From Arenicella chitinivorans (lineage in GTDB: Bacteria > Pseudomonadota > Gammaproteobacteria > Arenicellales > Arenicellaceae), in the NCBI RefSeq assembly GCF_014651515.1, contig NZ_BMXA01000006.1, positions 1-64,000 of the forward strand: a stretch of DNA of 64,000 nt, given 5' to 3'. Numbering within the stretch: position 1 is the first letter of the stretch; the number at the start of each line of letters is the position of its first letter. Shown here in pieces: positions 1 to 64,000 of the stretch. The notes beneath the pieces are model-generated. The model was not told the origin of the DNA and did not search any database. It worked only from the letters and a program-made list of their open reading frames with translations. The position numbers and the translations under genes were made by a program.

Positions 1-51
1 TTTACCTCTCATAGTTAAGTTACATTATTTACTATGAAAAGTGTCGGGTAA

Positions 52-492
52 ACTCAGGCCTTACCAGATATAGTTGCCATAAAAGATGAAGGAGGGAAGA
101 TGATAGTCGAGTTTTACCATCTTAAGTACGCGCAAGGCGGGAATGTGGGATCTTCGATCGACAATTTCTACGATGTTTGTGGCCAAGTAATTAAGGGTTG
201 CAAGTGGGTAGGGGAGTTTGAAAGAATCATTCAGAGGTTGAAGTACCGAGAAAAAAGACGAATTGATCAAAACAAAGCGTCTAGGATTGAATATGGCACT
301 TTCAAGGATTTGGAATCTATAGTCCCTCATGCAAATAGGATGGAGAAAGAGTTTCGGTACTTCATCGTTCAACCTGGTTTGAACGTCGACAGTCCAAGCG
401 ATAGTGTTCTCAGCTTACTTGGTTCAATAGATTTATATGTATTAGAAACTACTGGAATCAACTTAAAAGTAATAGGGAGTAGCCGCACTTAA
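52..492 (+). pseudogene. 5'-truncated remnant of a larger protein (C-terminal domain), possibly defence-related
   Basis: The reading frame is open from 52, just after a TAA at 49-51, to the stop at 492. An ATG at 100 follows a good Shine-Dalgarno (GGAGGG at 91-96) and would give 130 residues. However, the in-frame residues before that ATG (around LPDIVAIKDEGGK) look like continuous protein leading into VEFYHLKYAQGG and DNFYDVCGQVIKGCKW. From memory this resembles the C-terminal part of large helicase-like proteins of defence islands, which carry a YHCKY...LYEVCGQAQKS stretch and end near QPGLS...LKVIGS. All three plus frames contain stops within bases 1-51, so the rest of such a gene is missing. 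It may still be translated from 100 as a short protein. The assignment is inferred. Confidence 0.45.
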
Positions 493-525
493 TATATAGG
501 TCTAATATTTTACAGGATCATAATT

Positions 526-555
526 TACTACTGATAATATGAATTATCAGTAGTA
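526..555. promoter_or_regulatory. Perfect 13-bp inverted repeat upstream of the recombinase
   Basis: Arms 526-538 (TACTACTGATAAT) and 543-555 (ATTATCAGTAGTA) are exact reverse complements around a 4-base ATGA loop. The element lies between the remnant gene and the recombinase start at 577. No T-run follows on the plus strand, so a simple terminator is less likely than an operator or a recombinase-binding site. Its function is not shown. Confidence 0.5.
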
Positions 556-576
556 GTTTAGTGCTATATTTTGAGT

Positions 577-1551
577 ATGGAAAAACGTGTATCCGAAGCA
601 GTAATCTCTCCCAAGCCTATAACCACTTCATTGCGTATCGATGAAGTCTTAGACGGTTTCCTATCGACAAAGAGATCAGAAAACACAAAACGAGCGTATG
701 CGAGAGACATACTGGATCTGTTTGCCAAACTCGGAGTGAGGAGCCTCGATCAACTAGGCAAAATTATGTTTCACGACTTGGTGAAACAAATTCAGGATTA
801 TCTAGACGATCTAACGGAATATGATGAAGAAACGAATAGGCCGATAAACCCGAAGACAACAAACCGCAAAGCATATGCGTTATCGAGCTTTTTTAAATAC
901 TTGATGCATTCGTATGAATACCCAAAGAATCCATTAGATCAATACCAAGCTCATAAAGTCGATAAAAGAAGTAGTACGTCTAGTCTGACTAGAGCAGAAG
1001 TTCTGGACGTTATCGGATATATGGATAAAAGACATAAGATTTCGCAGACGGCATATCGTGATTATCTAGCAATATGTACTCTCGCAGTACTTGCTCTACG
1101 AAGGAATGAATTGGTAGGAATCAAATGGAGCGATCTGGACCTGGATAAGTCTAGCGTGAACGTTTTTCAGAAGGGAGGCAGTTATAAATTGCTGCCAATG
1201 CCAGGCAACTTACTCAAACGAATGCTCGAATATCGGAGCACCTATGAACCAGCTAGCGATTATATTTTTAGTCCTGTGAGGAATAACACAACGAAATCAC
1301 TGAAAAAGCCTTTAAACACTAGTTACATATATCAGCTGGTCCAGAAGGTTGTTTTTAAGGTGGCCAATGGAAAGCGAGCTACTCCTCATTCATTTCGAAA
1401 AACCTTCATTGAGTTGGCATTAAACAACCAGGAAGACTTTATCTCCATTATTAATGCCACAGGTCATTCGACAGTTGAAATGATCAAGTACTACGATACT
1501 CGCGACACACTGAAAAATAATGCAGTACACGGCATGTCTAAGCTCATCTAA
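577..1551 (+). CDS. Tyrosine recombinase / phage-type integrase
   Basis: This 324-residue protein is a site-specific tyrosine recombinase that would cut and rejoin DNA through a 3'-phosphotyrosine intermediate. Residues 20-115 form a SAM-like N-terminal core-binding domain and about 140-320 the catalytic domain. Counting from ATG 577, the catalytic set is Arg175 in ALRRNEL, Lys in FQKGGSYK, His271 and Arg274 in HSFR, His297 in TGHS, and nucleophile Tyr306 in KYYDT. All are present, so it is probably active. A TTG at 571 is an alternative start. Neither start has a clear Shine-Dalgarno. The gene is AT-rich compared with the DNA right of 2230 and sits next to short repeats, which fits an island integrase. 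Whether it excises an island, a prophage or a cassette cannot be told, because the other end lies outside the window. Confidence 0.9.
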   Translation: MEKRVSEAVISPKPITTSLRIDEVLDGFLSTKRSENTKRAYARDILDLFAKLGVRSLDQLGKIMFHDLVKQIQDYLDDLTEYDEETNRPINPKTTNRKAYALSSFFKYLMHSYEYPKNPLDQYQAHKVDKRSSTSSLTRAEVLDVIGYMDKRHKISQTAYRDYLAICTLAVLALRRNELVGIKWSDLDLDKSSVNVFQKGGSYKLLPMPGNLLKRMLEYRSTYEPASDYIFSPVRNNTTKSLKKPLNTSYIYQLVQKVVFKVANGKRATPHSFRKTFIELALNNQEDFISIINATGHSTVEMIKYYDTRDTLKNNAVHGMSKLI

Positions 1552-2229
1552 CTACCTTTAAAGTCACAAGAATGTAGCTCTAACTTCTTGGACAAAAACT
1601 TAAGAGGGTTAGTTGTAACGTAAGGGGGTTAGTTGTAGAAACGTAAGCACTTTGGTTGTACGTCCAACGGGTGTTTAATATCCAGTTAATAAATACCAAC
1701 TTAATTTTACATAATATATATTATGCGCATATCTGAATATTGCTGTTTTAACACGTTCACTTGAGATGGTTGCGAACTTACTTTAAGTATTATTCTATTT
1801 ATATACAAATAGTTATATTACTTATCTAGAACTAGTCTTAAATAAAAAACGCTTATATGGTGTGTCATCGCGCACTAATCGTGTAACTATTTCTGATTAT
1901 TAGTAACTATGCGTGTTTAGCGATGATGGCCTGCGTATCTCAGCCTGCCTTGGCGGATGTTTACAGAGTTCGTTGAATGGCCGTGAGTTTACTTTGGGAA
2001 TTCGCCACAAAGTCAGCCATGGTCTTATGGCAAATTAGCTGATTCAGTTTTGGTGAGTTTGACGACTCTGTGTAGCCGCAAGGCAAAAAAGATTGCTCAG
2101 AACTGAGCGTGATATGACTGAAAAATTCGATTTCCGCACAAGAAACCGAATTTGTGAGTCGCTGAGCAGTTTCCCGAGAAAATCCGATTTCGCCGAGTAT
2201 TTGGTCTAAAAATCCAGTTAGCTGCAGAT
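1552..2229. other. Intergenic island edge, no convincing gene
   Basis: No open frame with coding character was found on either strand. The left part (to about 1960) is very AT-rich and carries a 17-bp tandem direct repeat at 1601-1637 and a 16-bp palindrome at 1710-1725. The right part (1960-2229) has a base composition closer to the following chromosome but is also non-coding. It contains two related stretches, AAAATTCGATTTCCGC near 2121 and AAAATCCGATTTCGCC near 2180. No tRNA-like cloverleaf was recognised. The change of composition near 1960 may mark the island boundary. Confidence 0.5.
1601..1637. repeat. Tandem 17-bp direct repeat downstream of the recombinase
   Basis: TAAGAGGGTTAGTTGTA at 1601-1617 is repeated as TAAGGGGGTTAGTTGTA at 1621-1637, one mismatch in 17 and a 20-bp period (about two helical turns). 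It starts 49 bp after the recombinase stop. Same-face direct repeats of this type can be integrase arm-type or excisionase sites. That role is inferred. Confidence 0.5.
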
Positions 2230-3003
2230 TTAGCGTGTGGCTGGGAATAAATTGAAAAAGTTATCGGTGGTCTGCGCCGCTAGATCCTCGAGCGGCATGC
2301 CTTTAAGATCGGCCACGAACTGGGCAGTGTGTCGTACATAAGCTGGTTCGTTGGTTTTACCGCGCAATGGCACGGGCGCCAGATACGGTGAATCGGTTTC
2401 AACTAAAACGCGATCGATAGGGCATTTACGTGCAACTTCCTGCACGTTGGTGGCGCTTTTGAACGTCACGATACCTGAAAAAGAGATGTAAAAACCCAGG
2501 TCAAGCGCCCTTTTGGCGACATCCCAGTCTTCGGCAAAACAGTGCATTACACCACGACATTGATCCGCGCCCTCTTCTTTGAGCATGCGCATGGTGTCGT
2601 CTGCGGCACTGCGCGTGTGGATAATAAGCGGTTTATTAACGGTTTTGGCGGCTGTGATATGCCGCACAAAGCGTTGTTGTTGCCAGGTCATGTCCTGATC
2701 TTCAACCCGAAAATAATCTAGTCCGGTTTCACCAATGGCGACAATATTGTCGTCCTGAGCGATGCTAACCAGCTCCTCAACACTCGGTTCTTTCACGTCT
2801 TCGTAGCACGGATGCACACCAACCGATGCAAACACATTCGAATGTTCGTCGGCCAGCTTTTTGACCTGCGGAAAGTCTTCGAGGTTAACCGACACACACA
2901 GCATATGCGAGACATCATTCAGGCGCGCATTGGCCAAAATGTCGGGTAGGCGCTGATGAAGTTCGTCAAAATTGATGTGACAATGAGAGTCGACGATTTG
3001 CAT
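2230..3003 (-). CDS. tatD: TatD family metal-dependent deoxyribonuclease
   Basis: This 257-residue TIM-barrel hydrolase belongs to the TatD family, metal-dependent DNases acting on 3' ends. The family signatures are present: HxH at residues 7 and 9 (DSHCH), the metal-ligand glutamate in GETGLDYF, histidines in IIHTR and MHCF, and the aspartate in VETDSPYLAP. Length matches the family (about 260). It is the last gene of the fab-to-holB cluster, 91 bp after pilZ, the usual gammaproteobacterial position. The Escherichia coli protein is cytoplasmic and despite its name is not part of the Tat translocon. Confidence 0.93.
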   Translation of the reverse strand: MQIVDSHCHINFDELHQRLPDILANARLNDVSHMLCVSVNLEDFPQVKKLADEHSNVFASVGVHPCYEDVKEPSVEELVSIAQDDNIVAIGETGLDYFRVEDQDMTWQQQRFVRHITAAKTVNKPLIIHTRSAADDTMRMLKEEGADQCRGVMHCFAEDWDVAKRALDLGFYISFSGIVTFKSATNVQEVARKCPIDRVLVETDSPYLAPVPLRGKTNEPAYVRHTAQFVADLKGMPLEDLAAQTTDNFFNLFPATR

Positions 3004-3094
3004 GGAATATCGTATTAAAACTAGATTTAGTTCAAGCGCCCTGCTCTGGCCGCCTGGATGTGAACAACATAAGTTCGGACTGCTTAGGTTCGGA

Positions 3095-3466
3095 CTACAT
3101 GGTGTGCGTGGATCGCGTCAGCGAGATGGAGGCACCCAGTTTTTGTTCGATCAAATTCACTGTGGCGCGGGCATCGTCGCCCATAAACTGAACCCCTACT
3201 CCGCGTGGCCGGTTCCCTAAGGCGCCCGGCGGGCTAACCCAGATCACTTTGCCAGAAATATGCACGGGGTCGATCTCATCCATGATCTTAACCAGCAAAA
3301 ACATTTCATCACCAAGATTGTAGTCTTTCTTGGTTGGCACGAAGAGACCGCCATTCTTCACAAACGGCATATACGACATGTACAGCGCTTGCTTATCTTT
3401 AATGGCGATCGAAATCACCGCATTGCGCGCTTTGTCGGCCGGGATGTTTTGCTTTTCTACAGTCAT
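3095..3466 (-). CDS. pilZ: PilZ-type type IV pilus assembly protein
   Basis: This 123-residue single-domain protein matches type IV pilus PilZ, needed for pilus biogenesis and twitching and acting with the assembly ATPase and FimX-like partners. The conserved patch YMPFVKNGGLFVP (residues 32-44) and the strand RPRGVGVQF are visible. The RxxxR and D/NxSxxG motifs of c-di-GMP-binding PilZ domains are absent, as in the pilus PilZ itself, so it probably does not bind the nucleotide. Its place between holB and tatD is the one seen in Pseudomonas and relatives. No other pilus gene is in the window. Confidence 0.88.
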   Translation of the reverse strand: MTVEKQNIPADKARNAVISIAIKDKQALYMSYMPFVKNGGLFVPTKKDYNLGDEMFLLVKIMDEIDPVHISGKVIWVSPPGALGNRPRGVGVQFMGDDARATVNLIEQKLGASISLTRSTHTM

Positions 3467-3511
3467 TATGAGTTTATACCGCTAATTTCAACGTTCTACA
3501 AGCACCAATCG

Positions 3512-4537
3512 TTAGGCTGGCAAGCGATAAAATTTGTGTGCGACGGTTTCCAGCACTAACAGCTCATCAACGGTGGTTGCCAGCAAGCGTTTCGCATTAT
3601 TCAGCTCATCCACCAAATCCAGTAAGCGTTGCTTATCAAGTTTTGCGCTGGAAGACGATATCCAAGACATTTGCACAGGAAAAAACACCGTCGCTGGCTG
3701 GTCTGTCAATTTGGTACGCAATAAATCTGTGGTTAACTTTTGCAGGATCTCCAGCGCCGGCAAACTGCCCAATTGTTGCCAGGATTTCGCCACGGCTGTC
3801 ACTTCTGCGCGCCGCATCCAGAGGCTGTTTACCTCGCTGAATACCGCTTTTAGCGCAGTCAGATAATCACCGCTAAACAGGTCGAGTGCCGCCAATGGGT
3901 GGTTGTTGGCCATGGCGAGATAAGTATCGATCTCAGCGTCGGGAATGACACGCTGGTGCGCAAGCCAGGCTTTAGCTGCCGACGCTTCCGGCGGGTAAAA
4001 ATTCACTAAGCTGCAGCGACTGCGAATGGTACTCACCAACTTAGAAACCTCATCCGTCACCACCACAAACAACGTATTGGCAGGTGGTTCTTCCAGGCTT
4101 TTCAGTAAGGCGTTGGACGCATTACGATTCATAGTCTCGGCGAAGAGGATCAGAATGACGCGGTGCGAGCTGATGTGAGGATGCGTGGTCAGCGCCGCCG
4201 AGAGCCGCCGTACCTGTTCAATGGTAATCGCACGCTTAGGTTTGCCCGAATGTACTTCCAGATATCGATTTGCGTAGCTGCCCAGCAAGCCTGCTTGTAC
4301 TTCTATCTCTGGCATAATCACATGCAGATCTGGGTGTGATGCCGCGGCGAACAAAGATTCCGACTGTGAATGGGTATCAGTTAAGACAAAATGCGCCAGC
4401 GCAAGGGCGAGATCACGTTTACCTAAACCACTGTTTCCGTTGAATAATAAGGCATGATTGGTACGCTCAGGCTCCATCGTCAGGTTTTGCCAAACGTCTT
4501 GATTCCACGGATGGATTGTTGGGCTGAACTTGCTCAT
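3512..4537 (-). CDS. holB: DNA polymerase III subunit delta'
   Basis: This 341-residue AAA+ protein is the delta' subunit of the clamp-loader complex that opens the beta clamp. Visible are the P-loop variant GNSGLGKRDL, HPDLHVIMPE, the motif NALLKSLEEPP and the SRC motif in IRSRCS that acts on neighbouring ATP sites. The start is set at ATG 4537, which overlaps the tmk stop by one base (TAATG); the frame extends further upstream but only inside tmk. Odd: the four-cysteine zinc module that normally follows the P-loop is absent. The stretch between residue 60 and HPD is short and contains no cysteine. The C-terminal collar domain is present and length is close to E. coli (334). Confidence 0.92.
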   Translation of the reverse strand: MSKFSPTIHPWNQDVWQNLTMEPERTNHALLFNGNSGLGKRDLALALAHFVLTDTHSQSESLFAAASHPDLHVIMPEIEVQAGLLGSYANRYLEVHSGKPKRAITIEQVRRLSAALTTHPHISSHRVILILFAETMNRNASNALLKSLEEPPANTLFVVVTDEVSKLVSTIRSRCSLVNFYPPEASAAKAWLAHQRVIPDAEIDTYLAMANNHPLAALDLFSGDYLTALKAVFSEVNSLWMRRAEVTAVAKSWQQLGSLPALEILQKLTTDLLRTKLTDQPATVFFPVQMSWISSSSAKLDKQRLLDLVDELNNAKRLLATTVDELLVLETVAHKFYRLPA

Positions 4538-5181
4538 TAGCCTGTTTGCACGCGCTGAATATAGTCGACTAATACCTGTTCGACTTGCGCTTGTACCTGA
4601 TCCAGCGCCAGGCTGGCGTCGACCACGCGAAAACGCGCTGGTTCGTCGCTCGCGCGAGCGAGATAACATGCTCGAACACGTTGCTTGAAGGACTGCTGCT
4701 GTTGTTCAAAGCGATCAGGTTCTCCACGGTTGTCGGCACGTTGTTCGCCAACGGCGACTGGCACATCCAGTAGCACCGTCAAATCCGGGCGTAATGTACC
4801 TTGTACCAGTGTCTCTAAGGCAGCAATGGTCTGAACATCAAGCTCACGGCCACCGCCCTGATAAGCATAGGTGGCGTCGGTAAAGCGATCACATAACACC
4901 CATTTACCGGCAGCCAACGCCGGTTTGATGACCTGATCAAGATGCTGGGCGCGTGCTGCAAAAATTATCATCAGTTCAGCCGTATCACCGATCATGGCGT
5001 CGCTGTCGTTCAACAATAACTCACGCAGCCGCTCACCCAGTTCAGTGCCGCCGGGTTCACGTGTGTGCACGTAATCGATGCTGTGCTGCGTCAGAACTGA
5101 CTCAATGACCTCGATATTGGTCGATTTTCCTGCCCCGTCTTGGCCTTCGACGGTTATAAACTTACCCTGCACTGCGCCCAT
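4537..5181 (-). CDS. tmk: Thymidylate kinase (dTMP kinase)
   Basis: This 214-residue P-loop kinase phosphorylates dTMP to dTDP with ATP, an essential step in dTTP synthesis. It shows the P-loop GQDGAGKS (residues 13-20), the substrate-binding region REPGGTELGERLR and the CDRF motif followed by YAYQGGGR. Length equals the E. coli enzyme (213). It lies 2 bp after mltG and overlaps holB by one base, which implies a polycistronic transcript and translational coupling. Confidence 0.95.
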   Translation of the reverse strand: MGAVQGKFITVEGQDGAGKSTNIEVIESVLTQHSIDYVHTREPGGTELGERLRELLLNDSDAMIGDTAELMIIFAARAQHLDQVIKPALAAGKWVLCDRFTDATYAYQGGGRELDVQTIAALETLVQGTLRPDLTVLLDVPVAVGEQRADNRGEPDRFEQQQQSFKQRVRACYLARASDEPARFRVVDASLALDQVQAQVEQVLVDYIQRVQTG

Positions 5182-5183
5182 GT

Positions 5184-6215
5184 CTACTGCTCAGGATTAG
5201 ACGAAAAAGACTTCGGTTTGCCGCCAAGTTGATACTTGATGACCGCATTATTGTGCTCTTTCAGGGTTTTAGAAAATTTGTGCGAACCATCGCCCTTGCC
5301 GACAAAATACAGTGCCTCGGTGGTTTCCGGGTTGGCTGCCGCGCGGATAGCGGCTTCGCCTGGCATCGCAATCGGCGTTGGCGGCAAGCCGTACCGCGTA
5401 TAGGTGTTGTACTCGGTATCGGTAGTCAAATCGCGACGCCGAATATTGCCATCATAACTGTCTCCCATACCATAAATCACGGTTGGATCGGTTTGGAGCT
5501 TCATGCCGATACGCAATCGATTGTTAAACACGCCAGAGATTGTTGGGCGCTCGTGTGCCGCACCAGTCTCTTTTTCGATGATCGAGGCCATGATCAACAA
5601 TTGGTACGGTGATTTGACTTCCACATCGTCGGCGCGTGACGCCCAGATCTCATCTAACAGTGCTTGCTGACGTTTGAACGCTTGCTCCAACACGTCAAAA
5701 TCGCTGTCGCCCTTTTGAAAATAGTAGGTCTGCGGTGCAAACATACCTTCTGGGTGCTGGCCTGGCGCGCCAAGTGCACGCATGATCGCGACATCATCCA
5801 TCGCGTCGAGCTCGTCTTCTAGCAAGCGTTGGGATTTGAGGTGCGCCAAGTACTCTTTAAAGGTTTTGCCTTCAATCAAAGTCAACGAATACTGAATCAC
5901 CTTGCCTTGATTGACCTTGTTAATCAGCTCAGGAATCGAGTCCACGTCGACGAGTGTGTATTCACCGGCCTTGATTTGAATATCACGCGCATTTAACCAG
6001 GTGTAAGCGCGAAACACGTAGCGATTATCAATCACGCCCTGCTGCTGCAAATGGTTTGCCAGCCAGCTGACGCCAACCCCCTGCGGGATAACGAGCATTT
6101 TGTCGCGGTTTTCTAACGGCTGTGATATTACGCTGGTGTAGGTAAAATAAGCGAAGGCCATTGCCAACACAAACAACGCATAAAACGTGAGCCTAATGAT
6201 TCGGAATAACTTCAT
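5184..6215 (-). CDS. mltG: Endolytic murein transglycosylase MltG
   Basis: This 343-residue inner-membrane protein belongs to the YceG/MltG family, which cleaves nascent glycan strands and is thought to end peptidoglycan polymerisation. There is one N-terminal membrane anchor (about residues 7-25), a LysM-like region (about 40-100) with VIPQGVGVSWLA, and the catalytic region ASIIEKETG (Glu214/Glu216), followed by GVFNNRLRIGMKLQTDPTV and the DNTY-like segment around EYNTYTR. It overlaps the end of pabC by 23 bp and is followed by tmk, as in most Gammaproteobacteria. Confidence 0.94.
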   Translation of the reverse strand: MKLFRIIRLTFYALFVLAMAFAYFTYTSVISQPLENRDKMLVIPQGVGVSWLANHLQQQGVIDNRYVFRAYTWLNARDIQIKAGEYTLVDVDSIPELINKVNQGKVIQYSLTLIEGKTFKEYLAHLKSQRLLEDELDAMDDVAIMRALGAPGQHPEGMFAPQTYYFQKGDSDFDVLEQAFKRQQALLDEIWASRADDVEVKSPYQLLIMASIIEKETGAAHERPTISGVFNNRLRIGMKLQTDPTVIYGMGDSYDGNIRRRDLTTDTEYNTYTRYGLPPTPIAMPGEAAIRAAANPETTEALYFVGKGDGSHKFSKTLKEHNNAVIKYQLGGKPKSFSSNPEQ

Positions 6216-7026
6216 TTTCTAGTAATAATTTCAGAAGTTTAGACGAGATTTCTCGACTCTTATAATGGCGAGATAAGCACCGTTGAACGGGCCATAAGCC
6301 AATGATGGAGTTGCTGACAAACACCTCATCAGCCGCCTCGATGTCAGATAAGGATAATCGCACAATCCGAGTGTCGACTCCAATGCTTTGCGCCACCGCG
6401 ATCAGGTAGTCACGCATCACGCCGGCAACGCCACAACGGTCTAGCTTGGGTGTGAATATAACCCCATCTCGCGCCAGAAATACATTGCTTTGTGTCGCCT
6501 CGACGACATTTAAATCGTGGTCCAACAACAGGGCCTCTTGCCAATCTGCATGCCATTGTGAACGCGCCAAAACCTGCTCCAAGCGATTACCATGCTTGAT
6601 GCCCGCTAAAAGCGGTTGCGTGGCCAAACGAATATCACTGATTCCCAGCGTGATACCAACATCTCGATGGTCGACAGGATATTGCGGGTACGGATGACAA
6701 CTCAGTATCCGGGTCGGCTGCATTGGGTCGGGGTTGAGGTATCCACGTCCGCCCTGCCCAGCCGTAACCGTGACGCGCAACACAGTTCGCTCATCGCACT
6801 GTGTTGCCGCTGCATGCGCCTCGCCGCTCAATGCGGCGAGAAAATCGGCGGATAGTGGAACTCCGATGGCGGAGGCGCCAGCCACCAGCCGATTCAAGTG
6901 CGCCTCCCAAAGTAGCAGTGTCTGGTTCTCGACCGCGACCGTTTCAAAAACTGATTGCCCATATAACAAACCTCGGTCTAATGCCGAGGTTTGTGGGGTT
7001 TGTTTGCCGTTAACCAGAGTAAGCAC
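6193..7026 (-). CDS. pabC: Aminodeoxychorismate lyase
   Basis: This 277-residue fold-type IV PLP enzyme converts 4-amino-4-deoxychorismate to p-aminobenzoate and pyruvate for folate synthesis. Features are GLLYGQSVFETV at the N-terminus, the PLP-binding Lys144 in AGIKHGNRLEQ, the ligand region EATQSNVFL, and GVMRDYL. Folate feeds dTMP synthesis, which gives some logic to its place before tmk. The C-terminus overlaps mltG by 23 bp. D-amino-acid and branched-chain aminotransferases share the fold, but the neighbourhood supports PabC. Confidence 0.92.
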   Translation of the reverse strand: MLTLVNGKQTPQTSALDRGLLYGQSVFETVAVENQTLLLWEAHLNRLVAGASAIGVPLSADFLAALSGEAHAAATQCDERTVLRVTVTAGQGGRGYLNPDPMQPTRILSCHPYPQYPVDHRDVGITLGISDIRLATQPLLAGIKHGNRLEQVLARSQWHADWQEALLLDHDLNVVEATQSNVFLARDGVIFTPKLDRCGVAGVMRDYLIAVAQSIGVDTRIVRLSLSDIEAADEVFVSNSIIGLWPVQRCLSRHYKSREISSKLLKLLLENEVIPNH

Positions 7027-7039
7027 TGGTGAGGATTGC

Positions 7040-8281
7040 CTATACGAAACGTTTCATGGCCAGCGTGCCATTGGTACCACCAAATCCGAACGAATTGGTC
7101 AGCGCTAAACTCATGTTCATGTCACGCGCGGTATTCGGCACGTAATCCAAATCGCAATCTGGTGACGGATTGTGCAGATTAATGGTCGGAGGCGCAATTT
7201 GCGTGTGCAACGCCATTGCGGTGTACACCGCTTCTACGCCACCGGCTGCACCGAGCAAGTGCCCCACCATGGATTTGGTAGAGCTGATCGCAATATGTTT
7301 AGCGTGATCGCCAAAAGCGGTTTTAGTGGCATTGGTCTCGGCTGCATCGCCCAGTGGCGTTGAGGTGCCGTGTGCGTTCAGGTGGTCTACGTCTTCAGGG
7401 TTCACACCAGCGTTGCGCATTGCGTTCACCATGCAACGTGCCGCACCTTCACCACCAGGGCTTGGTGAGGTCATATGATACGCGTCGCCGCTCATACCAA
7501 ACCCAGCCAGCTCTGCGTAGATTCGTGCACCACGTGCTTTTGCGTGTTCATATTCTTCTAATACGAGAACCCCAGCGCCCTCGCCCATGACAAAACCGTC
7601 GCGCGCCTCATCCCATGGGCAGGAAGCCTGGGCTGGATCAACATCACGTGACGACAGTGCGCGCGCGTTGCCGAAGCCTGCAATGGCTGTTTGTGTGATG
7701 GCCGCTTCCGCGCCACCAGCAATCATGACATCGGCATCACCGTACTCGATGAGTCGACCGGCATCGCCAATCGCATGGGTCGCGGTCGTGCAGGCAGTGA
7801 CCATCGACAAGTTCGGCCCTTTAAGGCCGAGCTGAATCGAGAGATTGCCGGAAATCATATTGATAATGGCGCTCGGCACGAAAAAAGGAGACACACGTCG
7901 TACACCACGGTTATTCAGGGTTAACGTGGCATTTTCAATCGACTCAATACCACCAATGCCGGAACCGACATAAACACCAATTCGCTCGGCATTCGCCTCG
8001 GTGACTTCTAAGCCAGAATCACGGAACGCGTCCAGACTAGCCGCCATGCCCATCTGAATAAAGCGATCCATCTTTTTGGTTTCTTTAGGCGGCATATAAT
8101 TCGCGGGATCAAACCCATCGACTTGACCGGCGATCTGACAAGGATAGCCTTCAGGATCGAAACGATCGATTCGACCAATACCACTGACTCCGTTAGTGAT
8201 ATTTTTCCAGTTTTCATCCAAGGTGAGCCCGACCGGAGAGATAATCCCCATGCCGGTTATGACGACGCGACGTTTACTCAT
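7040..8281 (-). CDS. fabF: 3-oxoacyl-ACP synthase II
   Basis: This 413-residue thiolase-fold condensing enzyme elongates acyl-ACP with malonyl-ACP in the cytoplasm. The Cys-His-His triad is complete: Cys164 in VTACTTATHA, His304 in NAHGTSTPLGD and His341 in SMVGHLLGAAGG. The N-terminal VVITGMGIISPVG and the C-terminal NSFGFGGTNG are typical. It lies 13 bp before pabC. It is separated from acpP by 214 bp containing a terminator-like hairpin, so part of its transcription may be uncoupled from acpP. Confidence 0.96.
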   Translation of the reverse strand: MSKRRVVITGMGIISPVGLTLDENWKNITNGVSGIGRIDRFDPEGYPCQIAGQVDGFDPANYMPPKETKKMDRFIQMGMAASLDAFRDSGLEVTEANAERIGVYVGSGIGGIESIENATLTLNNRGVRRVSPFFVPSAIINMISGNLSIQLGLKGPNLSMVTACTTATHAIGDAGRLIEYGDADVMIAGGAEAAITQTAIAGFGNARALSSRDVDPAQASCPWDEARDGFVMGEGAGVLVLEEYEHAKARGARIYAELAGFGMSGDAYHMTSPSPGGEGAARCMVNAMRNAGVNPEDVDHLNAHGTSTPLGDAAETNATKTAFGDHAKHIAISSTKSMVGHLLGAAGGVEAVYTAMALHTQIAPPTINLHNPSPDCDLDYVPNTARDMNMSLALTNSFGFGGTNGTLAMKRFV

Positions 8282-8445
8282 AACTAGTTGTTTGTGTGTG
8301 GTGAATTGTTGCCAATGCGCGATTATAAAAGAAAACCCGGATCAGCCCTACCTAATTAACGTCACTGAACGTTAGAAACTGCGCGTTCTATTGGGCAATA
8401 TGCCAATTAGTAGCGACGAGTGAGACAAATTCTTCAGACATAAAA

Positions 8446-8474
8446 AAGGCCGCTCGATTGCGCTGAGCGGCCTT
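8446..8474 (-). terminator. Intrinsic terminator after acpP
   Basis: On the minus strand a 10-bp perfect stem (8465-8474 with 8446-8455, AAGGCCGCTC) closes a 9-base loop and is followed by six T residues (A-run at 8442-8447 on the plus strand). It lies just beyond the acpP stop and ahead of fabF. It would make an abundant short acpP transcript and reduce read-through into fabF. Confidence 0.85.
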
Positions 8475-8495
8475 CTATTTTTCGCAATTCAGCGA

Positions 8496-8729
8496 TTAGC
8501 TGTTTTTCACAACGTAATCGATGGCTTGCTGAACAGTAGTGATGTTCTCAGCTTCTTCATCTGGGATTTCAGTTTCGAACTCTTCTTCGAGAGCCATAAC
8601 CAGCTCAACTGTGTCCAGTGAATCAGCGCCCAGGTCGTCGACAAACGATGCACTGTTAACAACTTGGTCTTCATTAACACCAAGTTGCTCGATGACGATT
8701 TTTTTTACGCGTTCTTCAATACTGCTCAT
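8496..8729 (-). CDS. acpP: Acyl carrier protein
   Basis: This 77-residue acidic four-helix protein carries acyl chains on a phosphopantetheine attached to Ser37 in [12 protein letters not shown]. The following [14 protein letters not shown] is the conserved recognition helix. The protein is cytoplasmic and serves fatty-acid, lipid A and other acyl pathways. It has a likely promoter of its own (8866-8893), a strong upstream GGGGGA-like region near 8747, and a terminator downstream, consistent with expression above that of the neighbouring fab genes. Confidence 0.97.
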
Positions 8730-8865
8730 GAGTGTACCTCTTCAAGGGGGAGCTATTTATCCTTCAGTTCAAACTGGCTATAAATTACCACGAACATCAG
8801 GAGAGATAAAACTGTCAACAACCATCGACTGCATGATTGCCACCAGCGGTTGATCAATGCGGCGC

Positions 8866-8893
8866 ATTATATAAAAAAGCGCCCGCTTTGCAA
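8866..8893 (-). promoter_or_regulatory. Sigma-70 type promoter for acpP
   Basis: On the minus strand a -35-like TTGCAA (8888-8893; four of six matches) is followed after 16 bp by a perfect -10 TATAAT (8866-8871). It lies in the 210-bp fabG-acpP gap, about 137 bp upstream of the acpP start. A separate acpP promoter is known in Escherichia coli. This one is read from sequence only. Confidence 0.55.
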
Positions 8894-8939
8894 AATAATT
8901 ACCAATTGTCGTAACTATAACCGAAGACCGATTTCAGAC

Positions 8940-9686
8940 CTAGGTCATGTACATGCCACCGTTCACATGCAAGGTGGCACCAGTAATGTATGAACTCTCA
9001 TCCGAAGCGAGGAATACCACCGATGCGGCGATGTCTTCAGGCTCACCCAAACGTGCGGCCGGAATGTTCGCGGTCATCTTGCTGACCTGCTCTTCATTCA
9101 GCGCTTTGGTCATGTCAGTATTGATAAAACCCGGCGCGATTGCGTTGACGGTAATCCCACGTGAAGCAATTTCCTGCGCGAGTGATTTACTGAAACCAAT
9201 CACACCGGCTTTGGCCGCCGCGTAATTGGCCTGACCCGCATTACCCGATACGCCAACCACCGACGTGATATTGATAATGCGACCGGTGCGCGCTTTCATC
9301 ATGCCGCGCAACACGCCTTTGGACAATCGATATACGGACTTCAAGTTGGTTGACATGATGTCATCCCACTCTTCTTCTTTCATTCGCATCATCAGATTGT
9401 CACGCGTAATCCCGGCATTGTTGACCAACACGTTGATCGCACCATAGGTGTCGGTCACGTGCTTCAGCACTGCCTCAACCGAGTCGCCATTCGCCACATT
9501 TAACACGACACCTTCACCTTGGATGCTGGCGTCTTTAAGCGCGCTTGAAATGGTCTCAGCGCCGGCTTGTGAGGTCGCCGTACCAATTACGGTCGCACCT
9601 TGGGCGCCCAATTGCGCAGCAATGGCTTTTCCGATCCCGCGCGTTGCACCCGTGACCAGGCAAATTTTGTTACTTAAATCAAACAT
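8940..9686 (-). CDS. fabG: 3-oxoacyl-ACP reductase
   Basis: This 248-residue classical short-chain dehydrogenase reduces 3-oxoacyl-ACP with NADPH. It shows the cofactor motif TGATRGIG (residues 12-19), NNAG (89-92) and the Ser142-Tyr155-Lys159 catalytic set in ITSVVG and YAAAK, with GFINTDMT and the C-terminal GGMYMT also typical. The 33-bp gap to fabD and shared strand indicate one transcript from plsX or fabD. Confidence 0.96.
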   Translation of the reverse strand: MFDLSNKICLVTGATRGIGKAIAAQLGAQGATVIGTATSQAGAETISSALKDASIQGEGVVLNVANGDSVEAVLKHVTDTYGAINVLVNNAGITRDNLMMRMKEEEWDDIMSTNLKSVYRLSKGVLRGMMKARTGRIINITSVVGVSGNAGQANYAAAKAGVIGFSKSLAQEIASRGITVNAIAPGFINTDMTKALNEEQVSKMTANIPAARLGEPEDIAASVVFLASDESSYITGATLHVNGGMYMT

Positions 9687-9719
9687 GATTATCCTCTGTA
9701 AATATAGGTGTTCGTAGGG

Positions 9720-10655
9720 TTACGCGGTGGCCGCCAACAATGCTTCGACAGCCTCTGGCTTCTCAATACAGCCTGCATCTGCTTCACGCACGATGCGCTT
9801 AACCATGCCACCCAGCACTCGACCTGGACCACTCTCGATAAACAGTGAAACCCCTTGACGGTGCATGGTTTGCACTGATTCTACCCAGCGAACAGGTGAA
9901 TCAAGTTGGGTCACCAGGTTGGCTTTGACTTCGGCCGGTGACTTGGCAACGCTGACATTGCAATTATGCAAAACTGGGATTGATGGCACCGAAACATCAA
10001 CATCGGCTAATCGTTCTGCCAGTCGCTCAGAGGCTGGGCTCATCAGGCTTGAATGCGCCGGGATCGACACCGGTAAGGGCAAGGCACGTTTGGCACCGGC
10101 ATCTTTCATGGCCTGGGCGGCTTTCTCAATGCCGGAAGCCGTGCCTGCAATGACGACCTGCCCTGGCGCATTGAAGTTCACCGCTTGCACCAGATCACCA
10201 GCTTCAGTCAATTTGTCACAGACTGCAATCACTTGCTTATCTTCCAGCCCAATAATGGCAGCCATTCCGCCCTCACCAGCTGGCACAGCCTCTTGCATGT
10301 AGCGACCGCGGTCACGCACCAGCGCGACGCCATCGGCAAAGCTCATGGCTCCAGCGCAGACCAGTGCGGTGTACTCGCCCAGACTGTGGCCAGCCATCAT
10401 ACTCGGCGCCGTGCCTCCATTTTGGAGCCAGACCTTCCACGCCGCGACACCGGCAGTCAGTAGCGCGGGTTGTGTGTTTTCGGTCTGCGACAGGGCTTCT
10501 AGCGGGCCTTCTTGCGTCATCTTCCACAGGTCTGTGCCCAAGACATCTGACGCGCGCTCGAAACACTGACGTACGATTGAATAATTCGCCGCCAACTCAC
10601 TCATCATGCCAATAGCTTGTGAACCTTGGCCGGGAAATACGATCGAAAATGACAT
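9720..10655 (-). CDS. fabD: Malonyl-CoA:ACP transacylase
   Basis: This 311-residue acyltransferase loads malonyl groups on ACP. Motifs are FPGQGSQ (residues 7-13), nucleophile Ser91 in GHSLGEY, and catalytic His201 in SIPAHSSLM. Length matches the family. It follows plsX directly after a 48-bp very AT-rich gap, where most enterobacteria and vibrios carry fabH. Confidence 0.96.
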   Translation of the reverse strand: MSFSIVFPGQGSQAIGMMSELAANYSIVRQCFERASDVLGTDLWKMTQEGPLEALSQTENTQPALLTAGVAAWKVWLQNGGTAPSMMAGHSLGEYTALVCAGAMSFADGVALVRDRGRYMQEAVPAGEGGMAAIIGLEDKQVIAVCDKLTEAGDLVQAVNFNAPGQVVIAGTASGIEKAAQAMKDAGAKRALPLPVSIPAHSSLMSPASERLAERLADVDVSVPSIPVLHNCNVSVAKSPAEVKANLVTQLDSPVRWVESVQTMHRQGVSLFIESGPGRVLGGMVKRIVREADAGCIEKPEAVEALLAATA

Positions 10656-10680
10656 AATAATTTACTTTAACTTTGTTATT

Positions 10681-10699
10681 TATATAATTGAATTATATA
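10681..10699. promoter_or_regulatory. AT palindrome in the plsX-fabD gap
   Basis: TATATAATT (10681-10689), a central G and AATTATATA (10691-10699) form a perfect 9+1+9 palindrome in the 48-bp spacer between plsX and fabD. It could be a repressor operator, or simply an AT-rich spacer with a promoter-like element for fabD. It does not match the FadR or FapR consensus as I know them. Confidence 0.35.
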
Positions 10700-10703
10700 G
10701 TCT

Positions 10704-11750
10704 TTATATAGAATAAACCTTTTCTATTTCTTGACTAATATGCCCAATAACATTGCGACTCGCCTGTTGGCGAGCCTCTTGAATTGCGTACTCGAAACCA
10801 ACTTGGTCGGTACCGCCGTGACTTTTCACAACGATGCCATTTAGTCCGATTAGCGACGCACCATTATGACTCCTTGGGTCCAGACGTGACTGGATACTAC
10901 GGAATACCGGAGCCGCGCATGCGCCCGCCAACTTAGTGAGCGCATTACGCTTGAACTCCTCTTTCAACACCTTCATGATCATCTTAGCGGTGCCTTCACT
11001 GGCTTTCAACGCCACATTCCCCTCAAACCCATCGCACACAATGACGTCGACCTTACCGTTGAAGATTTCATCGGCCTCGATATATCCGACATAATTGAGC
11101 GGGCTTTCATTCAATAATTGCGACGCCATTTTTACTTTTTCGCTGCCTTTTATTTCTTCAGCACCGACGTTCAACAAGGCAACACGTGGCGATTCCTTTT
11201 TGTCCACATAGCGTGTTAACACTGATCCCATAATGGCGAACTGAACCAACATCTCTGGCGTCGAGTCCACATTCGCCCCCAGGTCCAACATATGCAATGT
11301 TTGTGACGTATCCAGGCACGGCATGGTGGAGATGATCGCAGGCCTGTCAATCCCCTTGATGGTTTTTAACACAAATCGTGCGGTGGCCATCAACGCACCG
11401 GTGTTCCCAGCACTGACGGCAGCTTGGGCGACGCCCTCTTTGACCAAATTAATCGCCACGCGCATGGAGGAATCTTTCTTACGTTTCAGAGCCAGCGCGG
11501 GCGACTCATCCATGGCCACCACTTCGGAAGCGCCATGAATGGCTAAGCGCTTACTATCGAGTAGCTCTTTGGCACCGTGCGTGCGCAGCACAGTCTGAAT
11601 CGGCTCTTCGAGACCAACCAAAATAATACGGTGGTCTTTGTTGTGAGGTTTTAGAAGGAATTCTATCGCGGCGGGGACGGTCACTTCAGGGCCAAAATCA
11701 CCGCCCATTGCGTCTACCGCAACCGTGGTTGCATTCGGGGTTGAAGACAT
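10704..11750 (-). CDS. plsX: Phosphate acyltransferase PlsX
   Basis: This 348-residue peripheral membrane enzyme makes acyl-phosphate from acyl-ACP for PlsY, linking fatty-acid synthesis to phosphatidate formation. The N-terminal VAVDAMGGDFGPEVTVPAA, the central VSAGNTGALMA and the MLDLGANVD segment are family signatures. It lies between rpmF and fabD. The AUA isoleucine codon near the end and the AT-rich tail contrast mildly with the rest of the gene. Confidence 0.95.
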   Translation of the reverse strand: MSSTPNATTVAVDAMGGDFGPEVTVPAAIEFLLKPHNKDHRIILVGLEEPIQTVLRTHGAKELLDSKRLAIHGASEVVAMDESPALALKRKKDSSMRVAINLVKEGVAQAAVSAGNTGALMATARFVLKTIKGIDRPAIISTMPCLDTSQTLHMLDLGANVDSTPEMLVQFAIMGSVLTRYVDKKESPRVALLNVGAEEIKGSEKVKMASQLLNESPLNYVGYIEADEIFNGKVDVIVCDGFEGNVALKASEGTAKMIMKVLKEEFKRNALTKLAGACAAPVFRSIQSRLDPRSHNGASLIGLNGIVVKSHGGTDQVGFEYAIQEARQQASRNVIGHISQEIEKVYSI

Positions 11751-11955
11751 CGAATTTGGTATTCCTGTTTGGTTGCAAAGTGTTCAAATTGGGCGCGCCG
11801 ACCAGATTGGCACTATTCGAACACCCGAGTCTGCGTTATGGGCTATATCATATAAGCATGCGATAGCACGTACCAGCATTAGACTTAGAAAATTTATCTC
11901 GACTGCGACCTGGCAGTCAACGACGACGTGCCGGCAGAGCGCAGACGCGAAAACG

Positions 11956-11978
11956 AAAAAGGCCTCATAAATGAGGCC
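11956..11978 (-). terminator. Intrinsic terminator after rpmF
   Basis: On the minus strand an 8-bp perfect stem (GGCCTCAT, 11961-11968 with 11971-11978) is followed by five T residues (11956-11960). It lies 28 bp beyond the rpmF stop and 206 bp before plsX, so plsX probably has its own promoter, or is reached by partial read-through. A TATGAT -10-like box lies on the minus strand near 11846-11851, without a good -35. Confidence 0.75.
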
Positions 11979-12005
11979 CTCTCGGATAAAAACATGTAAA
12001 ACTGC

Positions 12006-12188
12006 TTAGTTAGCAGTTTTAACATTCACCACTTTTTTGCCTTTATAGTAACCAGTCTCAGTTACGTGGTGACGACGGTGCAATTCACCAGTCATGGAAT
12101 CGGTAGATAATGTTGGCGCGGTCATTGCGTCATGTGAACGACGCATCCCTTTGCGTGAATTCGATTTTTTACTCTTCTGTACAGCCAT
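12006..12188 (-). CDS. rpmF: Large ribosomal subunit protein bL32
   Basis: This 60-residue basic ribosomal protein begins [20 protein letters not shown], the classic bL32 N-terminus, which sets the start at 12188 and not at the upstream ATG at 12230. The C-terminal part lacks the CxxC zinc pairs of the zinc-binding form, the usual state in Gammaproteobacteria. It heads the plsX-fab cluster as in E. coli and Pseudomonas. The yceD gene usually found before it is absent here. Confidence 0.95.
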
Positions 12189-12358
12189 GATTTGCCTCGC
12201 TGAATTAATACTATACCGTTCACAAACCAACTACTTCGCAATACCATGTTCTCAACGACATTGGAAAAGGCATGTGAACCGCCTGTTCTGAATTGGGCCG
12301 AATCATATAGAGTGAAACCCTTTCTGTCAAAGCAATATCCGTGTTTTTTAAGGCTTTT

Positions 12359-12991
12359 TTAGCCTTTTAATTCCGTTTTTGCTGCACCTTGGCGGATTGC
12401 GTCTGACTGCTCTAGCGCCGCACTTTCAACGCCGTGTTGCAAGTACGCAAATAAGGGTAAAAATGCCTGCTCAAACGCGTCGTAATTACGCTCAATTTCA
12501 GTCACGCCACCAGCCATGTTATTACGGTAACGCATACGCTCACTCACTCGATCAATTGATTCGCCAATCCCCTCAAGCGTGGCGTAATTGTTCAACCAGT
12601 CATACTCCGCCATGAGACCAACAACGCGATTCATTCGCGGCGGCATAATCTCTTGGCACGCAGTCAATCCGGAATAGCACTGTGCGCGAAACTCATCAAA
12701 ATCAACCGAGGCGAATTGCTCCCAGTGTTTAATCAAGTAATAATCAAACGCAATATCGGTAATCACACCGGCATACCGGCGTCGCTCACTCGAAAACACC
12801 TCGCGCAGCGCTTTAACCGCATCGAACTCATCGGTCAAGCGATCAACCAAACGGTGATTCTCAATCCCCAACAGAACCGCCTTGGGTAAAACTTCAAGCA
12901 ACGACGCGGCAGGCTTAAAGTCGCCCATCAAATTTCCGGTCATTGAGTGCGGTGTGCGTTGAGAGAAAAACAAATGGCTGAGATAATTCAT
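12359..12991 (-). CDS. acpH: Acyl carrier protein phosphodiesterase
   Basis: This 210-residue HD-related hydrolase fits AcpH, which removes the phosphopantetheine arm from holo-ACP. The N-terminus [33 protein letters not shown] and [14 protein letters not shown] carry the expected histidines and aspartates. The start at 12991 is chosen because family members begin MN(Y/F)LAH. It lies 170 bp upstream of rpmF on the same strand, so an ACP-inactivating enzyme sits beside the ACP operon. It is divergent from a lipoprotein gene with only 41 bp between the start codons. Confidence 0.88.
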
Positions 12992-13032
12992 CACCGCTAG
13001 TATAAAGTGAAACCAACACTGGAGCAGTAGCA

Positions 13033-13479
13033 ATGTTCAAAACTTGCTTGTCACTATTCGCCCTCGCCGTCCTCGTCGCCTGCTCATCTGAACCTGCCGA
13101 CGCCCCAGAAACACAAGTCCGCAAGACATTAACCCTGATTGAGGAAGCCGCCGAACAACGCTCATTAAGCGGAATTATGGCGCACATCAGCGACGACTAC
13201 GCCGACCACCAGGGCTACGACAGCAAGCAGATTGCACGACTTGCTCAATTGCAGATCATGCGCAATCAAAAAATCAACATTTTCACGTTGATTCGTTCGA
13301 TTGACATCGAGAATAACGTCGCCAGTGTCGAGCTATCCGCCGCGATGGCTTCACGTGACACCGACTTGTCTTTGGAGTCCAATCGTCTAAAAGCCGATGC
13401 CGTGAAGTTCTCCGTCTTGCTCAAGCGTGAAGACCGTGACTGGAAGGTACACAGCGTGGCTTGGAAACAAGGTTGGTAA
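13033..13479 (+). CDS. Small lipoprotein with NTF2-like fold (predicted)
   Basis: This 148-residue protein has a lipoprotein signal with lipobox LVAC (Cys17), so it should be acylated and sorted to the outer membrane (Ser at +2). The mature part is about 130 residues, with an alpha-helical start ([25 protein letters not shown]) and a strand-rich end closing with [13 protein letters not shown], a pattern typical of SnoaL/NTF2-like or DUF4440-type domains. Its function is unknown. A GGAG ribosome-binding site precedes the ATG. It is divergent from acpH. Confidence 0.8.
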
Positions 13480-13627
13480 TTCGGCGCGGAATACCAGAAT
13501 TAGCGCATATTTGTCCATCAAGTCATCCGCGCTTCTATTGAATAATATGATTAAACATTAGATACTTACGAGTTGGTAAGTAACTTAATGATGCGCCAGT
13601 TTTACGTTCTGGTTAGCTCGCTTTCTC

Positions 13628-14656
13628 ATGTCACATATAAACACAAGCAATACATCTCGTCCTGCGACGAACTCGCACCCGATAACTGTCTGTGCGCTGT
13701 ACAAATTTGTGCAGCTTGATGATTATCAAAACCTGCAACCAAATTATCTAGCGAAGCTGAATCAGCTCAGTATTCGAGGCACTTTACTGTTGGCAACCGA
13801 AGGTATTAACGGCACGATTGCCGGTTCTGACGCCGCCATTACAGAGTTCATTGAATGGATGCAGTTAGACAGCAGAATGGCGGACCTGGATTACAAACTA
13901 TCGTATCATCAAACACCGCCCTTCCACCGCACGAAAGTTAAATTGAAACGTGAAATCGTTACCATGGGTGTGGACGGTATTGACCCCAACCGTGTCGTTG
14001 GTACTTACGTCGATGCGCAGGAGTGGAACGCACTTCTGGACGATCCAGAGGTCGTCCTGATCGACACGCGCAATGAGTATGAATACGAAATCGGCACATT
14101 TGAGAACGCCATCAATCCACACACAGATACATTTCGCGAGTTTCCGTCCTATGTTGCCGAAAACTTGGACCCGCAAAAGCATAAGAAAGTGGCGATGTTC
14201 TGCACCGGTGGCATTCGTTGCGAGAAAGCGTCGGCGTTTATGAAAGAACAAGGGTTCGAGGAGGTCTTTCATCTCAAAGGCGGTGTTCTTAAATACCTTG
14301 AAACGGTGGAACAAGAACGCAGCAAATGGCATGGAGAGTGCTTTGTGTTCGACGATCGCGTTGCGGTGAACCATGACTTAGAGAAAGGTCAGTATGACCA
14401 ATGCCATGCCTGCCGTTTTCCGATCACCGAACAAGACAAACTGTCTGAGCATTATCGTCCGGGCGTAAGTTGTCCGCGCTGCCATGATGCGCTAACTGAA
14501 GAACAAAAAGCACGTTTTTCTGAGCGCGAGAAACAAGTTCAATTATCGAAAGATCGCGGCGAAAGCCATATTGGCTCCGACAGCCAAAAAGCAGCTGAAC
14601 GAAATCGCCAACTCAAACAGCAGGAAAAACAGGCACAGCGCAGTGTATCAGCATAG
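13628..14656 (+). CDS. trhO: tRNA uridine(34) hydroxylase TrhO (rhodanese family)
   Basis: This 342-residue protein matches TrhO/YceA, which makes 5-hydroxyuridine at tRNA position 34. It has an N-terminal acylphosphatase-like domain ([18 protein letters not shown]), a central rhodanese domain with the active cysteine in [13 protein letters not shown], the typical [12 protein letters not shown] segment, and a C-terminal cysteine region (CHACRFPIT and CPRCHD) that may bind metal. Length fits the family (about 350). It is followed by two secreted paralogues on the same strand. Confidence 0.92.
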
Positions 14657-14680
14657 TGATTTAATCAACGAGGGGTAGTT

Positions 14681-15280
14681 ATGAGAATTAAACCAACACC
14701 AGATCGCAAACAAATCGGTATTACCGTCGTGGCGCTGATAGGCAGCGTGTTCATCGGCATGAAAGCGTATGCCGCGGCAGTCGAAAGTATGTCACTTGAA
14801 AAATTCATCGAAGCGGAACAATCATATTGGCACGTCAGCGTTAAATGTGAAAATGTGGAACAACCGCGCTCGATGCAAAAGCCGATCACAGGTGATAATT
14901 GGTGTGCCAGCGACGCGCCAACAGTGTGCAATGAGAACAAATTCACTGCCTCGCGTATGGTCTGCGCGGACAATTTTGCGCAGAAAGTGTCGGATGACGA
15001 ATCCGCACCTATTGTCACCGACCCGGTGCCGAAATCAGCCGCATCAGCTGCGCCAGACACCACGAAAGCGGAAACAAACTCTAAACCTGTTGCTGCACCG
15101 AGTCCACAACCTGCGACAACAGCACCTGCATCAATCGAAGCAAAAAAACTGTCCGAGACAGACTTATTAAAAGAGCAAAACCAAATCGAGTCGCAACGCA
15201 TCTTGATTCAACAGAAACGACTGGAACTTCAGCGCCGTGAACTTGAGCTCAAAAAAGCTCAGATGGACGGCCAGCAATAA
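14681..15280 (+). CDS. Secreted four-cysteine coiled-coil protein, paralogue A
   Basis: Not recognised as a named family. The 199-residue product has an N-terminal hydrophobic segment (residues 12-33, ending KAYAA) that is a probable Sec signal peptide or anchor. A compact domain follows (about 40-100) with Cys56, Cys75, Cys83 and Cys95, then a Pro/Ala/Ser/Thr-rich linker (105-150), then a charged helix (150-199; LSETDLLKEQNQIESQ) with coiled-coil heptads. The cysteines could form two disulfides in the periplasm. The gene 67 bp downstream encodes a paralogue with almost identical cysteine spacing (19, 8, 12 here). The start lies 24 bp after trhO with GGGG upstream. Confidence 0.75.
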   Translation: MRIKPTPDRKQIGITVVALIGSVFIGMKAYAAAVESMSLEKFIEAEQSYWHVSVKCENVEQPRSMQKPITGDNWCASDAPTVCNENKFTASRMVCADNFAQKVSDDESAPIVTDPVPKSAASAAPDTTKAETNSKPVAAPSPQPATTAPASIEAKKLSETDLLKEQNQIESQRILIQQKRLELQRRELELKKAQMDGQQ

Positions 15281-15346
15281 CATTTATTTTAATCAGAGCG
15301 GCATAGTATTCCGCTCGAACATGACGACTAAGTACTGAGACAAATT

Positions 15347-15952
15347 ATGAGTAGCAAATCTAAATTGGGTTATAAAATGGGTAATGTAATTGGCTACGCC
15401 GCGCTGGTCGGCAGCATTGTATTCACTGCCACCGCAAGCGCACAGGTGAAAACTAAAACAGCGGAAGAGTTCGCACAATACGGCCCAGAAGACGCCTATT
15501 GGGTCTTCACTGTCACGTGCGAAGATGATTCAGAACACAAGGTACAGCGCAAGACCGACGGCGATTTGTGGTGCGCCAAGGAGATCGAAGGGTTTTGTGA
15601 TGCAAACCGCGATATTGCCGCAGATAAAGTCTGCGGTGACGCTTTCGGCGAAGCCTACGCGGAACAAAAAAATACCATTGACGCGGAACAAGCTGCGCGC
15701 AAACAGGCGGAAGCCGAGTCAGAACGCAAGCGCTCAGAAGCGGCTGCAGCAAAACAACGCGAAGAACAAGCCAAGCAACAGGCTGCGCAGCGCGCGCAAG
15801 CCGAAGCCGATGCGAAGGTGCAACGCCAGCTGTCTATTGAAGAAGAGCTGTTAAAAATCGAACAAGAGAAATTGGACCTACGCCGCCAGGAACTGGAGTT
15901 ACAGGAGCGCGCAGTACAGATCCAGGAGCTGCTGGACCAAGAACAAGGATAA
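15347..15952 (+). CDS. Secreted four-cysteine coiled-coil protein, paralogue B
   Basis: This 201-residue protein has a Sec signal peptide (cleavage probably after TASA, residue 32), a small domain with Cys58, Cys76, Cys84 and Cys96 (spacing 18, 8, 12), and a long charged helix from about residue 105 to the end, rich in Glu, Gln, Arg and Ala (SIEEELLKIEQEKLDLRRQE), a strong coiled-coil. The shared pattern with paralogue A is YW...VxC...DxWCA...CxxN...VCxDxF, then a coiled-coil with LxLQxRELEL-like heptads. The helix here is longer and replaces the Pro-rich linker of A. Function unknown. A periplasmic or envelope-bound oligomer is a reasonable guess. Confidence 0.78.
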   Translation: MSSKSKLGYKMGNVIGYAALVGSIVFTATASAQVKTKTAEEFAQYGPEDAYWVFTVTCEDDSEHKVQRKTDGDLWCAKEIEGFCDANRDIAADKVCGDAFGEAYAEQKNTIDAEQAARKQAEAESERKRSEAAAAKQREEQAKQQAAQRAQAEADAKVQRQLSIEEELLKIEQEKLDLRRQELELQERAVQIQELLDQEQG

Positions 15953-15961
15953 ACTAAAATT

Positions 15962-16001
15962 CAGGGTGTTGTAGCCGCACATAAGTCGCTGCAACGCCCT
16001 G
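15962..16001. terminator. Long hairpin between convergent genes
   Basis: Arms 15962-15975 (CAGGGTGTTGTAGC) and 15988-16001 (GCTGCAACGCCCTG) pair over 14 bp, allowing two G-U pairs, around a 12-base loop. It lies between paralogue B (ends 15952) and the GNAT gene read from the other strand (ends 16052). On the minus strand the stem is followed by a T-rich AATTTTAGTTT, so it may serve the GNAT-fabY transcript better than the plus-strand one. Confidence 0.55.
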
Positions 16002-16051
16002 CCCTCAAGACGTCCTTCCTCTGGCGACCCAACACTGAGTCGCGATCAAAT

Positions 16052-16684
16052 CTAGCTATCCGAAAACGCCGCCAGACGCCCGGTCAAAAAGGCTTTGGAC
16101 TGTGGCCATTCAGAATCGATCATCGAGAAACAATGCGTGTGGCGAATCGTGCCATTCGGCATGATTTTATGGTTGCGAATAATACCGTCAAATTTGGCAC
16201 CCAAGCGCTGGATCGCTTTCTGAGAACGCACATTGTCGTGGTGTGTGTGCCAGTGCACAGCGATACAACCCATTGTTTCAAACGCATGCTGTAACAGCAA
16301 CAGCTTACACTCGGTGTTCACGCCAGTGCGATGAACCGACGCCGAATACCAGGTAAACCCAATCGACAAATTACGATCTTGCTCGCTGAGATAATAGTAT
16401 CGAGTACTACCGACCACGCGGTTGTCTGACAATCGTCGTACCACAAACGGGTGTTCAATCCCCGCGTCGCGGTTGCACAAGGCATTTTTCACCATCGCTG
16501 GCATTTGGTCCGGTGTGGGCACTCCGGTATAGTGTAGATTCCATAATTCGCCGTCGGCCGCCGCAGCAGTTAGGTCAGCCACATGGTCTGAGCTGAGCGG
16601 TTCAAGCTGCACGTGATGTCCGATCAGGGCCAGGTCGCTGGCCAGTCCAGCACGGAATTTAGATACGTTAGATAAATCAGTCAT
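16052..16684 (-). CDS. GNAT family N-acetyltransferase (RimJ/RimL-like)
   Basis: This 210-residue protein has the RimJ/RimL-type GNAT organisation. It starts with a strand containing HVQLEPLSSDHVADL, has GSTRYYYLS and IGFTWYSASVHRTGVN (acetyl-CoA pyrophosphate-loop region, variant of the usual R/QxxGxG/A), and ends with the W(H)THHDNVRSQKAIQRLGA segment that is nearly diagnostic for this subgroup. It would move an acetyl group from acetyl-CoA to an amine, perhaps a protein N-terminus. The substrate is not known. Its start overlaps the fabY stop by 8 bp, which points to translational coupling. Confidence 0.85.
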   Translation of the reverse strand: MTDLSNVSKFRAGLASDLALIGHHVQLEPLSSDHVADLTAAAADGELWNLHYTGVPTPDQMPAMVKNALCNRDAGIEHPFVVRRLSDNRVVGSTRYYYLSEQDRNLSIGFTWYSASVHRTGVNTECKLLLLQHAFETMGCIAVHWHTHHDNVRSQKAIQRLGAKFDGIIRNHKIMPNGTIRHTHCFSMIDSEWPQSKAFLTGRLAAFSDS

Positions 16685-18572
16685 TTACCATGTCCGCATA
16701 CGGGTTGCTAAAATGTAGTGACACTGGGTTAGCGAATCGATCCAAGTTCAGCGCCGTCTCAGACACACTGATTTCGTGCTCCTCAATGATCCCGCTCCCG
16801 AAGTTATAAATAATACGCAAATCGCCTGTCAACGCTGCATCGTCATAGGCTTTTGCCGTCGTGCGCACCGCTTTTCGTTTGCGTGTGTATTCGACGAACG
16901 CGTCAACACCATAACGCTGCTTTAGCATAGACTCGACTTGCCTGGGCGATAATACGGTAGCGGTGGCGTTATTACCGCCGAACCCTTTGGAGTTCAAAAA
17001 CGCGACGTCCATCGTAGTAGATTTATCTTGCAGCACGATGTCCAGATGATCATCAAACACGTCATCAGCGACTTTGTCAGTGGTTTTAATACCGGGAATA
17101 ATGCCATCAGCAAACACACCGAGGGTATTCGCTAACTGGTCACCACTGGCGGGGCCGAGCGGATGCCCAACAAACGCCTTAACCGCCGTCACCGGCCAAT
17201 CATCAATACCAAAACCCTTTGCAACTTTGTCGAAAATCATCGATTCAGTGATGCGATTCTGCGGTGTACTGGAGCCATGCGCCTGAATAAACGAACGGTG
17301 TTTAATGGTATCGGCACCGACGATCGCTTGCGCCGCCGCAACCGCTTTCGCCACGGTAATATAGTTACCAGCACCAGGTGATGAGATCGACTTTTTAAAG
17401 CCATCTGCGTTTACAAACACATCGGGTACCGCGCCATAAATATCCGCACCAAGCTCCATCGCAAGCTCGTCATCCATTAAAACAAAGAACTGTGATGATT
17501 CCCCCATAGTAAAACCCGCGTTCTCACCAAACGGCCGAGATGCCCGACGGTGATCGGCGGTATCTGCACCATCGAGTTTTGCCAGTCGGTCATCCGTACC
17601 TAAAGCACTCATTGCCGCGAAACCTTCCATTACTTCTGGAGTCACCGGCGCTTCGGCTGAACCACAGATTACTAAGCGGTGACGACCTGCTTTAATGTCG
17701 TCCACGGCGAGTCGTAAATTATAGAGAAACGTCGCACACGCGCCGGTGACTGCGCCTGTGGTACCGACACTGCCACACATATAGGCATTGACGAAATCGG
17801 CCACCATCGAATTTAATCCAAGTGCCATTTGCTTAGACGTGGCACGCGCCGCCCGCATACGAGCTTGCATATAACCGCCAATACCATAGTCGTCAGTCTG
17901 TCCTAATCCGCTGGCTGCAAAAACTGCCACCTGATCGGGTGACAACTTGGCCATGATGTCATCCCAGGCGATCCCAACTGAGTTGATGGCATCCGAAGCA
18001 CCGAGTACCGTTAATTGCAAACCACGTGGATGAAAGCGTGATTCGTATTGATCAGCAGGAATGAAACCGGTCGGTACCATACCAGCAGATTGCACTTCCA
18101 TTGGGCGAACGGTGTTCATTTTTACGGACAGGTCGCCGGCAATGGTAACTTTCACCGTACGATCATCCACGTTGCTCACTTGCCAGTTGGCTGGTAATGG
18201 CTCAGGCAAATCACGGCGACGCACGGTAAACTCCGAAGTTTGCGCACTTTCGAGCGCCAACTCCGTATATGCCAGCACTTGGTCGGGGTCAAAAAGTTCG
18301 GCATGGATGCGTCGAATCAGGGTGTTGGTCTCGATCGTGCTCTGGTACTTATCAGCCACAGCTTCGGCCGACAATGTGTCGCCGTCTATATCCACGTAAT
18401 GCCCATTCTCATAGCGAACTAAACGCATGAGACATGCCAGACTGAGTAAGGTCGTGACGCGCTTTTCAGGGCTTAAGCTGGCTAAAACAGTACGTCGGTA
18501 GGCGTGATGGAAAGAACTGCGGCCAGCGGCATTGTAACCACCAAAGCCGACGATAACGGGTAAACGATTCAT
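16677..18572 (-). CDS. fabY: FabY-type beta-ketoacyl-ACP synthase
   Basis: This 631-residue condensing enzyme begins NRLPVIVGFGGYNAAGRSS, the signature of FabY of Pseudomonas aeruginosa (PA5174, about 635 residues), which starts fatty-acid synthesis from acetyl-CoA and malonyl-ACP and largely replaces FabH there. An N-terminal FabY-specific region (to about 180) precedes the thiolase-fold core. The triad is Cys279 in TGACATFLYN, His432 in QAHGSSTPQN and His470 in AFVGHPLGPASG. The C-terminal NSKGFGGNNATA matches the FabF-like glycine loop. No fabH is seen where it is usually found (plsX-fabD), so this gene probably covers initiation. It is co-transcribed with the GNAT gene. Confidence 0.9.
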   Translation of the reverse strand: MNRLPVIVGFGGYNAAGRSSFHHAYRRTVLASLSPEKRVTTLLSLACLMRLVRYENGHYVDIDGDTLSAEAVADKYQSTIETNTLIRRIHAELFDPDQVLAYTELALESAQTSEFTVRRRDLPEPLPANWQVSNVDDRTVKVTIAGDLSVKMNTVRPMEVQSAGMVPTGFIPADQYESRFHPRGLQLTVLGASDAINSVGIAWDDIMAKLSPDQVAVFAASGLGQTDDYGIGGYMQARMRAARATSKQMALGLNSMVADFVNAYMCGSVGTTGAVTGACATFLYNLRLAVDDIKAGRHRLVICGSAEAPVTPEVMEGFAAMSALGTDDRLAKLDGADTADHRRASRPFGENAGFTMGESSQFFVLMDDELAMELGADIYGAVPDVFVNADGFKKSISSPGAGNYITVAKAVAAAQAIVGADTIKHRSFIQAHGSSTPQNRITESMIFDKVAKGFGIDDWPVTAVKAFVGHPLGPASGDQLANTLGVFADGIIPGIKTTDKVADDVFDDHLDIVLQDKSTTMDVAFLNSKGFGGNNATATVLSPRQVESMLKQRYGVDAFVEYTRKRKAVRTTAKAYDDAALTGDLRIIYNFGSGIIEEHEISVSETALNLDRFANPVSLHFSNPYADMVND

Positions 18573-18637
18573 GCAGGGGGCTCCTAAACGAGAGAACTCG
18601 GCTGTAGGTAAAATCTATTCGCAACTCAAATGCGTTA

Positions 18638-18708
18638 AAATGGAATTATATGTCCATTTACCCCTTCTTTGCATGGCATATTGGCCATATTATGGTTGCA
18701 AATGGACA
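18638..18708. promoter_or_regulatory. Cluster of AAATGGA repeats between fabY and the GlxA-type regulator
   Basis: Three copies of one motif lie in the 167-bp divergent region: AAATGGA at 18638-18644, its inverse TCCATTT at 18653-18659, and AAATGGA at 18700-18706. The outer pair extends to TGTCCATTT (18651-18659) and AAATGGACA (18700-18708), a perfect 9-bp inverted repeat. A likely operator for the adjacent AraC/GlxA regulator, affecting its own gene, fabY, or both. This is inferred. Confidence 0.45.
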
Positions 18709-18739
18709 GATCACACGAATTATCATCGACATCTAGAAC

Positions 18740-19741
18740 ATGCGCATTGCATTTTTAATTACGCCACATATGCTGGCGACCAGTTTGACCAACGCCTATG
18801 AGTTGTTTTTTGCTGCGAATCAAACCGCAGCCACACAAACTGACAGCCATAATACAGAAGTTGAATTGGTCAAGGTAGCGACCAACGAAGATCGGATTGA
18901 GCTTCCCTCGGGCCTAAGCTTGCAACCCAATCAGGCGCTGGATCAGTCTGTTTTTGACATGGTTTACGTGCCCGCATTGTGGCGCAATCCGCGCCCAATC
19001 GTACGTCAGAATCAAGCAATCGTAGACTGGCTACGCTGGCAATATGAGCACGGAGCGATTCTAAACGCGACCGGCACCGGCGTTTGTTTCATAGCGCAAA
19101 CGGGCTTACTGAATGAGCGTCCGGCCACAACGCACTGGCACCACTTAGAAAAATTCGCCAAAGATTACCCGCTGGTGGAATTAAAACGTCAACATTTTAT
19201 TACCTCTGCCGGCAGAATTTATTGTGCTGCCAGCATCAACGCGCAAACGGATTTGACCTTGCACCATGTACACCGTTTCTACAGCAAGGCGATATCAGAT
19301 CATCTGTCACAACACTTTTCGCATGAGGTGCGTCAGCCTTATGATCGTTTGAGTTTTACGCACAAGGAAAACGTCAACCACCCAGACGAAGTCATCTTGC
19401 AAGCGCAACTGTGGATGCAAAACCACATGAGCAAAGCCGCGATTTCCATGCGCCGACTCGCTGAGCTTTTCGGTATGAGTCAGCGCAATTTTACCCGCCG
19501 ATTTCGTAGCGCCACCAATATGACACCGTTACAATACCTGCAACGCGAGCGTTTTAATCAGGCACGTGAACTGTTAAAGAGCAGCAACCTAAGCATCTCG
19601 GAGATCGCATTTCGCGTAGGCTACTTGGATGTGAGTTACTTCACGAAACTCTTCAAACAATTCGCCTCAATTACGCCGAAGGAATACCGCACCACCGTCC
19701 GCGCAAAGTTGTTTAGCAGCACAGAAAACAATCAAAATTAG
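18740..19741 (+). CDS. GlxA-type AraC family transcriptional regulator
   Basis: This 333-residue regulator has an N-terminal DJ-1/PfpI-like domain (about 1-190; MRIAFLITPHMLATSLTNAYE, and the elbow ATGTGVCFIAQTGLLN) and a C-terminal AraC helix-turn-helix pair (about 230-330; AAISMRRLAELFGMSQRNF and ISEIAFRVGYLDVSYFTKLF). It is cytoplasmic and DNA-binding. The ligand is unknown. It lies 40 bp upstream of the LolA-like gene and divergent from fabY, so it may control either. The upstream region carries an inverted-repeat cluster. Confidence 0.9.
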   Translation: MRIAFLITPHMLATSLTNAYELFFAANQTAATQTDSHNTEVELVKVATNEDRIELPSGLSLQPNQALDQSVFDMVYVPALWRNPRPIVRQNQAIVDWLRWQYEHGAILNATGTGVCFIAQTGLLNERPATTHWHHLEKFAKDYPLVELKRQHFITSAGRIYCAASINAQTDLTLHHVHRFYSKAISDHLSQHFSHEVRQPYDRLSFTHKENVNHPDEVILQAQLWMQNHMSKAAISMRRLAELFGMSQRNFTRRFRSATNMTPLQYLQRERFNQARELLKSSNLSISEIAFRVGYLDVSYFTKLFKQFASITPKEYRTTVRAKLFSSTENNQN

Positions 19742-19781
19742 TTATAATCCACAAAGGAAACCACACCGCCCTGGAGAGAGC

Positions 19782-20576
19782 ATGATCAAACCACTATCCA
19801 CCTGTTTACTAGCAATTACCATAAGCCTGTTACCCCTACCCGCCAGCGCTGACCCGGACAGCGAAGCCAAGGGGTTGGCGATCGCCAAAGAAATGAAAGC
19901 ACGCGATCGCGGCTGGGGAAATTCTCAAAGCCAAATGACGATGACATTGCGCACCAAAGGCGGTGACGAAGTCGTTCGAGAAATGCGAACAAAAGCGCTG
20001 GAAGTAACTGGCGATGGTGATAAAGCCCTGACCATCTTTGACACACCGCTGGATGTGAAAGGTACGACCTTTTTGTCGTTCTCACACACCGAAGGCGATG
20101 ACGACCAGTGGATTTACCTACCCGCAGTTAAGCGCGTCAAGCGTATTGCATCACGCAACAAATCCGGTCCATTTTTGGGCAGTGAGTTTGCGTTTGAAGA
20201 CCTCTCGTCATTTGAAGTCGAGAAATATCAGTTCGATTTTCAGCGCGAAGAAACCATCAACGGCCTACCTGGCGCGGTGATTGTTATGGACCCGGTGGAC
20301 AAATATTCGGGGTACACCAAAATTATTGCCTGGGTCGACACAGCGCACTACCGACCACACAAACTGGAATTCTACGACCGTCGCGACACCCTGCTGAAAA
20401 CCCTGACAATTTCAGACTATAAGCAATACAAAAATAAATACTGGCGCGCCAGCACGCAGGTTATGGTCAACCACAAGACCGGCAAGAGCACGGATATTCT
20501 GCTCAAGAACATTGAGTTCGACGTCGGCTTAAGTGATGCTGATTTCAATGAGAATCGCCTCAATCGAGCACGATAA
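19782..20576 (+). CDS. LolA-like outer-membrane lipoprotein-sorting protein
   Basis: This 264-residue protein has a Sec signal peptide (residues 1-23, cleavage after PASA) and a single LolA/LppX-like half-barrel domain. It belongs to the group annotated outer membrane lipoprotein-sorting protein, with QMTMTLRTKGGDE, a basic KRVKRIASRNKSGPFLGSEF stretch and FAFEDLSSFEVEKY. It acts in the periplasm, probably on a hydrophobic cargo. In many genomes it stands beside an RND/MMPL exporter and a beta-barrel. Here the barrel follows after 6 bp but no RND gene is present. Confidence 0.85.
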   Translation: MIKPLSTCLLAITISLLPLPASADPDSEAKGLAIAKEMKARDRGWGNSQSQMTMTLRTKGGDEVVREMRTKALEVTGDGDKALTIFDTPLDVKGTTFLSFSHTEGDDDQWIYLPAVKRVKRIASRNKSGPFLGSEFAFEDLSSFEVEKYQFDFQREETINGLPGAVIVMDPVDKYSGYTKIIAWVDTAHYRPHKLEFYDRRDTLLKTLTISDYKQYKNKYWRASTQVMVNHKTGKSTDILLKNIEFDVGLSDADFNENRLNRAR

Positions 20577-20582
20577 ACTCTC

Positions 20583-21803
20583 ATGAAACAATTTACCTTG
20601 GCACCACTATTCGGTGCCATCGCCCTAGTCAGCACACAGTTCGCAACCGCACAGGGAAATCAGAGTTTCGATGGCAGTCTCGAACTGGAACAACGTGTAT
20701 TTACGCACCGGTTAGATGACGCCGGTGATGCCAATCGCGGGCAAACATCCTTGCGACTCCAAATGGAATATTTTCGTGATTGGAACAACGGCTCAGATCA
20801 AATCGTGCTGGAACCCTTTGTGCGTATAGACAGTGATGATGAGGCACGCTCACATTTGGATCTGCGTCAGTTCCTGTATTCGAAAATTTACGATAATGCC
20901 GAGCTTTCCGTTGGTTTGGGACGCGTTTTCTGGGGCGTCACAGAATCTCAGCACCTGGTGGACATCATCAATCAGACGGACGGCGTAGAGAACATCGACG
21001 GCGAAGACAAGCTTGGGCAGCCGATGATTCGGTACACCTATTTTGCCGATTTTGGCACTTTGGAAGCCTTTGCCCTGCCCTATTTTCGGCCGCGCACCCT
21101 AGCTGGTAAAGACAGCCGCTTAAACGGCGGACTGATGGTGCGCGATGACGTTGAGCATTACGAGGCCAGCAGCGGCACCTCGCATTTTGACTACGCAGTA
21201 CGCTACAAAAACACCTTCGGTGATTGGGACCTGGGGCTCTCTTGGTTCGATGGCACCTCACGTGACCCAGACTTACGGCGTTTTGCGAATCCCCTTACCG
21301 GCGCCACCGAAGCTTACTACGCGCAGATCACGCAAGTCGGGCTCGACTTACAACTTACCACTGGGGCCTGGCTGTACAAACTTGAAGCCATACAACGTGA
21401 CTTTGATGATGCCAGTTATGCGTCATACAGTGCCGCAACCGTCGGCACCGAATACACCTTAGTTGGCATTTTAAACTCGGTGTATGACTTAAGCCTGTTA
21501 GCCGAATACGCCTGGGATGAGCGCGACGCCCCGCTCGACACTGTGTTTCAAAATGATCTGTTTGTGGGCGCTCGTTTGGCCCTGAACGATATGGCCGACT
21601 CGCAGATCCTATTTGGTGTCAGCAATGACCTAGACGAAACCGATTCACGTGCCTGGTTTGTCGAGGGGTCAACGCGAATCGGTACGGCCACTACGCTAAA
21701 TATTGAAGCGCGGATATTCGATGCAGAGTCTCCATCCGACCCGCTCAGCCGTTTCGATCAACACAGCTTTATTCAGGTCGGCCTAGAGTACTTCTTCGAC
21801 TAA
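20583..21803 (+). CDS. Outer-membrane beta-barrel protein, partner of the LolA-like protein
   Basis: This 406-residue protein has a signal peptide (cleavage after FATA, about residue 23) and then alternating amphipathic strands (SLELEQRVFTH, TSLRLQMEYFRDW, LSVGLGRVFWGV, YTYFADFGTLEAFALPYFR), ending LEYFFD with a terminal aromatic, as BAM substrates do. It resembles the DUF1302-like or porin-like barrels found next to LolA-like proteins. No plug domain or TonB box is seen. It lies 6 bp after the LolA-like gene, so the two are co-translated. A role in cargo passage across the outer membrane is inferred. Confidence 0.75.
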   Translation: MKQFTLAPLFGAIALVSTQFATAQGNQSFDGSLELEQRVFTHRLDDAGDANRGQTSLRLQMEYFRDWNNGSDQIVLEPFVRIDSDDEARSHLDLRQFLYSKIYDNAELSVGLGRVFWGVTESQHLVDIINQTDGVENIDGEDKLGQPMIRYTYFADFGTLEAFALPYFRPRTLAGKDSRLNGGLMVRDDVEHYEASSGTSHFDYAVRYKNTFGDWDLGLSWFDGTSRDPDLRRFANPLTGATEAYYAQITQVGLDLQLTTGAWLYKLEAIQRDFDDASYASYSAATVGTEYTLVGILNSVYDLSLLAEYAWDERDAPLDTVFQNDLFVGARLALNDMADSQILFGVSNDLDETDSRAWFVEGSTRIGTATTLNIEARIFDAESPSDPLSRFDQHSFIQVGLEYFFD

Positions 21804-21810
21804 TTGCGCA

Positions 21811-23007
21811 TCAAGCAACCTGTTCTGGTTCTGCGTGTAAGGCTTTACGCAGAACCAGATAGCCGACTAAACCAGAGACAACAGAACCTAACAAAATCCC
21901 TAGCCGCTCATCGAATAATAGATTCACACCACTCTCTTCAAATGCGAGAGAGCCGATAAACAGGCTCATAGTAAAGCCGATACCACATAGGGCGCTAACG
22001 CCGTAAAGCGACAACCAGTTCATACCCTTAGGGAAGGTGCTGAGACCAAATTTAATCGCGACGGCTGCAAAACCAAAGACACCTATCTGCTTGCCGACAA
22101 TCAAGCCAAGCGCAACACCGATCGGCACGTCGTGCAGAAACACATCAAGAGAAACACCAGACAAACGCACACCAGCATTGGCAAAGGCAAACACCGGCAA
22201 CACAAAGAATGCGACCACCGAATGAAGATCGTGTTCAAGACTACGTAATGGCGACTTTTCTGGGTTCTTCGGATCCGTATAGGGGATAAATAAGGCCACG
22301 ATCACACCTGCCAACGTAGCGTGCACGCCGGATTTCAACAAGGCCACCCAGATAACCAAACCAACCATCATGTACGTACTGCGCGCCGTCACACCGCTGC
22401 GATTCAGTATGGCCAATACCGCCACACCTAGCGCGGCAACTGCGAGCGCTAAAAAAGAGATTTTCGACGTGTAAAAAAGCGCAATAATCGCAATTGCCCC
22501 GATGTCATCGAAAATCGCCACTGAGGTCAAAAATACCTTCAACGTCACTGGCACACGAGAACCCAGCAGCATCAGCACACCCAACGCGAATGCGATATCT
22601 GTTGCGGCTGGAATGGCCCAACCCTTAACCGCTACCGGATCGTTTATATTAAAAAACAGGTAAACTGCTGCGGGCACTACCATACCGCCGACCGCGGCGA
22701 TGCCCGGTAGGATCACATTGCGTAGCTCGGAGAGTTCGCCGGCGACAATCTCTCGTTTCAATTCCAATCCGACTAAAAAAAAGAAAATCGCCATCAGGCC
22801 ATCATTGATCCACAACAGCAACGGCTTAGCAATTATCAAGCCGCCGACCTGCACGGATACCGGTGTATCCAACAGCAAATCATAATAGGTGTGAAGCGGT
22901 GTATTCGCGATCACAATAGCCAGAACGGCTGTGAACATAAGCAGAATTCCACCAGCGGCTTCCATCCGCAAAAAACGTGCAATCGGAGTTTCCAATCGAG
23001 TAAGCAT
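21811..23007 (-). CDS. nhaA: Na+/H+ antiporter NhaA
   Basis: This 398-residue inner-membrane antiporter exchanges Na+ for H+ for pH and salt balance. It shows about 12 membrane segments, the ion-binding Asp167-Asp168 pair in SVAIFDDIGAIAII, Asp137 in ATDIAFALG, the FFFLVGLELKRE loop and GIGFTMSLFIG. It is convergent with the barrel gene, only 7 bp apart. A 12-bp perfect hairpin (21825-21858) lies inside its last codons. A marine or alkaline habitat would suit this gene. Confidence 0.96.
   Translation of the reverse strand: MLTRLETPIARFLRMEAAGGILLMFTAVLAIVIANTPLHTYYDLLLDTPVSVQVGGLIIAKPLLLWINDGLMAIFFFLVGLELKREIVAGELSELRNVILPGIAAVGGMVVPAAVYLFFNINDPVAVKGWAIPAATDIAFALGVLMLLGSRVPVTLKVFLTSVAIFDDIGAIAIIALFYTSKISFLALAVAALGVAVLAILNRSGVTARSTYMMVGLVIWVALLKSGVHATLAGVIVALFIPYTDPKNPEKSPLRSLEHDLHSVVAFFVLPVFAFANAGVRLSGVSLDVFLHDVPIGVALGLIVGKQIGVFGFAAVAIKFGLSTFPKGMNWLSLYGVSALCGIGFTMSLFIGSLAFEESGVNLLFDERLGILLGSVVSGLVGYLVLRKALHAEPEQVA
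21825..21858 (+). terminator. Hairpin inside the nhaA 3' end, possible terminator for the barrel gene
   Basis: Arms 21825-21836 (CTGGTTCTGCGT) and 21847-21858 are exact complements around a 10-base loop. The hairpin begins 22 bp after the barrel stop but lies within nhaA coding sequence on the other strand. There is no T-run, so termination would be weak or factor-dependent. Confidence 0.35.
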
Positions 23008-23049
23008 AGTCAGTTAATTAGTACCGTGTTATTTGGTTAAGGTTAAGGG

Positions 23050-23958
23050 TTATCTACGTCGAGGCGGTCCGAACTCGCGAATCATCTCGGCTAACTTAAG
23101 ATACTCGTCTGCGCGTGGGGAGTTCTTGCGCCACACCAAAGCAATCCGGCGGCTGACATCTTTATTGGTCGAAATATGCCGAATCTGAGCATCGGTATCG
23201 TGTGTAATATTGGCGGTGACCGCCATTTCGGGCAGTAAAGTGATTCCGACACGGTTCACCACCATCTGCACTAAGGTATTTAAACTGGTTGCCTGATAAG
23301 GAATTCGCACGCTTTGCGCTTCAAGATTGCAGGCTTTGAGTGATTGGTCGCGTAGACAGTGTCCATCTTCGAGCAACAATATGTCCTGTTGCTTAAGATC
23401 CTTCAAATTAATCGATGGCTTTTCGGTCAATAAATGGTTCGCGGGAAGACACAAAACCAATTCATCACAAAAGAGGTGTTCAGTATGGAATTGCCCCGTT
23501 TCATACGGCAATGCGAATAACAGAACGTCCAGTTCACCTTTGCCCAGTCGATCCAACAGATTTGGGCTCAGGTCTTCGCGGATGTACAACTTATTACTGC
23601 CGTATAACTGCCGCATCGGGCGCAGTATTTTGGGTAGCAGAAATGGCGCGATGGTTGGAATTACACCGAAACGAAGATCGCTGGCAAACGCACCTTGTGC
23701 TTGCTTAGCGTGCTCAACAAAGTTGTCTAGCTGATTTAGAATTTCCCTGGCCTCGTCCACCAGAGTAGCCCCAACAGGGGTTAATAGAATCACTGAGCCG
23801 CGCTCGAATAACGTAACCCCAAGATTCTGCTCCAATTCGTTGATCGCGGTGCTCAACGCCGATTGCGACACAAAGCACGCCTGCGCAGCATGACCGAAAT
23901 GGCGATGCTCATCGAGGGCACACAAATACTTTAGTTGTTTTACGGTAGGAAGTTTCAT
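23050..23958 (-). CDS. oxyR: OxyR, peroxide-responsive LysR regulator
   Basis: This 302-residue LysR-type regulator has an N-terminal winged helix (LKYLCALDEHRHFGHAAQAC) and a substrate-binding-like domain. The redox pair of OxyR is conserved: Cys201 and Cys210 in GHCLRDQSLKAC, separated exactly as Cys199/Cys208 in E. coli. Peroxide oxidation to a disulfide would activate catalase, peroxidase and similar genes. It lies 42 bp after nhaA on the same strand. No peroxide-defence gene is adjacent. Confidence 0.93.
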   Translation of the reverse strand: MKLPTVKQLKYLCALDEHRHFGHAAQACFVSQSALSTAINELEQNLGVTLFERGSVILLTPVGATLVDEAREILNQLDNFVEHAKQAQGAFASDLRFGVIPTIAPFLLPKILRPMRQLYGSNKLYIREDLSPNLLDRLGKGELDVLLFALPYETGQFHTEHLFCDELVLCLPANHLLTEKPSINLKDLKQQDILLLEDGHCLRDQSLKACNLEAQSVRIPYQATSLNTLVQMVVNRVGITLLPEMAVTANITHDTDAQIRHISTNKDVSRRIALVWRKNSPRADEYLKLAEMIREFGPPRRR

Positions 23959-24168
23959 TGAGCTTAGGCACCCAGCACATAATTAGAACAATGCTCGGCA
24001 ACTATCAATCAAACCTCTTAACAAAGCAATCACAACTCTCGTCAGGATTAGGATTGAGAGTTTACACAGCGACACATGATGACGTTGTGGAGATCGCGAA
24101 CTGGCCGCCTATGAGCAGCCAGTCGCTTATCGAGCCGAGCATTAATCGCTCATACTCGGCATAGTCGA

Positions 24169-24999
24169 TTAGTTAGCTGTGCGCAATGCCTCAATACGCT
24201 CATCCAATGGTGGATGGGTCGAGAACAGGCTTTTCACGCTGTTATTGATCCCGAAAGCGGCTAACTGATCCGGCAGCTGCCCACTTTGACCACGCTTGAG
24301 TTTCTCCAACGCGGCGATCATCTTGTGCGCACCAGCGTATTTGGCCCCACCGGCATCCGCGCGATACTCACGTTGTCGACTGAAAAAAGCCACCACAATA
24401 CTGGCCAGGAATCCAAACACCACCTGCCCCGCCATAAAGCCAAGGAAATAGCCAATACCACGACCATCGCGATCGATCGCCAGAGCCAGCGCGCGTGCCA
24501 ACAGCAACACAAAGGTATTCACCACACCTTGAATCAGCGCCATCGTGACCATGTCACCATTGGCAACGTGGGCAATTTCATGCCCCATAACAGCTTCAGC
24601 TTCTTCGCGCGTCATATTCTGCAAGAGACCGGTACTCACTGCGACCAGCGCGTTATTTTTGCTTGCGCCGGTGGCAAAGGCGTTCATATCTGGCGTATCA
24701 AAAATGCCGACTTCCGGCATACCGATACCCGCTTGCTCAGCCTGACGTGCAACAGTGGTTACCAACCACTTTTCAGTTTCGTTGCGAGGCGACTCAATAA
24801 CGTACACACCCGCTGCGCGTTTGGCGATGGATTTGGACATGAGCAGCGATACGATCGAGCCACCAAAACCGGCTACCAGCGCGATCACCAAAAACTGGCC
24901 ATCCTGAGTACGGTACTCAGCGGGTAAAAATTGAATAATAATACCGGCCACAATCATGATTGCAGCGTTGGTAGCAAGAAAATAAAAGATACGTCTCAC
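24169..24999 (-). CDS. htpX: Membrane zinc metalloprotease HtpX
   Basis: This 276-residue M48B peptidase degrades misfolded membrane proteins with FtsH. It has two N-terminal membrane segments (residues 5-24 and 35-55), the zinc motif HEIAH (140-144), the third ligand Glu211 in REYRADAGGAK, two more membrane segments between, and the C-terminal FSTHPPLDERIEAL. Length and order fit HtpX. It stands alone, 210 bp from oxyR and divergent from the first TerB-like gene. Confidence 0.95.
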   Translation of the reverse strand: MRRIFYFLATNAAIMIVAGIIIQFLPAEYRTQDGQFLVIALVAGFGGSIVSLLMSKSIAKRAAGVYVIESPRNETEKWLVTTVARQAEQAGIGMPEVGIFDTPDMNAFATGASKNNALVAVSTGLLQNMTREEAEAVMGHEIAHVANGDMVTMALIQGVVNTFVLLLARALALAIDRDGRGIGYFLGFMAGQVVFGFLASIVVAFFSRQREYRADAGGAKYAGAHKMIAALEKLKRGQSGQLPDQLAAFGINNSVKSLFSTHPPLDERIEALRTAN

Positions 25000-25121
25000 A
25001 ATTGCGTTCCTCTGTGCTAAACAATGCCTATAATATGAGTCCGAAAGTAGAGCTATTCAAGTCTTTAGTATGACAATTATGTTATGCATGACAACGATAA
25101 TAAAAACCACAGGAAAAGCGC

Positions 25122-25574
25122 GTGCTGAAGTCTCTTAAAAAGTTGATCAAACGACCGCAACATCGCTCAGAAGACAGAGAGTTAGAACTTAAATTAGCAG
25201 CAGCAACACTTATGTTCGAAGTGGTGCGTTCCGATGGCCGTGTCGATGACGTCGAACTCATCTACATGGAAGAAATATTACGTCGAGAGTTTAACCTGGA
25301 CGACGAAGAATTGAGTGAACTGTTTAAACAGGCCAAAAGTACCGCGCACGAAGCAACCAGTCTGCATAACTTCACACGTGAGATCTGTGACAACTGGGGC
25401 AACGCCAAGCGCGCAAAATTACTCGAGTACCTATGGACACTGGCCCTGGCGGACGACCAGATAGACCCGCACGAGCGCCACTTGGTGCGCAAGGTAGCTG
25501 GCTTGCTGCATTTAAACGAAAAACAAATCATTCAGAGTCGCGAACGCGCGAAGCGGCAGCTCGGGATCGATTAG
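25122..25574 (+). CDS. TerB-like acidic helical protein, copy 1
   Basis: This 150-residue protein starts at GTG with AGGAAAAG upstream. After a basic N-terminal tail (KSLKKLIKRPQHR) comes a TerB/DjlA-type all-helical domain with two acidic repeats, SDGRVDDVELIYMEEIL and ADDQIDPHERHLVRKVA, whose aspartates may bind a metal ion. TerB-like proteins are linked to tellurite resistance and membrane stress, but solitary short ones in Proteobacteria are mostly uncharacterised. A related gene follows 151 bp downstream. Confidence 0.82.
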   Translation: MLKSLKKLIKRPQHRSEDRELELKLAAATLMFEVVRSDGRVDDVELIYMEEILRREFNLDDEELSELFKQAKSTAHEATSLHNFTREICDNWGNAKRAKLLEYLWTLALADDQIDPHERHLVRKVAGLLHLNEKQIIQSRERAKRQLGID

Positions 25575-25725
25575 CGTAGCAACTCAAGCCACCCGATCGG
25601 GGCCATCTAAACCTTCGTTTATTCCACCTAGTAAACGTTCGTCGTAATCTATTTAACGTATTTTTCGGTGTGTCGCACAACGCTACACTTCGTGGTGAAT
25701 TATTCTCCTACACAAGAGGTTCACC

Positions 25726-26196
25726 ATGACAACACTGGAAGCAGTCACCACACAAATAAAGCGTTCACTGGCGGTATCCTGTAATCTGGACATCCAGACC
25801 GCAGCGGTAACACTGATGCTCAAGGTAATCGAAGCCGATGGTCACATTGATGAATTGGAGTTGGCGAGCCTGGTCACGATCCTACGCACAAAATTCGGAC
25901 TCGATGCCAACGAAATTCACACGCTATTGGCGCGAGCCAGACGCATGAGCCAGCGAGCTAAATCGCTGCGTGCTTTAGCCTATTCGCTCAGCGTCAAAAT
26001 ATCAGAACAAGATCGAATTCGAATTTTTGAATACTTCTGGCAACTGGCCGCCGCGGATCGACGAATTGATGACGACGAACGGGTGATGATTAACACCATC
26101 GCATCCGGTTTTGAGATCGCCCCAGCGGAGCTAGCACGAGCACAATCCAATGCGGAACTCACGTTGGCAAACCTACGAGACAATGCCGCCAACTAG
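25726..26196 (+). CDS. TerB-like acidic helical protein, copy 2
   Basis: This 156-residue paralogue of the preceding protein has EADGHIDELELASLVTIL and AADRRIDDDERVMINTIA as the two acidic motifs, both in the same places. It lacks the basic N-terminal tail of copy 1. AGAGG precedes the ATG. The pair probably arose by tandem duplication and then diverged. Function unknown. Confidence 0.82.
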   Translation: MTTLEAVTTQIKRSLAVSCNLDIQTAAVTLMLKVIEADGHIDELELASLVTILRTKFGLDANEIHTLLARARRMSQRAKSLRALAYSLSVKISEQDRIRIFEYFWQLAAADRRIDDDERVMINTIASGFEIAPAELARAQSNAELTLANLRDNAAN

Positions 26197-26279
26197 AATT
26201 AGTTTGCGACTCCCTAGAATTAAACACCGCCTAGTCATACAATACGGGTCGTTCCCAAAAACCAACCCAGGAAGGACCT

Positions 26280-27404
26280 ATGAATCGCGCCATTTCGATT
26301 ACTCGCGCCTCGTGGTTGTTATCGGTCGTGCTTATGATGACACTCGCGGGCTGCTCTCAGTCAGACTCAACGCCATCAGCAGCGACACATTCGGATACAG
26401 CGATCGCGCCGCAAACCATCGAACTCACACTCGCGCATGGCTGGCCGAAAGGTTTTCCCGTGTTTGGGGAATCGGTCGACAAATACAAAGAATTGGTTGA
26501 GTCGATGTCAAACGGCCAGATCCAGATCCGGGTCGACTCTACCAATAAACACAAATCTGCCTTCGGCATTTTCGACTTCGTCAAGAGCGGTCAGTATGAC
26601 ATCGGGCAATCCGCTTCGTACTACTACGGTGGCAAGGATCCAGACACCTTATTCTTCTCTTCGATGCCGTTTGATATGACTGAGAAAGAGCAGAAGGCCT
26701 GGTTTTATGAAGGTGGCGGCTTGGAACTCGCCAATGAAGTGTATGCCAGACATAATATGGAAGTCATGCTCGGCGGCAGCACGGACATGCAAATGGGTGG
26801 TTGGTTTCGCAAAGAAATCAGCACAGTGGAGGACCTGAAGGGTCTCAAAATGCGTATTCCAGGCTTCGGTGGCAAAGTAATCGCCGGCGTTGGTGCAGTC
26901 CCAACTAATATCCCAGCTGGCGAGCTCTACCAAGCGTTGGAGCGTGGTACGATTGACGCATTGGAATGGGTTGGCCCAGGGCTTGATCTGCGCATGGGCT
27001 TTCACAAGGTGGCTCCCTACTATTACACCGGCTGGCACGAACCCGGTACCGAGTTGATGTACTTCTTTAACCTCGACACCATGAAAAAACTGCCTGAGTG
27101 GGCCAAATCGATTCTGCGTAATGCGGCCAAGTTAACCGCCTACAACATGTCGACAGCAAGCTTTGCAGCAAACTCTGATAACTGGGATACGATTTCCTCG
27201 CAATTTCCGAATGTTCAAGTCAAGAGTTTTCCTCCGGAAGTAATCGCCGCACTCAAAGCCTCCAACCAGCAACTCCTGGAGCAGGAGCGGCAGCGTAGCG
27301 ATTTTGCTCGACGCGTGATCCAATCACGCGCTGAGTATTTACGTAAAGCGCGAGCATGGACTGACGTTGGCGAGTACGCTTACCTCAAGACGATTGCAAA
27401 TTAA
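26280..27404 (+). CDS. dctP: TRAP transporter solute-binding protein DctP (TakP-like)
   Basis: This 374-residue binding protein has a lipoprotein signal (lipobox LAGC, Cys25), unusual but known among TRAP receptors, so it may be membrane-anchored in the periplasm. The fold markers are the connecting-helix segment STVEDLKGLKMRIPGFGGKV and PAGELYQALERGTIDALEW. The sequence VGPGLDLRMGFHKVAPYYY and GWHEPGTE recall the TakP group that binds 2-oxo acids. The substrate is inferred only. AGGAAGGA precedes the start. It begins a DctPQM operon. Confidence 0.9.
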   Translation: MNRAISITRASWLLSVVLMMTLAGCSQSDSTPSAATHSDTAIAPQTIELTLAHGWPKGFPVFGESVDKYKELVESMSNGQIQIRVDSTNKHKSAFGIFDFVKSGQYDIGQSASYYYGGKDPDTLFFSSMPFDMTEKEQKAWFYEGGGLELANEVYARHNMEVMLGGSTDMQMGGWFRKEISTVEDLKGLKMRIPGFGGKVIAGVGAVPTNIPAGELYQALERGTIDALEWVGPGLDLRMGFHKVAPYYYTGWHEPGTELMYFFNLDTMKKLPEWAKSILRNAAKLTAYNMSTASFAANSDNWDTISSQFPNVQVKSFPPEVIAALKASNQQLLEQERQRSDFARRVIQSRAEYLRKARAWTDVGEYAYLKTIAN

Positions 27405-27426
27405 TGTCTAACCGGACTAACTAATA

Positions 27427-27996
27427 ATGCTGCAGAGCACAGTGGATGGAATCCACAAACTAATGCAATGGCTTGGCGCATTGGCAGCCGTGCTGCTCAT
27501 CGCGCTGGTTTTCTTGTTAGCGTTCAATGTGATCATGCGCTATGCCTTTAACGCGTCATCAATCGGTCTGGAAGAATTGTCATGGCATTTTTATGCGGCG
27601 GTGTTCCTACTGGGTATACCGTATGCCCTGCAAACAGGTTCGCATGTGCGAGTCGACTTGATTCACGACCGCCTGTCAGTACGGAATAAAGCCATTATCG
27701 ATCTGGTCGGCACCTTGGTTTTCTTGATACCGACTTGCCTGATCGTGATCTGGACCGGTTGGCAGTTCACCGCCGCAGCCTACGGCCTCGGGCACCAGCC
27801 AGGAAGTTTAGCCGAGTTTTTCACTCAAATAACAAGCACGGGCATTGGCGAAAAGTCACAGGATCCTGGCGGTTTGTTGAATCGCTGGATCATCAAAGGC
27901 GTAATTCCATTTGCATTTTTCTGTCTACTATTGGCCGCAATAGCTATGTTGTTGGAATCCATCTTGCGCCTAAAACACGCACTCAAAGAGGTTTAA
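27427..27996 (+). CDS. dctQ: TRAP transporter small permease DctQ
   Basis: This 189-residue membrane protein has four predicted helices (about 16-38, 52-70, 97-118, 150-175) and the DctQ hallmarks FNVIMRYAFNAS and EELSWHFYAAVFLLGIPYA. It pairs with the large permease. The loop between helices 3 and 4 is longer than usual, with QITSTGIGEKSQDPGGLLNRW. It lies 22 bp after dctP and 6 bp before dctM. Confidence 0.92.
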   Translation: MLQSTVDGIHKLMQWLGALAAVLLIALVFLLAFNVIMRYAFNASSIGLEELSWHFYAAVFLLGIPYALQTGSHVRVDLIHDRLSVRNKAIIDLVGTLVFLIPTCLIVIWTGWQFTAAAYGLGHQPGSLAEFFTQITSTGIGEKSQDPGGLLNRWIIKGVIPFAFFCLLLAAIAMLLESILRLKHALKEV

Positions 27997-28002
27997 TCGG
28001 CC

Positions 28003-29325
28003 ATGCATGGCATAACCATATTTATAGTTGCGCTGTTGTTTTTGTTATTTGGCTACCCGGTCGCATTTACCTTTGCAGGCATCGGTATTGCCTTTGTCGT
28101 GCTTTTCGCCGACGCCAATCAGTTGGCCCAGATACCCTACCGAATTTACGCCAATATGGGCGACAACGGTGAGGGGTTGGTGCTGATGGCAGTACCCCTG
28201 TTTATCTTCATGGGCATTATTCTGCAGCGAACTAAGTTAGCCGAGCAACTGTTGGAGTCGATGGGGCAATTGTTCGGCGCAGTGCGCGGCGGGCTCGCGA
28301 TTTCAACTGTGTTGGTTGGAGCCTTACTCGCCGCATCTACTGGTGTCGTCGGCGCCAGCGTGGTGGCGATGGGCTTGATTTCATTGCCGGTGATGATGCG
28401 TTATGGCTATAAAACCGAGTTAGCCACCGGGACCATTGCAGCCTCTGGCACCTTAGGGCAAATTATTCCGCCATCAATTGTACTTATCATTCTGGCGGAT
28501 GTGCTCAGTGTGCCGGTTGGCGACCTATTCAAAGCGGCGCTGATTCCGGGCCTGGTACTGATCGGCTGCTACATTCTATACATTCTGGTTTATTGCCGCA
28601 TCAAACCAGATGCAGCGCCGGTTATCGATAACGCCCAGTCGTCTCAATCTCGCCGTCAGATTATTGCCACTGCCCTTCTTGCCGTGATACCGCCGTTGGC
28701 CCTGATCCTGATTGTCTTGGGATCCATCTTCAACGCGGTGGCAACCCCGACCGAGTCATCAGCCTTGGGTTGTGTCGGCGCGATCCTGCTGGCTATCCTG
28801 TATGGTAAGTTCTCGTTGCGCATGCTGTGGGAAAGTGCTCACGAAACAGTAAAAATCACTGCGATGGTGTTTGCCGTGTTACTTGGCGCATCCATCTTCT
28901 CTATGGGTTTTTCCTACACCGGCGGTGAACACCAAGTTGAACAATTGTTGTTGTCGATTCCGGGAGAAAAATGGGGTTTCCTGATCGCCGTGATGTTACT
29001 GATTACACTGCTGGGATTCTTTCTAGACTACATCGAAATATCGTACATCGTATTGCCGTTGGTGTATGCCGTGGTGCTGGAGCTCGGGATAAATCAAGTA
29101 TGGTTTGCAATTCTAGTGGCAATGAATTTACAGACATCGTTTCTTACACCGCCGTTCGGGTTCGCATTGTTCTATCTTAAAGGTGTGGCACCAAATAACG
29201 TTCAAACCGCACAGATCTATCGTGGTGCGATCCCATTTATTCTCATTCAATTACTCATTCTTGCCACTATGCTCGTGTTTCCCCACTGGTATGGAATGAG
29301 TGCTGAGCAACCCAGCTTGTGGTAG
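28003..29325 (+). CDS. dctM: TRAP transporter large permease DctM
   Basis: This 440-residue membrane protein has about 12 helices. It belongs to the IT superfamily and uses the sodium gradient to move the substrate delivered by DctP. Characteristic sequences are AVPLFIFMGIIL, GASVVAMGLISLPVMM, ASGTLGQIIPPSIVLIILAD and LTPPFGFALFYLKGVAP. It is immediately followed by, or overlaps, the hydrolase gene. Confidence 0.94.
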   Translation: MHGITIFIVALLFLLFGYPVAFTFAGIGIAFVVLFADANQLAQIPYRIYANMGDNGEGLVLMAVPLFIFMGIILQRTKLAEQLLESMGQLFGAVRGGLAISTVLVGALLAASTGVVGASVVAMGLISLPVMMRYGYKTELATGTIAASGTLGQIIPPSIVLIILADVLSVPVGDLFKAALIPGLVLIGCYILYILVYCRIKPDAAPVIDNAQSSQSRRQIIATALLAVIPPLALILIVLGSIFNAVATPTESSALGCVGAILLAILYGKFSLRMLWESAHETVKITAMVFAVLLGASIFSMGFSYTGGEHQVEQLLLSIPGEKWGFLIAVMLLITLLGFFLDYIEISYIVLPLVYAVVLELGINQVWFAILVAMNLQTSFLTPPFGFALFYLKGVAPNNVQTAQIYRGAIPFILIQLLILATMLVFPHWYGMSAEQPSLW

Positions 29326-29330
29326 CGATT

Positions 29331-30227
29331 ATGCCTCCGTCGATCAATACCATCGCGTTTGTCGCCGATGATGGTATCTCCAATCAACTCCGGGTAGCCG
29401 AAACGCAGTCGCCTTCAAACACGGTCATCCTACTGCTTCCGGCTATGGGAACCCAGGCTATCAAGTACGATGCCTTGATTACTCGTTTGGCGGCAAATGG
29501 CGTGCATGCTGCGAGTATTGATTTGCGTGGCCATGGGGCAAGCGGAATACGCGCTAGTCGAGGCACCGATTTTTCCTACACTCACCTGGTCAATCTGGAC
29601 TTAAAAGCGGCGCTCGACACGCTACGTGCAGTATTCCCAACGCCCAAAATAATTTTGAGTGGCCATAGTCTTGGCGGGCAGATCGCAGCCCTCTATTTAG
29701 CACGCCATGAGCATCACGACGTTTGCGCTTTAAACTTGCTAGCCTCCGGCACCGTCGACTATCGAGGCTGGCGCGGCACGCGCAAGGTCGGCATCCTATT
29801 TTTCACCCAATTTGCGTACCTTATTAGCAAAGTGGTCGGGCATTTTCCTGGCCGTCGAGTGGGCTTTGCGGCGCGTGAAGCCCGCGGTGTCATGCGAGAC
29901 TGGGCGTTCAATGCACGCCATGGTCGCTACGAATTAGCACATGACGAATTCGACTACGAAACAGGGTTAGCTCGCGTCGTCTCACCTGTTCTGGCCATCA
30001 ATTTTGCGGATGATTCGTTTGCACCTGTGTTCGCAACGGCACGCTTAGTCGCCAAATTCTCACCCGAAGTTCATACTGAATACCAGCTCTTCAGCGCTGG
30101 TGACCTGGGCACTCAGCAAGCAGGACATTTCACTTTCTTGCGCCACCATGAGCTAGTTGCAACACGAATTGCTAACTGGGCCAAAGCGCTGCCCGACAGG
30201 CATGACAAACACCACGCTGCTGAATAA
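29331..30227 (+). CDS. Alpha/beta hydrolase linked to the TRAP operon
   Basis: This roughly 298-residue alpha/beta hydrolase has the nucleophile elbow SGHSLGGQ, the acid in NFADDSFAP and the histidine in QAGHFTF, the usual Ser-Asp-His order. An oxyanion-type LLPAMGTQAIKYD near the N-terminus replaces the common HGxxG. A GTG at 29319 would overlap dctM by 7 bp. ATG 29331 is chosen because it lies 5 bp after the dctM stop, though both starts are possible. Substrate unknown. Co-transcription suggests it acts on the imported compound or its ester. Confidence 0.8.
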   Translation: MPPSINTIAFVADDGISNQLRVAETQSPSNTVILLLPAMGTQAIKYDALITRLAANGVHAASIDLRGHGASGIRASRGTDFSYTHLVNLDLKAALDTLRAVFPTPKIILSGHSLGGQIAALYLARHEHHDVCALNLLASGTVDYRGWRGTRKVGILFFTQFAYLISKVVGHFPGRRVGFAAREARGVMRDWAFNARHGRYELAHDEFDYETGLARVVSPVLAINFADDSFAPVFATARLVAKFSPEVHTEYQLFSAGDLGTQQAGHFTFLRHHELVATRIANWAKALPDRHDKHHAAE

Positions 30228-30378
30228 AACTGATGCGCCAGTGGTTTACCACACAAAGACTCCAAAGGCAGACAGTACTTGGTAATACCAATTCCCCCAG
30301 TTGACGTAATTCTCACAATGAGCGTGGCCGCCGGATGGTAGAATCATCGCTGTTTTTTTGACGTAGACGAGAACACCA

Positions 30379-33300
30379 GTGCAGTCGCCTAATCAACCCA
30401 GCATCCCAGCAAAATCCGGTGAAGTTCTTCACTGGCGCAAACTCCACGGTAGCGCATCCAGCCTTGCAGTCTCTTCGCTGGTGCAACAAGGTAAATTTGT
30501 CGTGTATGTCTGCTCAGAAGCACAGCATATTACGCCCATCGAAACCGAGCTCGGGTTCTTTCTGGGTGCTAAAGACACCGTGTTCACGTTTCCAGACTGG
30601 GAGTGCCTGCCCTACGATCGTGTCTCGCCGCATCCAGACATTATTTCACGGCGTCTACTCGCGCTGCACCGCTTGCCTGAACTCAGGTCCGGTGTACTGG
30701 TGGTGCCATTGACCGCACTCATGCAGCGACTCTCTCCGCGTAGCTACATTGACGGGCATACTTTTCAGCTAGAGATTGGCGATGAACTTGATACCGAGGT
30801 GTTTCGCAAACGCCTTATCGACGCCGGTTACTACAGTGTCGACCAGGTAATGGCGCCCGGCGAATTTGCCATACGGGGCGGTATCGTTGACGTGTTTCCT
30901 TCAGGGGTAGAATCTCCGTTTCGACTTGACCTCTTCGATACGACAATTGAGTCGATTAAACTGTTTGATACCGAATCACAACGGTCCACCGACTCGCTCG
31001 ACCGGATACAACTATTGCCGGCCCGCGAGTTCCCACTCGATGAAGCCAGCATAGCGCTATTTCGCCAAGCGTTTCGCGCTACCGTAGACGGTGATCCGAA
31101 ACAATCGATCATCTACCGCGAGGTTAGCAAGGGTCTGGCTCCGACTGGCTCCGAATTTTATCTGCCGCTGTTTTTTGAACATACCGATACTTTATTTGAC
31201 TACCTGCCGCCAGACACCACGTTCGTGCTAGAAGAAGGTGTGATGGAGAACGCCGAGACACTGCAATCTGAGATAGTTGAACGGCACGCCAATGCCAAGC
31301 TCAATCCCGAGTGGCCGCCACTGGACCCGGCTACCCTATTTTTGGCACCGGACGAGATCTACGCTGGCCTCAAAGCTTATCCGCGCGCGCAGTTGCTCAA
31401 CCTCAACCTGAAAGACGTCAAGCATATTGTCGACTATGACACGCAGGCGCCAGCACAGTTTAAAATTAACCCGCGTGGCGAGCACCCGTACGATGACTTT
31501 ATTCGTCACGTCAAGGCCCCCGGACATCGCACACTATTGATTGCCGAGTCAGCGGGACGCCGCGAAAGCCTGTTGGGCTTACTCAAAGAAAACGGCCTGC
31601 ATTGCATCACCGTCGACGGATGGGCACAGTTTCTTGAAGTTGAAGACACCGTGTGTCTTACCGTTTCCGCCATTGATCGAGGACTTAAGCTCGACGCGCA
31701 GAATACAGAAATAATTACTGAGTCCCAACTGTACGGCGAGCGGACCTTCCAACGACGCCGACGCTCAGATAAAAATCGTGATCCTGATGCCATTATCAAG
31801 TCGCTAGCCGAACTCAATATTGGCGACCCTGTGGTACACGAAGATCATGGAGTTGGTCGCTATCGAGGATTGGAAACTCTGAATTTGGATGGCGATGACA
31901 ATGAATTTGCCACCATTGAGTACCAGGGTGGCGATAAAATCTACATTCCGGTGTTATCGCTCGATTTGGTCTCGCGCTATGTTGGCGGCGGACCAGAAAC
32001 GGCCCCACTACACAAAATGGGTAGTGATGCCTGGGTCAAGCTGCGCAATAAAGCGAAGGAAAAAGCGTATGACGTGGCGGCTGAATTACTGGAAGTACAA
32101 GCGTTGCGATTGGCTCGCGTTGGCCATGCTTTTCCACCAATTGACCATTCCTATGACGCTTTCGCGGCAGGGTTTGGCTTTGAAGAAACCCCAGATCAAG
32201 AACAGGTGATCGCTGATGTCATCAGCGATATGACTTCGGCAAAGCCGATGGACCGTCTCGTTTGCGGTGACGTCGGCTTTGGTAAAACCGAAATTGCATT
32301 GCGCGCAGCGTACATGGCGATCGCAGGTGGAAAACAGGTGGTGGTGCTCGTCCCAACCACGTTACTAGCACAACAGCACTACAATAGTTTTGCCGATCGT
32401 TTTGCAGACTGGCCAGTAAATGTGGAACTCTTTTCACGTTTTCGCACCGCCAAAGAAACCGCACGCGGTATTGAAGGCATCAAAAACGGCACGGTCGACA
32501 TTGCCGTTGGCACCCATAAATTGATTCAAAAAGGGATCGAATTCAAGGACTTAGGGTTGATGATTATTGATGAAGAACATCGATTTGGTGTTCGACAAAA
32601 AGAACAACTCAAAAAGCTTCGCAGCCAAGTAGACATTCTGACACTCACCGCGACACCAATACCTCGCACCTTGAATTTTGCCTTAAGTGGTCTACGGGAT
32701 ATCTCGGTAATCGCGACGCCGCCCCGAGCACGTATGTCAGTCAAAACCTTTGTACGAGAATGGGATGACGCATTATTGAAGGAGGCACTAACCCGTGAGC
32801 TGCGCCGAGGCGGTCAGGTCTATTTTTTACATAACGAGGTCCAGACTATCGAGAAGATGCAACAACGTATCTTGGACTTGGTGCCCGACGCGCGGATCCG
32901 TATTGGTCACGGACAAATGCCAGAGCGCGAGTTAGAGACCGTAATGCGCGACTTCTACCACCAACGCTTTAATATTCTGTTGTGCACGACGATTGTCGAA
33001 AGCGGGATCGATGTCCCAACGGCTAATACCATTGTCATCAATCGCGCAGATCGTTTCGGACTTGCGCAGTTGCATCAGCTACGTGGCCGCGTTGGCCGCT
33101 CTCACCACCAGGCCTACGCCTACATGGTTGCGCCGCCACTGAATTCTATGACCGACGATGCCCGTAAACGACTCACCGCAATCGAAAGTCTAGATACATT
33201 AGGTGCCGGTTTTGCTCTCGCCTCACAAGACCTTGAAATACGTGGTGCCGGTGAATTGCTCGGCGAGTCGCAAAGCGGCACCATCGACCAGATCGGCTAC

Positions 33301-33849
33301 AGTATGTACAGTAGCTTTCTGGAGCAAGCGATTGCGACGATTCAGCGCAAGCGCAAACAGAAACGTGGTGAGGCCGTGGAACCACTCGACGTGCAAGAAA
33401 AAGTCGAGATCAATCTGCATATTCCCGCGCGCTTCCCGGATGCCTACTTACCCGACGTGCACATGCGTTTAACAATGTACAAACGCATCGCCAGTGCTGC
33501 GGACCGCGAACAGTTGGACGAACTTCAAGTCGAGACCATTGATCGATTCGGCCTATTGCCAGATGCGGCCAAAAACCTATTTGCTATCGCCGCGCTTAAG
33601 CTGCAAGCCGCGCGCTGTGATGTGGCATCGATTGAGGTTGGCCCATCGGGTGGTGTGGTCAAGTTTGTCAGCGACCCGGATATCAATGTAGAACAGTTAA
33701 TGCGCACCATAGCCGCTAACCCAGATGCGTATCGCTTTAATGGGCCGGAGTCTGTGCGTTTACTGACGCCAAGTTCCGAACCAGAGCAGCGAATCAAGCT
33801 GGTCCAGACATTCCTTGAGCACATACAAAACCAGTATGAAGACCACTGA
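30379..33849 (+). CDS. mfd: Transcription-repair coupling factor Mfd
   Basis: This 1156-residue ATP-dependent translocase removes RNA polymerase stalled at DNA damage and recruits UvrA. In order: the UvrB-like N-terminal region with TFPDWECLPYDRVSPH and GEFAIRGGIVDVFPS, a CarD-like polymerase-interaction domain around GDPVVHEDHGVGRYRG (about 480), the helicase core with Walker A GDVGFGKTE, DEEHRFG, and the RecG-like translocation motif, then GRVGRSHHQAYAY, and the C-terminal UvrA-masking domain. The start is GTG. Length equals the family (1148 in E. coli). Confidence 0.96.
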   Translation: MQSPNQPSIPAKSGEVLHWRKLHGSASSLAVSSLVQQGKFVVYVCSEAQHITPIETELGFFLGAKDTVFTFPDWECLPYDRVSPHPDIISRRLLALHRLPELRSGVLVVPLTALMQRLSPRSYIDGHTFQLEIGDELDTEVFRKRLIDAGYYSVDQVMAPGEFAIRGGIVDVFPSGVESPFRLDLFDTTIESIKLFDTESQRSTDSLDRIQLLPAREFPLDEASIALFRQAFRATVDGDPKQSIIYREVSKGLAPTGSEFYLPLFFEHTDTLFDYLPPDTTFVLEEGVMENAETLQSEIVERHANAKLNPEWPPLDPATLFLAPDEIYAGLKAYPRAQLLNLNLKDVKHIVDYDTQAPAQFKINPRGEHPYDDFIRHVKAPGHRTLLIAESAGRRESLLGLLKENGLHCITVDGWAQFLEVEDTVCLTVSAIDRGLKLDAQNTEIITESQLYGERTFQRRRRSDKNRDPDAIIKSLAELNIGDPVVHEDHGVGRYRGLETLNLDGDDNEFATIEYQGGDKIYIPVLSLDLVSRYVGGGPETAPLHKMGSDAWVKLRNKAKEKAYDVAAELLEVQALRLARVGHAFPPIDHSYDAFAAGFGFEETPDQEQVIADVISDMTSAKPMDRLVCGDVGFGKTEIALRAAYMAIAGGKQVVVLVPTTLLAQQHYNSFADRFADWPVNVELFSRFRTAKETARGIEGIKNGTVDIAVGTHKLIQKGIEFKDLGLMIIDEEHRFGVRQKEQLKKLRSQVDILTLTATPIPRTLNFALSGLRDISVIATPPRARMSVKTFVREWDDALLKEALTRELRRGGQVYFLHNEVQTIEKMQQRILDLVPDARIRIGHGQMPERELETVMRDFYHQRFNILLCTTIVESGIDVPTANTIVINRADRFGLAQLHQLRGRVGRSHHQAYAYMVAPPLNSMTDDARKRLTAIESLDTLGAGFALASQDLEIRGAGELLGESQSGTIDQIGYSMYSSFLEQAIATIQRKRKQKRGEAVEPLDVQEKVEINLHIPARFPDAYLPDVHMRLTMYKRIASAADREQLDELQVETIDRFGLLPDAAKNLFAIAALKLQAARCDVASIEVGPSGGVVKFVSDPDINVEQLMRTIAANPDAYRFNGPESVRLLTPSSEPEQRIKLVQTFLEHIQNQYEDH

Positions 33850-34549
33850 TATCCTCATCGACGACTTGACCGTTACCATCATTCGGTCAGCTCGACGACG
33901 CCGGCTGACGTTGGAGGTTCACCCAAAAGGGATTCGCGCCCGCGCGCCAAGTCGCATGCCCGTTCGTGATATTGTTGATTTCGTGACACTGAAGCGCGAA
34001 TGGTTACACAAGGCTTTACGCGCGCTCCCAGAGCGACCAGCTGATGCACCGTTCGCGGATGGTGCCACGATCCTGCTCAACGGTGGGCTGGTGAAGGTTC
34101 GTTTTCGGATCGGTCAGCGAGGAGGAATTCAGCTCAGCGATAACACACTGCTGATCCCGGTGTTGCAAAGCCATCTTCCGATTGTTGAGTCGGCTAGAAA
34201 CAAGCTCGTCAAATGGTTAAAACAACATGCGGCGCTGGCGATTGAGCAGCGTGTCGCGCATTATGCCGCCCAAATGTCGGTGCAGCGCACACCGTGCCAC
34301 ACGATCAAGGTGCGGGATTACAAACGTCGTTGGGGAAGCTGTGATACCAACGGAAATTTGGCCTTTAACTGGCGCATCATTATGGCGCCGCCCGCCACGT
34401 TAGACTACGTTGTTGTACACGAATTAGCGCACTGCTTCGAATTTAATCACTCGCGCCGATTCTGGCAGATTGTGGAAGAAATTGTCCCAGACCGTCGCGC
34501 GCATCAAGCTTGGCTGGACTCGCATGGCTATCAAATGTACACGGTTTGA
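33836..34549 (+). CDS. YgjP-like M48 family zinc metalloprotease
   Basis: This 237-residue protein belongs to the DUF45/YgjP (WLM-related) metallopeptidases. The zinc site HELAH with a third histidine in EFNHSRRFW is preceded by the typical KRRWGSC and NLAFNWRIIMAP. It starts at ATG 33836 inside the last codons of mfd, overlapping by 14 bp. Physiological substrate unknown. It is convergent with the YheT-like gene. Confidence 0.87.
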   Translation: MKTTDILIDDLTVTIIRSARRRRLTLEVHPKGIRARAPSRMPVRDIVDFVTLKREWLHKALRALPERPADAPFADGATILLNGGLVKVRFRIGQRGGIQLSDNTLLIPVLQSHLPIVESARNKLVKWLKQHAALAIEQRVAHYAAQMSVQRTPCHTIKVRDYKRRWGSCDTNGNLAFNWRIIMAPPATLDYVVVHELAHCFEFNHSRRFWQIVEEIVPDRRAHQAWLDSHGYQMYTV

Positions 34550-34569
34550 AGCGCTCGCCACCTGAGTGA

Positions 34570-35589
34570 TCAATCGAATTGCTGAATGATTTTCAAAGCT
34601 TGTTCATCCTGCCAGCATTCCCATTTCCAATTTTTGATGTAACCACAATGACCGCCCTGCTCCGTTACCGTTATGTGGATGTCCGAGTTATCAGCCAGTT
34701 CTTTGATTCCTTCAACTGGAATGATCATATCGTCCTGAGCGAAAAATAGATAACATGGGGCAATGGTTTTCGCCATCCGCTCACCATTGATGGCGTAAGC
34801 ATCAAAATAAGTTTTGGTGTCATCAAACTCCGTATATTCTGGCACTAACGCTTCATTCATGTCGTCTAGGGTTTTGAGTGAATCGAGTTTTTTGGCAAAA
34901 TCGTACTCAGGCCAATGCTCCAACTTTTTACGTAATGATCGTTTCCATTTCCGCACGAAATATTTACCGTAAACAAAGTTACTGACCTGGTTAAGTACGA
35001 GATTGCTGTGCGCCGCGTGCACCACTGGGCAAAATGCGATCACCGACTTCAGCGTGATATGTAAATCATGTGCCATCGCCGCCACCCGAAGACTAAAATT
35101 ACCACCCAGTGAAAAACCGATCAAATGCATGTTGTCATAGGACAGTCGCGATTGTAAATCTTCGATGGCGTACATGACCTCATCGATTAAGGTGGAATTG
35201 AAAATCGCTTTATTTAAGTGGTGCGAATCACCGTGATCGCGCAAATTCAGGCGAAACACATCAACGCCAGCCTGCAGCATTTCAAGCGCCATCGATTGGA
35301 TATAGGTCGACTCGTGACTGCCCTCCCAACCATGGATCAAAATCGCTAACTGCTGTGCGGGTTCGTGGCTGGCTTGATTTAAATACCCGACCAGTCTGAC
35401 GTCTTCACCGCCACTTAGCAGTATCTGCTTTTGGGACTGGGCATACGGCTGAAAGCGTTTGCCAATGACACGCTTGCGAATCCCAATGCTGGACAAAATT
35501 GTTTGTGAATGGGGGTTACGTAGACCGAAAGCGGGCTTGAATTCCTGGCTTAGCTTGCTTTTCTGAAATGTACGGTTGATTTCGCTCAT
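34570..35589 (-). CDS. YheT-like alpha/beta hydrolase
   Basis: This 339-residue hydrolase begins with the YheT/ABHD1 family segment FKPAFGLRNPHSQTIL. It contains IHGWEGSHES, FRLNLRDHGDSHHL, the nucleophile elbow GFSLGGN, the acid FFAQDDMIIP and the final histidine in EQGGHCGYIKNW. It is probably a carboxylesterase on short or medium acyl esters. It has no signal peptide. It is divergent from the CsiV-like gene, with a 106-bp gap to that start. Confidence 0.88.
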   Translation of the reverse strand: MSEINRTFQKSKLSQEFKPAFGLRNPHSQTILSSIGIRKRVIGKRFQPYAQSQKQILLSGGEDVRLVGYLNQASHEPAQQLAILIHGWEGSHESTYIQSMALEMLQAGVDVFRLNLRDHGDSHHLNKAIFNSTLIDEVMYAIEDLQSRLSYDNMHLIGFSLGGNFSLRVAAMAHDLHITLKSVIAFCPVVHAAHSNLVLNQVSNFVYGKYFVRKWKRSLRKKLEHWPEYDFAKKLDSLKTLDDMNEALVPEYTEFDDTKTYFDAYAINGERMAKTIAPCYLFFAQDDMIIPVEGIKELADNSDIHITVTEQGGHCGYIKNWKWECWQDEQALKIIQQFD

Positions 35590-35695
35590 ATGCGGTTTAC
35601 ACTAGGGTTTTCCAATTGACAGTCTTGCGGCTTTTGATCCACAAAGGCAATATAAATTAACGACTGTGGTCCACGCGCACAATAGCAAAATTTCG

Positions 35696-36232
35696 ATGAA
35701 CGCCATTCAACGCATTTATACACAAAAAACCTGGCTTGCAGCAACCATCACTGGCCTGCTTCTACTTTTGCCTGCAACCACTTGGTCTAAAGATTATAAG
35801 GTTGAAGTGCTTATTTTTGAGAACAATAATCCTGCGAGCGCGACCGAAAGACATGATTACGTGGCCCCGGAGGCCATGCGTTCCAATTCAGCCACCTGGC
35901 AAATTGAACCCGACATGTTAGTCAGTGACGCCACCGCCATTGATAAAGCCTCAGAATACTCGCTAAAACACCACTTGGCTTGGGGACAAGAAGCACTCCC
36001 ATACCGCAGCTCAGCGACCTACACGGTGTTGGAGAATGACACCAAAGGATATATCAAGGTTTATGCGGATGATCTATTGTTCGTCAACCTTGACCTCGAC
36101 TACAAGGGGTTTCGAATGGAAGAAAAGCGACGTTTAAAACTCAACGAAAAGCACTTTTTCGACCACCCTAAATTTGGCGTTTTGTTACGCGTATCACGGC
36201 TTGAAGCACGTGATTCAGACACCCAAGAATAA
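35696..36232 (+). CDS. CsiV-like periplasmic protein
   Basis: This 178-residue exported protein has a signal peptide (LLLLLPATTWS, cleavage near residue 31) followed by DYKVEVLIFENNNP, the start of the CsiV family (peptidoglycan-binding protein CsiV, PF10972 as I recall it). The end, FFDHPKFGVLLRVSRLE, also fits. The family is known from Vibrio cholerae, where CsiV aids growth with D-amino acids. In Pseudomonas a homologue sits next to mfd, as almost here. ATG 35696 is preferred to an upstream GTG at 35666 because it begins the signal peptide cleanly. Confidence 0.7.
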   Translation: MNAIQRIYTQKTWLAATITGLLLLLPATTWSKDYKVEVLIFENNNPASATERHDYVAPEAMRSNSATWQIEPDMLVSDATAIDKASEYSLKHHLAWGQEALPYRSSATYTVLENDTKGYIKVYADDLLFVNLDLDYKGFRMEEKRRLKLNEKHFFDHPKFGVLLRVSRLEARDSDTQE

Positions 36233-36246
36233 ACCGCGCTGCCAAC

Positions 36247-38112
36247 TCAGTTGGCTGGACTATTCGTTTGCTCTGGTTTAAATCCTTGGTATTCTGGCAC
36301 CAAGGCCTGAATACAAGCAGACAGGCTGTCATCAAACCGATCCATATTCTCAATAATTTGAGTAAAAACTTGGTCCACCAGCGCTCGATCGACCTGGCGG
36401 GTCGATGCCAAATGAATTTTTTCGAACGCCGTGTGCGTGAGGTTTTCATCATCGTGAAATAGCTCTTCGTGGAGTTTTTCACCCGGGCGCAAGCCGGTAA
36501 ACACGATTTTTATATCGGCTTCTGGTTCTTTACCCGATAGACGAATCAATTGTTCAGCCAACTGAGAGATCAACACCGGCTGGCCCATATCAAGCACATA
36601 AATGCACCCATCTTCGCCAACTGCGCTCGCCTCCAAAATTAGCTGCGTTGCTTCGGTGATGGTCATAAAATAACGCGTCATCTCAGGGTGTGTCACGGTC
36701 ACCGGGCCACCGGCTCTAATCTGCTTTTGGAATTTTGGCACCACACTGCCGGCGGAACCCAGCACATTGCCGAAGCGCACTGTAATAAATTTGGTCTTGC
36801 TGCTGGTCGCCAATTGCTGACAGTAAATCTCCGCAACACGTTTACACGCGCCCATCAAACTACTTGGATTGACCGCTTTATCCGTCGAGATAAGCACAAA
36901 TTTTTCGACCTCAAATTCATGTGCCAGATCCGCAACAATGCGTGTCCCTAGCGCATTATTCTTGATCGCTTCACGTACCTGGCCCTCTAATAAAGGCACA
37001 TGCTTATACGCCGCCGCATGAAATACAGCGGCGGGCTCGTACTGTTCGAACACGTGACGCGTGGCTGACAAGTCGCAGACATCGCCTAACACTGACGTAA
37101 TTTTTGTGCTTGGGAATCGCTCGCGCATTTCCTCTTCAATCTGGTAGAGGTTATATTCACTCTGATCAAACATCACCAGATGCATGGAACACACTGACGC
37201 CAACTGACGACACAGTTCCGAACCAATGGAGCCGCCAGCGCCGGTGACCAACACGGTTTTGTCACACAGACTGTGACGGATGCGCTGCCAGTCAAGTTTT
37301 ACCGGATCACGCCCAAGCAAATCGTCAATTCGCACCTCTCGCATGTCACCTAATTGCACGCTACCACTCACCAACTCATGCGCGCCAGGCAGGGTTCTAA
37401 ATTCAACACCACTGCGTTCGCAAATCGCCACCAGCCGCTGCATCTGCGCGTCATTCGCCGAAGGCACCGCTATCAACACCAAATCGATATCCCAACGCTG
37501 GATCAAATCCTGCAATACATCTGGAGATGCCACAATCGGAATACGATGAATCTGTCGGCCGATCTTATTTGGATCGTCATCTAAAAACGCAACAATATTG
37601 TAGCGATCTGGGTGGTTACGACGCAGGTCACGCAATAATTGTTCACCGGCGGTGCCAGCGCCGAGAATCACTACCTTACGGCCACTTCGCGTTGAGAAAT
37701 GACGCTCCTTGATCAGGCGGTAGAACAACCGCGAACCACACATTAGTGCCAACAAAATCAAGGCATACAAAATAAACACCGAGCGCGGCACGAACATTAG
37801 ACGCTCAGCGACAATAAATAGGGTGAATGCAATGGCGGTAGTGCCAACCAACACAGACCTAAAAATCAGTGACAAGTCCGGCAACGACACGAAGCGCCAT
37901 TCACCTCGATGTACGCCAACAAAAATGCTGGTCATGGCCTGGACAGTCACCACCACAGGCAGTGCGAACACCGCACTTTGCAAGAACTCATCGGGAATCG
38001 CCTCAAGGTTGTAGCGCAGCCAATACGCGCCCAACCAAGCAATAGGGATAACCACAATATCGTGCAGGATAATCCGCCACCGGTACACGAGGGTAGTGAT
38101 AGATTTAATCAT
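36247..38112 (-). CDS. WbpM-like membrane NDP-HexNAc 4,6-dehydratase
   Basis: This 621-residue protein has four N-terminal membrane helices (to about 130), a CoA-binding-type Rossmann domain (KVVILGAGTAGEQLL, about 145-260) and a C-terminal extended SDR domain (VLVTGAGGSIGSEL, about 285-590). ISTDKAVNPSSLMGACKR holds Lys, with Met where other SDRs have Tyr, the hallmark of the WbpM/FlaA1/PglF 4,6-dehydratases. It would convert UDP-GlcNAc to the 4-keto-6-deoxy sugar for QuiNAc, FucNAc or related residues. Last gene of the O-polysaccharide operon. It overlaps the WbpL-like gene by 8 bp. Confidence 0.9.
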   Translation of the reverse strand: MIKSITTLVYRWRIILHDIVVIPIAWLGAYWLRYNLEAIPDEFLQSAVFALPVVVTVQAMTSIFVGVHRGEWRFVSLPDLSLIFRSVLVGTTAIAFTLFIVAERLMFVPRSVFILYALILLALMCGSRLFYRLIKERHFSTRSGRKVVILGAGTAGEQLLRDLRRNHPDRYNIVAFLDDDPNKIGRQIHRIPIVASPDVLQDLIQRWDIDLVLIAVPSANDAQMQRLVAICERSGVEFRTLPGAHELVSGSVQLGDMREVRIDDLLGRDPVKLDWQRIRHSLCDKTVLVTGAGGSIGSELCRQLASVCSMHLVMFDQSEYNLYQIEEEMRERFPSTKITSVLGDVCDLSATRHVFEQYEPAAVFHAAAYKHVPLLEGQVREAIKNNALGTRIVADLAHEFEVEKFVLISTDKAVNPSSLMGACKRVAEIYCQQLATSSKTKFITVRFGNVLGSAGSVVPKFQKQIRAGGPVTVTHPEMTRYFMTITEATQLILEASAVGEDGCIYVLDMGQPVLISQLAEQLIRLSGKEPEADIKIVFTGLRPGEKLHEELFHDDENLTHTAFEKIHLASTRQVDRALVDQVFTQIIENMDRFDDSLSACIQALVPEYQGFKPEQTNSPAN

Positions 38113-39163
38113 TGAGTTCGGACTTCGAGTTTCGTAGATGCTGATTTTTTTCGTGCTGTGATTCCAACCATCGAACCAAGGCGATTACGCTGCCTAGCAG
38201 AATGCCAACGCTGACCAACGCCACGCCGATCATATCACGATACAGCACCGTAATTGTGGCCAACAATGAGCAGATCAACATTAACAGAATCGCGGCGCAA
38301 ACAATATACTGGTGTGAGACGCCAATATTAGCCAGACGCTGATAGTAGTGCGTCCGATGCGGCAACCAAATTTTCTCTCGATACCAAGCACGGCGCAATA
38401 TGGTAATGCTGGCATCTGCAACAAATACGGCAAATAGAATCAGTAAACTGAGTACCGGAAAATCGTGTCGGTTGCTTGCCAGCACGATCATGGTGGCAAA
38501 AAAAGCGCCCAGTGTAATACTCCCAACATCCCCCATAAACACTTTCGCGGGCCGCCAATTCCATAATAGAAAGCCATAGCATGCTGCGGCGACCACCACG
38601 CAAACCATGGCCACACCGGTATTCCCAACGCGCGAAAACCAAAAGCTAAGCGTGATGCTGGCAACGATGGCCTGCGACGCAGCAAGACCATCCATGCCAT
38701 CCATAAAGTTGTACAGATTCGCCATCCAAAGAATACCGATAACCGTCAGACCCAGTCCAAACCAGCCGAGCTGAACCGACAAGATGGTATTTACCCAACC
38801 CAGTGTGGCTACGGTGGCAACCGCCAATATAAGTTGAAATGGGAAGCGCAGTTGAGGCGTCAAATCGTGCTGGTCGTCATACCAGCCCAGCCCCGCCCAA
38901 CCAGCCATCAGCAGCGCCAGCGTTACGTACAATATCCAGTTGGGAAACACCACGGCCATCAGCAAGGAACTCAGCACCAGAAACACCGCGATCACCAATC
39001 CGCCACCGCGCGGCACTGCACCCGTATGCAATGTCCGATTATTTGGCGTGTCGAGCATCTCTCGACGAGTCAGGTAAGCAATCATCCAACGCACACACAG
39101 CCAACTCAATCCCGCGACACTCACGAAGATCAACAGCGTCAAGACCCAAGCAGATGTGATCAC
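38105..39163 (-). CDS. WbpL/WecA-like initiating sugar-phosphate transferase
   Basis: This 352-residue integral membrane protein of the GT4/MraY-WecA family has about 11 helices. It would move a sugar 1-phosphate from a UDP-sugar to undecaprenyl phosphate, beginning the O-chain. Key sites are WYDDQHDL (metal aspartates), NLYNFMDGMDGLA, the loop KVFMGDVGSITLGAF and the HRTHYYQRL motif. With WbpM next to it the first sugar is probably an N-acetylated 6-deoxyhexose or HexNAc. It overlaps the SDR gene by 4 bp. Confidence 0.9.
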   Translation of the reverse strand: MITSAWVLTLLIFVSVAGLSWLCVRWMIAYLTRREMLDTPNNRTLHTGAVPRGGGLVIAVFLVLSSLLMAVVFPNWILYVTLALLMAGWAGLGWYDDQHDLTPQLRFPFQLILAVATVATLGWVNTILSVQLGWFGLGLTVIGILWMANLYNFMDGMDGLAASQAIVASITLSFWFSRVGNTGVAMVCVVVAAACYGFLLWNWRPAKVFMGDVGSITLGAFFATMIVLASNRHDFPVLSLLILFAVFVADASITILRRAWYREKIWLPHRTHYYQRLANIGVSHQYIVCAAILLMLICSLLATITVLYRDMIGVALVSVGILLGSVIALVRWLESQHEKNQHLRNSKSELND

Positions 39164-40035
39164 ACAGCCTCCTCGGGTAAATCCCGCTTTGGTTGCGTGA
39201 GAAACCGTTGCGGTTGGTAGGCGAAGTCGTCAACCGCGGGTTGATAATCGTATACCAAATCCTGATTCATACGATTCGCCATTTCGGGCGTGTAATTAAA
39301 CTGGGTCAGCTTACTGGCACTCCAGAGCACACCGCGAAACACGCGCAGCGGCAGACTGTAGATCCGTATTTTTTTGCCAAGCCCTAAAAATATCCGCTCC
39401 ACCATCGTCCGATAGCTTAATCGTTCGGCACCAGCCAGGGTGTAAGTTTTGTTGTACGTCTGTGGTGCTTCCAGCACAGCGATACACGCGTCGACTAGGT
39501 CGTCGGCATGCACGGGCTGTCGTAAGCCGGACGCCTCGCCGACCAGCAACATAATCCCGAAGCGACGAATTAGGGACGCAATCTTGAATACATTCTGATC
39601 ACGTCCGTGGCCATAAATCATACTGGGGCGAAAGATCGTTAACTTGACTCCTGCTCGGCCACAGGCCTGTTCAAGTGTCTGCTCAGCCTGGGCTAATTGC
39701 GCGACCAGTTTTTGCTCACTGGCATCGCCGGACGTCTGCTTGCTCTGAACGCTGGTTGAACTGAATACGATAATCCGTTGCACGCCCAACTCAATAAAGT
39801 CACCGATACGTGCACTCAAAAGCCAGATAGGCGCGCAATGAATGACCGTGGCTGCGTTAGCCAGTCGCTTTGATATGCCCGATGGTATTGGATGGTGTAA
39901 GTCCCAGCAGACTAGGGGTTGATTGTGATCATTTTCCGCTGTTCGCGAAACAGCCATACACGACCGATTTTCGGCCCGTAGGCGCTCACTCAAGGGCCTA
40001 CCTACCACACCTCGAGCACCGGTGAGTACGATCAT
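39160..40035 (-). CDS. Atypical SDR (NAD-dependent epimerase/dehydratase family)
   Basis: This 291-residue protein starts MIVLTGARGVVGRPL, a good nucleotide-binding motif. ATG 40035 forms ATGA with the upstream GT2 stop. The usual YxxxK catalytic pair is missing: the aligned helix reads LVAQLAQAEQTLEQ. Conserved segments FRPSMIYGHGRDQN, LRQPVHADDL and RMNQDLVYD mark a subfamily that I have seen beside WecA/WbpL-like transferases. By position it recalls WbpV (4-reductase giving UDP-QuiNAc), but without the catalytic residues this is doubtful. A binding or different catalytic role is possible. Confidence 0.8.
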   Translation of the reverse strand: MIVLTGARGVVGRPLSERLRAENRSCMAVSRTAENDHNQPLVCWDLHHPIPSGISKRLANAATVIHCAPIWLLSARIGDFIELGVQRIIVFSSTSVQSKQTSGDASEQKLVAQLAQAEQTLEQACGRAGVKLTIFRPSMIYGHGRDQNVFKIASLIRRFGIMLLVGEASGLRQPVHADDLVDACIAVLEAPQTYNKTYTLAGAERLSYRTMVERIFLGLGKKIRIYSLPLRVFRGVLWSASKLTQFNYTPEMANRMNQDLVYDYQPAVDDFAYQPQRFLTQPKRDLPEEAV

Positions 40036-40901
40036 CGGCGCCACCAGCTTAGTGCGGCTCGGCCAACAAAGCTGACTAATACGCCTACCTTTACGGTGTA
40101 GCGTATTGGCCACACGTATTCGTCACTATAAAACTTATCGAAGAAGCGCAACATGCCCTTGTGCAACGACCACAGCACGGCCACTGGACGGGATTTCGAA
40201 CTCACACCTTTCGCGTGCGTCACCACCGCGGCTGGCACCGAACCAATTTGCCAGCCAGCAAGCTCAAAGCGTTTACACCAATCGAGGTCCTCACAATGCA
40301 TAAAATAGTCTTCATCGAGTAAACCGACCTCCTCCAAGGCGGACCGGCGAACCATCATAAACGCACCAGAAATGGCGTCAACGAAAGCAAATTCGGACGC
40401 TGCGTCCAGTGTCGCGGCCTGATCAAAATCTGTGAACGCCGCATAGTTGGGAAACAAGCGGTGTAACTGCAACATGCGCACGAGCGCACTCCAAGGGGTC
40501 GGGAACGTCCGTCGACACGTGGTTTGTGTTGAGCCATCCTCATTCAGTATCAAACCACTGGCCATGCCCATTTTCGCATGCGCCTCAAAGGCAGCATAGA
40601 GCGCAGGTAAAGTCCCCTCGGAGAGTTCACAGTCAGGGTTCATCAGAATCGCAAACTCACAGTCTAAGGTGGCGAGTACCTGATTGTTGGCGGCGGCAAA
40701 CCCTCGGTTGTCGGCGTTTAGAATCCATTCAATGTCGACGTTACCATGCCGTTGCTGTGCCAGTTCAATGCTGTTGTCTGACGACGCATTGTCCACCACT
40801 GACACCGCGCATTCGGGGGCAAAGTTCACCACCGAATCCAGCGCCCGCGCAAGCCAGTCACCTGCGTTGTAATTGACAATGATGATGTGGCTTCTATGCA
40901 T
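40032..40901 (-). CDS. GT2 family glycosyltransferase (O-chain), a
   Basis: This 289-residue GT-A fold enzyme begins MHRSHIIIVNYNAGDWL and carries VVDNASSDNS, ADNRGFAAANNQ, the metal-site variant ILMNPDCEL and EDLDWCKRFELAGW, features of rhamnosyl- and related GT2 transferases. A C-terminal hydrophobic/basic tail may bind the membrane. The start at 40901 overlaps the preceding GT2 gene by 8 bp. Donor and acceptor unknown. RmlA and RmlB in the operon suggest a dTDP-6-deoxyhexose donor for one of the GT2 enzymes. Confidence 0.86.
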   Translation of the reverse strand: MHRSHIIIVNYNAGDWLARALDSVVNFAPECAVSVVDNASSDNSIELAQQRHGNVDIEWILNADNRGFAAANNQVLATLDCEFAILMNPDCELSEGTLPALYAAFEAHAKMGMASGLILNEDGSTQTTCRRTFPTPWSALVRMLQLHRLFPNYAAFTDFDQAATLDAASEFAFVDAISGAFMMVRRSALEEVGLLDEDYFMHCEDLDWCKRFELAGWQIGSVPAAVVTHAKGVSSKSRPVAVLWSLHKGMLRFFDKFYSDEYVWPIRYTVKVGVLVSFVGRAALSWWRR

Positions 40902-41814
40902 CACTATACGGCCCAGTGACACCACGAATACCATGCCAGAACCCGCGTAGCATCATCGTTAGATTGGCACGGCGAGGTGACTTTAGCAGTCCAAACATGA
41001 CCGCAATCATCGCCAAGCGCTGCAGGTCATTCCATTTCCAAACCCCGCTCGCGTAGGCACGTCGATACAATAAAACGCTGTTACGAAAAATATAATAGTA
41101 CCGAAATGGCTTATGTTGCGGCACGTTACGTTGGCGTCGCCCCAACGTTACGCGATGCGTTTGTTCCCCGAGGCCATGCTGCATTACGGCGTCGCAAACA
41201 CCGAAGGCGTGATAACCGAGATTGCGCGCGCGTAGAAACCACTCAGTGTCCACATGATCTATGAATAGGCCTTCATCCATTTCACCGACTTTTTCAAGCG
41301 TAGCCAACGAAATCAACGAGCCAGAGGAAATCAAAAAATCCGCCAGCACACAACCATCGCTGTCACGTTCAGCGCAATAATGACGTTGAAACTTAAGCCA
41401 ACCAAAACGCACAAAAAACGATTCGCTGCCATTGTCGGCATTGAGATACGTAACACCAACCGCGCTCAGCTTCTGGTGTGTTGATTTGGCTCGATGCGCT
41501 TCCAGTAACCGCTGCACCATGTGGTCGAGTGGAATACTGTCTTGATCCATCAGCAACACATACTCATAGCCTTTGGTTCGGGCAAAACGGATACCGGCAT
41601 TATGTGCCGCACCGAGCCCAAGATTGGCGTTCAACGGTAAAAGTTCCACCTCGGTAGAGGTGGTCAATTTCGCCCTAATTTTAACAAAATTTGACGACCC
41701 GTTATCCACCACCAACACGTCAGACTGCTGGCCGTTTAGTATGCTCAGCGTCCGAGTCAGCGCATTCAGATCCGGGTTAAAGGTAACAACAACGGCAAGA
41801 ACAGGCTTGCGCAT
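40894..41814 (-). CDS. GT2 family glycosyltransferase (rhamnosyltransferase-like), b
   Basis: This 306-residue GT2 protein begins PVLAVVVTFNPDLNAL and has VVDNGSSNF, NLGLGAAHNAGI, the DxD-like LLMDQDSIP and GLFIDHVDTEWFLRARNLGY, the pattern of WbbL/RfbF-type rhamnosyltransferases. The C-terminal FRYYYIFRNSVLLYRR is also usual in that group. It lies 4 bp after the next upstream gene. This makes it the best candidate for using a dTDP-deoxyhexose. Confidence 0.87.
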   Translation of the reverse strand: MRKPVLAVVVTFNPDLNALTRTLSILNGQQSDVLVVDNGSSNFVKIRAKLTTSTEVELLPLNANLGLGAAHNAGIRFARTKGYEYVLLMDQDSIPLDHMVQRLLEAHRAKSTHQKLSAVGVTYLNADNGSESFFVRFGWLKFQRHYCAERDSDGCVLADFLISSGSLISLATLEKVGEMDEGLFIDHVDTEWFLRARNLGYHAFGVCDAVMQHGLGEQTHRVTLGRRQRNVPQHKPFRYYYIFRNSVLLYRRAYASGVWKWNDLQRLAMIAVMFGLLKSPRRANLTMMLRGFWHGIRGVTGPYSDA

Positions 41815-41818
41815 CGTC

Positions 41819-42784
41819 TTACCCCTTAGAAGGCGTGTCTTGTTCTATACCAATGGTTGTTCGAACATGATAAATCGGTTTATTTTGACTCTCATAGTAG
41901 GTTCGCGTCTGCATCTCCCCGATCAACCCAAACAGGATAAATTGCAGCCCGATAATCACCAGCATAAAGGCAAAAATCAACAATGGTCGGTCACCAAGCG
42001 GCACTCCGAAGAACAAGCGCGCAATGGTGAGATACGTAATTAACGCACCACCTAAACCACCCAAGGCCAGACCAGGCATGCCGAAAAAATGCAATGGTCG
42101 CGCATGAAAACGTAGTAAGAACTTCACTGTAATCAAATCCAGAACTACACGGAAGGTACGCGAAATACCGTATTTGGATTCCCCAGCGGTACGCGCACGG
42201 TGATTCACTTTTACTTCTGCAATCTTGGCACCAACTCCGCTCGCAACAGCTGGTATAAATCGATGCATCTCACCATACAACGTAACGCGCTTGGCGAGTT
42301 CTTTACGCATCGCCTTGAGGGTACAGCCATAGTCATGCAATCGCACGTCAGTAATTTTTGAAATCAAGCGATTGGCCAACATCGACGGCAGCTTACGCGA
42401 CAGATAGGTGTCCTGGCGGTCAAAACGCCAGCCACACACCATGTCATAGCCTTCGTCGATCTTGTCGAGCATGCTGGGGATATCCGCAGGGTCGTTCTGA
42501 CGATCAGCATCCAGAGTCACCACAACCTCACCTTCGGCGTAGTCGAGGCCGGCTACCATGGCCGCTGTCTGACCGAAATTACGTCGAAAACTCACCACTT
42601 TAATTTGTGGCATGTCAGCCCTGGCTTTTTCTAACAGCTCACAACCATCATCGGTGCTGCCATCATCAATAAACAACACTTCATACTGTTTCCCGGTTGG
42701 TTCCATTGCTGCTTTGATTTCCTCGCACAGCGGCAATAAATTGGGGGATTCGTTAAGAAATGGAATGACAATTGATACGTCCAT
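41819..42784 (-). CDS. GT2 polyprenyl-phosphate glycosyltransferase (DPM1/ArnC-like)
   Basis: This 321-residue GT2 enzyme begins MDVSIVIPFLNESPNL and has FIDDGSTDDG, FRRNFGQTAAMVAGLDYA, TLDADRQNDPADI and HRARTAGESKYG, then two C-terminal membrane helices (about 228-250 and 262-290). This layout is that of transferases making undecaprenyl-phosphate sugars (ArnC, GtrB). It may supply a lipid-linked sugar for side-branch addition after export or in the periplasm. The start at 42784 is chosen because the family begins with M(D/K)xSIVIP. Confidence 0.88.
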   Translation of the reverse strand: MDVSIVIPFLNESPNLLPLCEEIKAAMEPTGKQYEVLFIDDGSTDDGCELLEKARADMPQIKVVSFRRNFGQTAAMVAGLDYAEGEVVVTLDADRQNDPADIPSMLDKIDEGYDMVCGWRFDRQDTYLSRKLPSMLANRLISKITDVRLHDYGCTLKAMRKELAKRVTLYGEMHRFIPAVASGVGAKIAEVKVNHRARTAGESKYGISRTFRVVLDLITVKFLLRFHARPLHFFGMPGLALGGLGGALITYLTIARLFFGVPLGDRPLLIFAFMLVIIGLQFILFGLIGEMQTRTYYESQNKPIYHVRTTIGIEQDTPSKG

Positions 42785-42874
42785 TAGAGATACCTGTTGG
42801 GCCAGCCACACAATGTGACCGCTGGCGTTTACGAAAAGCGGGATTATACGAAAATCGACACAAAAAACCGACCG

Positions 42875-44878
42875 TTAATCGCGGCGTTGTAAATAAATCA
42901 GTTCGTCCGGTGCTGACCGCTCTATTTGAGGATAAACACCTTCGTCGCTGATGCGTAAATGCTTACTGTAATACTTATCTACAAAGCCTTTGCATTTCCA
43001 GCGCTTTTGTAATGCGGCCACTTCTTTCATGTAGCGTGCCAAATGCTCATCTGAGAAGTCGTCGCCACGACTGACTGATTCGTGGTGGTATAAACTGGCT
43101 TCCGGTGTCCAGATAACTTGGTAGCCCTGCGATTCAACCCGCAAACAGTAGTCTATGTCGTTATACGCTACCCGAAATGTGACTTCATCCAGCCCGTTCA
43201 ACGCGTCGAATACGTTTCGCGGTGTGATCAAACATGCCGCCGTGACGGCCATCATATTTTGTGTTGCCAAACAACGCAATTGATAGCCAGGTGCATCACC
43301 TGCTTCGAGCCGGTGTATGTGACCTGCGGCGTTCCCCATACCAATGGTCACACCAGCGTGCTGAACCTTGCCATTCCCAAACAGTAACTTGGCGCCAACA
43401 ATACCGACCTTATCTTGAATAGCCCACACCATCATCTGTGTTAGCCAGTCACCGTCAATAACTTCAATATCGTTATTAATCAGACCAATGTACTCAGAAC
43501 TACCTTGAGCGACGGCAAAATTATTGATGGCCGAATAATTAAATTCGCCCGGATATGCCACCACGCGCACGCGCTGATCTTTCTGTATCGCATCAAAAAA
43601 CGCCAGAGTCTCAGGCTTCTCGCTGCCGTTATCAACAATGATGATATTGTAATTGGTATAGGTGGTTTTATGCAGAATGCTCTCGATACACGGTTTAAGA
43701 ACCGCCAAGCCATCGCGCGTTGGTATCACCAGGTCAACCGACGGATGATCGCGCCAATCCGTATTGGCACGCAAGACATTATAGGTACCGACTCGCTGCC
43801 AGTCGATGTGCGGCCACGCCGAAGCGGGGTTCTGTGGTACCGGCGTTTCAAGCGGCGTGTGGCGACGTGACGTAAACAGCGCCTCCGGCACGTGCAAGAC
43901 TCGCTGCGTGTCCCGAAACGCAGTTAGCGCGAGCGCGTACTGAGTCTCAACGTGCAACAGGCATTCAGAATCGATGCCAGCAAGCAGACTGACATGAAAC
44001 GCCAACGCAAAGCCAGGATAGTTGAAACAATGCAGATACGCCTCACTCGGTTGAGGCTTGAAAACAGGGTGCAGCGGCTCTTGTTTCGGATCGTCCACAT
44101 AATCATGGTCGGTGTATACCAGTGTCGGGCGTTTGGATGATCTGCGCCCTGCCCGCTTTATAGCGCGTTTCAAGAGCAAAATTGCTGGATCACGCAACGT
44201 TTCAGTGGCAGCCAGTGGAACTAGGTAGTCAACTTCAGTCGGAATGGCCTGACCCGCAAAAATTACAACCTCAGGCGGCACCAGCAGCTCGTCCAGCGCG
44301 GCGCGTTGCGTCTCAGACTCAATCATCACACCTATACGCACGCCTCGCCCCAGCCAGTTTAGCCAGCGACGAAAACCACGATACTTCTGCCAACGATCAA
44401 TGTCGTGCAGGTAGCTGTCGACACCACCGGCTGGCTCATACAGGCTCAGTAGCGAGTTCGATAGCTCTACGCGATCCTGAAACTGCATAAAAATGACTTT
44501 AATCAGGGCTGAGAATCGAAAGAAATCACGCAGATATCGAGCACTAATTAGCAGGATACGCGCACGCCCTTCAAGATTTGAAACACGGACCAAACGTATA
44601 ATTTCGAGTGATTGACTGTACGCCGTCAACTTGCCATCAGGCAGGTAAATCAGCATGCGGTTGCGCCCCGCATGATGACCAATCAGAAACCGATCTTTCA
44701 CCTTGCCTTGAACTGACTCGATCACAAACCGTGGTGTGTGATCGATCATCCCCGGCAACACGAATTCGCAGATATACCAACCAGCACGCAAACTCGGCTG
44801 CGGGCTGCTTGTATCGATAAAGTCCCAAGTAGACTCGAGCTTATTATTAAGCTTTATCATGTACTTACGATAACTCAT
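42875..44878 (-). CDS. Large GT2 glycosyltransferase with an extra N-terminal region
   Basis: This 667-residue protein has a C-terminal GT2 domain from about residue 375 (VDLVIPTRDGLAVLKPCIES, IIVDNGSEKPETLAFF, INNDIEVIDGDWLTQM, AYNDIDYCLRVESQGYQV). It is preceded by about 370 residues, part of which (PTLVYTDHDYVD, 255-330) looks like a degenerate GT fold. The first 150 residues are beta-rich and unassigned. Such enzymes occur in O-antigen and rhamnan clusters. It begins at ATG 44878, 8 bp after the methyltransferase stop at 44886. An upstream TTG at 44884 is possible. Confidence 0.83.
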   Translation of the reverse strand: MSYRKYMIKLNNKLESTWDFIDTSSPQPSLRAGWYICEFVLPGMIDHTPRFVIESVQGKVKDRFLIGHHAGRNRMLIYLPDGKLTAYSQSLEIIRLVRVSNLEGRARILLISARYLRDFFRFSALIKVIFMQFQDRVELSNSLLSLYEPAGGVDSYLHDIDRWQKYRGFRRWLNWLGRGVRIGVMIESETQRAALDELLVPPEVVIFAGQAIPTEVDYLVPLAATETLRDPAILLLKRAIKRAGRRSSKRPTLVYTDHDYVDDPKQEPLHPVFKPQPSEAYLHCFNYPGFALAFHVSLLAGIDSECLLHVETQYALALTAFRDTQRVLHVPEALFTSRRHTPLETPVPQNPASAWPHIDWQRVGTYNVLRANTDWRDHPSVDLVIPTRDGLAVLKPCIESILHKTTYTNYNIIIVDNGSEKPETLAFFDAIQKDQRVRVVAYPGEFNYSAINNFAVAQGSSEYIGLINNDIEVIDGDWLTQMMVWAIQDKVGIVGAKLLFGNGKVQHAGVTIGMGNAAGHIHRLEAGDAPGYQLRCLATQNMMAVTAACLITPRNVFDALNGLDEVTFRVAYNDIDYCLRVESQGYQVIWTPEASLYHHESVSRGDDFSDEHLARYMKEVAALQKRWKCKGFVDKYYSKHLRISDEGVYPQIERSAPDELIYLQRRD

Positions 44879-44885
44879 TAACAAA

Positions 44886-46112
44886 TCACTCGATTGTGGT
44901 TTTGCCGAACAATCGGCGCACCAAGTTTAATGCGCGCCACCCAAGAGAGCGGCTCATCAGCGATACTTTCGCCTCCAAATTCGCGGTGTGAGATTGTAGT
45001 TGTGCGATCTCGGCATTGAGCATGATTTCACGTTTTCGGAACACTTGAGCTGGAGTTGGCTCCGGCGCAGCATGACGGTACGCCAAATCGGGGTTGGGAA
45101 ACTCATTCACGGCGTCCGGCGCCATCGCCTGGACACTTCTCGCATCATTACCCAGCAATAATAAAAAAGAGTTTGTATGATGCTTGAGTGAATCAGTTTG
45201 CAGCAGACCTTGCCACAGTCGATGCTCCGATTCTCCAAGATCAAAAGCCTCAACATAATCCCTGGATTTTAGACCTTCCAGGGCGGTCACTGCATCGTCC
45301 ATATCAAACTGTTCAGGCAAGACAACAGTCGGAACTTTATAGTCCGGGAACGGATATAAAAACTGATGAGCCGAATAGTCTGCGCGCTCGATCTGTGTAC
45401 ACCACTCAGCGTAACTGTAAGTGCGAATACCGCTGGAGTCCTGATACTGATCAAGTCCGACAAATCGTACTCCGTAGTGGTCTTCATTTGCGCCCAACAG
45501 GTACTTCATACCGAGACGGTTTTCGATCGCTACTAATGTCACGCCGCTGGATTTAGCTGTACCTCGCGCCAAGGCCAACAAATCCTGCAATGCCTCTTGA
45601 TCCGACGCTTTATCAGAGAATCGACCCGCGTATTCGGTCACGCCAACAAACAACACCAAGTCATACTGATCGATTGGAAATTCAAGTTGGTTAAAGTTGC
45701 CAGCATGAATGGTGACCGAATCCAGATCGCGACAGCGTAGTTTGGCTAACGCTGCCCGAATCGGACTGCCTTCCACTGCATCGACTTCGAGACCAGATTG
45801 CTCGCCTAAGTATCGCGTTATTGAACCACAGCCGCAGCCCAACTCCAGCACACGTTTCACCCCTGACAAATTCAGTGCGCGTACTAAATTGGCTCGAGAT
45901 TGACTTAAATGGTATTCCGTCGGCCAGTCTTCAATCGCCGCCTGCAACTCGTCTGAATCCGACGACAAGTCCGTGGCAGCTGTCAGAATATCGCGCAACC
46001 GAATTTCAACACTTTCTCCATCAGAATAATTAAAGTCAGCCGCCGCCCCCGGTGCCTGATAGACCCCGGCAGCATTCTGCACCAAACCATTCAGATCAGC
46101 GATCTGGCTCAT
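44886..46112 (-). CDS. SAM-dependent methyltransferase with coiled-coil tail (possible chain terminator)
   Basis: This 408-residue protein has a class I methyltransferase domain (about 80-240; VLELGCGCGSITRYLGE motif I, EGSPIRAALAK). A segment of about 100 residues without assigned fold follows, then a C-terminal helix (about 355-395; REIMLNAEIAQLQSHTANLEAKV) with heptads, ending with an amphipathic basic stretch WRALNLVRRLF. The start codon overlaps the wzt stop by one base. Neighbouring Wzt has a C-terminal cargo domain. In ABC-exported O-antigens a methyl cap commonly ends the chain and is read by Wzt. By analogy this enzyme may cap the polymer. That role is inferred. Confidence 0.8.
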   Translation of the reverse strand: MSQIADLNGLVQNAAGVYQAPGAAADFNYSDGESVEIRLRDILTAATDLSSDSDELQAAIEDWPTEYHLSQSRANLVRALNLSGVKRVLELGCGCGSITRYLGEQSGLEVDAVEGSPIRAALAKLRCRDLDSVTIHAGNFNQLEFPIDQYDLVLFVGVTEYAGRFSDKASDQEALQDLLALARGTAKSSGVTLVAIENRLGMKYLLGANEDHYGVRFVGLDQYQDSSGIRTYSYAEWCTQIERADYSAHQFLYPFPDYKVPTVVLPEQFDMDDAVTALEGLKSRDYVEAFDLGESEHRLWQGLLQTDSLKHHTNSFLLLLGNDARSVQAMAPDAVNEFPNPDLAYRHAAPEPTPAQVFRKREIMLNAEIAQLQSHTANLEAKVSLMSRSLGWRALNLVRRLFGKTTIE

Positions 46113-47410
46113 TATTCACCGTCCTCTAACAATTCGATTTTGCCGTCCAGCGCCGCGATGCCAAATGCATCTTCTGTTTCGCGAACGTTCACGTGAACCA
46201 TGTCGTACCGCCGATCGACGGCAATATTGTCCTTCGCCATGTGATCTTGCGCCACGCCCAATGAGATAAAATAGTTGCCTGAAAGCAGGTGCAGGCTCAA
46301 TTCAAACTGAATGTGCACTAAATCGCCCGCCTTCTGCACCGTCGGGACATTGCCAACCAGCCTAGAATTCGTGCCGTAGATGGCATTTCCATCATCAGTC
46401 TTTACGGTTATGCCGTAAATAAGATCATTAATATCCTGCTCAAATAACACAGACATACGAATCAACAAACGATCGCCGCGCTTAACAATGCCATTACTGG
46501 GTACGCCGTTCTGCAACACCTCGTAGTGGCAGATCTTAGCCCGACCATCGCCCCATCGGTGTTCATTGCTGTTATACGTTGGATGGTTGGGGCAGTTATC
46601 TGTACGCGGGTCGAAATCAACACTGTAGTTATCTGGATCTATGACCACCGGTTCCTGTACTTCGGCGTCGGATTCAAACATCATTTCTAGGTAAGCCTGC
46701 ACCACGTCTTTTGGGCTCCCTGTCATTTTCAGCTCGCCCTCATCCAGCATGATGGCGCGATCACAGTATTTAATCACGCTGTCCGTGGAGTGCGTCACAA
46801 ACAGAATCGAAACGCCTTGCTCTTTAAGCTGGTCAAGGCGGCGGAAACACTTGCGTTGGAATCGAACATCGCCAACTGCCAAGGCCTCATCCACGATTAG
46901 AATGTCCGGGTTCATATTGATGGCCACAGCAAAAGCTAGGCGCACAAACATACCGCTGGAGTAGGTCTTGACCGGTCGGTGCAAAAAGTCACCTAAACCA
47001 CAGAAATCAACAATGTCGGGTAACTTTTGATGGAACTCTTCGCGTGTCAGCCCCATGATGGACGCATTTAGACGCGCGTTCTCCATACCGGTAAACTCCG
47101 GGTTAAATCCAGCCCCCAGTTCCAACAGCGCAGAAATTCGACCATGAGTTTCAAATTGCCCGGCAGTCGGTTGCAAAATACCCGCAATGATCTGCAATAG
47201 CGTTGATTTACCTGAACCGTTTTTACCAACGATACCAACGGTTTCGCCTTTGTGCACGGTGAGGTCAATCCCCTTCAGAGCCCAAAATTCCTGCGCATAT
47301 TTTTTGTGTGGCGCAAAACTTTGCCACAATCGATGAATCGGTTTGCGGTAAGTTTTGTAACACTTGGTGACTCGTTCGACCTTGATCACCGGCGGTGAAT
47401 TAGATGACAT
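46112..47410 (-). CDS. wzt: O-polysaccharide ABC exporter ATPase Wzt, with C-terminal cargo domain
   Basis: This 432-residue protein has an ABC ATPase domain (to about 240) with Walker A GKNGSGKST, signature YSSGMFVRLAFA and Walker B ILIVDEALAVGD, followed by a Wzt_C beta-sandwich (about 265-432; HRWGDGRAKICHYEVL). The latter in E. coli O9a recognises the finished, capped chain. The start at 47410 is chosen because earlier in-frame ATGs lie well inside wzm. It overlaps wzm by 11 bp. It acts at the inner membrane with Wzm. Confidence 0.92.
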   Translation of the reverse strand: MSSNSPPVIKVERVTKCYKTYRKPIHRLWQSFAPHKKYAQEFWALKGIDLTVHKGETVGIVGKNGSGKSTLLQIIAGILQPTAGQFETHGRISALLELGAGFNPEFTGMENARLNASIMGLTREEFHQKLPDIVDFCGLGDFLHRPVKTYSSGMFVRLAFAVAINMNPDILIVDEALAVGDVRFQRKCFRRLDQLKEQGVSILFVTHSTDSVIKYCDRAIMLDEGELKMTGSPKDVVQAYLEMMFESDAEVQEPVVIDPDNYSVDFDPRTDNCPNHPTYNSNEHRWGDGRAKICHYEVLQNGVPSNGIVKRGDRLLIRMSVLFEQDINDLIYGITVKTDDGNAIYGTNSRLVGNVPTVQKAGDLVHIQFELSLHLLSGNYFISLGVAQDHMAKDNIAVDRRYDMVHVNVRETEDAFGIAALDGKIELLEDGE

Positions 47411-48203
47411 CAGCAAACCCATCCCGCGTACGTTTAAAGAACCATGCGCCAAAACCAAACATTGCTAAAGCGCCGAGTGTATAAATTCCTAGATGAGTCC
47501 AGTTCGGCATCTGCCCGAACAGCAGCACGGCACGCAAGGACTCGACCACCACTGATAAGGGGTTGAGCCACAACACATACGGCTGAAGCTGCTCAGGAAT
47601 CGCACTAAACGGGTACACAATTGGGCCGAGAAACAGCAAAACTGTCATCAATACGCCGATAAACTGACTTAGATCACGGACATACACGCCAAGTACAGAG
47701 ATAAACCACGAGGCTCCAAGTAAAAATATCACCAGCGGCGCTAACACCACCGGGGCCAATAACATCGTCCAATGCAAGGCGTTTCCGGTCAGAAGAAAAA
47801 TTGCCAACAAGATAAGCATGCCCAAAAACATATGAAACAAGGCGTTAGACAGACTTACCAAGGTCAGAATCTCGAGTGGGAACACGACCTTTTTGACGTA
47901 CTGAGAATTTCCGGTAATCAGCCCAACCGAGCCGACAATAACTTCCGCCAGCAAACCGTGGCAGAGCAACCCGGTGAACAGAATCAAACCAAAACCGATG
48001 TTATTGGTACCTTCAACGCCCCACTTGGCCTTCATCACAATACTAAAGACAAAGGTGTACACCAACAACATCAGAATCGGGTAGAAGAATGCCCACAGGA
48101 ACCCCAGCTGCGAGCCGCGATATCGTTGTTGGATATCACGCTTTAACATCTGGAAAAACAGATACTTATTCTTTGAAAAACTACTTAGCATAGCAAACCG
48201 CAT
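47400..48203 (-). CDS. wzm: O-polysaccharide ABC exporter permease Wzm
   Basis: This 267-residue ABC-2 type permease has six predicted membrane helices. The sequences KRDIQQRYRGSQLGFLWAFF (N-terminal), FVFSIVMKAKWGVEG and LGPIVYPFSAIPEQLQPYVL are typical of Wzm/KpsM-like exporters. It flips the undecaprenyl-linked polymer across the inner membrane, powered by Wzt. A second in-frame ATG at 48191 is also possible. No Wzx or Wzy gene is in the cluster, which agrees with the ABC route. Confidence 0.92.
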   Translation of the reverse strand: MRFAMLSSFSKNKYLFFQMLKRDIQQRYRGSQLGFLWAFFYPILMLLVYTFVFSIVMKAKWGVEGTNNIGFGLILFTGLLCHGLLAEVIVGSVGLITGNSQYVKKVVFPLEILTLVSLSNALFHMFLGMLILLAIFLLTGNALHWTMLLAPVVLAPLVIFLLGASWFISVLGVYVRDLSQFIGVLMTVLLFLGPIVYPFSAIPEQLQPYVLWLNPLSVVVESLRAVLLFGQMPNWTHLGIYTLGALAMFGFGAWFFKRTRDGFADVI

Positions 48204-48241
48204 CGCTCATTGGCGATAAAACGAGCGCACTCGTATCCTTA

Positions 48242-49132
48242 TTAATCAATACTTGGAAACTGATGTTTATGTTCCAATATGGTTTGCAAATACTGACCGT
48301 AGCCACTCTTTGCATACTGCTTCGCTGCCTGTTCCAGCTCGTTATCGCCAATAAACCCTTGCCGATACGCGATCTCTTCCAAACAAGCTACTTTTAGGCC
48401 TTGTCGGCTTTCGATGGTTTCAATAAACATCGATGCCTGCAGCAATGATTCATGGGTGCCCATATCAAGCCAAGCCAAACCACGACCAAACACTTGAACC
48501 GATAATTCGCCCCACTCCAGATACTGTTTATTCACATCAGTAATCTCAAGCTCACCGCGCGGTGAGGGCGCTATATTTTTGGCAATATCGACCACACGAT
48601 TGTCGTAGAAGTACAGCCCGGTCACCGCATAATTTGATTTCGGATTGGTTGGCTTTTCTTCTAGGCTGATGGCGTTCCAGTCTTTATCGAAATCCACCAC
48701 ACCATAACGCTCTGGGTCATGGACCGGATACGCAAACACGGTCGCACCGCTGCTTTTCTCGCCGGCCGCCTTGAGGTTCTTACTCAGATCCGCACCGTGA
48801 AACACATTATCACCGAGTACTAAGGCACAATCGTCATTACCAATAAATTCTGAGCCTATAATAAAGGCCTGAGCGAGGCCGTCAGGCGACGGCTGAACGG
48901 CATAGGAAATATTTAAACCCCACTGCTCGCCACCGCGTAACAACTGCTGAAAGCGCGGCGTATCCTGCGGTGTTGATATGATTAGGATGTCGCGGATGCC
49001 AGCGAGCATCAACGACGACAACGGGTAATAGATCATCGGTTTATCGTAAACCGGCAGCAGCTGCTTTGACACCGCCTGGGTGACTGGGTGCAAACGGGTA
49101 CCTGAACCGCCTGCTAAAATAATGCCTCTCAT
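48242..49132 (-). CDS. rmlA: Glucose-1-phosphate thymidylyltransferase
   Basis: This 296-residue nucleotidyltransferase makes dTDP-glucose from dTTP and glucose 1-phosphate. [20 protein letters not shown] (residues 7-26) is the catalytic signature, followed by KPMIYYPLS, the metal site in VLGDNVFHG and [14 protein letters not shown]. Length is standard. It lies 24 bp after rmlB. The usual downstream rmlC and rmlD are absent. Confidence 0.95.
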
Positions 49133-49156
49133 TTGATTCTCTCCGTCTGTGTTTGC

Positions 49157-50212
49157 TTATTTTGCGCCCAAGCGGCCGCCATGATACTCACCAGAGACTT
49201 TTTCAATCCAGTCAGCATTGTCCAAATACCACGCCACCGTTTTCCGAATGCCGGATTCAAAGGTTTCTTCCGGTGTCCAGCCTAACTCGCGGGCAATTTT
49301 TTCGGCATCAATTGCATAACGACGGTCATGACCAGGACGGTCTTTTACAAAGGTGATTTGCGCTGCATAAGATTTGCCATCTTCGCGTGGACGAATGTCA
49401 TCGAGGATCTGGCAAATCGTCTTAACCACATCAATATTGGTTTTTTCATTGTGACCACCGACGTTGTAGACTTCGCCGTCTTCGCCCTCTGTCACGATTT
49501 TCCACAAGGCTTTTACGTGATCGTCCACAAATAACCAGTCGCGGATGTTATCGCCCTTACCGTAAATTGGTAGCGGCTCACTAGCGACAGCTTTGTTGAT
49601 GACCAAGGGAATCAATTTTTCTGGAAACTGATATGGGCCATAGTTGTTTGAGCAGTTCGAAATTACCACGGGTAAATCGTAGGTTTTATTCCAAGCGCGA
49701 ACCAAGTGATCGGAACTAGCTTTGCTCGCTGAGTACGGTGAATTGGGTTTGTAACGTGTGGTCTCGGTGAACAAACCGGTTTCGCCCAAGCTGCCGTATA
49801 CTTCGTCGGTAGAGATATGATGGAACTTGAATGCGTCACGCTTCGCGCCATCAAGAGACTGATAGTATTGGAGTGCGACCTGTAATAAGGTGTACGTGCC
49901 AACGATGTTGGTTTGAATGAACTCGCCAGGGCCATCGATGGAACGATCGACATGTGACTCGGCCGCAAGATGCATGATGTAATCCGGTTGATACTCGGTT
50001 ACCAGACGCTGCATGGTCTCGGCGTCCACAATATCTTCCTGATGAAATTTATGACGCGGGCTGGCATCAGCACCACCGAGTGAATGCAAGCTTCCGGCAT
50101 ACGTTAACTTATCAATATTAACCACCGTCACATCGGTTTCATTTATCAAATAACGTACCAGGGCAGAGCCAATAAATCCTGCGCCACCGGTTAAAAATAC
50201 CGTTTTACTCAT
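49157..50212 (-). CDS. rmlB: dTDP-glucose 4,6-dehydratase
   Basis: This 351-residue extended SDR converts dTDP-glucose to dTDP-4-keto-6-deoxyglucose. It shows [33 protein letters not shown] and the catalytic Tyr-Lys in [10 protein letters not shown]. The true start is ATG 50212. It follows the winged-helix regulator by 39 bp and leads the sugar genes of the operon. Confidence 0.95.
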
Positions 50213-50251
50213 CAATATATTCTCAAGGTTGAATTTGTCTTAATCGACCAT

Positions 50252-50905
50252 CTACTCTGAATGCTCGATCTGCGCAGCCTGACGATACTTCATCGTCAAC
50301 AGCATGTCAGGCACAAGTAGTCGGTCTTGGCTTACTGTGATTTCTAATTCACTCAGCAACTCATTAGTCTGCTCCATCGAGGTCAAAACCACACAATCGT
50401 ATTCGTCGGGCGACGGCAACACAGACACCACCGGCACGTCAAAGTAGTCGCTACGAACCGCGCCAGGCTGGTACACAGCGATCAGGTTCGAGCGGCTCTG
50501 GAGTCCACGCATCAATGCAATTTCGGTCAGATCAGACAAGCCCGCCAGCACGATACGTGAGTATTCTTGTTGAACGCAGTGATCAAAAATGGACGAGTAC
50601 TCATCACCAGACTGACGAAACAACGCCAGCGAGGTGCTAAAAAACTCGGCAGTCAGCCTCGCCTTTTCGGCAAAGCCGGTTGGCGTCAGATAGTACATAT
50701 ACCGATTCGCCGGCGCGCTGGAAATTTTAATCCAGCCCTTTTTTACACAACGTTTTAAGTACGAGTTAGCCAAACCAAGCGCCACGCCCATCTGTTGCGC
50801 CAGGTGGCGCTGACTGATGTCGTCTTTCTGATCAATGGCTTTTAACAGCTCAAGAGTGAGCTGATTTTCCTTGTCAGAGGTGGCATTGGTTTGGCGAGTG
50901 TTCAT
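50252..50905 (-). CDS. Winged-helix regulator with C-terminal Rossmann-like domain
   Basis: This 217-residue protein has an N-terminal winged helix (LTLELLKAIDQKDDISQRHLA, then GLANSYLKRCVKKGWIK) as in MarR-like regulators found at exopolysaccharide loci. The C-terminal half (about 100-200) reads SRIVLAGLSDLTEIALMRGL, NLIAVYQPGA, VPVVSVLPSPDEYDCVVLTS, an alternating beta-alpha pattern like a nucleotide or nucleotide-sugar sensing Rossmann fold. It heads the O-polysaccharide operon and is divergent from the GNAT/PHP-GT4 cassette, so it may regulate both. The ligand is unknown. Confidence 0.8.
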   Translation of the reverse strand: MNTRQTNATSDKENQLTLELLKAIDQKDDISQRHLAQQMGVALGLANSYLKRCVKKGWIKISSAPANRYMYYLTPTGFAEKARLTAEFFSTSLALFRQSGDEYSSIFDHCVQQEYSRIVLAGLSDLTEIALMRGLQSRSNLIAVYQPGAVRSDYFDVPVVSVLPSPDEYDCVVLTSMEQTNELLSELEITVSQDRLLVPDMLLTMKYRQAAQIEHSE

Positions 50906-51070
50906 TGCGTGAACACTATAGTGATTTCGGTTTTTAGAGTCAAAGCATTTCCCGTGCTATTGGCATTTTTTTTAGCCGCTCAATGCTGTCACAAAAACGT
51001 CATTAAACCGTTATCGTTTGGTCACAAAGCCAGACTACTCTCGCCAAAACAATACATAGAAGAGTGGTTT

Positions 51071-52084
51071 ATGAGACAGCTATCAAACGAACTCGTGGCA
51101 CAACAAACTGATCTTAGCTATTTGGCCTATCTAAATAGCCGCGCCAAGTATCTGTTTACCATGCGCCGCAAGCATAGAGCTCTCCCCGAACCCATCGCAT
51201 TTCCAGAACCACGCCACAAATTACGACGCGAACTAGCTCAGTCGCGTCGCCTCGGAGTCACGCCAGATGGCAAACAGATCTATCTGTGTCACTGCAAACC
51301 GAATTCCAGCGTACTGCGGGAGCTTGGGCGACTGCGTGAGCTCACGTTTCGTGCCGTCGGTGAAGGAACGCAACGCAGCCGCGATATTGACGCTTTCGAC
51401 TACCACTACCGCCAAATAGTTTTGTGGAATGAGGACGCGTCAGAGATCGTCGGCTCTTACCGGATTGGCGAGGCATTCGATTTAGTCGATTCGCAAGGTC
51501 GCGAGCAGCTGCAAAAACTATACACATACGGATTATTTGATTTCGGCGCACGCATGATTGATATCATGCCGCAGGCGCTGGAGCTGGGTCGTAGTTTTAT
51601 TCAACCTAAATACTGGACCAAACGTGGACTAGACTATCTTTGGCAAGGAATTGGCGCGTATTTGCAGTCGTATCCCAACGTGCGCTACCTGTTTGGCGCA
51701 GTCAGTATTTCCAATGACTTACCAGACTTGGCAAAACAACACATCGTGGCCTGCTATCAGCACTATTTTCAGCCGGAGAATTATACCGATTACGCCACAG
51801 CCCGACTACCGTACCAGACCAACCGCAGCATTATAGAAAGCTACCGTGACAAGCCCTTCGACGCTGCATCCAAGTACCTGAAACAGGTGCTAAAGACACA
51901 GCGAGTCACTCTGCCCACGCTCTACAAACACTACACTGAATTGTGCGATCCCGAAGGTGTGCGATTTATTGACTTCAACATCGATCCAGAATTTTCGTTT
52001 TGCATCGACGGACTCATGGTGGTCGATCTGGCTCACATCAAAGCAAGCAAACGTAAACGATATCTGAACCCGAGCTCCGAGTAA
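51071..52084 (+). CDS. OlsB-like GNAT acyl/acetyltransferase
   Basis: This 337-residue protein starts at ATG 51071 with AGAAGAG upstream. The frame continues upstream, but the residues there look non-native. The middle part, LGRLRELTFRAVGEGTQ, DIDAFDYHYRQIVLWNED and EIVGSYRIGEAFD, matches the Acetyltransf_5 / hemolysin-OlsB group, whose best-known members N-acylate ornithine from acyl-ACP to form lyso-ornithine lipids. Others are uncharacterised. It is followed after 6 bp by the PHP-GT4 fusion, so an acylated product that is then glycosylated is conceivable. Substrate unproven. Confidence 0.78.
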   Translation: MRQLSNELVAQQTDLSYLAYLNSRAKYLFTMRRKHRALPEPIAFPEPRHKLRRELAQSRRLGVTPDGKQIYLCHCKPNSSVLRELGRLRELTFRAVGEGTQRSRDIDAFDYHYRQIVLWNEDASEIVGSYRIGEAFDLVDSQGREQLQKLYTYGLFDFGARMIDIMPQALELGRSFIQPKYWTKRGLDYLWQGIGAYLQSYPNVRYLFGAVSISNDLPDLAKQHIVACYQHYFQPENYTDYATARLPYQTNRSIIESYRDKPFDAASKYLKQVLKTQRVTLPTLYKHYTELCDPEGVRFIDFNIDPEFSFCIDGLMVVDLAHIKASKRKRYLNPSSE

Positions 52085-52090
52085 CCCGAC

Positions 52091-54550
52091 ATGGCTAAAG
52101 CAGACCTACACGTTCATTCCAAGTATTCAGACTACCCCAGCACTTGGGCACATCGCGCCTACAACTCGCCTGAGAGCTTTACTGATCCAGAAACGGTCTA
52201 CCAACAGGCCAAATCACGTGGAATGAGTTTTGTAACCTTAACCGATCACGATGATATTCGCGGCAGCTTGGAATTGGTTCACCGCCATCCGAATGAGTGT
52301 TTTATCTCGTGTGAAATTACCACGTTTTTCCCCGAGGATAACTGCAAAATCCATATCTTGGTGTACGGCATATCCGCATCTGAGTACGCGGATATGCGCC
52401 GTATCGCGGATGATATTTATGTGCTTCGTGATTACATCATCGAGCACCGTATCGCCTACTCTGTTGCTCATGCGACCTACGATCAGGATGGGCGACTGAC
52501 GTTCGAACACATCGAAAAACTGGTGTTAATGTTCGACGTATTTGAAATTATCAACGGTGGCTCCGGTGCGCAAAACAATCTGCTGCTGCATGGCTATTTG
52601 CAATCATTAAACCAAGACAACATTGCTGAGCTGCGGGCCAAACATATGATTGCGCCAATGAGCGAGGACCCATGGGTCAAAGGCTATACGGGGGGCTCGG
52701 ATGACCATTGCGGCATTTTAATCGGTAGCGCATTTACCCAATGCGACGCCAACACGGTGGATGAGTATATTGCACAGCTACGCGACAAAAAGTGTTTAGG
52801 AAACGGTCTGCATGGCAGCTTTGAATCTTATGCTACCGGGGTCATCAAACACATTCACGATTACCGCTTGGACCGTGACCCGAAATACACCGATTCTAAA
52901 ATGAATGACTTCCTTGAGTTATTCTTTGATGGCAATGAAGGAAACTTGATAAAGCGGTTTAAGAAAAGCCAATCACTGCGCTACCTTAAGAAGAAAAATA
53001 GTAAGACCCATAAAGCTCTGCATGGCCTGCTTTTGCAGATTTCACAAGACATGGGTAAAGATATCGCAGCCAAGATTCCGCAAACCTATGTGCACATTGC
53101 AGAAATGCACGATGAAATGTTTTGCTCAGTGGTCTCGGCATTGACGAAACAGCTCCCTAAAGGTGACATCTTTAAGGCATTTAATAAAATTGCAACGTTG
53201 TTTCCCATGACGTTGCTTGCAGCGCCGTTTGTCGGTGCGATGCGACATCAGGTACTCAAAGCAGATATCAAACGCGGCTTGATCGAAAGCACGCGCCATC
53301 AATACACCGAAAAAGCGTTATGGTTCACGGACACCATTGATGATCTTAATGGTGTGTCCATCACCTTACACCAGATCGCCACACACAGCGTGCGCCAAGG
53401 CTACCAAATGAAATTGGTCACGTGTGTGGACGAATCGAAGTTGAATACACCCTTGCCAAAAAACTGCTTGAATTTTCACCCAATCAAACAAATAGTTCTG
53501 CCGGGTTATGAGACGCAGAAAATCGGCTTTCCGTCATTGTTGAATGTCATGCGCAAACTGGTGTTTGAGCAACCTGATCAAATCATAATCTCGACGCCTG
53601 GCCCCTTAGGACTGGCCGCGATGGTGTGCGCCAAACTGATGGATTTACCGGTCAAAACGGTATATCACACGGATTTTGCCGAACAGATCCTCAAGATGAC
53701 TAACGAATCGATGTTGGCCAACCTGGCAGATGCCTGCGTGAATGCGTTTTATCGACAATCTGACACGGTTTTCGTGCCAAGCCAATATTATTTGAATAAA
53801 TTGGCCAGAGCCGGATTTAATCAGGGAAAACTGACCATTTTTCCACGCGGCTTGGACCTCGACCTGTACCGGCCGGCTGTGCAAGTGCGTGATCTCGCAC
53901 GGAAGCACCAACTGCATGGTCGCTTCACACTGCTGTTCGCTGGTCGGATCTCTGAAGATAAAAACTTGTCGCTGCTGAGTCAGATTTTCGCCGAGCTAAA
54001 CCAGGAAAAACCCGGCATGTATAACTTGGTGATTGCCGGTGACGGGCCGGATCTGGCGAGCCTCAAGAACGCGATGGCGACACAGTCCAACGTGCTATTT
54101 ACTGGCCGCCTAAGCGCCGAAGAATTAGTGGAGTGGTATCAATCATCAGACTTATTGGTCTTTCCATCCCATACCGACACCTTCGGCATGGTGGTGCTAG
54201 AAGCACAAGCTTGTGGATTACCCTGCCTGGTGACGGCAACTGGTGGGCCAAAGGAAATCATCAACCCAAATAGTACCGGCCATGTAATTCACAGCAATGA
54301 CACCGATGACTGGATTGCACTGATTCACCACTATCGTCGCCTCAAAAATGGCAATGATGACCAATGGTCAAAACTAAAGCGCGCTTGCGCTGAGCACGTC
54401 CACACACAGAATAATTGGCAACCCGTGTTCGAAGCCGTACTTGGCGATGCCTGTCTACTCCCTGCCAACCGACCCAACAAACTCGAATCAGTAACGACTG
54501 ACCCTGCACCATCCAGTCCGCAAACAAATAACACCCATAAAGCAGCCTAA
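52091..54550 (+). CDS. PHP phosphoesterase - GT4 glycosyltransferase fusion
   Basis: This 819-residue protein joins two enzymes. The N-terminal part (1 to about 240) is a PHP metal-dependent phosphoesterase: ADLHVHSKYSD (His7, His9), TLTDHDDIRG, SCEITTFF, SVAHATYD and GGSDDHCG carry the metal ligands. A helical linker (about 270-400) follows. The C-terminal part (about 410-795) is a GT4 transferase of GT-B fold, with VYHTDFAEQ, FPRGLDLDLYRP, FAGRISEDKNLSLL, VIAGDGPDLASL and the donor site PSHTDTFGMVVLEAQACGLP, close in style to lipid glycosyltransferases such as MgtA or SqdX. The linked activities suggest phosphate removal plus sugar transfer on one substrate. There is no signal peptide. Confidence 0.88.
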   Translation: MAKADLHVHSKYSDYPSTWAHRAYNSPESFTDPETVYQQAKSRGMSFVTLTDHDDIRGSLELVHRHPNECFISCEITTFFPEDNCKIHILVYGISASEYADMRRIADDIYVLRDYIIEHRIAYSVAHATYDQDGRLTFEHIEKLVLMFDVFEIINGGSGAQNNLLLHGYLQSLNQDNIAELRAKHMIAPMSEDPWVKGYTGGSDDHCGILIGSAFTQCDANTVDEYIAQLRDKKCLGNGLHGSFESYATGVIKHIHDYRLDRDPKYTDSKMNDFLELFFDGNEGNLIKRFKKSQSLRYLKKKNSKTHKALHGLLLQISQDMGKDIAAKIPQTYVHIAEMHDEMFCSVVSALTKQLPKGDIFKAFNKIATLFPMTLLAAPFVGAMRHQVLKADIKRGLIESTRHQYTEKALWFTDTIDDLNGVSITLHQIATHSVRQGYQMKLVTCVDESKLNTPLPKNCLNFHPIKQIVLPGYETQKIGFPSLLNVMRKLVFEQPDQIIISTPGPLGLAAMVCAKLMDLPVKTVYHTDFAEQILKMTNESMLANLADACVNAFYRQSDTVFVPSQYYLNKLARAGFNQGKLTIFPRGLDLDLYRPAVQVRDLARKHQLHGRFTLLFAGRISEDKNLSLLSQIFAELNQEKPGMYNLVIAGDGPDLASLKNAMATQSNVLFTGRLSAEELVEWYQSSDLLVFPSHTDTFGMVVLEAQACGLPCLVTATGGPKEIINPNSTGHVIHSNDTDDWIALIHHYRRLKNGNDDQWSKLKRACAEHVHTQNNWQPVFEAVLGDACLLPANRPNKLESVTTDPAPSSPQTNNTHKAA

Positions 54551-54567
54551 CCTACCTCCTACTTGCT

Positions 54568-55164
54568 ATGCAGAATCAATATACCCTGATGCGGCACGGC
54601 GAAAGCCTTGCCAATCGAAAAGGACTGATCGTGAGCGCGCCAGAAAATGCGCTCAACGATTATGGCCTCACATCTAAAGGCGCTGATCAGGTGATCAGCG
54701 CCGCATTAAAGTCGCGTATTCACAGCGATACCTTAATTGTCAGCTCCGACTATCGCCGCGCCATTGAAACCGCTGAAATTGTCCACAGCGTGGTGGCCTG
54801 CAAACACGACATCGTACGCGATGAGCGGATTCGTGAGCGTTTTTTCGGCGACTGGGAATTAGAAGATCACCGACATTATGAGGACGTATGGCAGAACGAT
54901 TTGGCGTCGCCGACGAGTACTGACAATAACGTGGAACCGGTCCTTGACACCTTAGCGCGAGCGCAAAGCCTGATAGAGAGTCTGGAGGCAGATTACACCA
55001 ACCGATCCATTCTGCTCGTCAGTCATGGCGACGTACTACAGATTTTACTGGCACATTACCATCGCCTGAATCCACGCTTTCATCGCAGCTTGTCCGCCAT
55101 CGGCAATGCCGAAGTACGCTCCTTAGCAAAATTGGAATTGGCCAACAAATCCACCGCAGCGTGA
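54568..55164 (+). CDS. Histidine phosphatase family protein
   Basis: This 198-residue protein has the RHG motif LMRHGES (phospho-accepting His10), the second-helix signature SSDYRRAIETAE, ERFFGDWE and the second histidine in VSHGDVLQ. It belongs to the phosphoglycerate-mutase-like phosphatases. It is 17 bp after the PHP-GT4 gene and ends the cassette. In this context a soluble phosphatase for a sugar phosphate or phospholipid headgroup is plausible. It has no export signal. Confidence 0.87.
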   Translation: MQNQYTLMRHGESLANRKGLIVSAPENALNDYGLTSKGADQVISAALKSRIHSDTLIVSSDYRRAIETAEIVHSVVACKHDIVRDERIRERFFGDWELEDHRHYEDVWQNDLASPTSTDNNVEPVLDTLARAQSLIESLEADYTNRSILLVSHGDVLQILLAHYHRLNPRFHRSLSAIGNAEVRSLAKLELANKSTAA

Positions 55165-55221
55165 GTTCGCTTGCTACCATAACGATCAGGAATACAATTC
55201 ACTCGTTTTAATCATTCCCTT

Positions 55222-55286
55222 CGCCAACGCGTGGCGTTATGATTCTGGCTCGTGGTTTGCAGTCTGGCGGTGTTATTAACCGCCAG
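55222..55286 (+). promoter_or_regulatory. Hairpin array in the ndh upstream region
   Basis: Two hairpins lie in the 209-bp gap: CGCCA-ACGCG-TGGCG at 55222-55236 and a perfect 8-bp stem CTGGCGGT/ACCGCCAG at 55264-55286 with a 7-base loop. TGGCG/CGCCA recurs again near 55295. Neither stem has a T-run. They may end transcription of the phosphatase gene or form part of a structured ndh leader. Confidence 0.4.
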
Positions 55287-55336
55287 GTAAGTTGCGCCAG
55301 GTGAACAGTTGAATATTAGCCGCCCTGCGTTTTTTC

Positions 55337-55370
55337 GAAAGTTCCCCTGTAACAACTTTTAGGAACTTTC
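55337..55370 (+). promoter_or_regulatory. Hairpin that may hide the ndh ribosome-binding site
   Basis: GAAAGTTCC (55337-55345) and GGAACTTTC (55362-55370) are perfect inverted repeats around a 16-base loop. The Shine-Dalgarno AGGA (55361-55364), 9 bases before the ATG at 55374, lies at the base of the right arm. As RNA it could block initiation. As DNA it could be an operator for a dimeric regulator. Confidence 0.5.
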
Positions 55371-55373
55371 AAC

Positions 55374-56696
55374 ATGCAAACCTCTAACCTTTCAGCCGGG
55401 ACGGTGCCCCACGTGGTCATTGTCGGCGGTGGTGCGGGCGGTCTCGAGCTCGCAACCAAACTTGGCCATAAACTGGGCAAGCGCAACAAAGCCAATATCA
55501 CCCTGATCGACCAAAATCGTGTACACGTATGGAAACCACTACTCCACGAAGTGGCAACCGGTTCGCTGGATACGGAGATCGATGGCGTAGTGTACCGTGC
55601 CCATGCCGCGCGGCATGGTTACCACTTTCAACTCGGCAGTGTTTCTCACATCAATCGCGAGTCCCGCACACTGACCATTGATCCGATTCACGACGACGAT
55701 GGAAAACACGTCATCGACGCTCGTGAGATCGAATACGACACCCTGGTGTTAGCCGTCGGCAGCATCAGCAATGACTTTGGCACGGCAGGCGTGGCTGAGC
55801 ACTGTTTTCTACTTGACTCAAAAAAGCAAGCTGAGCGCTTTCAACGCACACTGCTAAATCAACTATTAAAATCCAGTCAAAAGGTGGATGCGACAGAGCC
55901 CTCCATTCGACTCGCCATCGTTGGCGCAGGCGCAACCGGCGTGGAACTCTCTGCCGAACTCTATCACGTGATCGAAGTCCTGAGCATTTACGACATGGAA
56001 GGCAGTGGCACACCCAAGCTTTATATTGACCTCATTGAAGCCGGGCCTCGAATTCTACCCGCGCTACCTGAACGAATCGCCGATTCCGCGGCCGATGAAC
56101 TGACGCGTTTGGGCGTTCAAATTCGCACTGACACACGCATCACGAAAGCCACTGCCGAAGGTTACTACGATGATAAATCCCAACTGATTGCAGCCGACCT
56201 CATGGTCTGGGCCGCCGGTGTGCGCGGCGCTGACTGGTTATCCACGCTCGGATTGGAGGTCAATCGTGCCAACCAGATCGAATGCCAATCCAGCCTGAAA
56301 ACCAAATCCGATGAGCGTATCTACGCACTCGGAGATTGCTGCGCGATCACGGACAGAAATGGTCAACGCATACCGCCCCGGGCGCAGGCCGCGCACCAGA
56401 TGGCTTCGGTAGTTGCGAACAATATAATGCGCGAAATGAAAGGCAAACCGCTGCAAGACTTCCGCTACGTGGATTATGGTTCATTGGTTAATCTGAGTCG
56501 CTTTTCCACCGTCGGCAGCCTGATGGGCAACTTAATGCGCGGGAGCATGTTTATTGAAGGCAAGATCGCGCGCCTGATGTATCTATCGCTATATCGAATG
56601 CATCAAATGGCGATCCACGGTTACCTAAAAGGCCCGTTCATCATCCTTCTAAGCAGTTTGTCGAAGATCATTAGGCCCAAAATAAAGCTACATTGA
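55374..56696 (+). CDS. ndh: Type II NADH:quinone dehydrogenase
   Basis: This 440-residue flavoprotein has two Rossmann motifs, FAD-binding VVIVGGGAGGLELA (residues 14-27) and NADH-binding IVGAGATGVELSAEL, plus YALGDCCAI near the C-terminus. It passes electrons from NADH to quinone without proton pumping. The C-terminal region (LYRMHQMAIHGYLKGPFIIL) is an amphipathic membrane anchor. It resembles E. coli Ndh in length (434). It has its own leader with hairpins and is convergent with the rhodanese gene. Confidence 0.94.
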   Translation: MQTSNLSAGTVPHVVIVGGGAGGLELATKLGHKLGKRNKANITLIDQNRVHVWKPLLHEVATGSLDTEIDGVVYRAHAARHGYHFQLGSVSHINRESRTLTIDPIHDDDGKHVIDAREIEYDTLVLAVGSISNDFGTAGVAEHCFLLDSKKQAERFQRTLLNQLLKSSQKVDATEPSIRLAIVGAGATGVELSAELYHVIEVLSIYDMEGSGTPKLYIDLIEAGPRILPALPERIADSAADELTRLGVQIRTDTRITKATAEGYYDDKSQLIAADLMVWAAGVRGADWLSTLGLEVNRANQIECQSSLKTKSDERIYALGDCCAITDRNGQRIPPRAQAAHQMASVVANNIMREMKGKPLQDFRYVDYGSLVNLSRFSTVGSLMGNLMRGSMFIEGKIARLMYLSLYRMHQMAIHGYLKGPFIILLSSLSKIIRPKIKLH

Positions 56697-56703
56697 GCCC
56701 GCC

Positions 56704-56742
56704 AACGCATTCGCAGAGAGCTGGACTTAGTGCGGATGCGTT
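56704..56742 (+). terminator. Terminator between ndh and the rhodanese gene
   Basis: Arms 56704-56715 (AACGCATTCGCA) and 56731-56742 (TGCGGATGCGTT) pair over 12 bp with one G-U pair, followed by TTACTTT on the plus strand. It starts 7 bp after the ndh stop. The right arm touches the stop codon of the converging rhodanese gene. Confidence 0.55.
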
Positions 56743-57137
56743 TACTTTGCAACCAACTCGAAGCCTTCGTCTAGCCAACCGGTCACACCACCGATCATCT
56801 TTTTTACCGGGCGCCCCAACTCAGCAAGGCGGATAGCGCCTTTATCCGCACCGTTGCAGTGTGGCCCAGCGCAGTAAACCACAAACAATGTATCGGGTGG
56901 ATAGGCGGCCAATGACGCCTGGTTAATTCGATGATGAGGCAAATTTTCCGCTGCGGGCAAATGACCTACCGTGTAAAGCGCCTCTGCGCGCACATCCAAC
57001 AACACAAAGTCCTGTCGCTGGTTCGATACGGCATGGTTCACATCCCAACAATCCGTCTCAAAAGTTAATAATGAGCGAAAATACGCGAGTGCGTCGGCAG
57101 AAGATGCGGCGGCGGGTCGAGATACGGCTGAAGACAT
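56742..57137 (-). CDS. Single-domain rhodanese-like protein
   Basis: This 131-residue protein has one rhodanese domain, with FVLLDVRAEALYTVGHLPAAENLPH and the active-site loop VVYCAGPHCNGADKG. The loop has a second Cys two residues past the usual CxxGxR region, so it may act as a redox pair or a persulfide carrier. It stands divergent from ftrA with 114 bp between the starts, a pairing I have seen in Pseudomonas-type genomes. FtrA probably regulates it. Confidence 0.87.
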   Translation of the reverse strand: MSSAVSRPAAASSADALAYFRSLLTFETDCWDVNHAVSNQRQDFVLLDVRAEALYTVGHLPAAENLPHHRINQASLAAYPPDTLFVVYCAGPHCNGADKGAIRLAELGRPVKKMIGGVTGWLDEGFELVAK

Positions 57138-57196
57138 AATGGGTTAACGGTTTAGTTTCGATGAATGCCTACTGTAGAGCGAGACACGTTGCATTG

Positions 57197-57239
57197 AAAT
57201 TGGCTTAAAAGCCATGTATCGTAAATTTTGAGCCAATTT
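57197..57239. promoter_or_regulatory. Inverted repeats in the ftrA/rhodanese promoter
   Basis: AAATTGGCT (57197-57205) and AGCCAATTT (57231-57239) are perfect 9-bp inverted repeats, 34 bp apart start to start. A smaller palindrome TGGCT-TAAA-AGCCA (57201-57214) overlaps the left arm, giving three TGGCT/AGCCA half-sites. The last lies 12 bp before the ftrA ATG. This is a probable FtrA operator, by position. Confidence 0.5.
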
Positions 57240-57251
57240 AGTTGAACGATT

Positions 57252-58187
57252 ATGAAACAGGTTGCCATTCTTGCCTACGACGGCGTTGCATTCTTTGAGC
57301 TAGCCTGTGCGGTGGAACTCTTTGCCCTACCCCGGCCTGAGTTTGCCAACTGGTATCAATCTCGTGTAGTGACCTTTGACCATACTGACCTGACTTCGAC
57401 CGCGGGCATTGGGCTGCGGACCGAGGTAGTTGACTCCTTAGCAAATGTTGATTTGTTGCTGATCCCATCTTGGCCGGTCCGACAAAACCAGATTCCACAG
57501 CGCGTGTCCGAAGCAGTTTGCAACCTGCATAAACAAGGTAAACAGATATTGAGCTTTTGTTCAGGCGCCTTCCTGTTGGGGTATCTCGGACTATTGAACG
57601 GCCGAAAAGCGACCACCCATTGGCGCTATGCCGACCTTTTTCAAGAATTGTTTCCTTCGGTGCAGTACCAGCATGACGTCTTGTACGTGATGCATCAAGA
57701 CATAGGCTGTTCAGCGGGCAGCGCAGCGGCGATTGATTTGGGGCTCGAACAAATTCGTCAGGACTTCGGTCTGGAGATGGCAAACACGGTCGCACAGCGG
57801 CTCGTGATGTCACCACATCGCAAAGGTGGACAGTCGCAATTCGTAGCCGCACCAATGCCAAAGCAATATAACCCCATATCGCCCATTTTAGACTGGGCAA
57901 CGTCACACATCTCATCCCCATTTACGGTGGCTGACATGGCCGCACAGGCCAGCATGTCACGCCGAAGTTTCGATCGGCATTTTCGTCAACACGTGGGCTG
58001 CAGCCCTAAGCAGTGGTTGATCGGTCAACGCATCGATCATGCTCGTCAATTGCTACAGGAGACCGGTTTCGACATCGAGCGCGTCGCAGGACACAGTGGC
58101 TTTGAGAGTGCCACCGCACTGCGCCATCATTTTCGCCAACAGTTGGGTGTGTCACCGAGGCAATATCGCGATCAATTCGGTCACTGA
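57252..58187 (+). CDS. ftrA: FtrA-like transcriptional regulator (GlxA/AraC family)
   Basis: This 311-residue regulator has an N-terminal DJ-1/PfpI-like domain (to about 175; VAILAYDGVAFFELACAVELF, FCSGAFLLGYLGLLNGRKAT) and a C-terminal AraC pair (about 215-311; TVADMAAQASMSRRSFDRHF and HSGFESATALRHHFRQQLG). VMSPHRKGGQSQF before the DNA-binding region is the segment typical of FtrA. Inducer unknown. It is divergent from the rhodanese gene and 124 bp upstream of the molybdoenzyme. Confidence 0.9.
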   Translation: MKQVAILAYDGVAFFELACAVELFALPRPEFANWYQSRVVTFDHTDLTSTAGIGLRTEVVDSLANVDLLLIPSWPVRQNQIPQRVSEAVCNLHKQGKQILSFCSGAFLLGYLGLLNGRKATTHWRYADLFQELFPSVQYQHDVLYVMHQDIGCSAGSAAAIDLGLEQIRQDFGLEMANTVAQRLVMSPHRKGGQSQFVAAPMPKQYNPISPILDWATSHISSPFTVADMAAQASMSRRSFDRHFRQHVGCSPKQWLIGQRIDHARQLLQETGFDIERVAGHSGFESATALRHHFRQQLGVSPRQYRDQFGH

Positions 58188-58311
58188 CAAATCTGCATAA
58201 GTAAGATATTCTGTCCAGCACACTAGCGCCTGTTTTTCGCTCACAGTTCCACGTAGGGCTGGGCATGAAGACTGTGCACTACCACGAATAAAATCTAAAA
58301 CCGGAGTGAGT

Positions 58312-60435
58312 ATGTCTGAATCCACGCAAACGCATTACCGCGCCTGCCACTTATGTGAAGCTATCTGCGGCCTGGTAATCACCACCAAAGGGGACGAAGT
58401 CGTTTCAATTAAGGGCGACAAAGAGGACCCGGTCAGTAAAGGGTTTATTTGTCCGAAAGCCACTGCAATCGCTGACATACACACCGATCCAGACCGAATC
58501 CGCCAACCCATGAAACGAGTCGGTGATCAGTGGACACCAATTTCCTGGGATGAAGCCATTGAACTGACCGCGCAGAAACTGGTCGAGACTCAACAACAAC
58601 ATGGTGCGAATTCGGTGGGGTTTTATGCCGGTAATCCTGGTGTGCATAACTACGGTAACATGACACATGGTCCGCTATTGCGGCGCGCGGTCAAAACTCG
58701 TAATAATTACTCCGCGACGTCTCTGGATCAGCTGCCACATCACCTGACCTCTTACGCACTGTATGGCCATCAATCGTTTATTCCTGTCCCCGATATCGAC
58801 CGAACGCAATTGATGGTGATTTTTGGTGGCAACCCGCTCGCTTCAAATGGCAGCATTATGACCATGCCGAATGCGCCTGGCCGCTTCAAAGCTCTACAGG
58901 CACGCGGCGGACGCTTAGTCGTTGTCGACCCGCGACGTACCGAAACCGCCAATATTGCAGATCAACATTTGTTCGTGCGGCCAGGTCAAGATGCGTACGT
59001 GTTGATGGCCATTATTCATACGTTGTTCAAAGAAAAATGGCTCAATCACGACCATCTTACACCTTACCTGAACGACCTTGATCAGGTCGAGGCTGCGGTA
59101 ACCGAGTTCGATCTTGCACTGGCGGAGCAACAGTCGGGCATCCAAGCCGCCGACATTAAGCAGCTTGCTTACGATCTAGCTCATACCGACAAAGCGGTTC
59201 TTTACGGCCGCATGGGCGTCTCAGTTCAGCGCTTCGGCGCTTTGTGTCAATGGGCAATTCAAATTATCAACATTCTGATTGGCGCACTCGATAGCGAAGG
59301 TGGTGCACTGGTACCCTCACCGGCCTTTGGCTTCATCACCAAGGGCGCTAATGGGGCCGGTCACTTCGACTTGTTTCGGTCTCGTGTCAGTGATTTACCT
59401 GAGTTCGCAGGTGAATTACCGACCGTTGCTCTGGCTGAGGAAATGCTGACGCCAGGGGAAGACCAAATCCGTGCGATGGTCACAATTGCCGGCAATCCAG
59501 TGATCTCGGCAGCCAACGCTTCTCAGCTTGATACTGCATTTGCACAGTTGGATTTCTATGTGGCAATCGACTTCTATATTAACGCCACAACGCGGCATGC
59601 CAATGTAATCCTGCCACCGACCAGTCCTTTGGAACACGACCACTACGACATCGCCTTTCTGCGCCTGGCCGTGCACGACAGTGCTCGTTATAACCCAGCC
59701 GTGTTCGAACCAGCAGAAGATGCACTGCATGATTGGGAGATCTTTAATGCGCTGAGCGCCAGAATCGCAGCGCTCAAAGGGGTCGATTTCAAGCCACTGC
59801 CCGCACCGGATCAACTGATCGCGCACGGCATCGAGCATGGCCCGTATGGTAAAAATCAGCAGCCTACGATGCACTTAAGCATGGACCAGCTCAAAAATGC
59901 CTCACACGGGGTAGATCTTGGCCCGCTCAAAACGGGTCTGATACAACGTCTCAACACGGAAGATTCGAAAATACATTGCGCACCTGAATTTATAATCAAT
60001 GACTTAAAACGTCTTCTTGCGTCAAAAGGTGAAGTGGACTCAAAGGCGCTGCTCTTAATTGGGCGTCGACATATTCGCAGTAATAACTCATGGATGCATA
60101 ACTATCATCGCCTCGTTAAAGGTAAACCGCGCTGGCAATTAATGATGCATCCAGATGACTTATCGCGACTTGGTATCGACGATGCCAGCGAAGTAATAAT
60201 TGAGTCGCGTGTGGGGCAAGTAACTACCACGGTCCTTGCAACCGACGAAGTCATGCCCGGGGTAGTGAGTTTGCCACACGGTTGGGGGCACCAACGCAAG
60301 GGGATCAAGTTACAAATTGCTCAGCAACAATTCGGGGTCAACTGCAACGAACTGACTGACAACAAGCTGATTGACGAACTTTGCGGGAATGCTGCCTTAA
60401 ACGGTGTTCCAGTACAGGTGCGTCTAGCTGGCTAG
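58312..60435 (+). CDS. Molybdopterin oxidoreductase with N-terminal 4Fe-4S site
   Basis: This 707-residue DMSO-reductase-family protein starts at ATG 58312, 5 bases after GGAG. Cys12, Cys15, Cys19 and Cys47 form the [4Fe-4S] site. MGD-binding regions are present: GNPGVHNYGNM, IFGGNPLASNG, VVDPRRTETANIAD, and the C-terminal molydop-binding domain (VSLPHGWGHQRKG). No Cys or Sec exists between residues 48 and 300 to bind molybdenum. At the usual place near 134-141 stands YSATSLDQ, so Ser or Asp may be the ligand. There is no Tat signal, so it is cytoplasmic. It resembles uncharacterised single-subunit formate-dehydrogenase-like proteins. Substrate unknown. Confidence 0.87.
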   Translation: MSESTQTHYRACHLCEAICGLVITTKGDEVVSIKGDKEDPVSKGFICPKATAIADIHTDPDRIRQPMKRVGDQWTPISWDEAIELTAQKLVETQQQHGANSVGFYAGNPGVHNYGNMTHGPLLRRAVKTRNNYSATSLDQLPHHLTSYALYGHQSFIPVPDIDRTQLMVIFGGNPLASNGSIMTMPNAPGRFKALQARGGRLVVVDPRRTETANIADQHLFVRPGQDAYVLMAIIHTLFKEKWLNHDHLTPYLNDLDQVEAAVTEFDLALAEQQSGIQAADIKQLAYDLAHTDKAVLYGRMGVSVQRFGALCQWAIQIINILIGALDSEGGALVPSPAFGFITKGANGAGHFDLFRSRVSDLPEFAGELPTVALAEEMLTPGEDQIRAMVTIAGNPVISAANASQLDTAFAQLDFYVAIDFYINATTRHANVILPPTSPLEHDHYDIAFLRLAVHDSARYNPAVFEPAEDALHDWEIFNALSARIAALKGVDFKPLPAPDQLIAHGIEHGPYGKNQQPTMHLSMDQLKNASHGVDLGPLKTGLIQRLNTEDSKIHCAPEFIINDLKRLLASKGEVDSKALLLIGRRHIRSNNSWMHNYHRLVKGKPRWQLMMHPDDLSRLGIDDASEVIIESRVGQVTTTVLATDEVMPGVVSLPHGWGHQRKGIKLQIAQQQFGVNCNELTDNKLIDELCGNAALNGVPVQVRLAG

Positions 60436-60486
60436 CACCGAAACCGATTACTCACTGGCGGAGCATTCCAGCACCGCCAAAATCGA

Positions 60487-61590
60487 TTAAGCCGGACGCT
60501 GAGCGGGGATCGCAGGCGTACTCAATTGTACATCAGAATTTTGCGCACGGTGACGCAAATAATGATCCATCAACACGATGGCGAGCATTGCCTCTGCGAT
60601 CGGTACGGCACGAATCCCAACACAGGGGTCATGACGGCCTTTGGTCACCACTTCGACCGGCTCGCCCTGCCTATTCACGCTCATTCCTGGCTTTGTAATA
60701 CTCGACGTCGGTTTGAGTGCCAGACTGGCAATAATATCCTGACCGCTGGAAATGCCACCCAAAATGCCACCAGCGTTATTGCTGGCAAAACCGTCTGGAA
60801 ATATTTCATCGCGGTGCTCGGAGCCACGTTGTGCTACGGCATCAAACCCTGCACCAATCTCCACGCCTTTCACCGCGTTGATGCTCATAAGCGCCTTAGC
60901 TATGTCGGCATCCAATTCATTGAACACCGGCTCCCCTAGCCCCACCGGTACCTGCTTAGCCACCACGGTGATCTTGGCACCGACCGAGTCACCGTCGCGG
61001 CGCAGTTGCGTGATCAACTCCTCCATCGCGCCTACCTTACTGGCGTCTGGGCAGTTGAAGGGGTTCTGGCTGATCTCGGCGAAGTCCACCGAATCAATAT
61101 GGATATGACCCATTTGTGCGAGGTAGGCTTGAATCTCGATGCCCGCCTTCTCTCGTAGGTATTTCTTGGCAATGCCACCTGCCGCCACAATCATTGCCGT
61201 GGTGCGCGCAGATGAACGACCGCCGCCACGGTAATCACGATGGCCGTATTTGCGAAAATAGGTATAGTCCGCATGCCCTGGCCGAAAGGTATCCATGATA
61301 TTGGAGTAATCTTTCGACTTCTGGTCGGTGTTGTGAATAATCATACCGATCGACGTGCCGGTGGTTTTGCCTTCAAACACACCCGAAAAAATCTGTACTT
61401 CGTCTGGTTCACGGCGCTGTGTAGTGAACTTGGACTGACCGGGTTTGCGACGATCCAGATCCGGTTGCAGGTCCGCCTCAGACAGTTCGAGGTTCGGTGG
61501 GCAGCCATCCACAATGCAACCGATACCGCGTCCATGACTCTCACCAAACGTGGTTACTTTGAATAATTTTCCAATGCTACTGTCACTCAC
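60487..61590 (-). CDS. aroC: Chorismate synthase
   Basis: This 367-residue FMN-dependent enzyme eliminates phosphate from EPSP to give chorismate, the last shared step to aromatic amino acids and folate. Signatures are [36 protein letters not shown], the paired-arginine region [11 protein letters not shown] and the C-terminal [17 protein letters not shown]. It starts at GTG 61590, overlapping the mrp stop by one base, so the two are coupled. Confidence 0.95.
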
Positions 61591-62711
61591 TAGCTATTCT
61601 CCACCACGATATTTGGAAACTTGGAACTAAAATCTTTCTTTTTAATCGACAGCTTACCGGCAATTCTTAATGCGATATCTCGATATCGAGCAGCCGTTTT
61701 AGACGTTGGTTCGGCAACCACCGTTGGCGTGCCGGAATCGGCAAGTTCGCGAATGGCCATTTCTAATGGAATTTCACCGAGTAACTCCAGATCGTATTCA
61801 TCCGCCATCTTCTGCGCGCCATGTGCACCAAAAATCGCCTCTTCGTGACCGCATTGGGTGCAGACATGGGTACTCATATTTTCGATCACGCCAAACACTG
61901 GAACCGACACTTTGTCGAACATTTTATAGGCCTTACGCGCATCCAGTAGCGCGATATCTTGTGGTGTGGTGACGATGACCGCGCCAGACACCGGCACTTT
62001 TTGCGACAAAGTAAGTTGTATATCACCAGTACCTGGTGGCAGATCAATGATCAGATAGTCGACGTCCTGGCCATCGTTGGCCCAATCGGTACCGCGCAGC
62101 ATTTGTTCAAGCGCTTGAGTGACCATCGGACCGCGCCAGATCATGGGCGTGTCTTCTTCGACCAGAAAACCAATCGACATGATTTTTAGTTGGTGGTTCT
62201 GCATCGGCAACAACATTTTGTTGTCTAATGCCTCGGGTTTGCCCTGTATACCCAACATACGAGGCTGACTTGGTCCATATATATCAGCATCGAGCACGGC
62301 GACCTGTGCACCAGCCGCAGCCAGGGCAAGCGCCAGATTTGCTGCCACGGTGCTTTTGCCTACGCCGCCCTTGCCTGAGGCAACCGCAATGATGTTTTTC
62401 ACGCCGTCTACGCCGCGCACACCTTGTTGTGCTGAATGCGAAAGAATATCTTGCTGAACCAAAAGCTGCACGTCGCGGCCTTGCAGGTCCAGCCCTTGCA
62501 GCGCATCCACAGCCAATTGCGCTAATGACGCGTGAATTTGCTCAGACACTGGGTAACCTTTTGTCAGATTGATCGCAATCGACTGATCAGTCACCTTCAC
62601 ATTGGTGAGTGCGCGACCGGCGGTCAGCGCAGATTTAGTGTAGGGGTCGACCACAGCTTGTAGCTGTGTCGTAATGGCGGTTATTAGCTGTTCAGACATA
62701 CTGTCAGACAT
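61590..62711 (-). CDS. mrp: Mrp/NBP35 family P-loop iron-sulfur carrier
   Basis: This roughly 373-residue protein has an N-terminal MIP18/DUF59 domain (to about 95) and a ParA-like ATPase with the deviant Walker [20 protein letters not shown], and [14 protein letters not shown] CxxC in HVCTQCGHE would bridge an Fe-S cluster in the dimer. It delivers Fe-S clusters to client proteins. The start is uncertain: ATGs at 62765, 62711 and 62699 are in frame and none has a clear ribosome-binding site. Confidence 0.92.
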
Positions 62712-62810
62712 GGGAGACACATTGGAGCGTAATGCTACCACTGTGCCACCCATTTCGCCATGCACGTTCAGGCCATAATTGTCTCGGATTTGAGTATGCT
62801 CAGTGATTAA

Positions 62811-64000
62811 TCAGGTACGACTGGCTTTGAGTTTGAGTCGGTAGGCATGCAGCAGTGGTTCGGTATAGCCGTTGGGCTGCTCAGCGCCTTTCAACACCAA
62901 GTCCAAGGCCGCCTGAAAAGCGATACTGGTGTCAAAATCCGGTGCCATAGGTCGGTACTGTGGATCGCCCTCGTTTTGCTCGTCAACCACCGCCGCCATG
63001 CGCTTAAAGGTCGCTCGTACTTGTGCTTCATCGGTCACACCATGTACCAACCAATTCGCCATATGTTGACTTGAGATACGCAACGTTGCCCGGTCTTCCA
63101 TCAGTCCGACGTTATCGATGTCTGGAACCTTAGAACAACCAACACCTTGATCGATCCAACGAACCACATAACCCAAGATACCTTGTGCATTGTTGTCTAG
63201 CTCTTGTTGAATCTGATTGGCGGTCCAGCTGCCCGGGTCTGAACTGAGGGGTACGGTCAAGATGTCGTCCAGCGCAGCACGTGGACGAGTTTTTAGTTGT
63301 GCCTGCACATCAAACACCGAGACTTGATGGTAGTGAATGGAGTGCAGTGTCGCCCCATTTGGCGATGGCACCCAGGCAGTATTTGCACCGGATTTAGGAT
63401 GGCTGATTTTGCTCTTCAACATCGCGGCCATTTCATCCGGCATAGCCCACATACCCTTTCCAATTTGGGCTTTACCAGGCAAACCACACTCGAGTCCGAC
63501 ATCCACATTCCAGTCTTCGTAAGCGGCAATCCACGGCTGTTGCTTGATCTCGGCCTTGGTCGCCATGATACCCAGCAACATACTTGTGTGGATTTCATCG
63601 CCGGTACGATCCAAGAAGCCAGTATTGATGAACACAACTCGGTCTTTAACCTGACGGATACACTCCTTCAGGTTCACCGTAGTACGACGTTCTTCGTCCA
63701 TCACTCCAATCTTGATAGTGTGTCGAGCTAAACCAAGCTCGTCTTCGACGCGATTAAACAGTGTATTCGCAAATGCGACTTCTTCAGGACCATGCATTTT
63801 TGGCTTCACAATGTACACACTCCCGGTACGTGAATTCCGCACTGTCCCGTTTTGCAGCAAGTCATGCTTAGCGATCAGCACACTGATCATGGCGTCCATA
63901 ATGCCTTCCTGAATTTGATCACCCTGGGCGTCCAGAATCGCCGGATTTGACATCAGGTGACCAACATTACGGCAGAATAACAAGCTACGTCCTGGCAGGC
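62811..64000 (-). CDS. glcB: Malate synthase G, C-terminal part (runs off the window)
   Basis: The last 396 or so residues of a protein of about 725 are seen. The frame is open to the end of the window, beginning [15 protein letters not shown]. It condenses glyoxylate with acetyl-CoA to malate. [53 protein letters not shown] and [18 protein letters not shown] are strongly typical of the monomeric G form. No start is visible here. It is alone on its strand before mrp, 99 bp apart. Confidence 0.96.

Follow-up and report, generated by a model that had tools for sequence, protein, structure and literature searches.

A family of exported-type four-cysteine proteins with an unusual heptad tail in Arenicella

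Genes A and B, which lie side by side in Arenicella chitinivorans, encode exported-type proteins built of a four-cysteine head, a linker and a C-terminal tail. They belong to a family that is undescribed, as judged from library searches and from literature titles and abstract openings. The family is new; its parts are of familiar kinds, and its tail is unusual. The head-linker-tail architecture was seen in one genus only among the genomes searched.

The stretch analyzed, called the window here, comprises 64,000 nucleotides (positions 1 to 64,000 of contig NZ_BMXA01000006.1). The coordinates and cysteine spacings of the initial annotation, made from the sequence, are exact, and both ORFs with four cysteines each are where it had placed them. 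The locus has the following features:

13628..14656, + strand: UPF0176/rhodanese (TrhO-type) gene, upstream neighbour of A and B (Pfam)
14681..15280, + strand: gene A, exported-type four-cysteine protein with a Pro/Ala-rich linker (ORF, 199 aa)
14681..14773, + strand: signal-peptide-like N-terminus of A, approximately residues 1-31 (by eye: basic n-region, hydrophobic stretch, AYA-A)
14780..14980, + strand: four-cysteine head of A, approximately residues 34-100 (alignment and own-genome profile match)
14981..15154, + strand: linker of A, Pro/Ala/Thr-rich, fast evolving (composition, regional dN)
15155..15277, + strand: C-terminal tail of A, 3 consecutive heptads hydrophobic-x-hydrophobic-xxxx (sequence repeat)
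15347..15952, + strand: gene B, exported-type four-cysteine protein with a charged linker, predicted helical (ORF, 201 aa)
15347..15442, + strand: signal-peptide-like N-terminus of B, approximately residues 1-32, ASA-Q (by eye)
15446..15637, + strand: four-cysteine head of B, residues 34-97, five predicted strands and a short helix (AlphaFold2 models)
15638..15826, + strand: linker of B, predicted charged single helix (AlphaFold2 model)
15827..15946, + strand: C-terminal tail of B, 5 consecutive heptads hydrophobic-x-hydrophobic-xxxx (sequence repeat)
16052-16684, opposite (-) strand: GNAT gene, downstream of B (Pfam)

A and B follow each other head to tail with an intergenic gap of 66 bases. 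The upstream UPF0176/rhodanese gene is presumably trhO, and its product is taken to be a cytoplasmic-type enzyme. An opposite-strand ORF (14665-15201), whose sole Pfam match is weak (E 0.015, under the cut-off), was taken as a shadow. Window positions 13033-13479 carry a lipoprotein-like small gene that matches SnoaL_3 weakly (E 0.04, under the cut-off) and recurs in 7 of 9 longer relative loci; at 1596-1647 a 20-base unit is repeated about twice. No Rfam or tRNA matches were obtained in the window, and the promoter and terminator scan gave values close to those of shuffled sequence.

The head is defined by four cysteines, C56, C75, C83 and C95 in A (spacings 19-8-12) and C58, C76, C84 and C96 in B (18-8-12); the second follows a Trp in each protein, giving the WC motif. 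In all, 104 residues follow the fourth cysteine in A and 105 in B. Signal-peptide-like starts, read by eye, agree with the exported type assigned initially; residues 1-30 of B have low confidence in the AlphaFold2 model. The shared WC core and the differing linkers described earlier are both present: the linker of A is Ala/Pro-rich (residues 103-156 include 12 Ala and 9 Pro), and that of B has an Ala/Gln/Glu/Lys/Arg composition. A is retrieved by the B query with 29% identity (E 5.5e-17), a match that takes in the low-complexity helix. In the own genome the core profile, in which A and B are themselves included, matches A at 14783-15004 (E 3.1e-27) and the B head (E 3.6e-26).

A total of 51 distinct members from the genus were collected from the fetched loci with a filter comprising WC, four cysteines in broad spacings (C2-C3 5-11, C3-C4 10-14) and a hydrophobic start; since W before the second cysteine was required, its conservation is by construction. 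The filter missed at least the A gene of genome G008 (locus L012, a 4-heptad run) and L184, in which the contig end cuts the gene. The spacings are 18-20/8/12 in 48 of the 51 members and 21/8/12, 19/7/12 and 17/8/12 in the remaining three; thus, C3-C4 is 12 in all 51, and C2-C3 is 8 in 50. Linkers vary in length and kind among these members. In one of them (L175:3822-4460) the linker is made of four KPNAVAK-type heptapeptide units in a row, an instance of free linker evolution. Two disulfides in the A and B heads are plausible, given the exported type, the four invariant cysteines and the DsbA-family genes, which account for four matches above the cut-off in the own genome.

The initial annotation had proposed a new protein family, which it did not recognise, with a real function. 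The core profile indeed finds homologues with the cysteines kept outside this genome, and no described domain was matched by A or B in Pfam, NCBIfam, PHROGs or PDB sequences; neither a described-domain match to both cores nor a lack of cysteine-conserved homologues elsewhere was seen. The observation of A and B as exported-type four-cysteine relatives is confirmed, and the interpretation attached to it is borne out in part.

Searches of A and B against Pfam, NCBIfam and PHROGs returned only weak matches, none above the Pfam/NCBIfam cut-off. For B they were led by Gti1_Pac2 (E 0.0037, 17.9 bits, cut-off 23.6) and phrog_6216 (E 0.0041), and for A by phrog_15587 (E 0.0047). A TolA/TonB-like identity of B was rejected, tolA_full giving 12.6 bits against a cut-off of 59.45, via the charged helix. 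Matches of relatives to PF15369 (L003, E 0.0012, 19 bits, cut-off 27) and TiaS_TCKD (L098, E 0.0043, under the cut-off) were judged to be chance, as was Peptidase_C71 in L096 (E 9.5e-5), the only match of a scanned relative above any cut-off, with 22.7 bits where 22 is required, a margin of 0.7 bit. PF25139 LysM14_C, the C-terminal domain of a fungal LysM effector, matches residues 37-81 of L087 (E 0.0042; 18.1 bits, cut-off 27). L087 belongs to a set of four standalone relatives scanned and is the only one matched there; the domain does not match A or B. In the PDB, no sequence match was obtained for B, the joint core profile or the tail profile, and none of the listed titles and abstract openings of papers on Arenicella genomes and periplasmic four-cysteine proteins deals with the family.

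The structure of B was predicted with AlphaFold2 as a single chain from 17 sequences. In the model, 161 of 201 residues have a pLDDT of at least 90, with a pTM of 0.48. The head is predicted to contain strands 34-37, 41-46, 49-58, 63-69 and 75-77 and a helix at 88-95, and the linker and tail to form one helix, 98-200, with block mean pLDDT values of 93-97 for residues 101-180. According to these models, the head of B would be a compact alpha+beta domain, followed by one long helix. The head was modelled and searched alone (mean pLDDT 86.6, pTM 0.70), since the full-length fold search ranked helix-only matches first. Foldseek, run against the PDB and against viral models, returned nothing with an E value of 0.001 or lower. 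The best VIA-align match of the head was PDB 1ylx_A (Z 4.8, 66 residues, 2.8 A), a Bacillus stearothermophilus protein of unknown function without a sequence match, whose Z lies within the range of common arrangements for this tool. Many entries among the best rows were of MelC1, the Streptomyces tyrosinase caddie protein, likewise a small alpha+beta domain (PDB 1wx4 and relatives; Z 3.9, 55 residues, 2.5 A, 13% identity). MelC1 has an adjacent tyrosinase (melC2), whereas the scanned neighbours of A and B are the UPF0176/rhodanese and GNAT genes, with no tyrosinase. LptDE 9i94_B was matched with Z 3.9 and an rmsd of 7.1. The resemblances to 1ylx, MelC1 and LptDE 9i94_B are too weak to claim in these predicted models and may reflect a common arrangement.

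The core profile found the family in 15 of 18 genus genomes, with 1-6 copies each. It is thus not needed throughout the genus, since three genomes, two of them 98-99% complete, are without it. The own genome has A and B plus two single genes, at C2:280782 and C1:969631, which makes four copies in all; its weak matches besides these have E values of 0.13 and above. Downstream of the C2 member a strongly repetitive stretch (L004:2510-3134) with short-period repeats in several frames was observed. A search with the B alignment gave nine named records, six titled Arenicella and three Gammaproteobacteria bacterium, whose B proteins are each identical to that of one of nine genus genomes in the sample; the genus is on this basis taken to be Arenicella. 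The one match among 91 other genomes of the order (E 0.007, two stops) was judged to be chance. In 369 genomes sampled from the class, ten matches were obtained at E 0.01: three of the genus, one in genome G390 and six judged to be chance; with the joint head profile, three genus genomes matched in this sample, together with G390 and with G221, where the place had been read as chance. Among 398 genomes sampled from the phylum, the matches were the own genome and a single one judged to be chance. Weak profile matches in G103, G141, G221, G258, G333, G339, G365 and G623 were judged to be chance when their places were read, since other genes occupy part of the same sequence, stops interrupt them or the set of cysteines is incomplete. 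The B helix (residues 106-192) gave weak matches in G030 and G056 (E 0.007 and 0.009).

The protein of G390 is 90 residues long, of exported type, and carries the same four cysteines. In the other gammaproteobacterial family to which G390 belongs (f44), such a standalone head occurs in 15 of 42 genomes, as counted with a profile that includes f44 members, in up to five copies; of 20 fetched 3-kb loci, partly overlapping, 9 contain at least two adjacent copies. Profile-profile comparison (hhalign) of the genus and f44 heads gave a probability of 94.8 and E 5.5e-8 over 52 columns, and 51 cores, genus and f44 heads together, were placed in a joint alignment. Like the genus heads, those of f44 have four cysteines, a W directly preceding the second (WC) and an AA..C-type stretch leading up to the fourth; unlike them, their C2-C3 and C3-C4 spacings are more variable, and unlike A and B, the f44 proteins end soon after the fourth cysteine, without a linker or helical tail. 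The core tree separates f44 from the genus members fully (100/100). Judged from sequence, A and B share a head domain with the f44 proteins and are a separate architecture; the family first perceived in the tandem pair stands, and its scope was drawn too narrowly, the head being found also alone in f44. No standalone relatives were found in plasmids and viral contigs, and no single conserved partner gene near the f44 heads among ten neighbourhoods read. In five of these ten (L126, L128, L129, L131 and L136) the standalone four-cysteine gene is divergent from a DUF58-like gene, which from reading the sequences we take to encode the DUF58-type protein of a transglutaminase operon.

The tail carries at least 3 consecutive heptads hydrophobic-x-hydrophobic-xxxx (i, i+2) in 42 of the 51 members, in runs of three to five. 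When the tails were shuffled 500 times, runs of three or more heptads arose in 0.26 members on average and in 3 at most. Spacings 3 and 4 gave such a run in 1 of 51 members each, and spacing 5, the complement of 2, in 39. The tail of B reads in register LSI EEEL LKI EQEK LDL RRQE LEL QERA VQI. In nine members the run is below 3, and two of these (L004 and L162) end 23 residues after the head. Among the first-collected members, 23 of 29 have a run of at least three heptads; L004, L014 A and L034 were dropped before the register analysis, and 23 of the 26 tails left were set in register. In these, positions other than 1 and 3, which are hydrophobic by construction, are hydrophobic in 1-26%. Arg, Lys, Glu and Gln are abundant in the tails, and leucines recur at regular intervals. 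A tail profile built from 16 of the 26, all with a run, gave 40 matches in 61 genomes at E 1e-4, all in 14 genus genomes. Every match falls within a core-bearing gene or immediately next to one, and two are decayed A remnants (G003 and G012); no tail apart from the family was found in this search.

Residues two apart in a helix point approximately 200 degrees from each other. Hydrophobic residues at i and i+2 would thus form two seams on opposite faces of the helix. Canonical coiled-coil proteins likewise have a long charged helix and a seven-residue repeat, but with the a/d spacing of 3/4, whereas the spacing in the family tails is 2 and 5. The C-terminal coiled coils of the initial annotation are accordingly retained as a helix, predicted for B, and given up as a canonical a/d repeat. 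A literature search on helices with two hydrophobic faces gave no papers, and none of the titles and abstract openings listed for bifaceted coiled-coil heptads relates to this family; one of those papers (PMC6662064) treats designed peptides.

Comparison with one relative (L035; B 88% and A 76% identical) gave dN/dS of 0.10 for A and 0.03 for B, rough values because dS is 1.4-2.0, near saturation. These ratios point to purifying selection on both genes. Regional dN in A is 0.35 for the linker, 0.055 for the core and 0.01 for the tail; across both proteins the tails are at 0.01 and the cores at 0.055-0.065, so that in this relative the tail is conserved at least as much as the head. In the alignment of B with 10 orthologues, about half of the 28 invariant columns lie in the C-terminal tail.

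The reading tentatively favoured is that A and B are periplasmic head-linker-helix proteins whose tails assemble and whose disulfide-locked heads are presented to an envelope ligand. The exported protein would work in the periplasm, where the four cysteines would form two disulfides locking the head. The tails could associate through their two opposite hydrophobic seams into a multi-helix, sheet- or ring-like assembly and not an ordinary two-stranded coiled coil. The linker would serve as a spacer, so that the assembly could present several heads to the ligand, and A may co-assemble with B where it is present. What counts against such assembly is that one hydrophobic residue per heptad per seam is a weak zipper and that nine of the 51 members have runs shorter than three heptads.

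The history of the locus bears on an alternative that builds on the partner pair of the initial annotation, in which A and B would be an obligate heteromer paired by canonical coiled coils. The adjacency of the genes in the same order, and tails that hardly change between two relatives, are in its favour. So is the core tree, in which A and B copies are mostly grouped by type and not by genome (weak A-group support, 83/64), so that the duplication looks old in the genus, older than most sampled species. In this tree of few columns neither A nor B is a strict clade, and the tandem pairs of G001 and G009 are placed elsewhere. The trhO-type gene precedes B in all 11 B loci (approximately 3 kb) and in all 9 longer loci of the same genomes, whereas A is full length in seven of the 11 (G000, G002, G005, G006, G007, G008 and G017), cut before the tail in G012, left as a tail remnant in G003 and absent from G013 and G014. 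Its absence or decay in four loci that keep B argues against obligate pairing and fits B working without A; moreover, the tails lack a/d spacing, and two of the four own-genome members are single genes elsewhere. The obligate heteromer is therefore considered quite improbable. From the sequences compared, B is the kept member of the trhO locus and A a paralogue that can be lost; in G003, G013 and G014, which carry other family members elsewhere, these could stand in for A.

Other genomic contexts speak to a different alternative, namely that the function resides in the head, which as a small disulfide-rich domain would bind or inhibit a protein of the envelope or of foreign origin, the tail doing no more than anchor it to another envelope component, e.g., an outer-membrane receptor. 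Lysozyme inhibitors are similar in size to the four-cysteine head. The head stands alone in the 90-residue exported-type f44 proteins, linkers vary freely, and in all five loci of one subtype a TonB-dependent-receptor-like gene immediately precedes the family member (L123:6304-9037, L137:5176-8073, L162, L181 and L185, in G000, G006, G007, G010 and G017). Four of these five members are without the tail repeat (run below 3), and L181 (G017) has it; L183 (G003) also adjoins a receptor-like gene (22% identity). A functional link of this subtype to the receptor-like gene is possible. The adjacency is limited to the one subtype, grouped after the adjacency was seen, with the receptor label given from reading the sequence; neither Foldseek nor VIA-align matched the structure convincingly to any known inhibitor, and a tail conserved at least as much as the head is not needed for a mere anchor. 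This alternative is a possibility of some weight, though rather doubtful. Binding of a metal ion by the four cysteines, which would make the proteins periplasmic metal carriers or sensors, is very unlikely: it is consistent with the invariance of the cysteines and with the weak fold likeness to MelC1 (Z 3.9), which has a role in copper delivery, but exported proteins enter an oxidising compartment, DsbA-family genes are present, and the MelC1 likeness is no stronger than the noise that common arrangements produce. The tail could also be an amphipathic helix lying on the membrane or peptidoglycan without self-assembly, as its Arg/Lys/Glu/Gln-rich composition with regularly spaced leucines and the isolated helix of the single-chain B model would allow; by helix geometry, seams about 200 degrees apart do not give the single broad hydrophobic face that is usual in membrane-lying helices, and this is held to be unlikely.

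Another subtype, with a PVYS.KNLG or similar start, adjoins in three genus genomes (L165, L167 and L174) a gene that from reading is presumably ferrochelatase-like.

The favoured reading of head presentation by assembled tails has a bolder extension, which should be treated as unlikely: the tails would be a new two-seamed helix assembly (sheet, ring or filament) in the envelope, in which paralogues mix via a common heptad code, each adding a disulfide-locked head. For the family itself, the searched libraries contain no model of the head domain, which occurs in two gammaproteobacterial lineages; the two-module exported architecture belongs, among the genomes searched, to one genus with up to six copies per genome. 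If the tails do not assemble, the family still represents an annotation gap; if they do, the tail would be a naturally occurring helix with two seams, of a kind that the textbook coiled coils do not cover.
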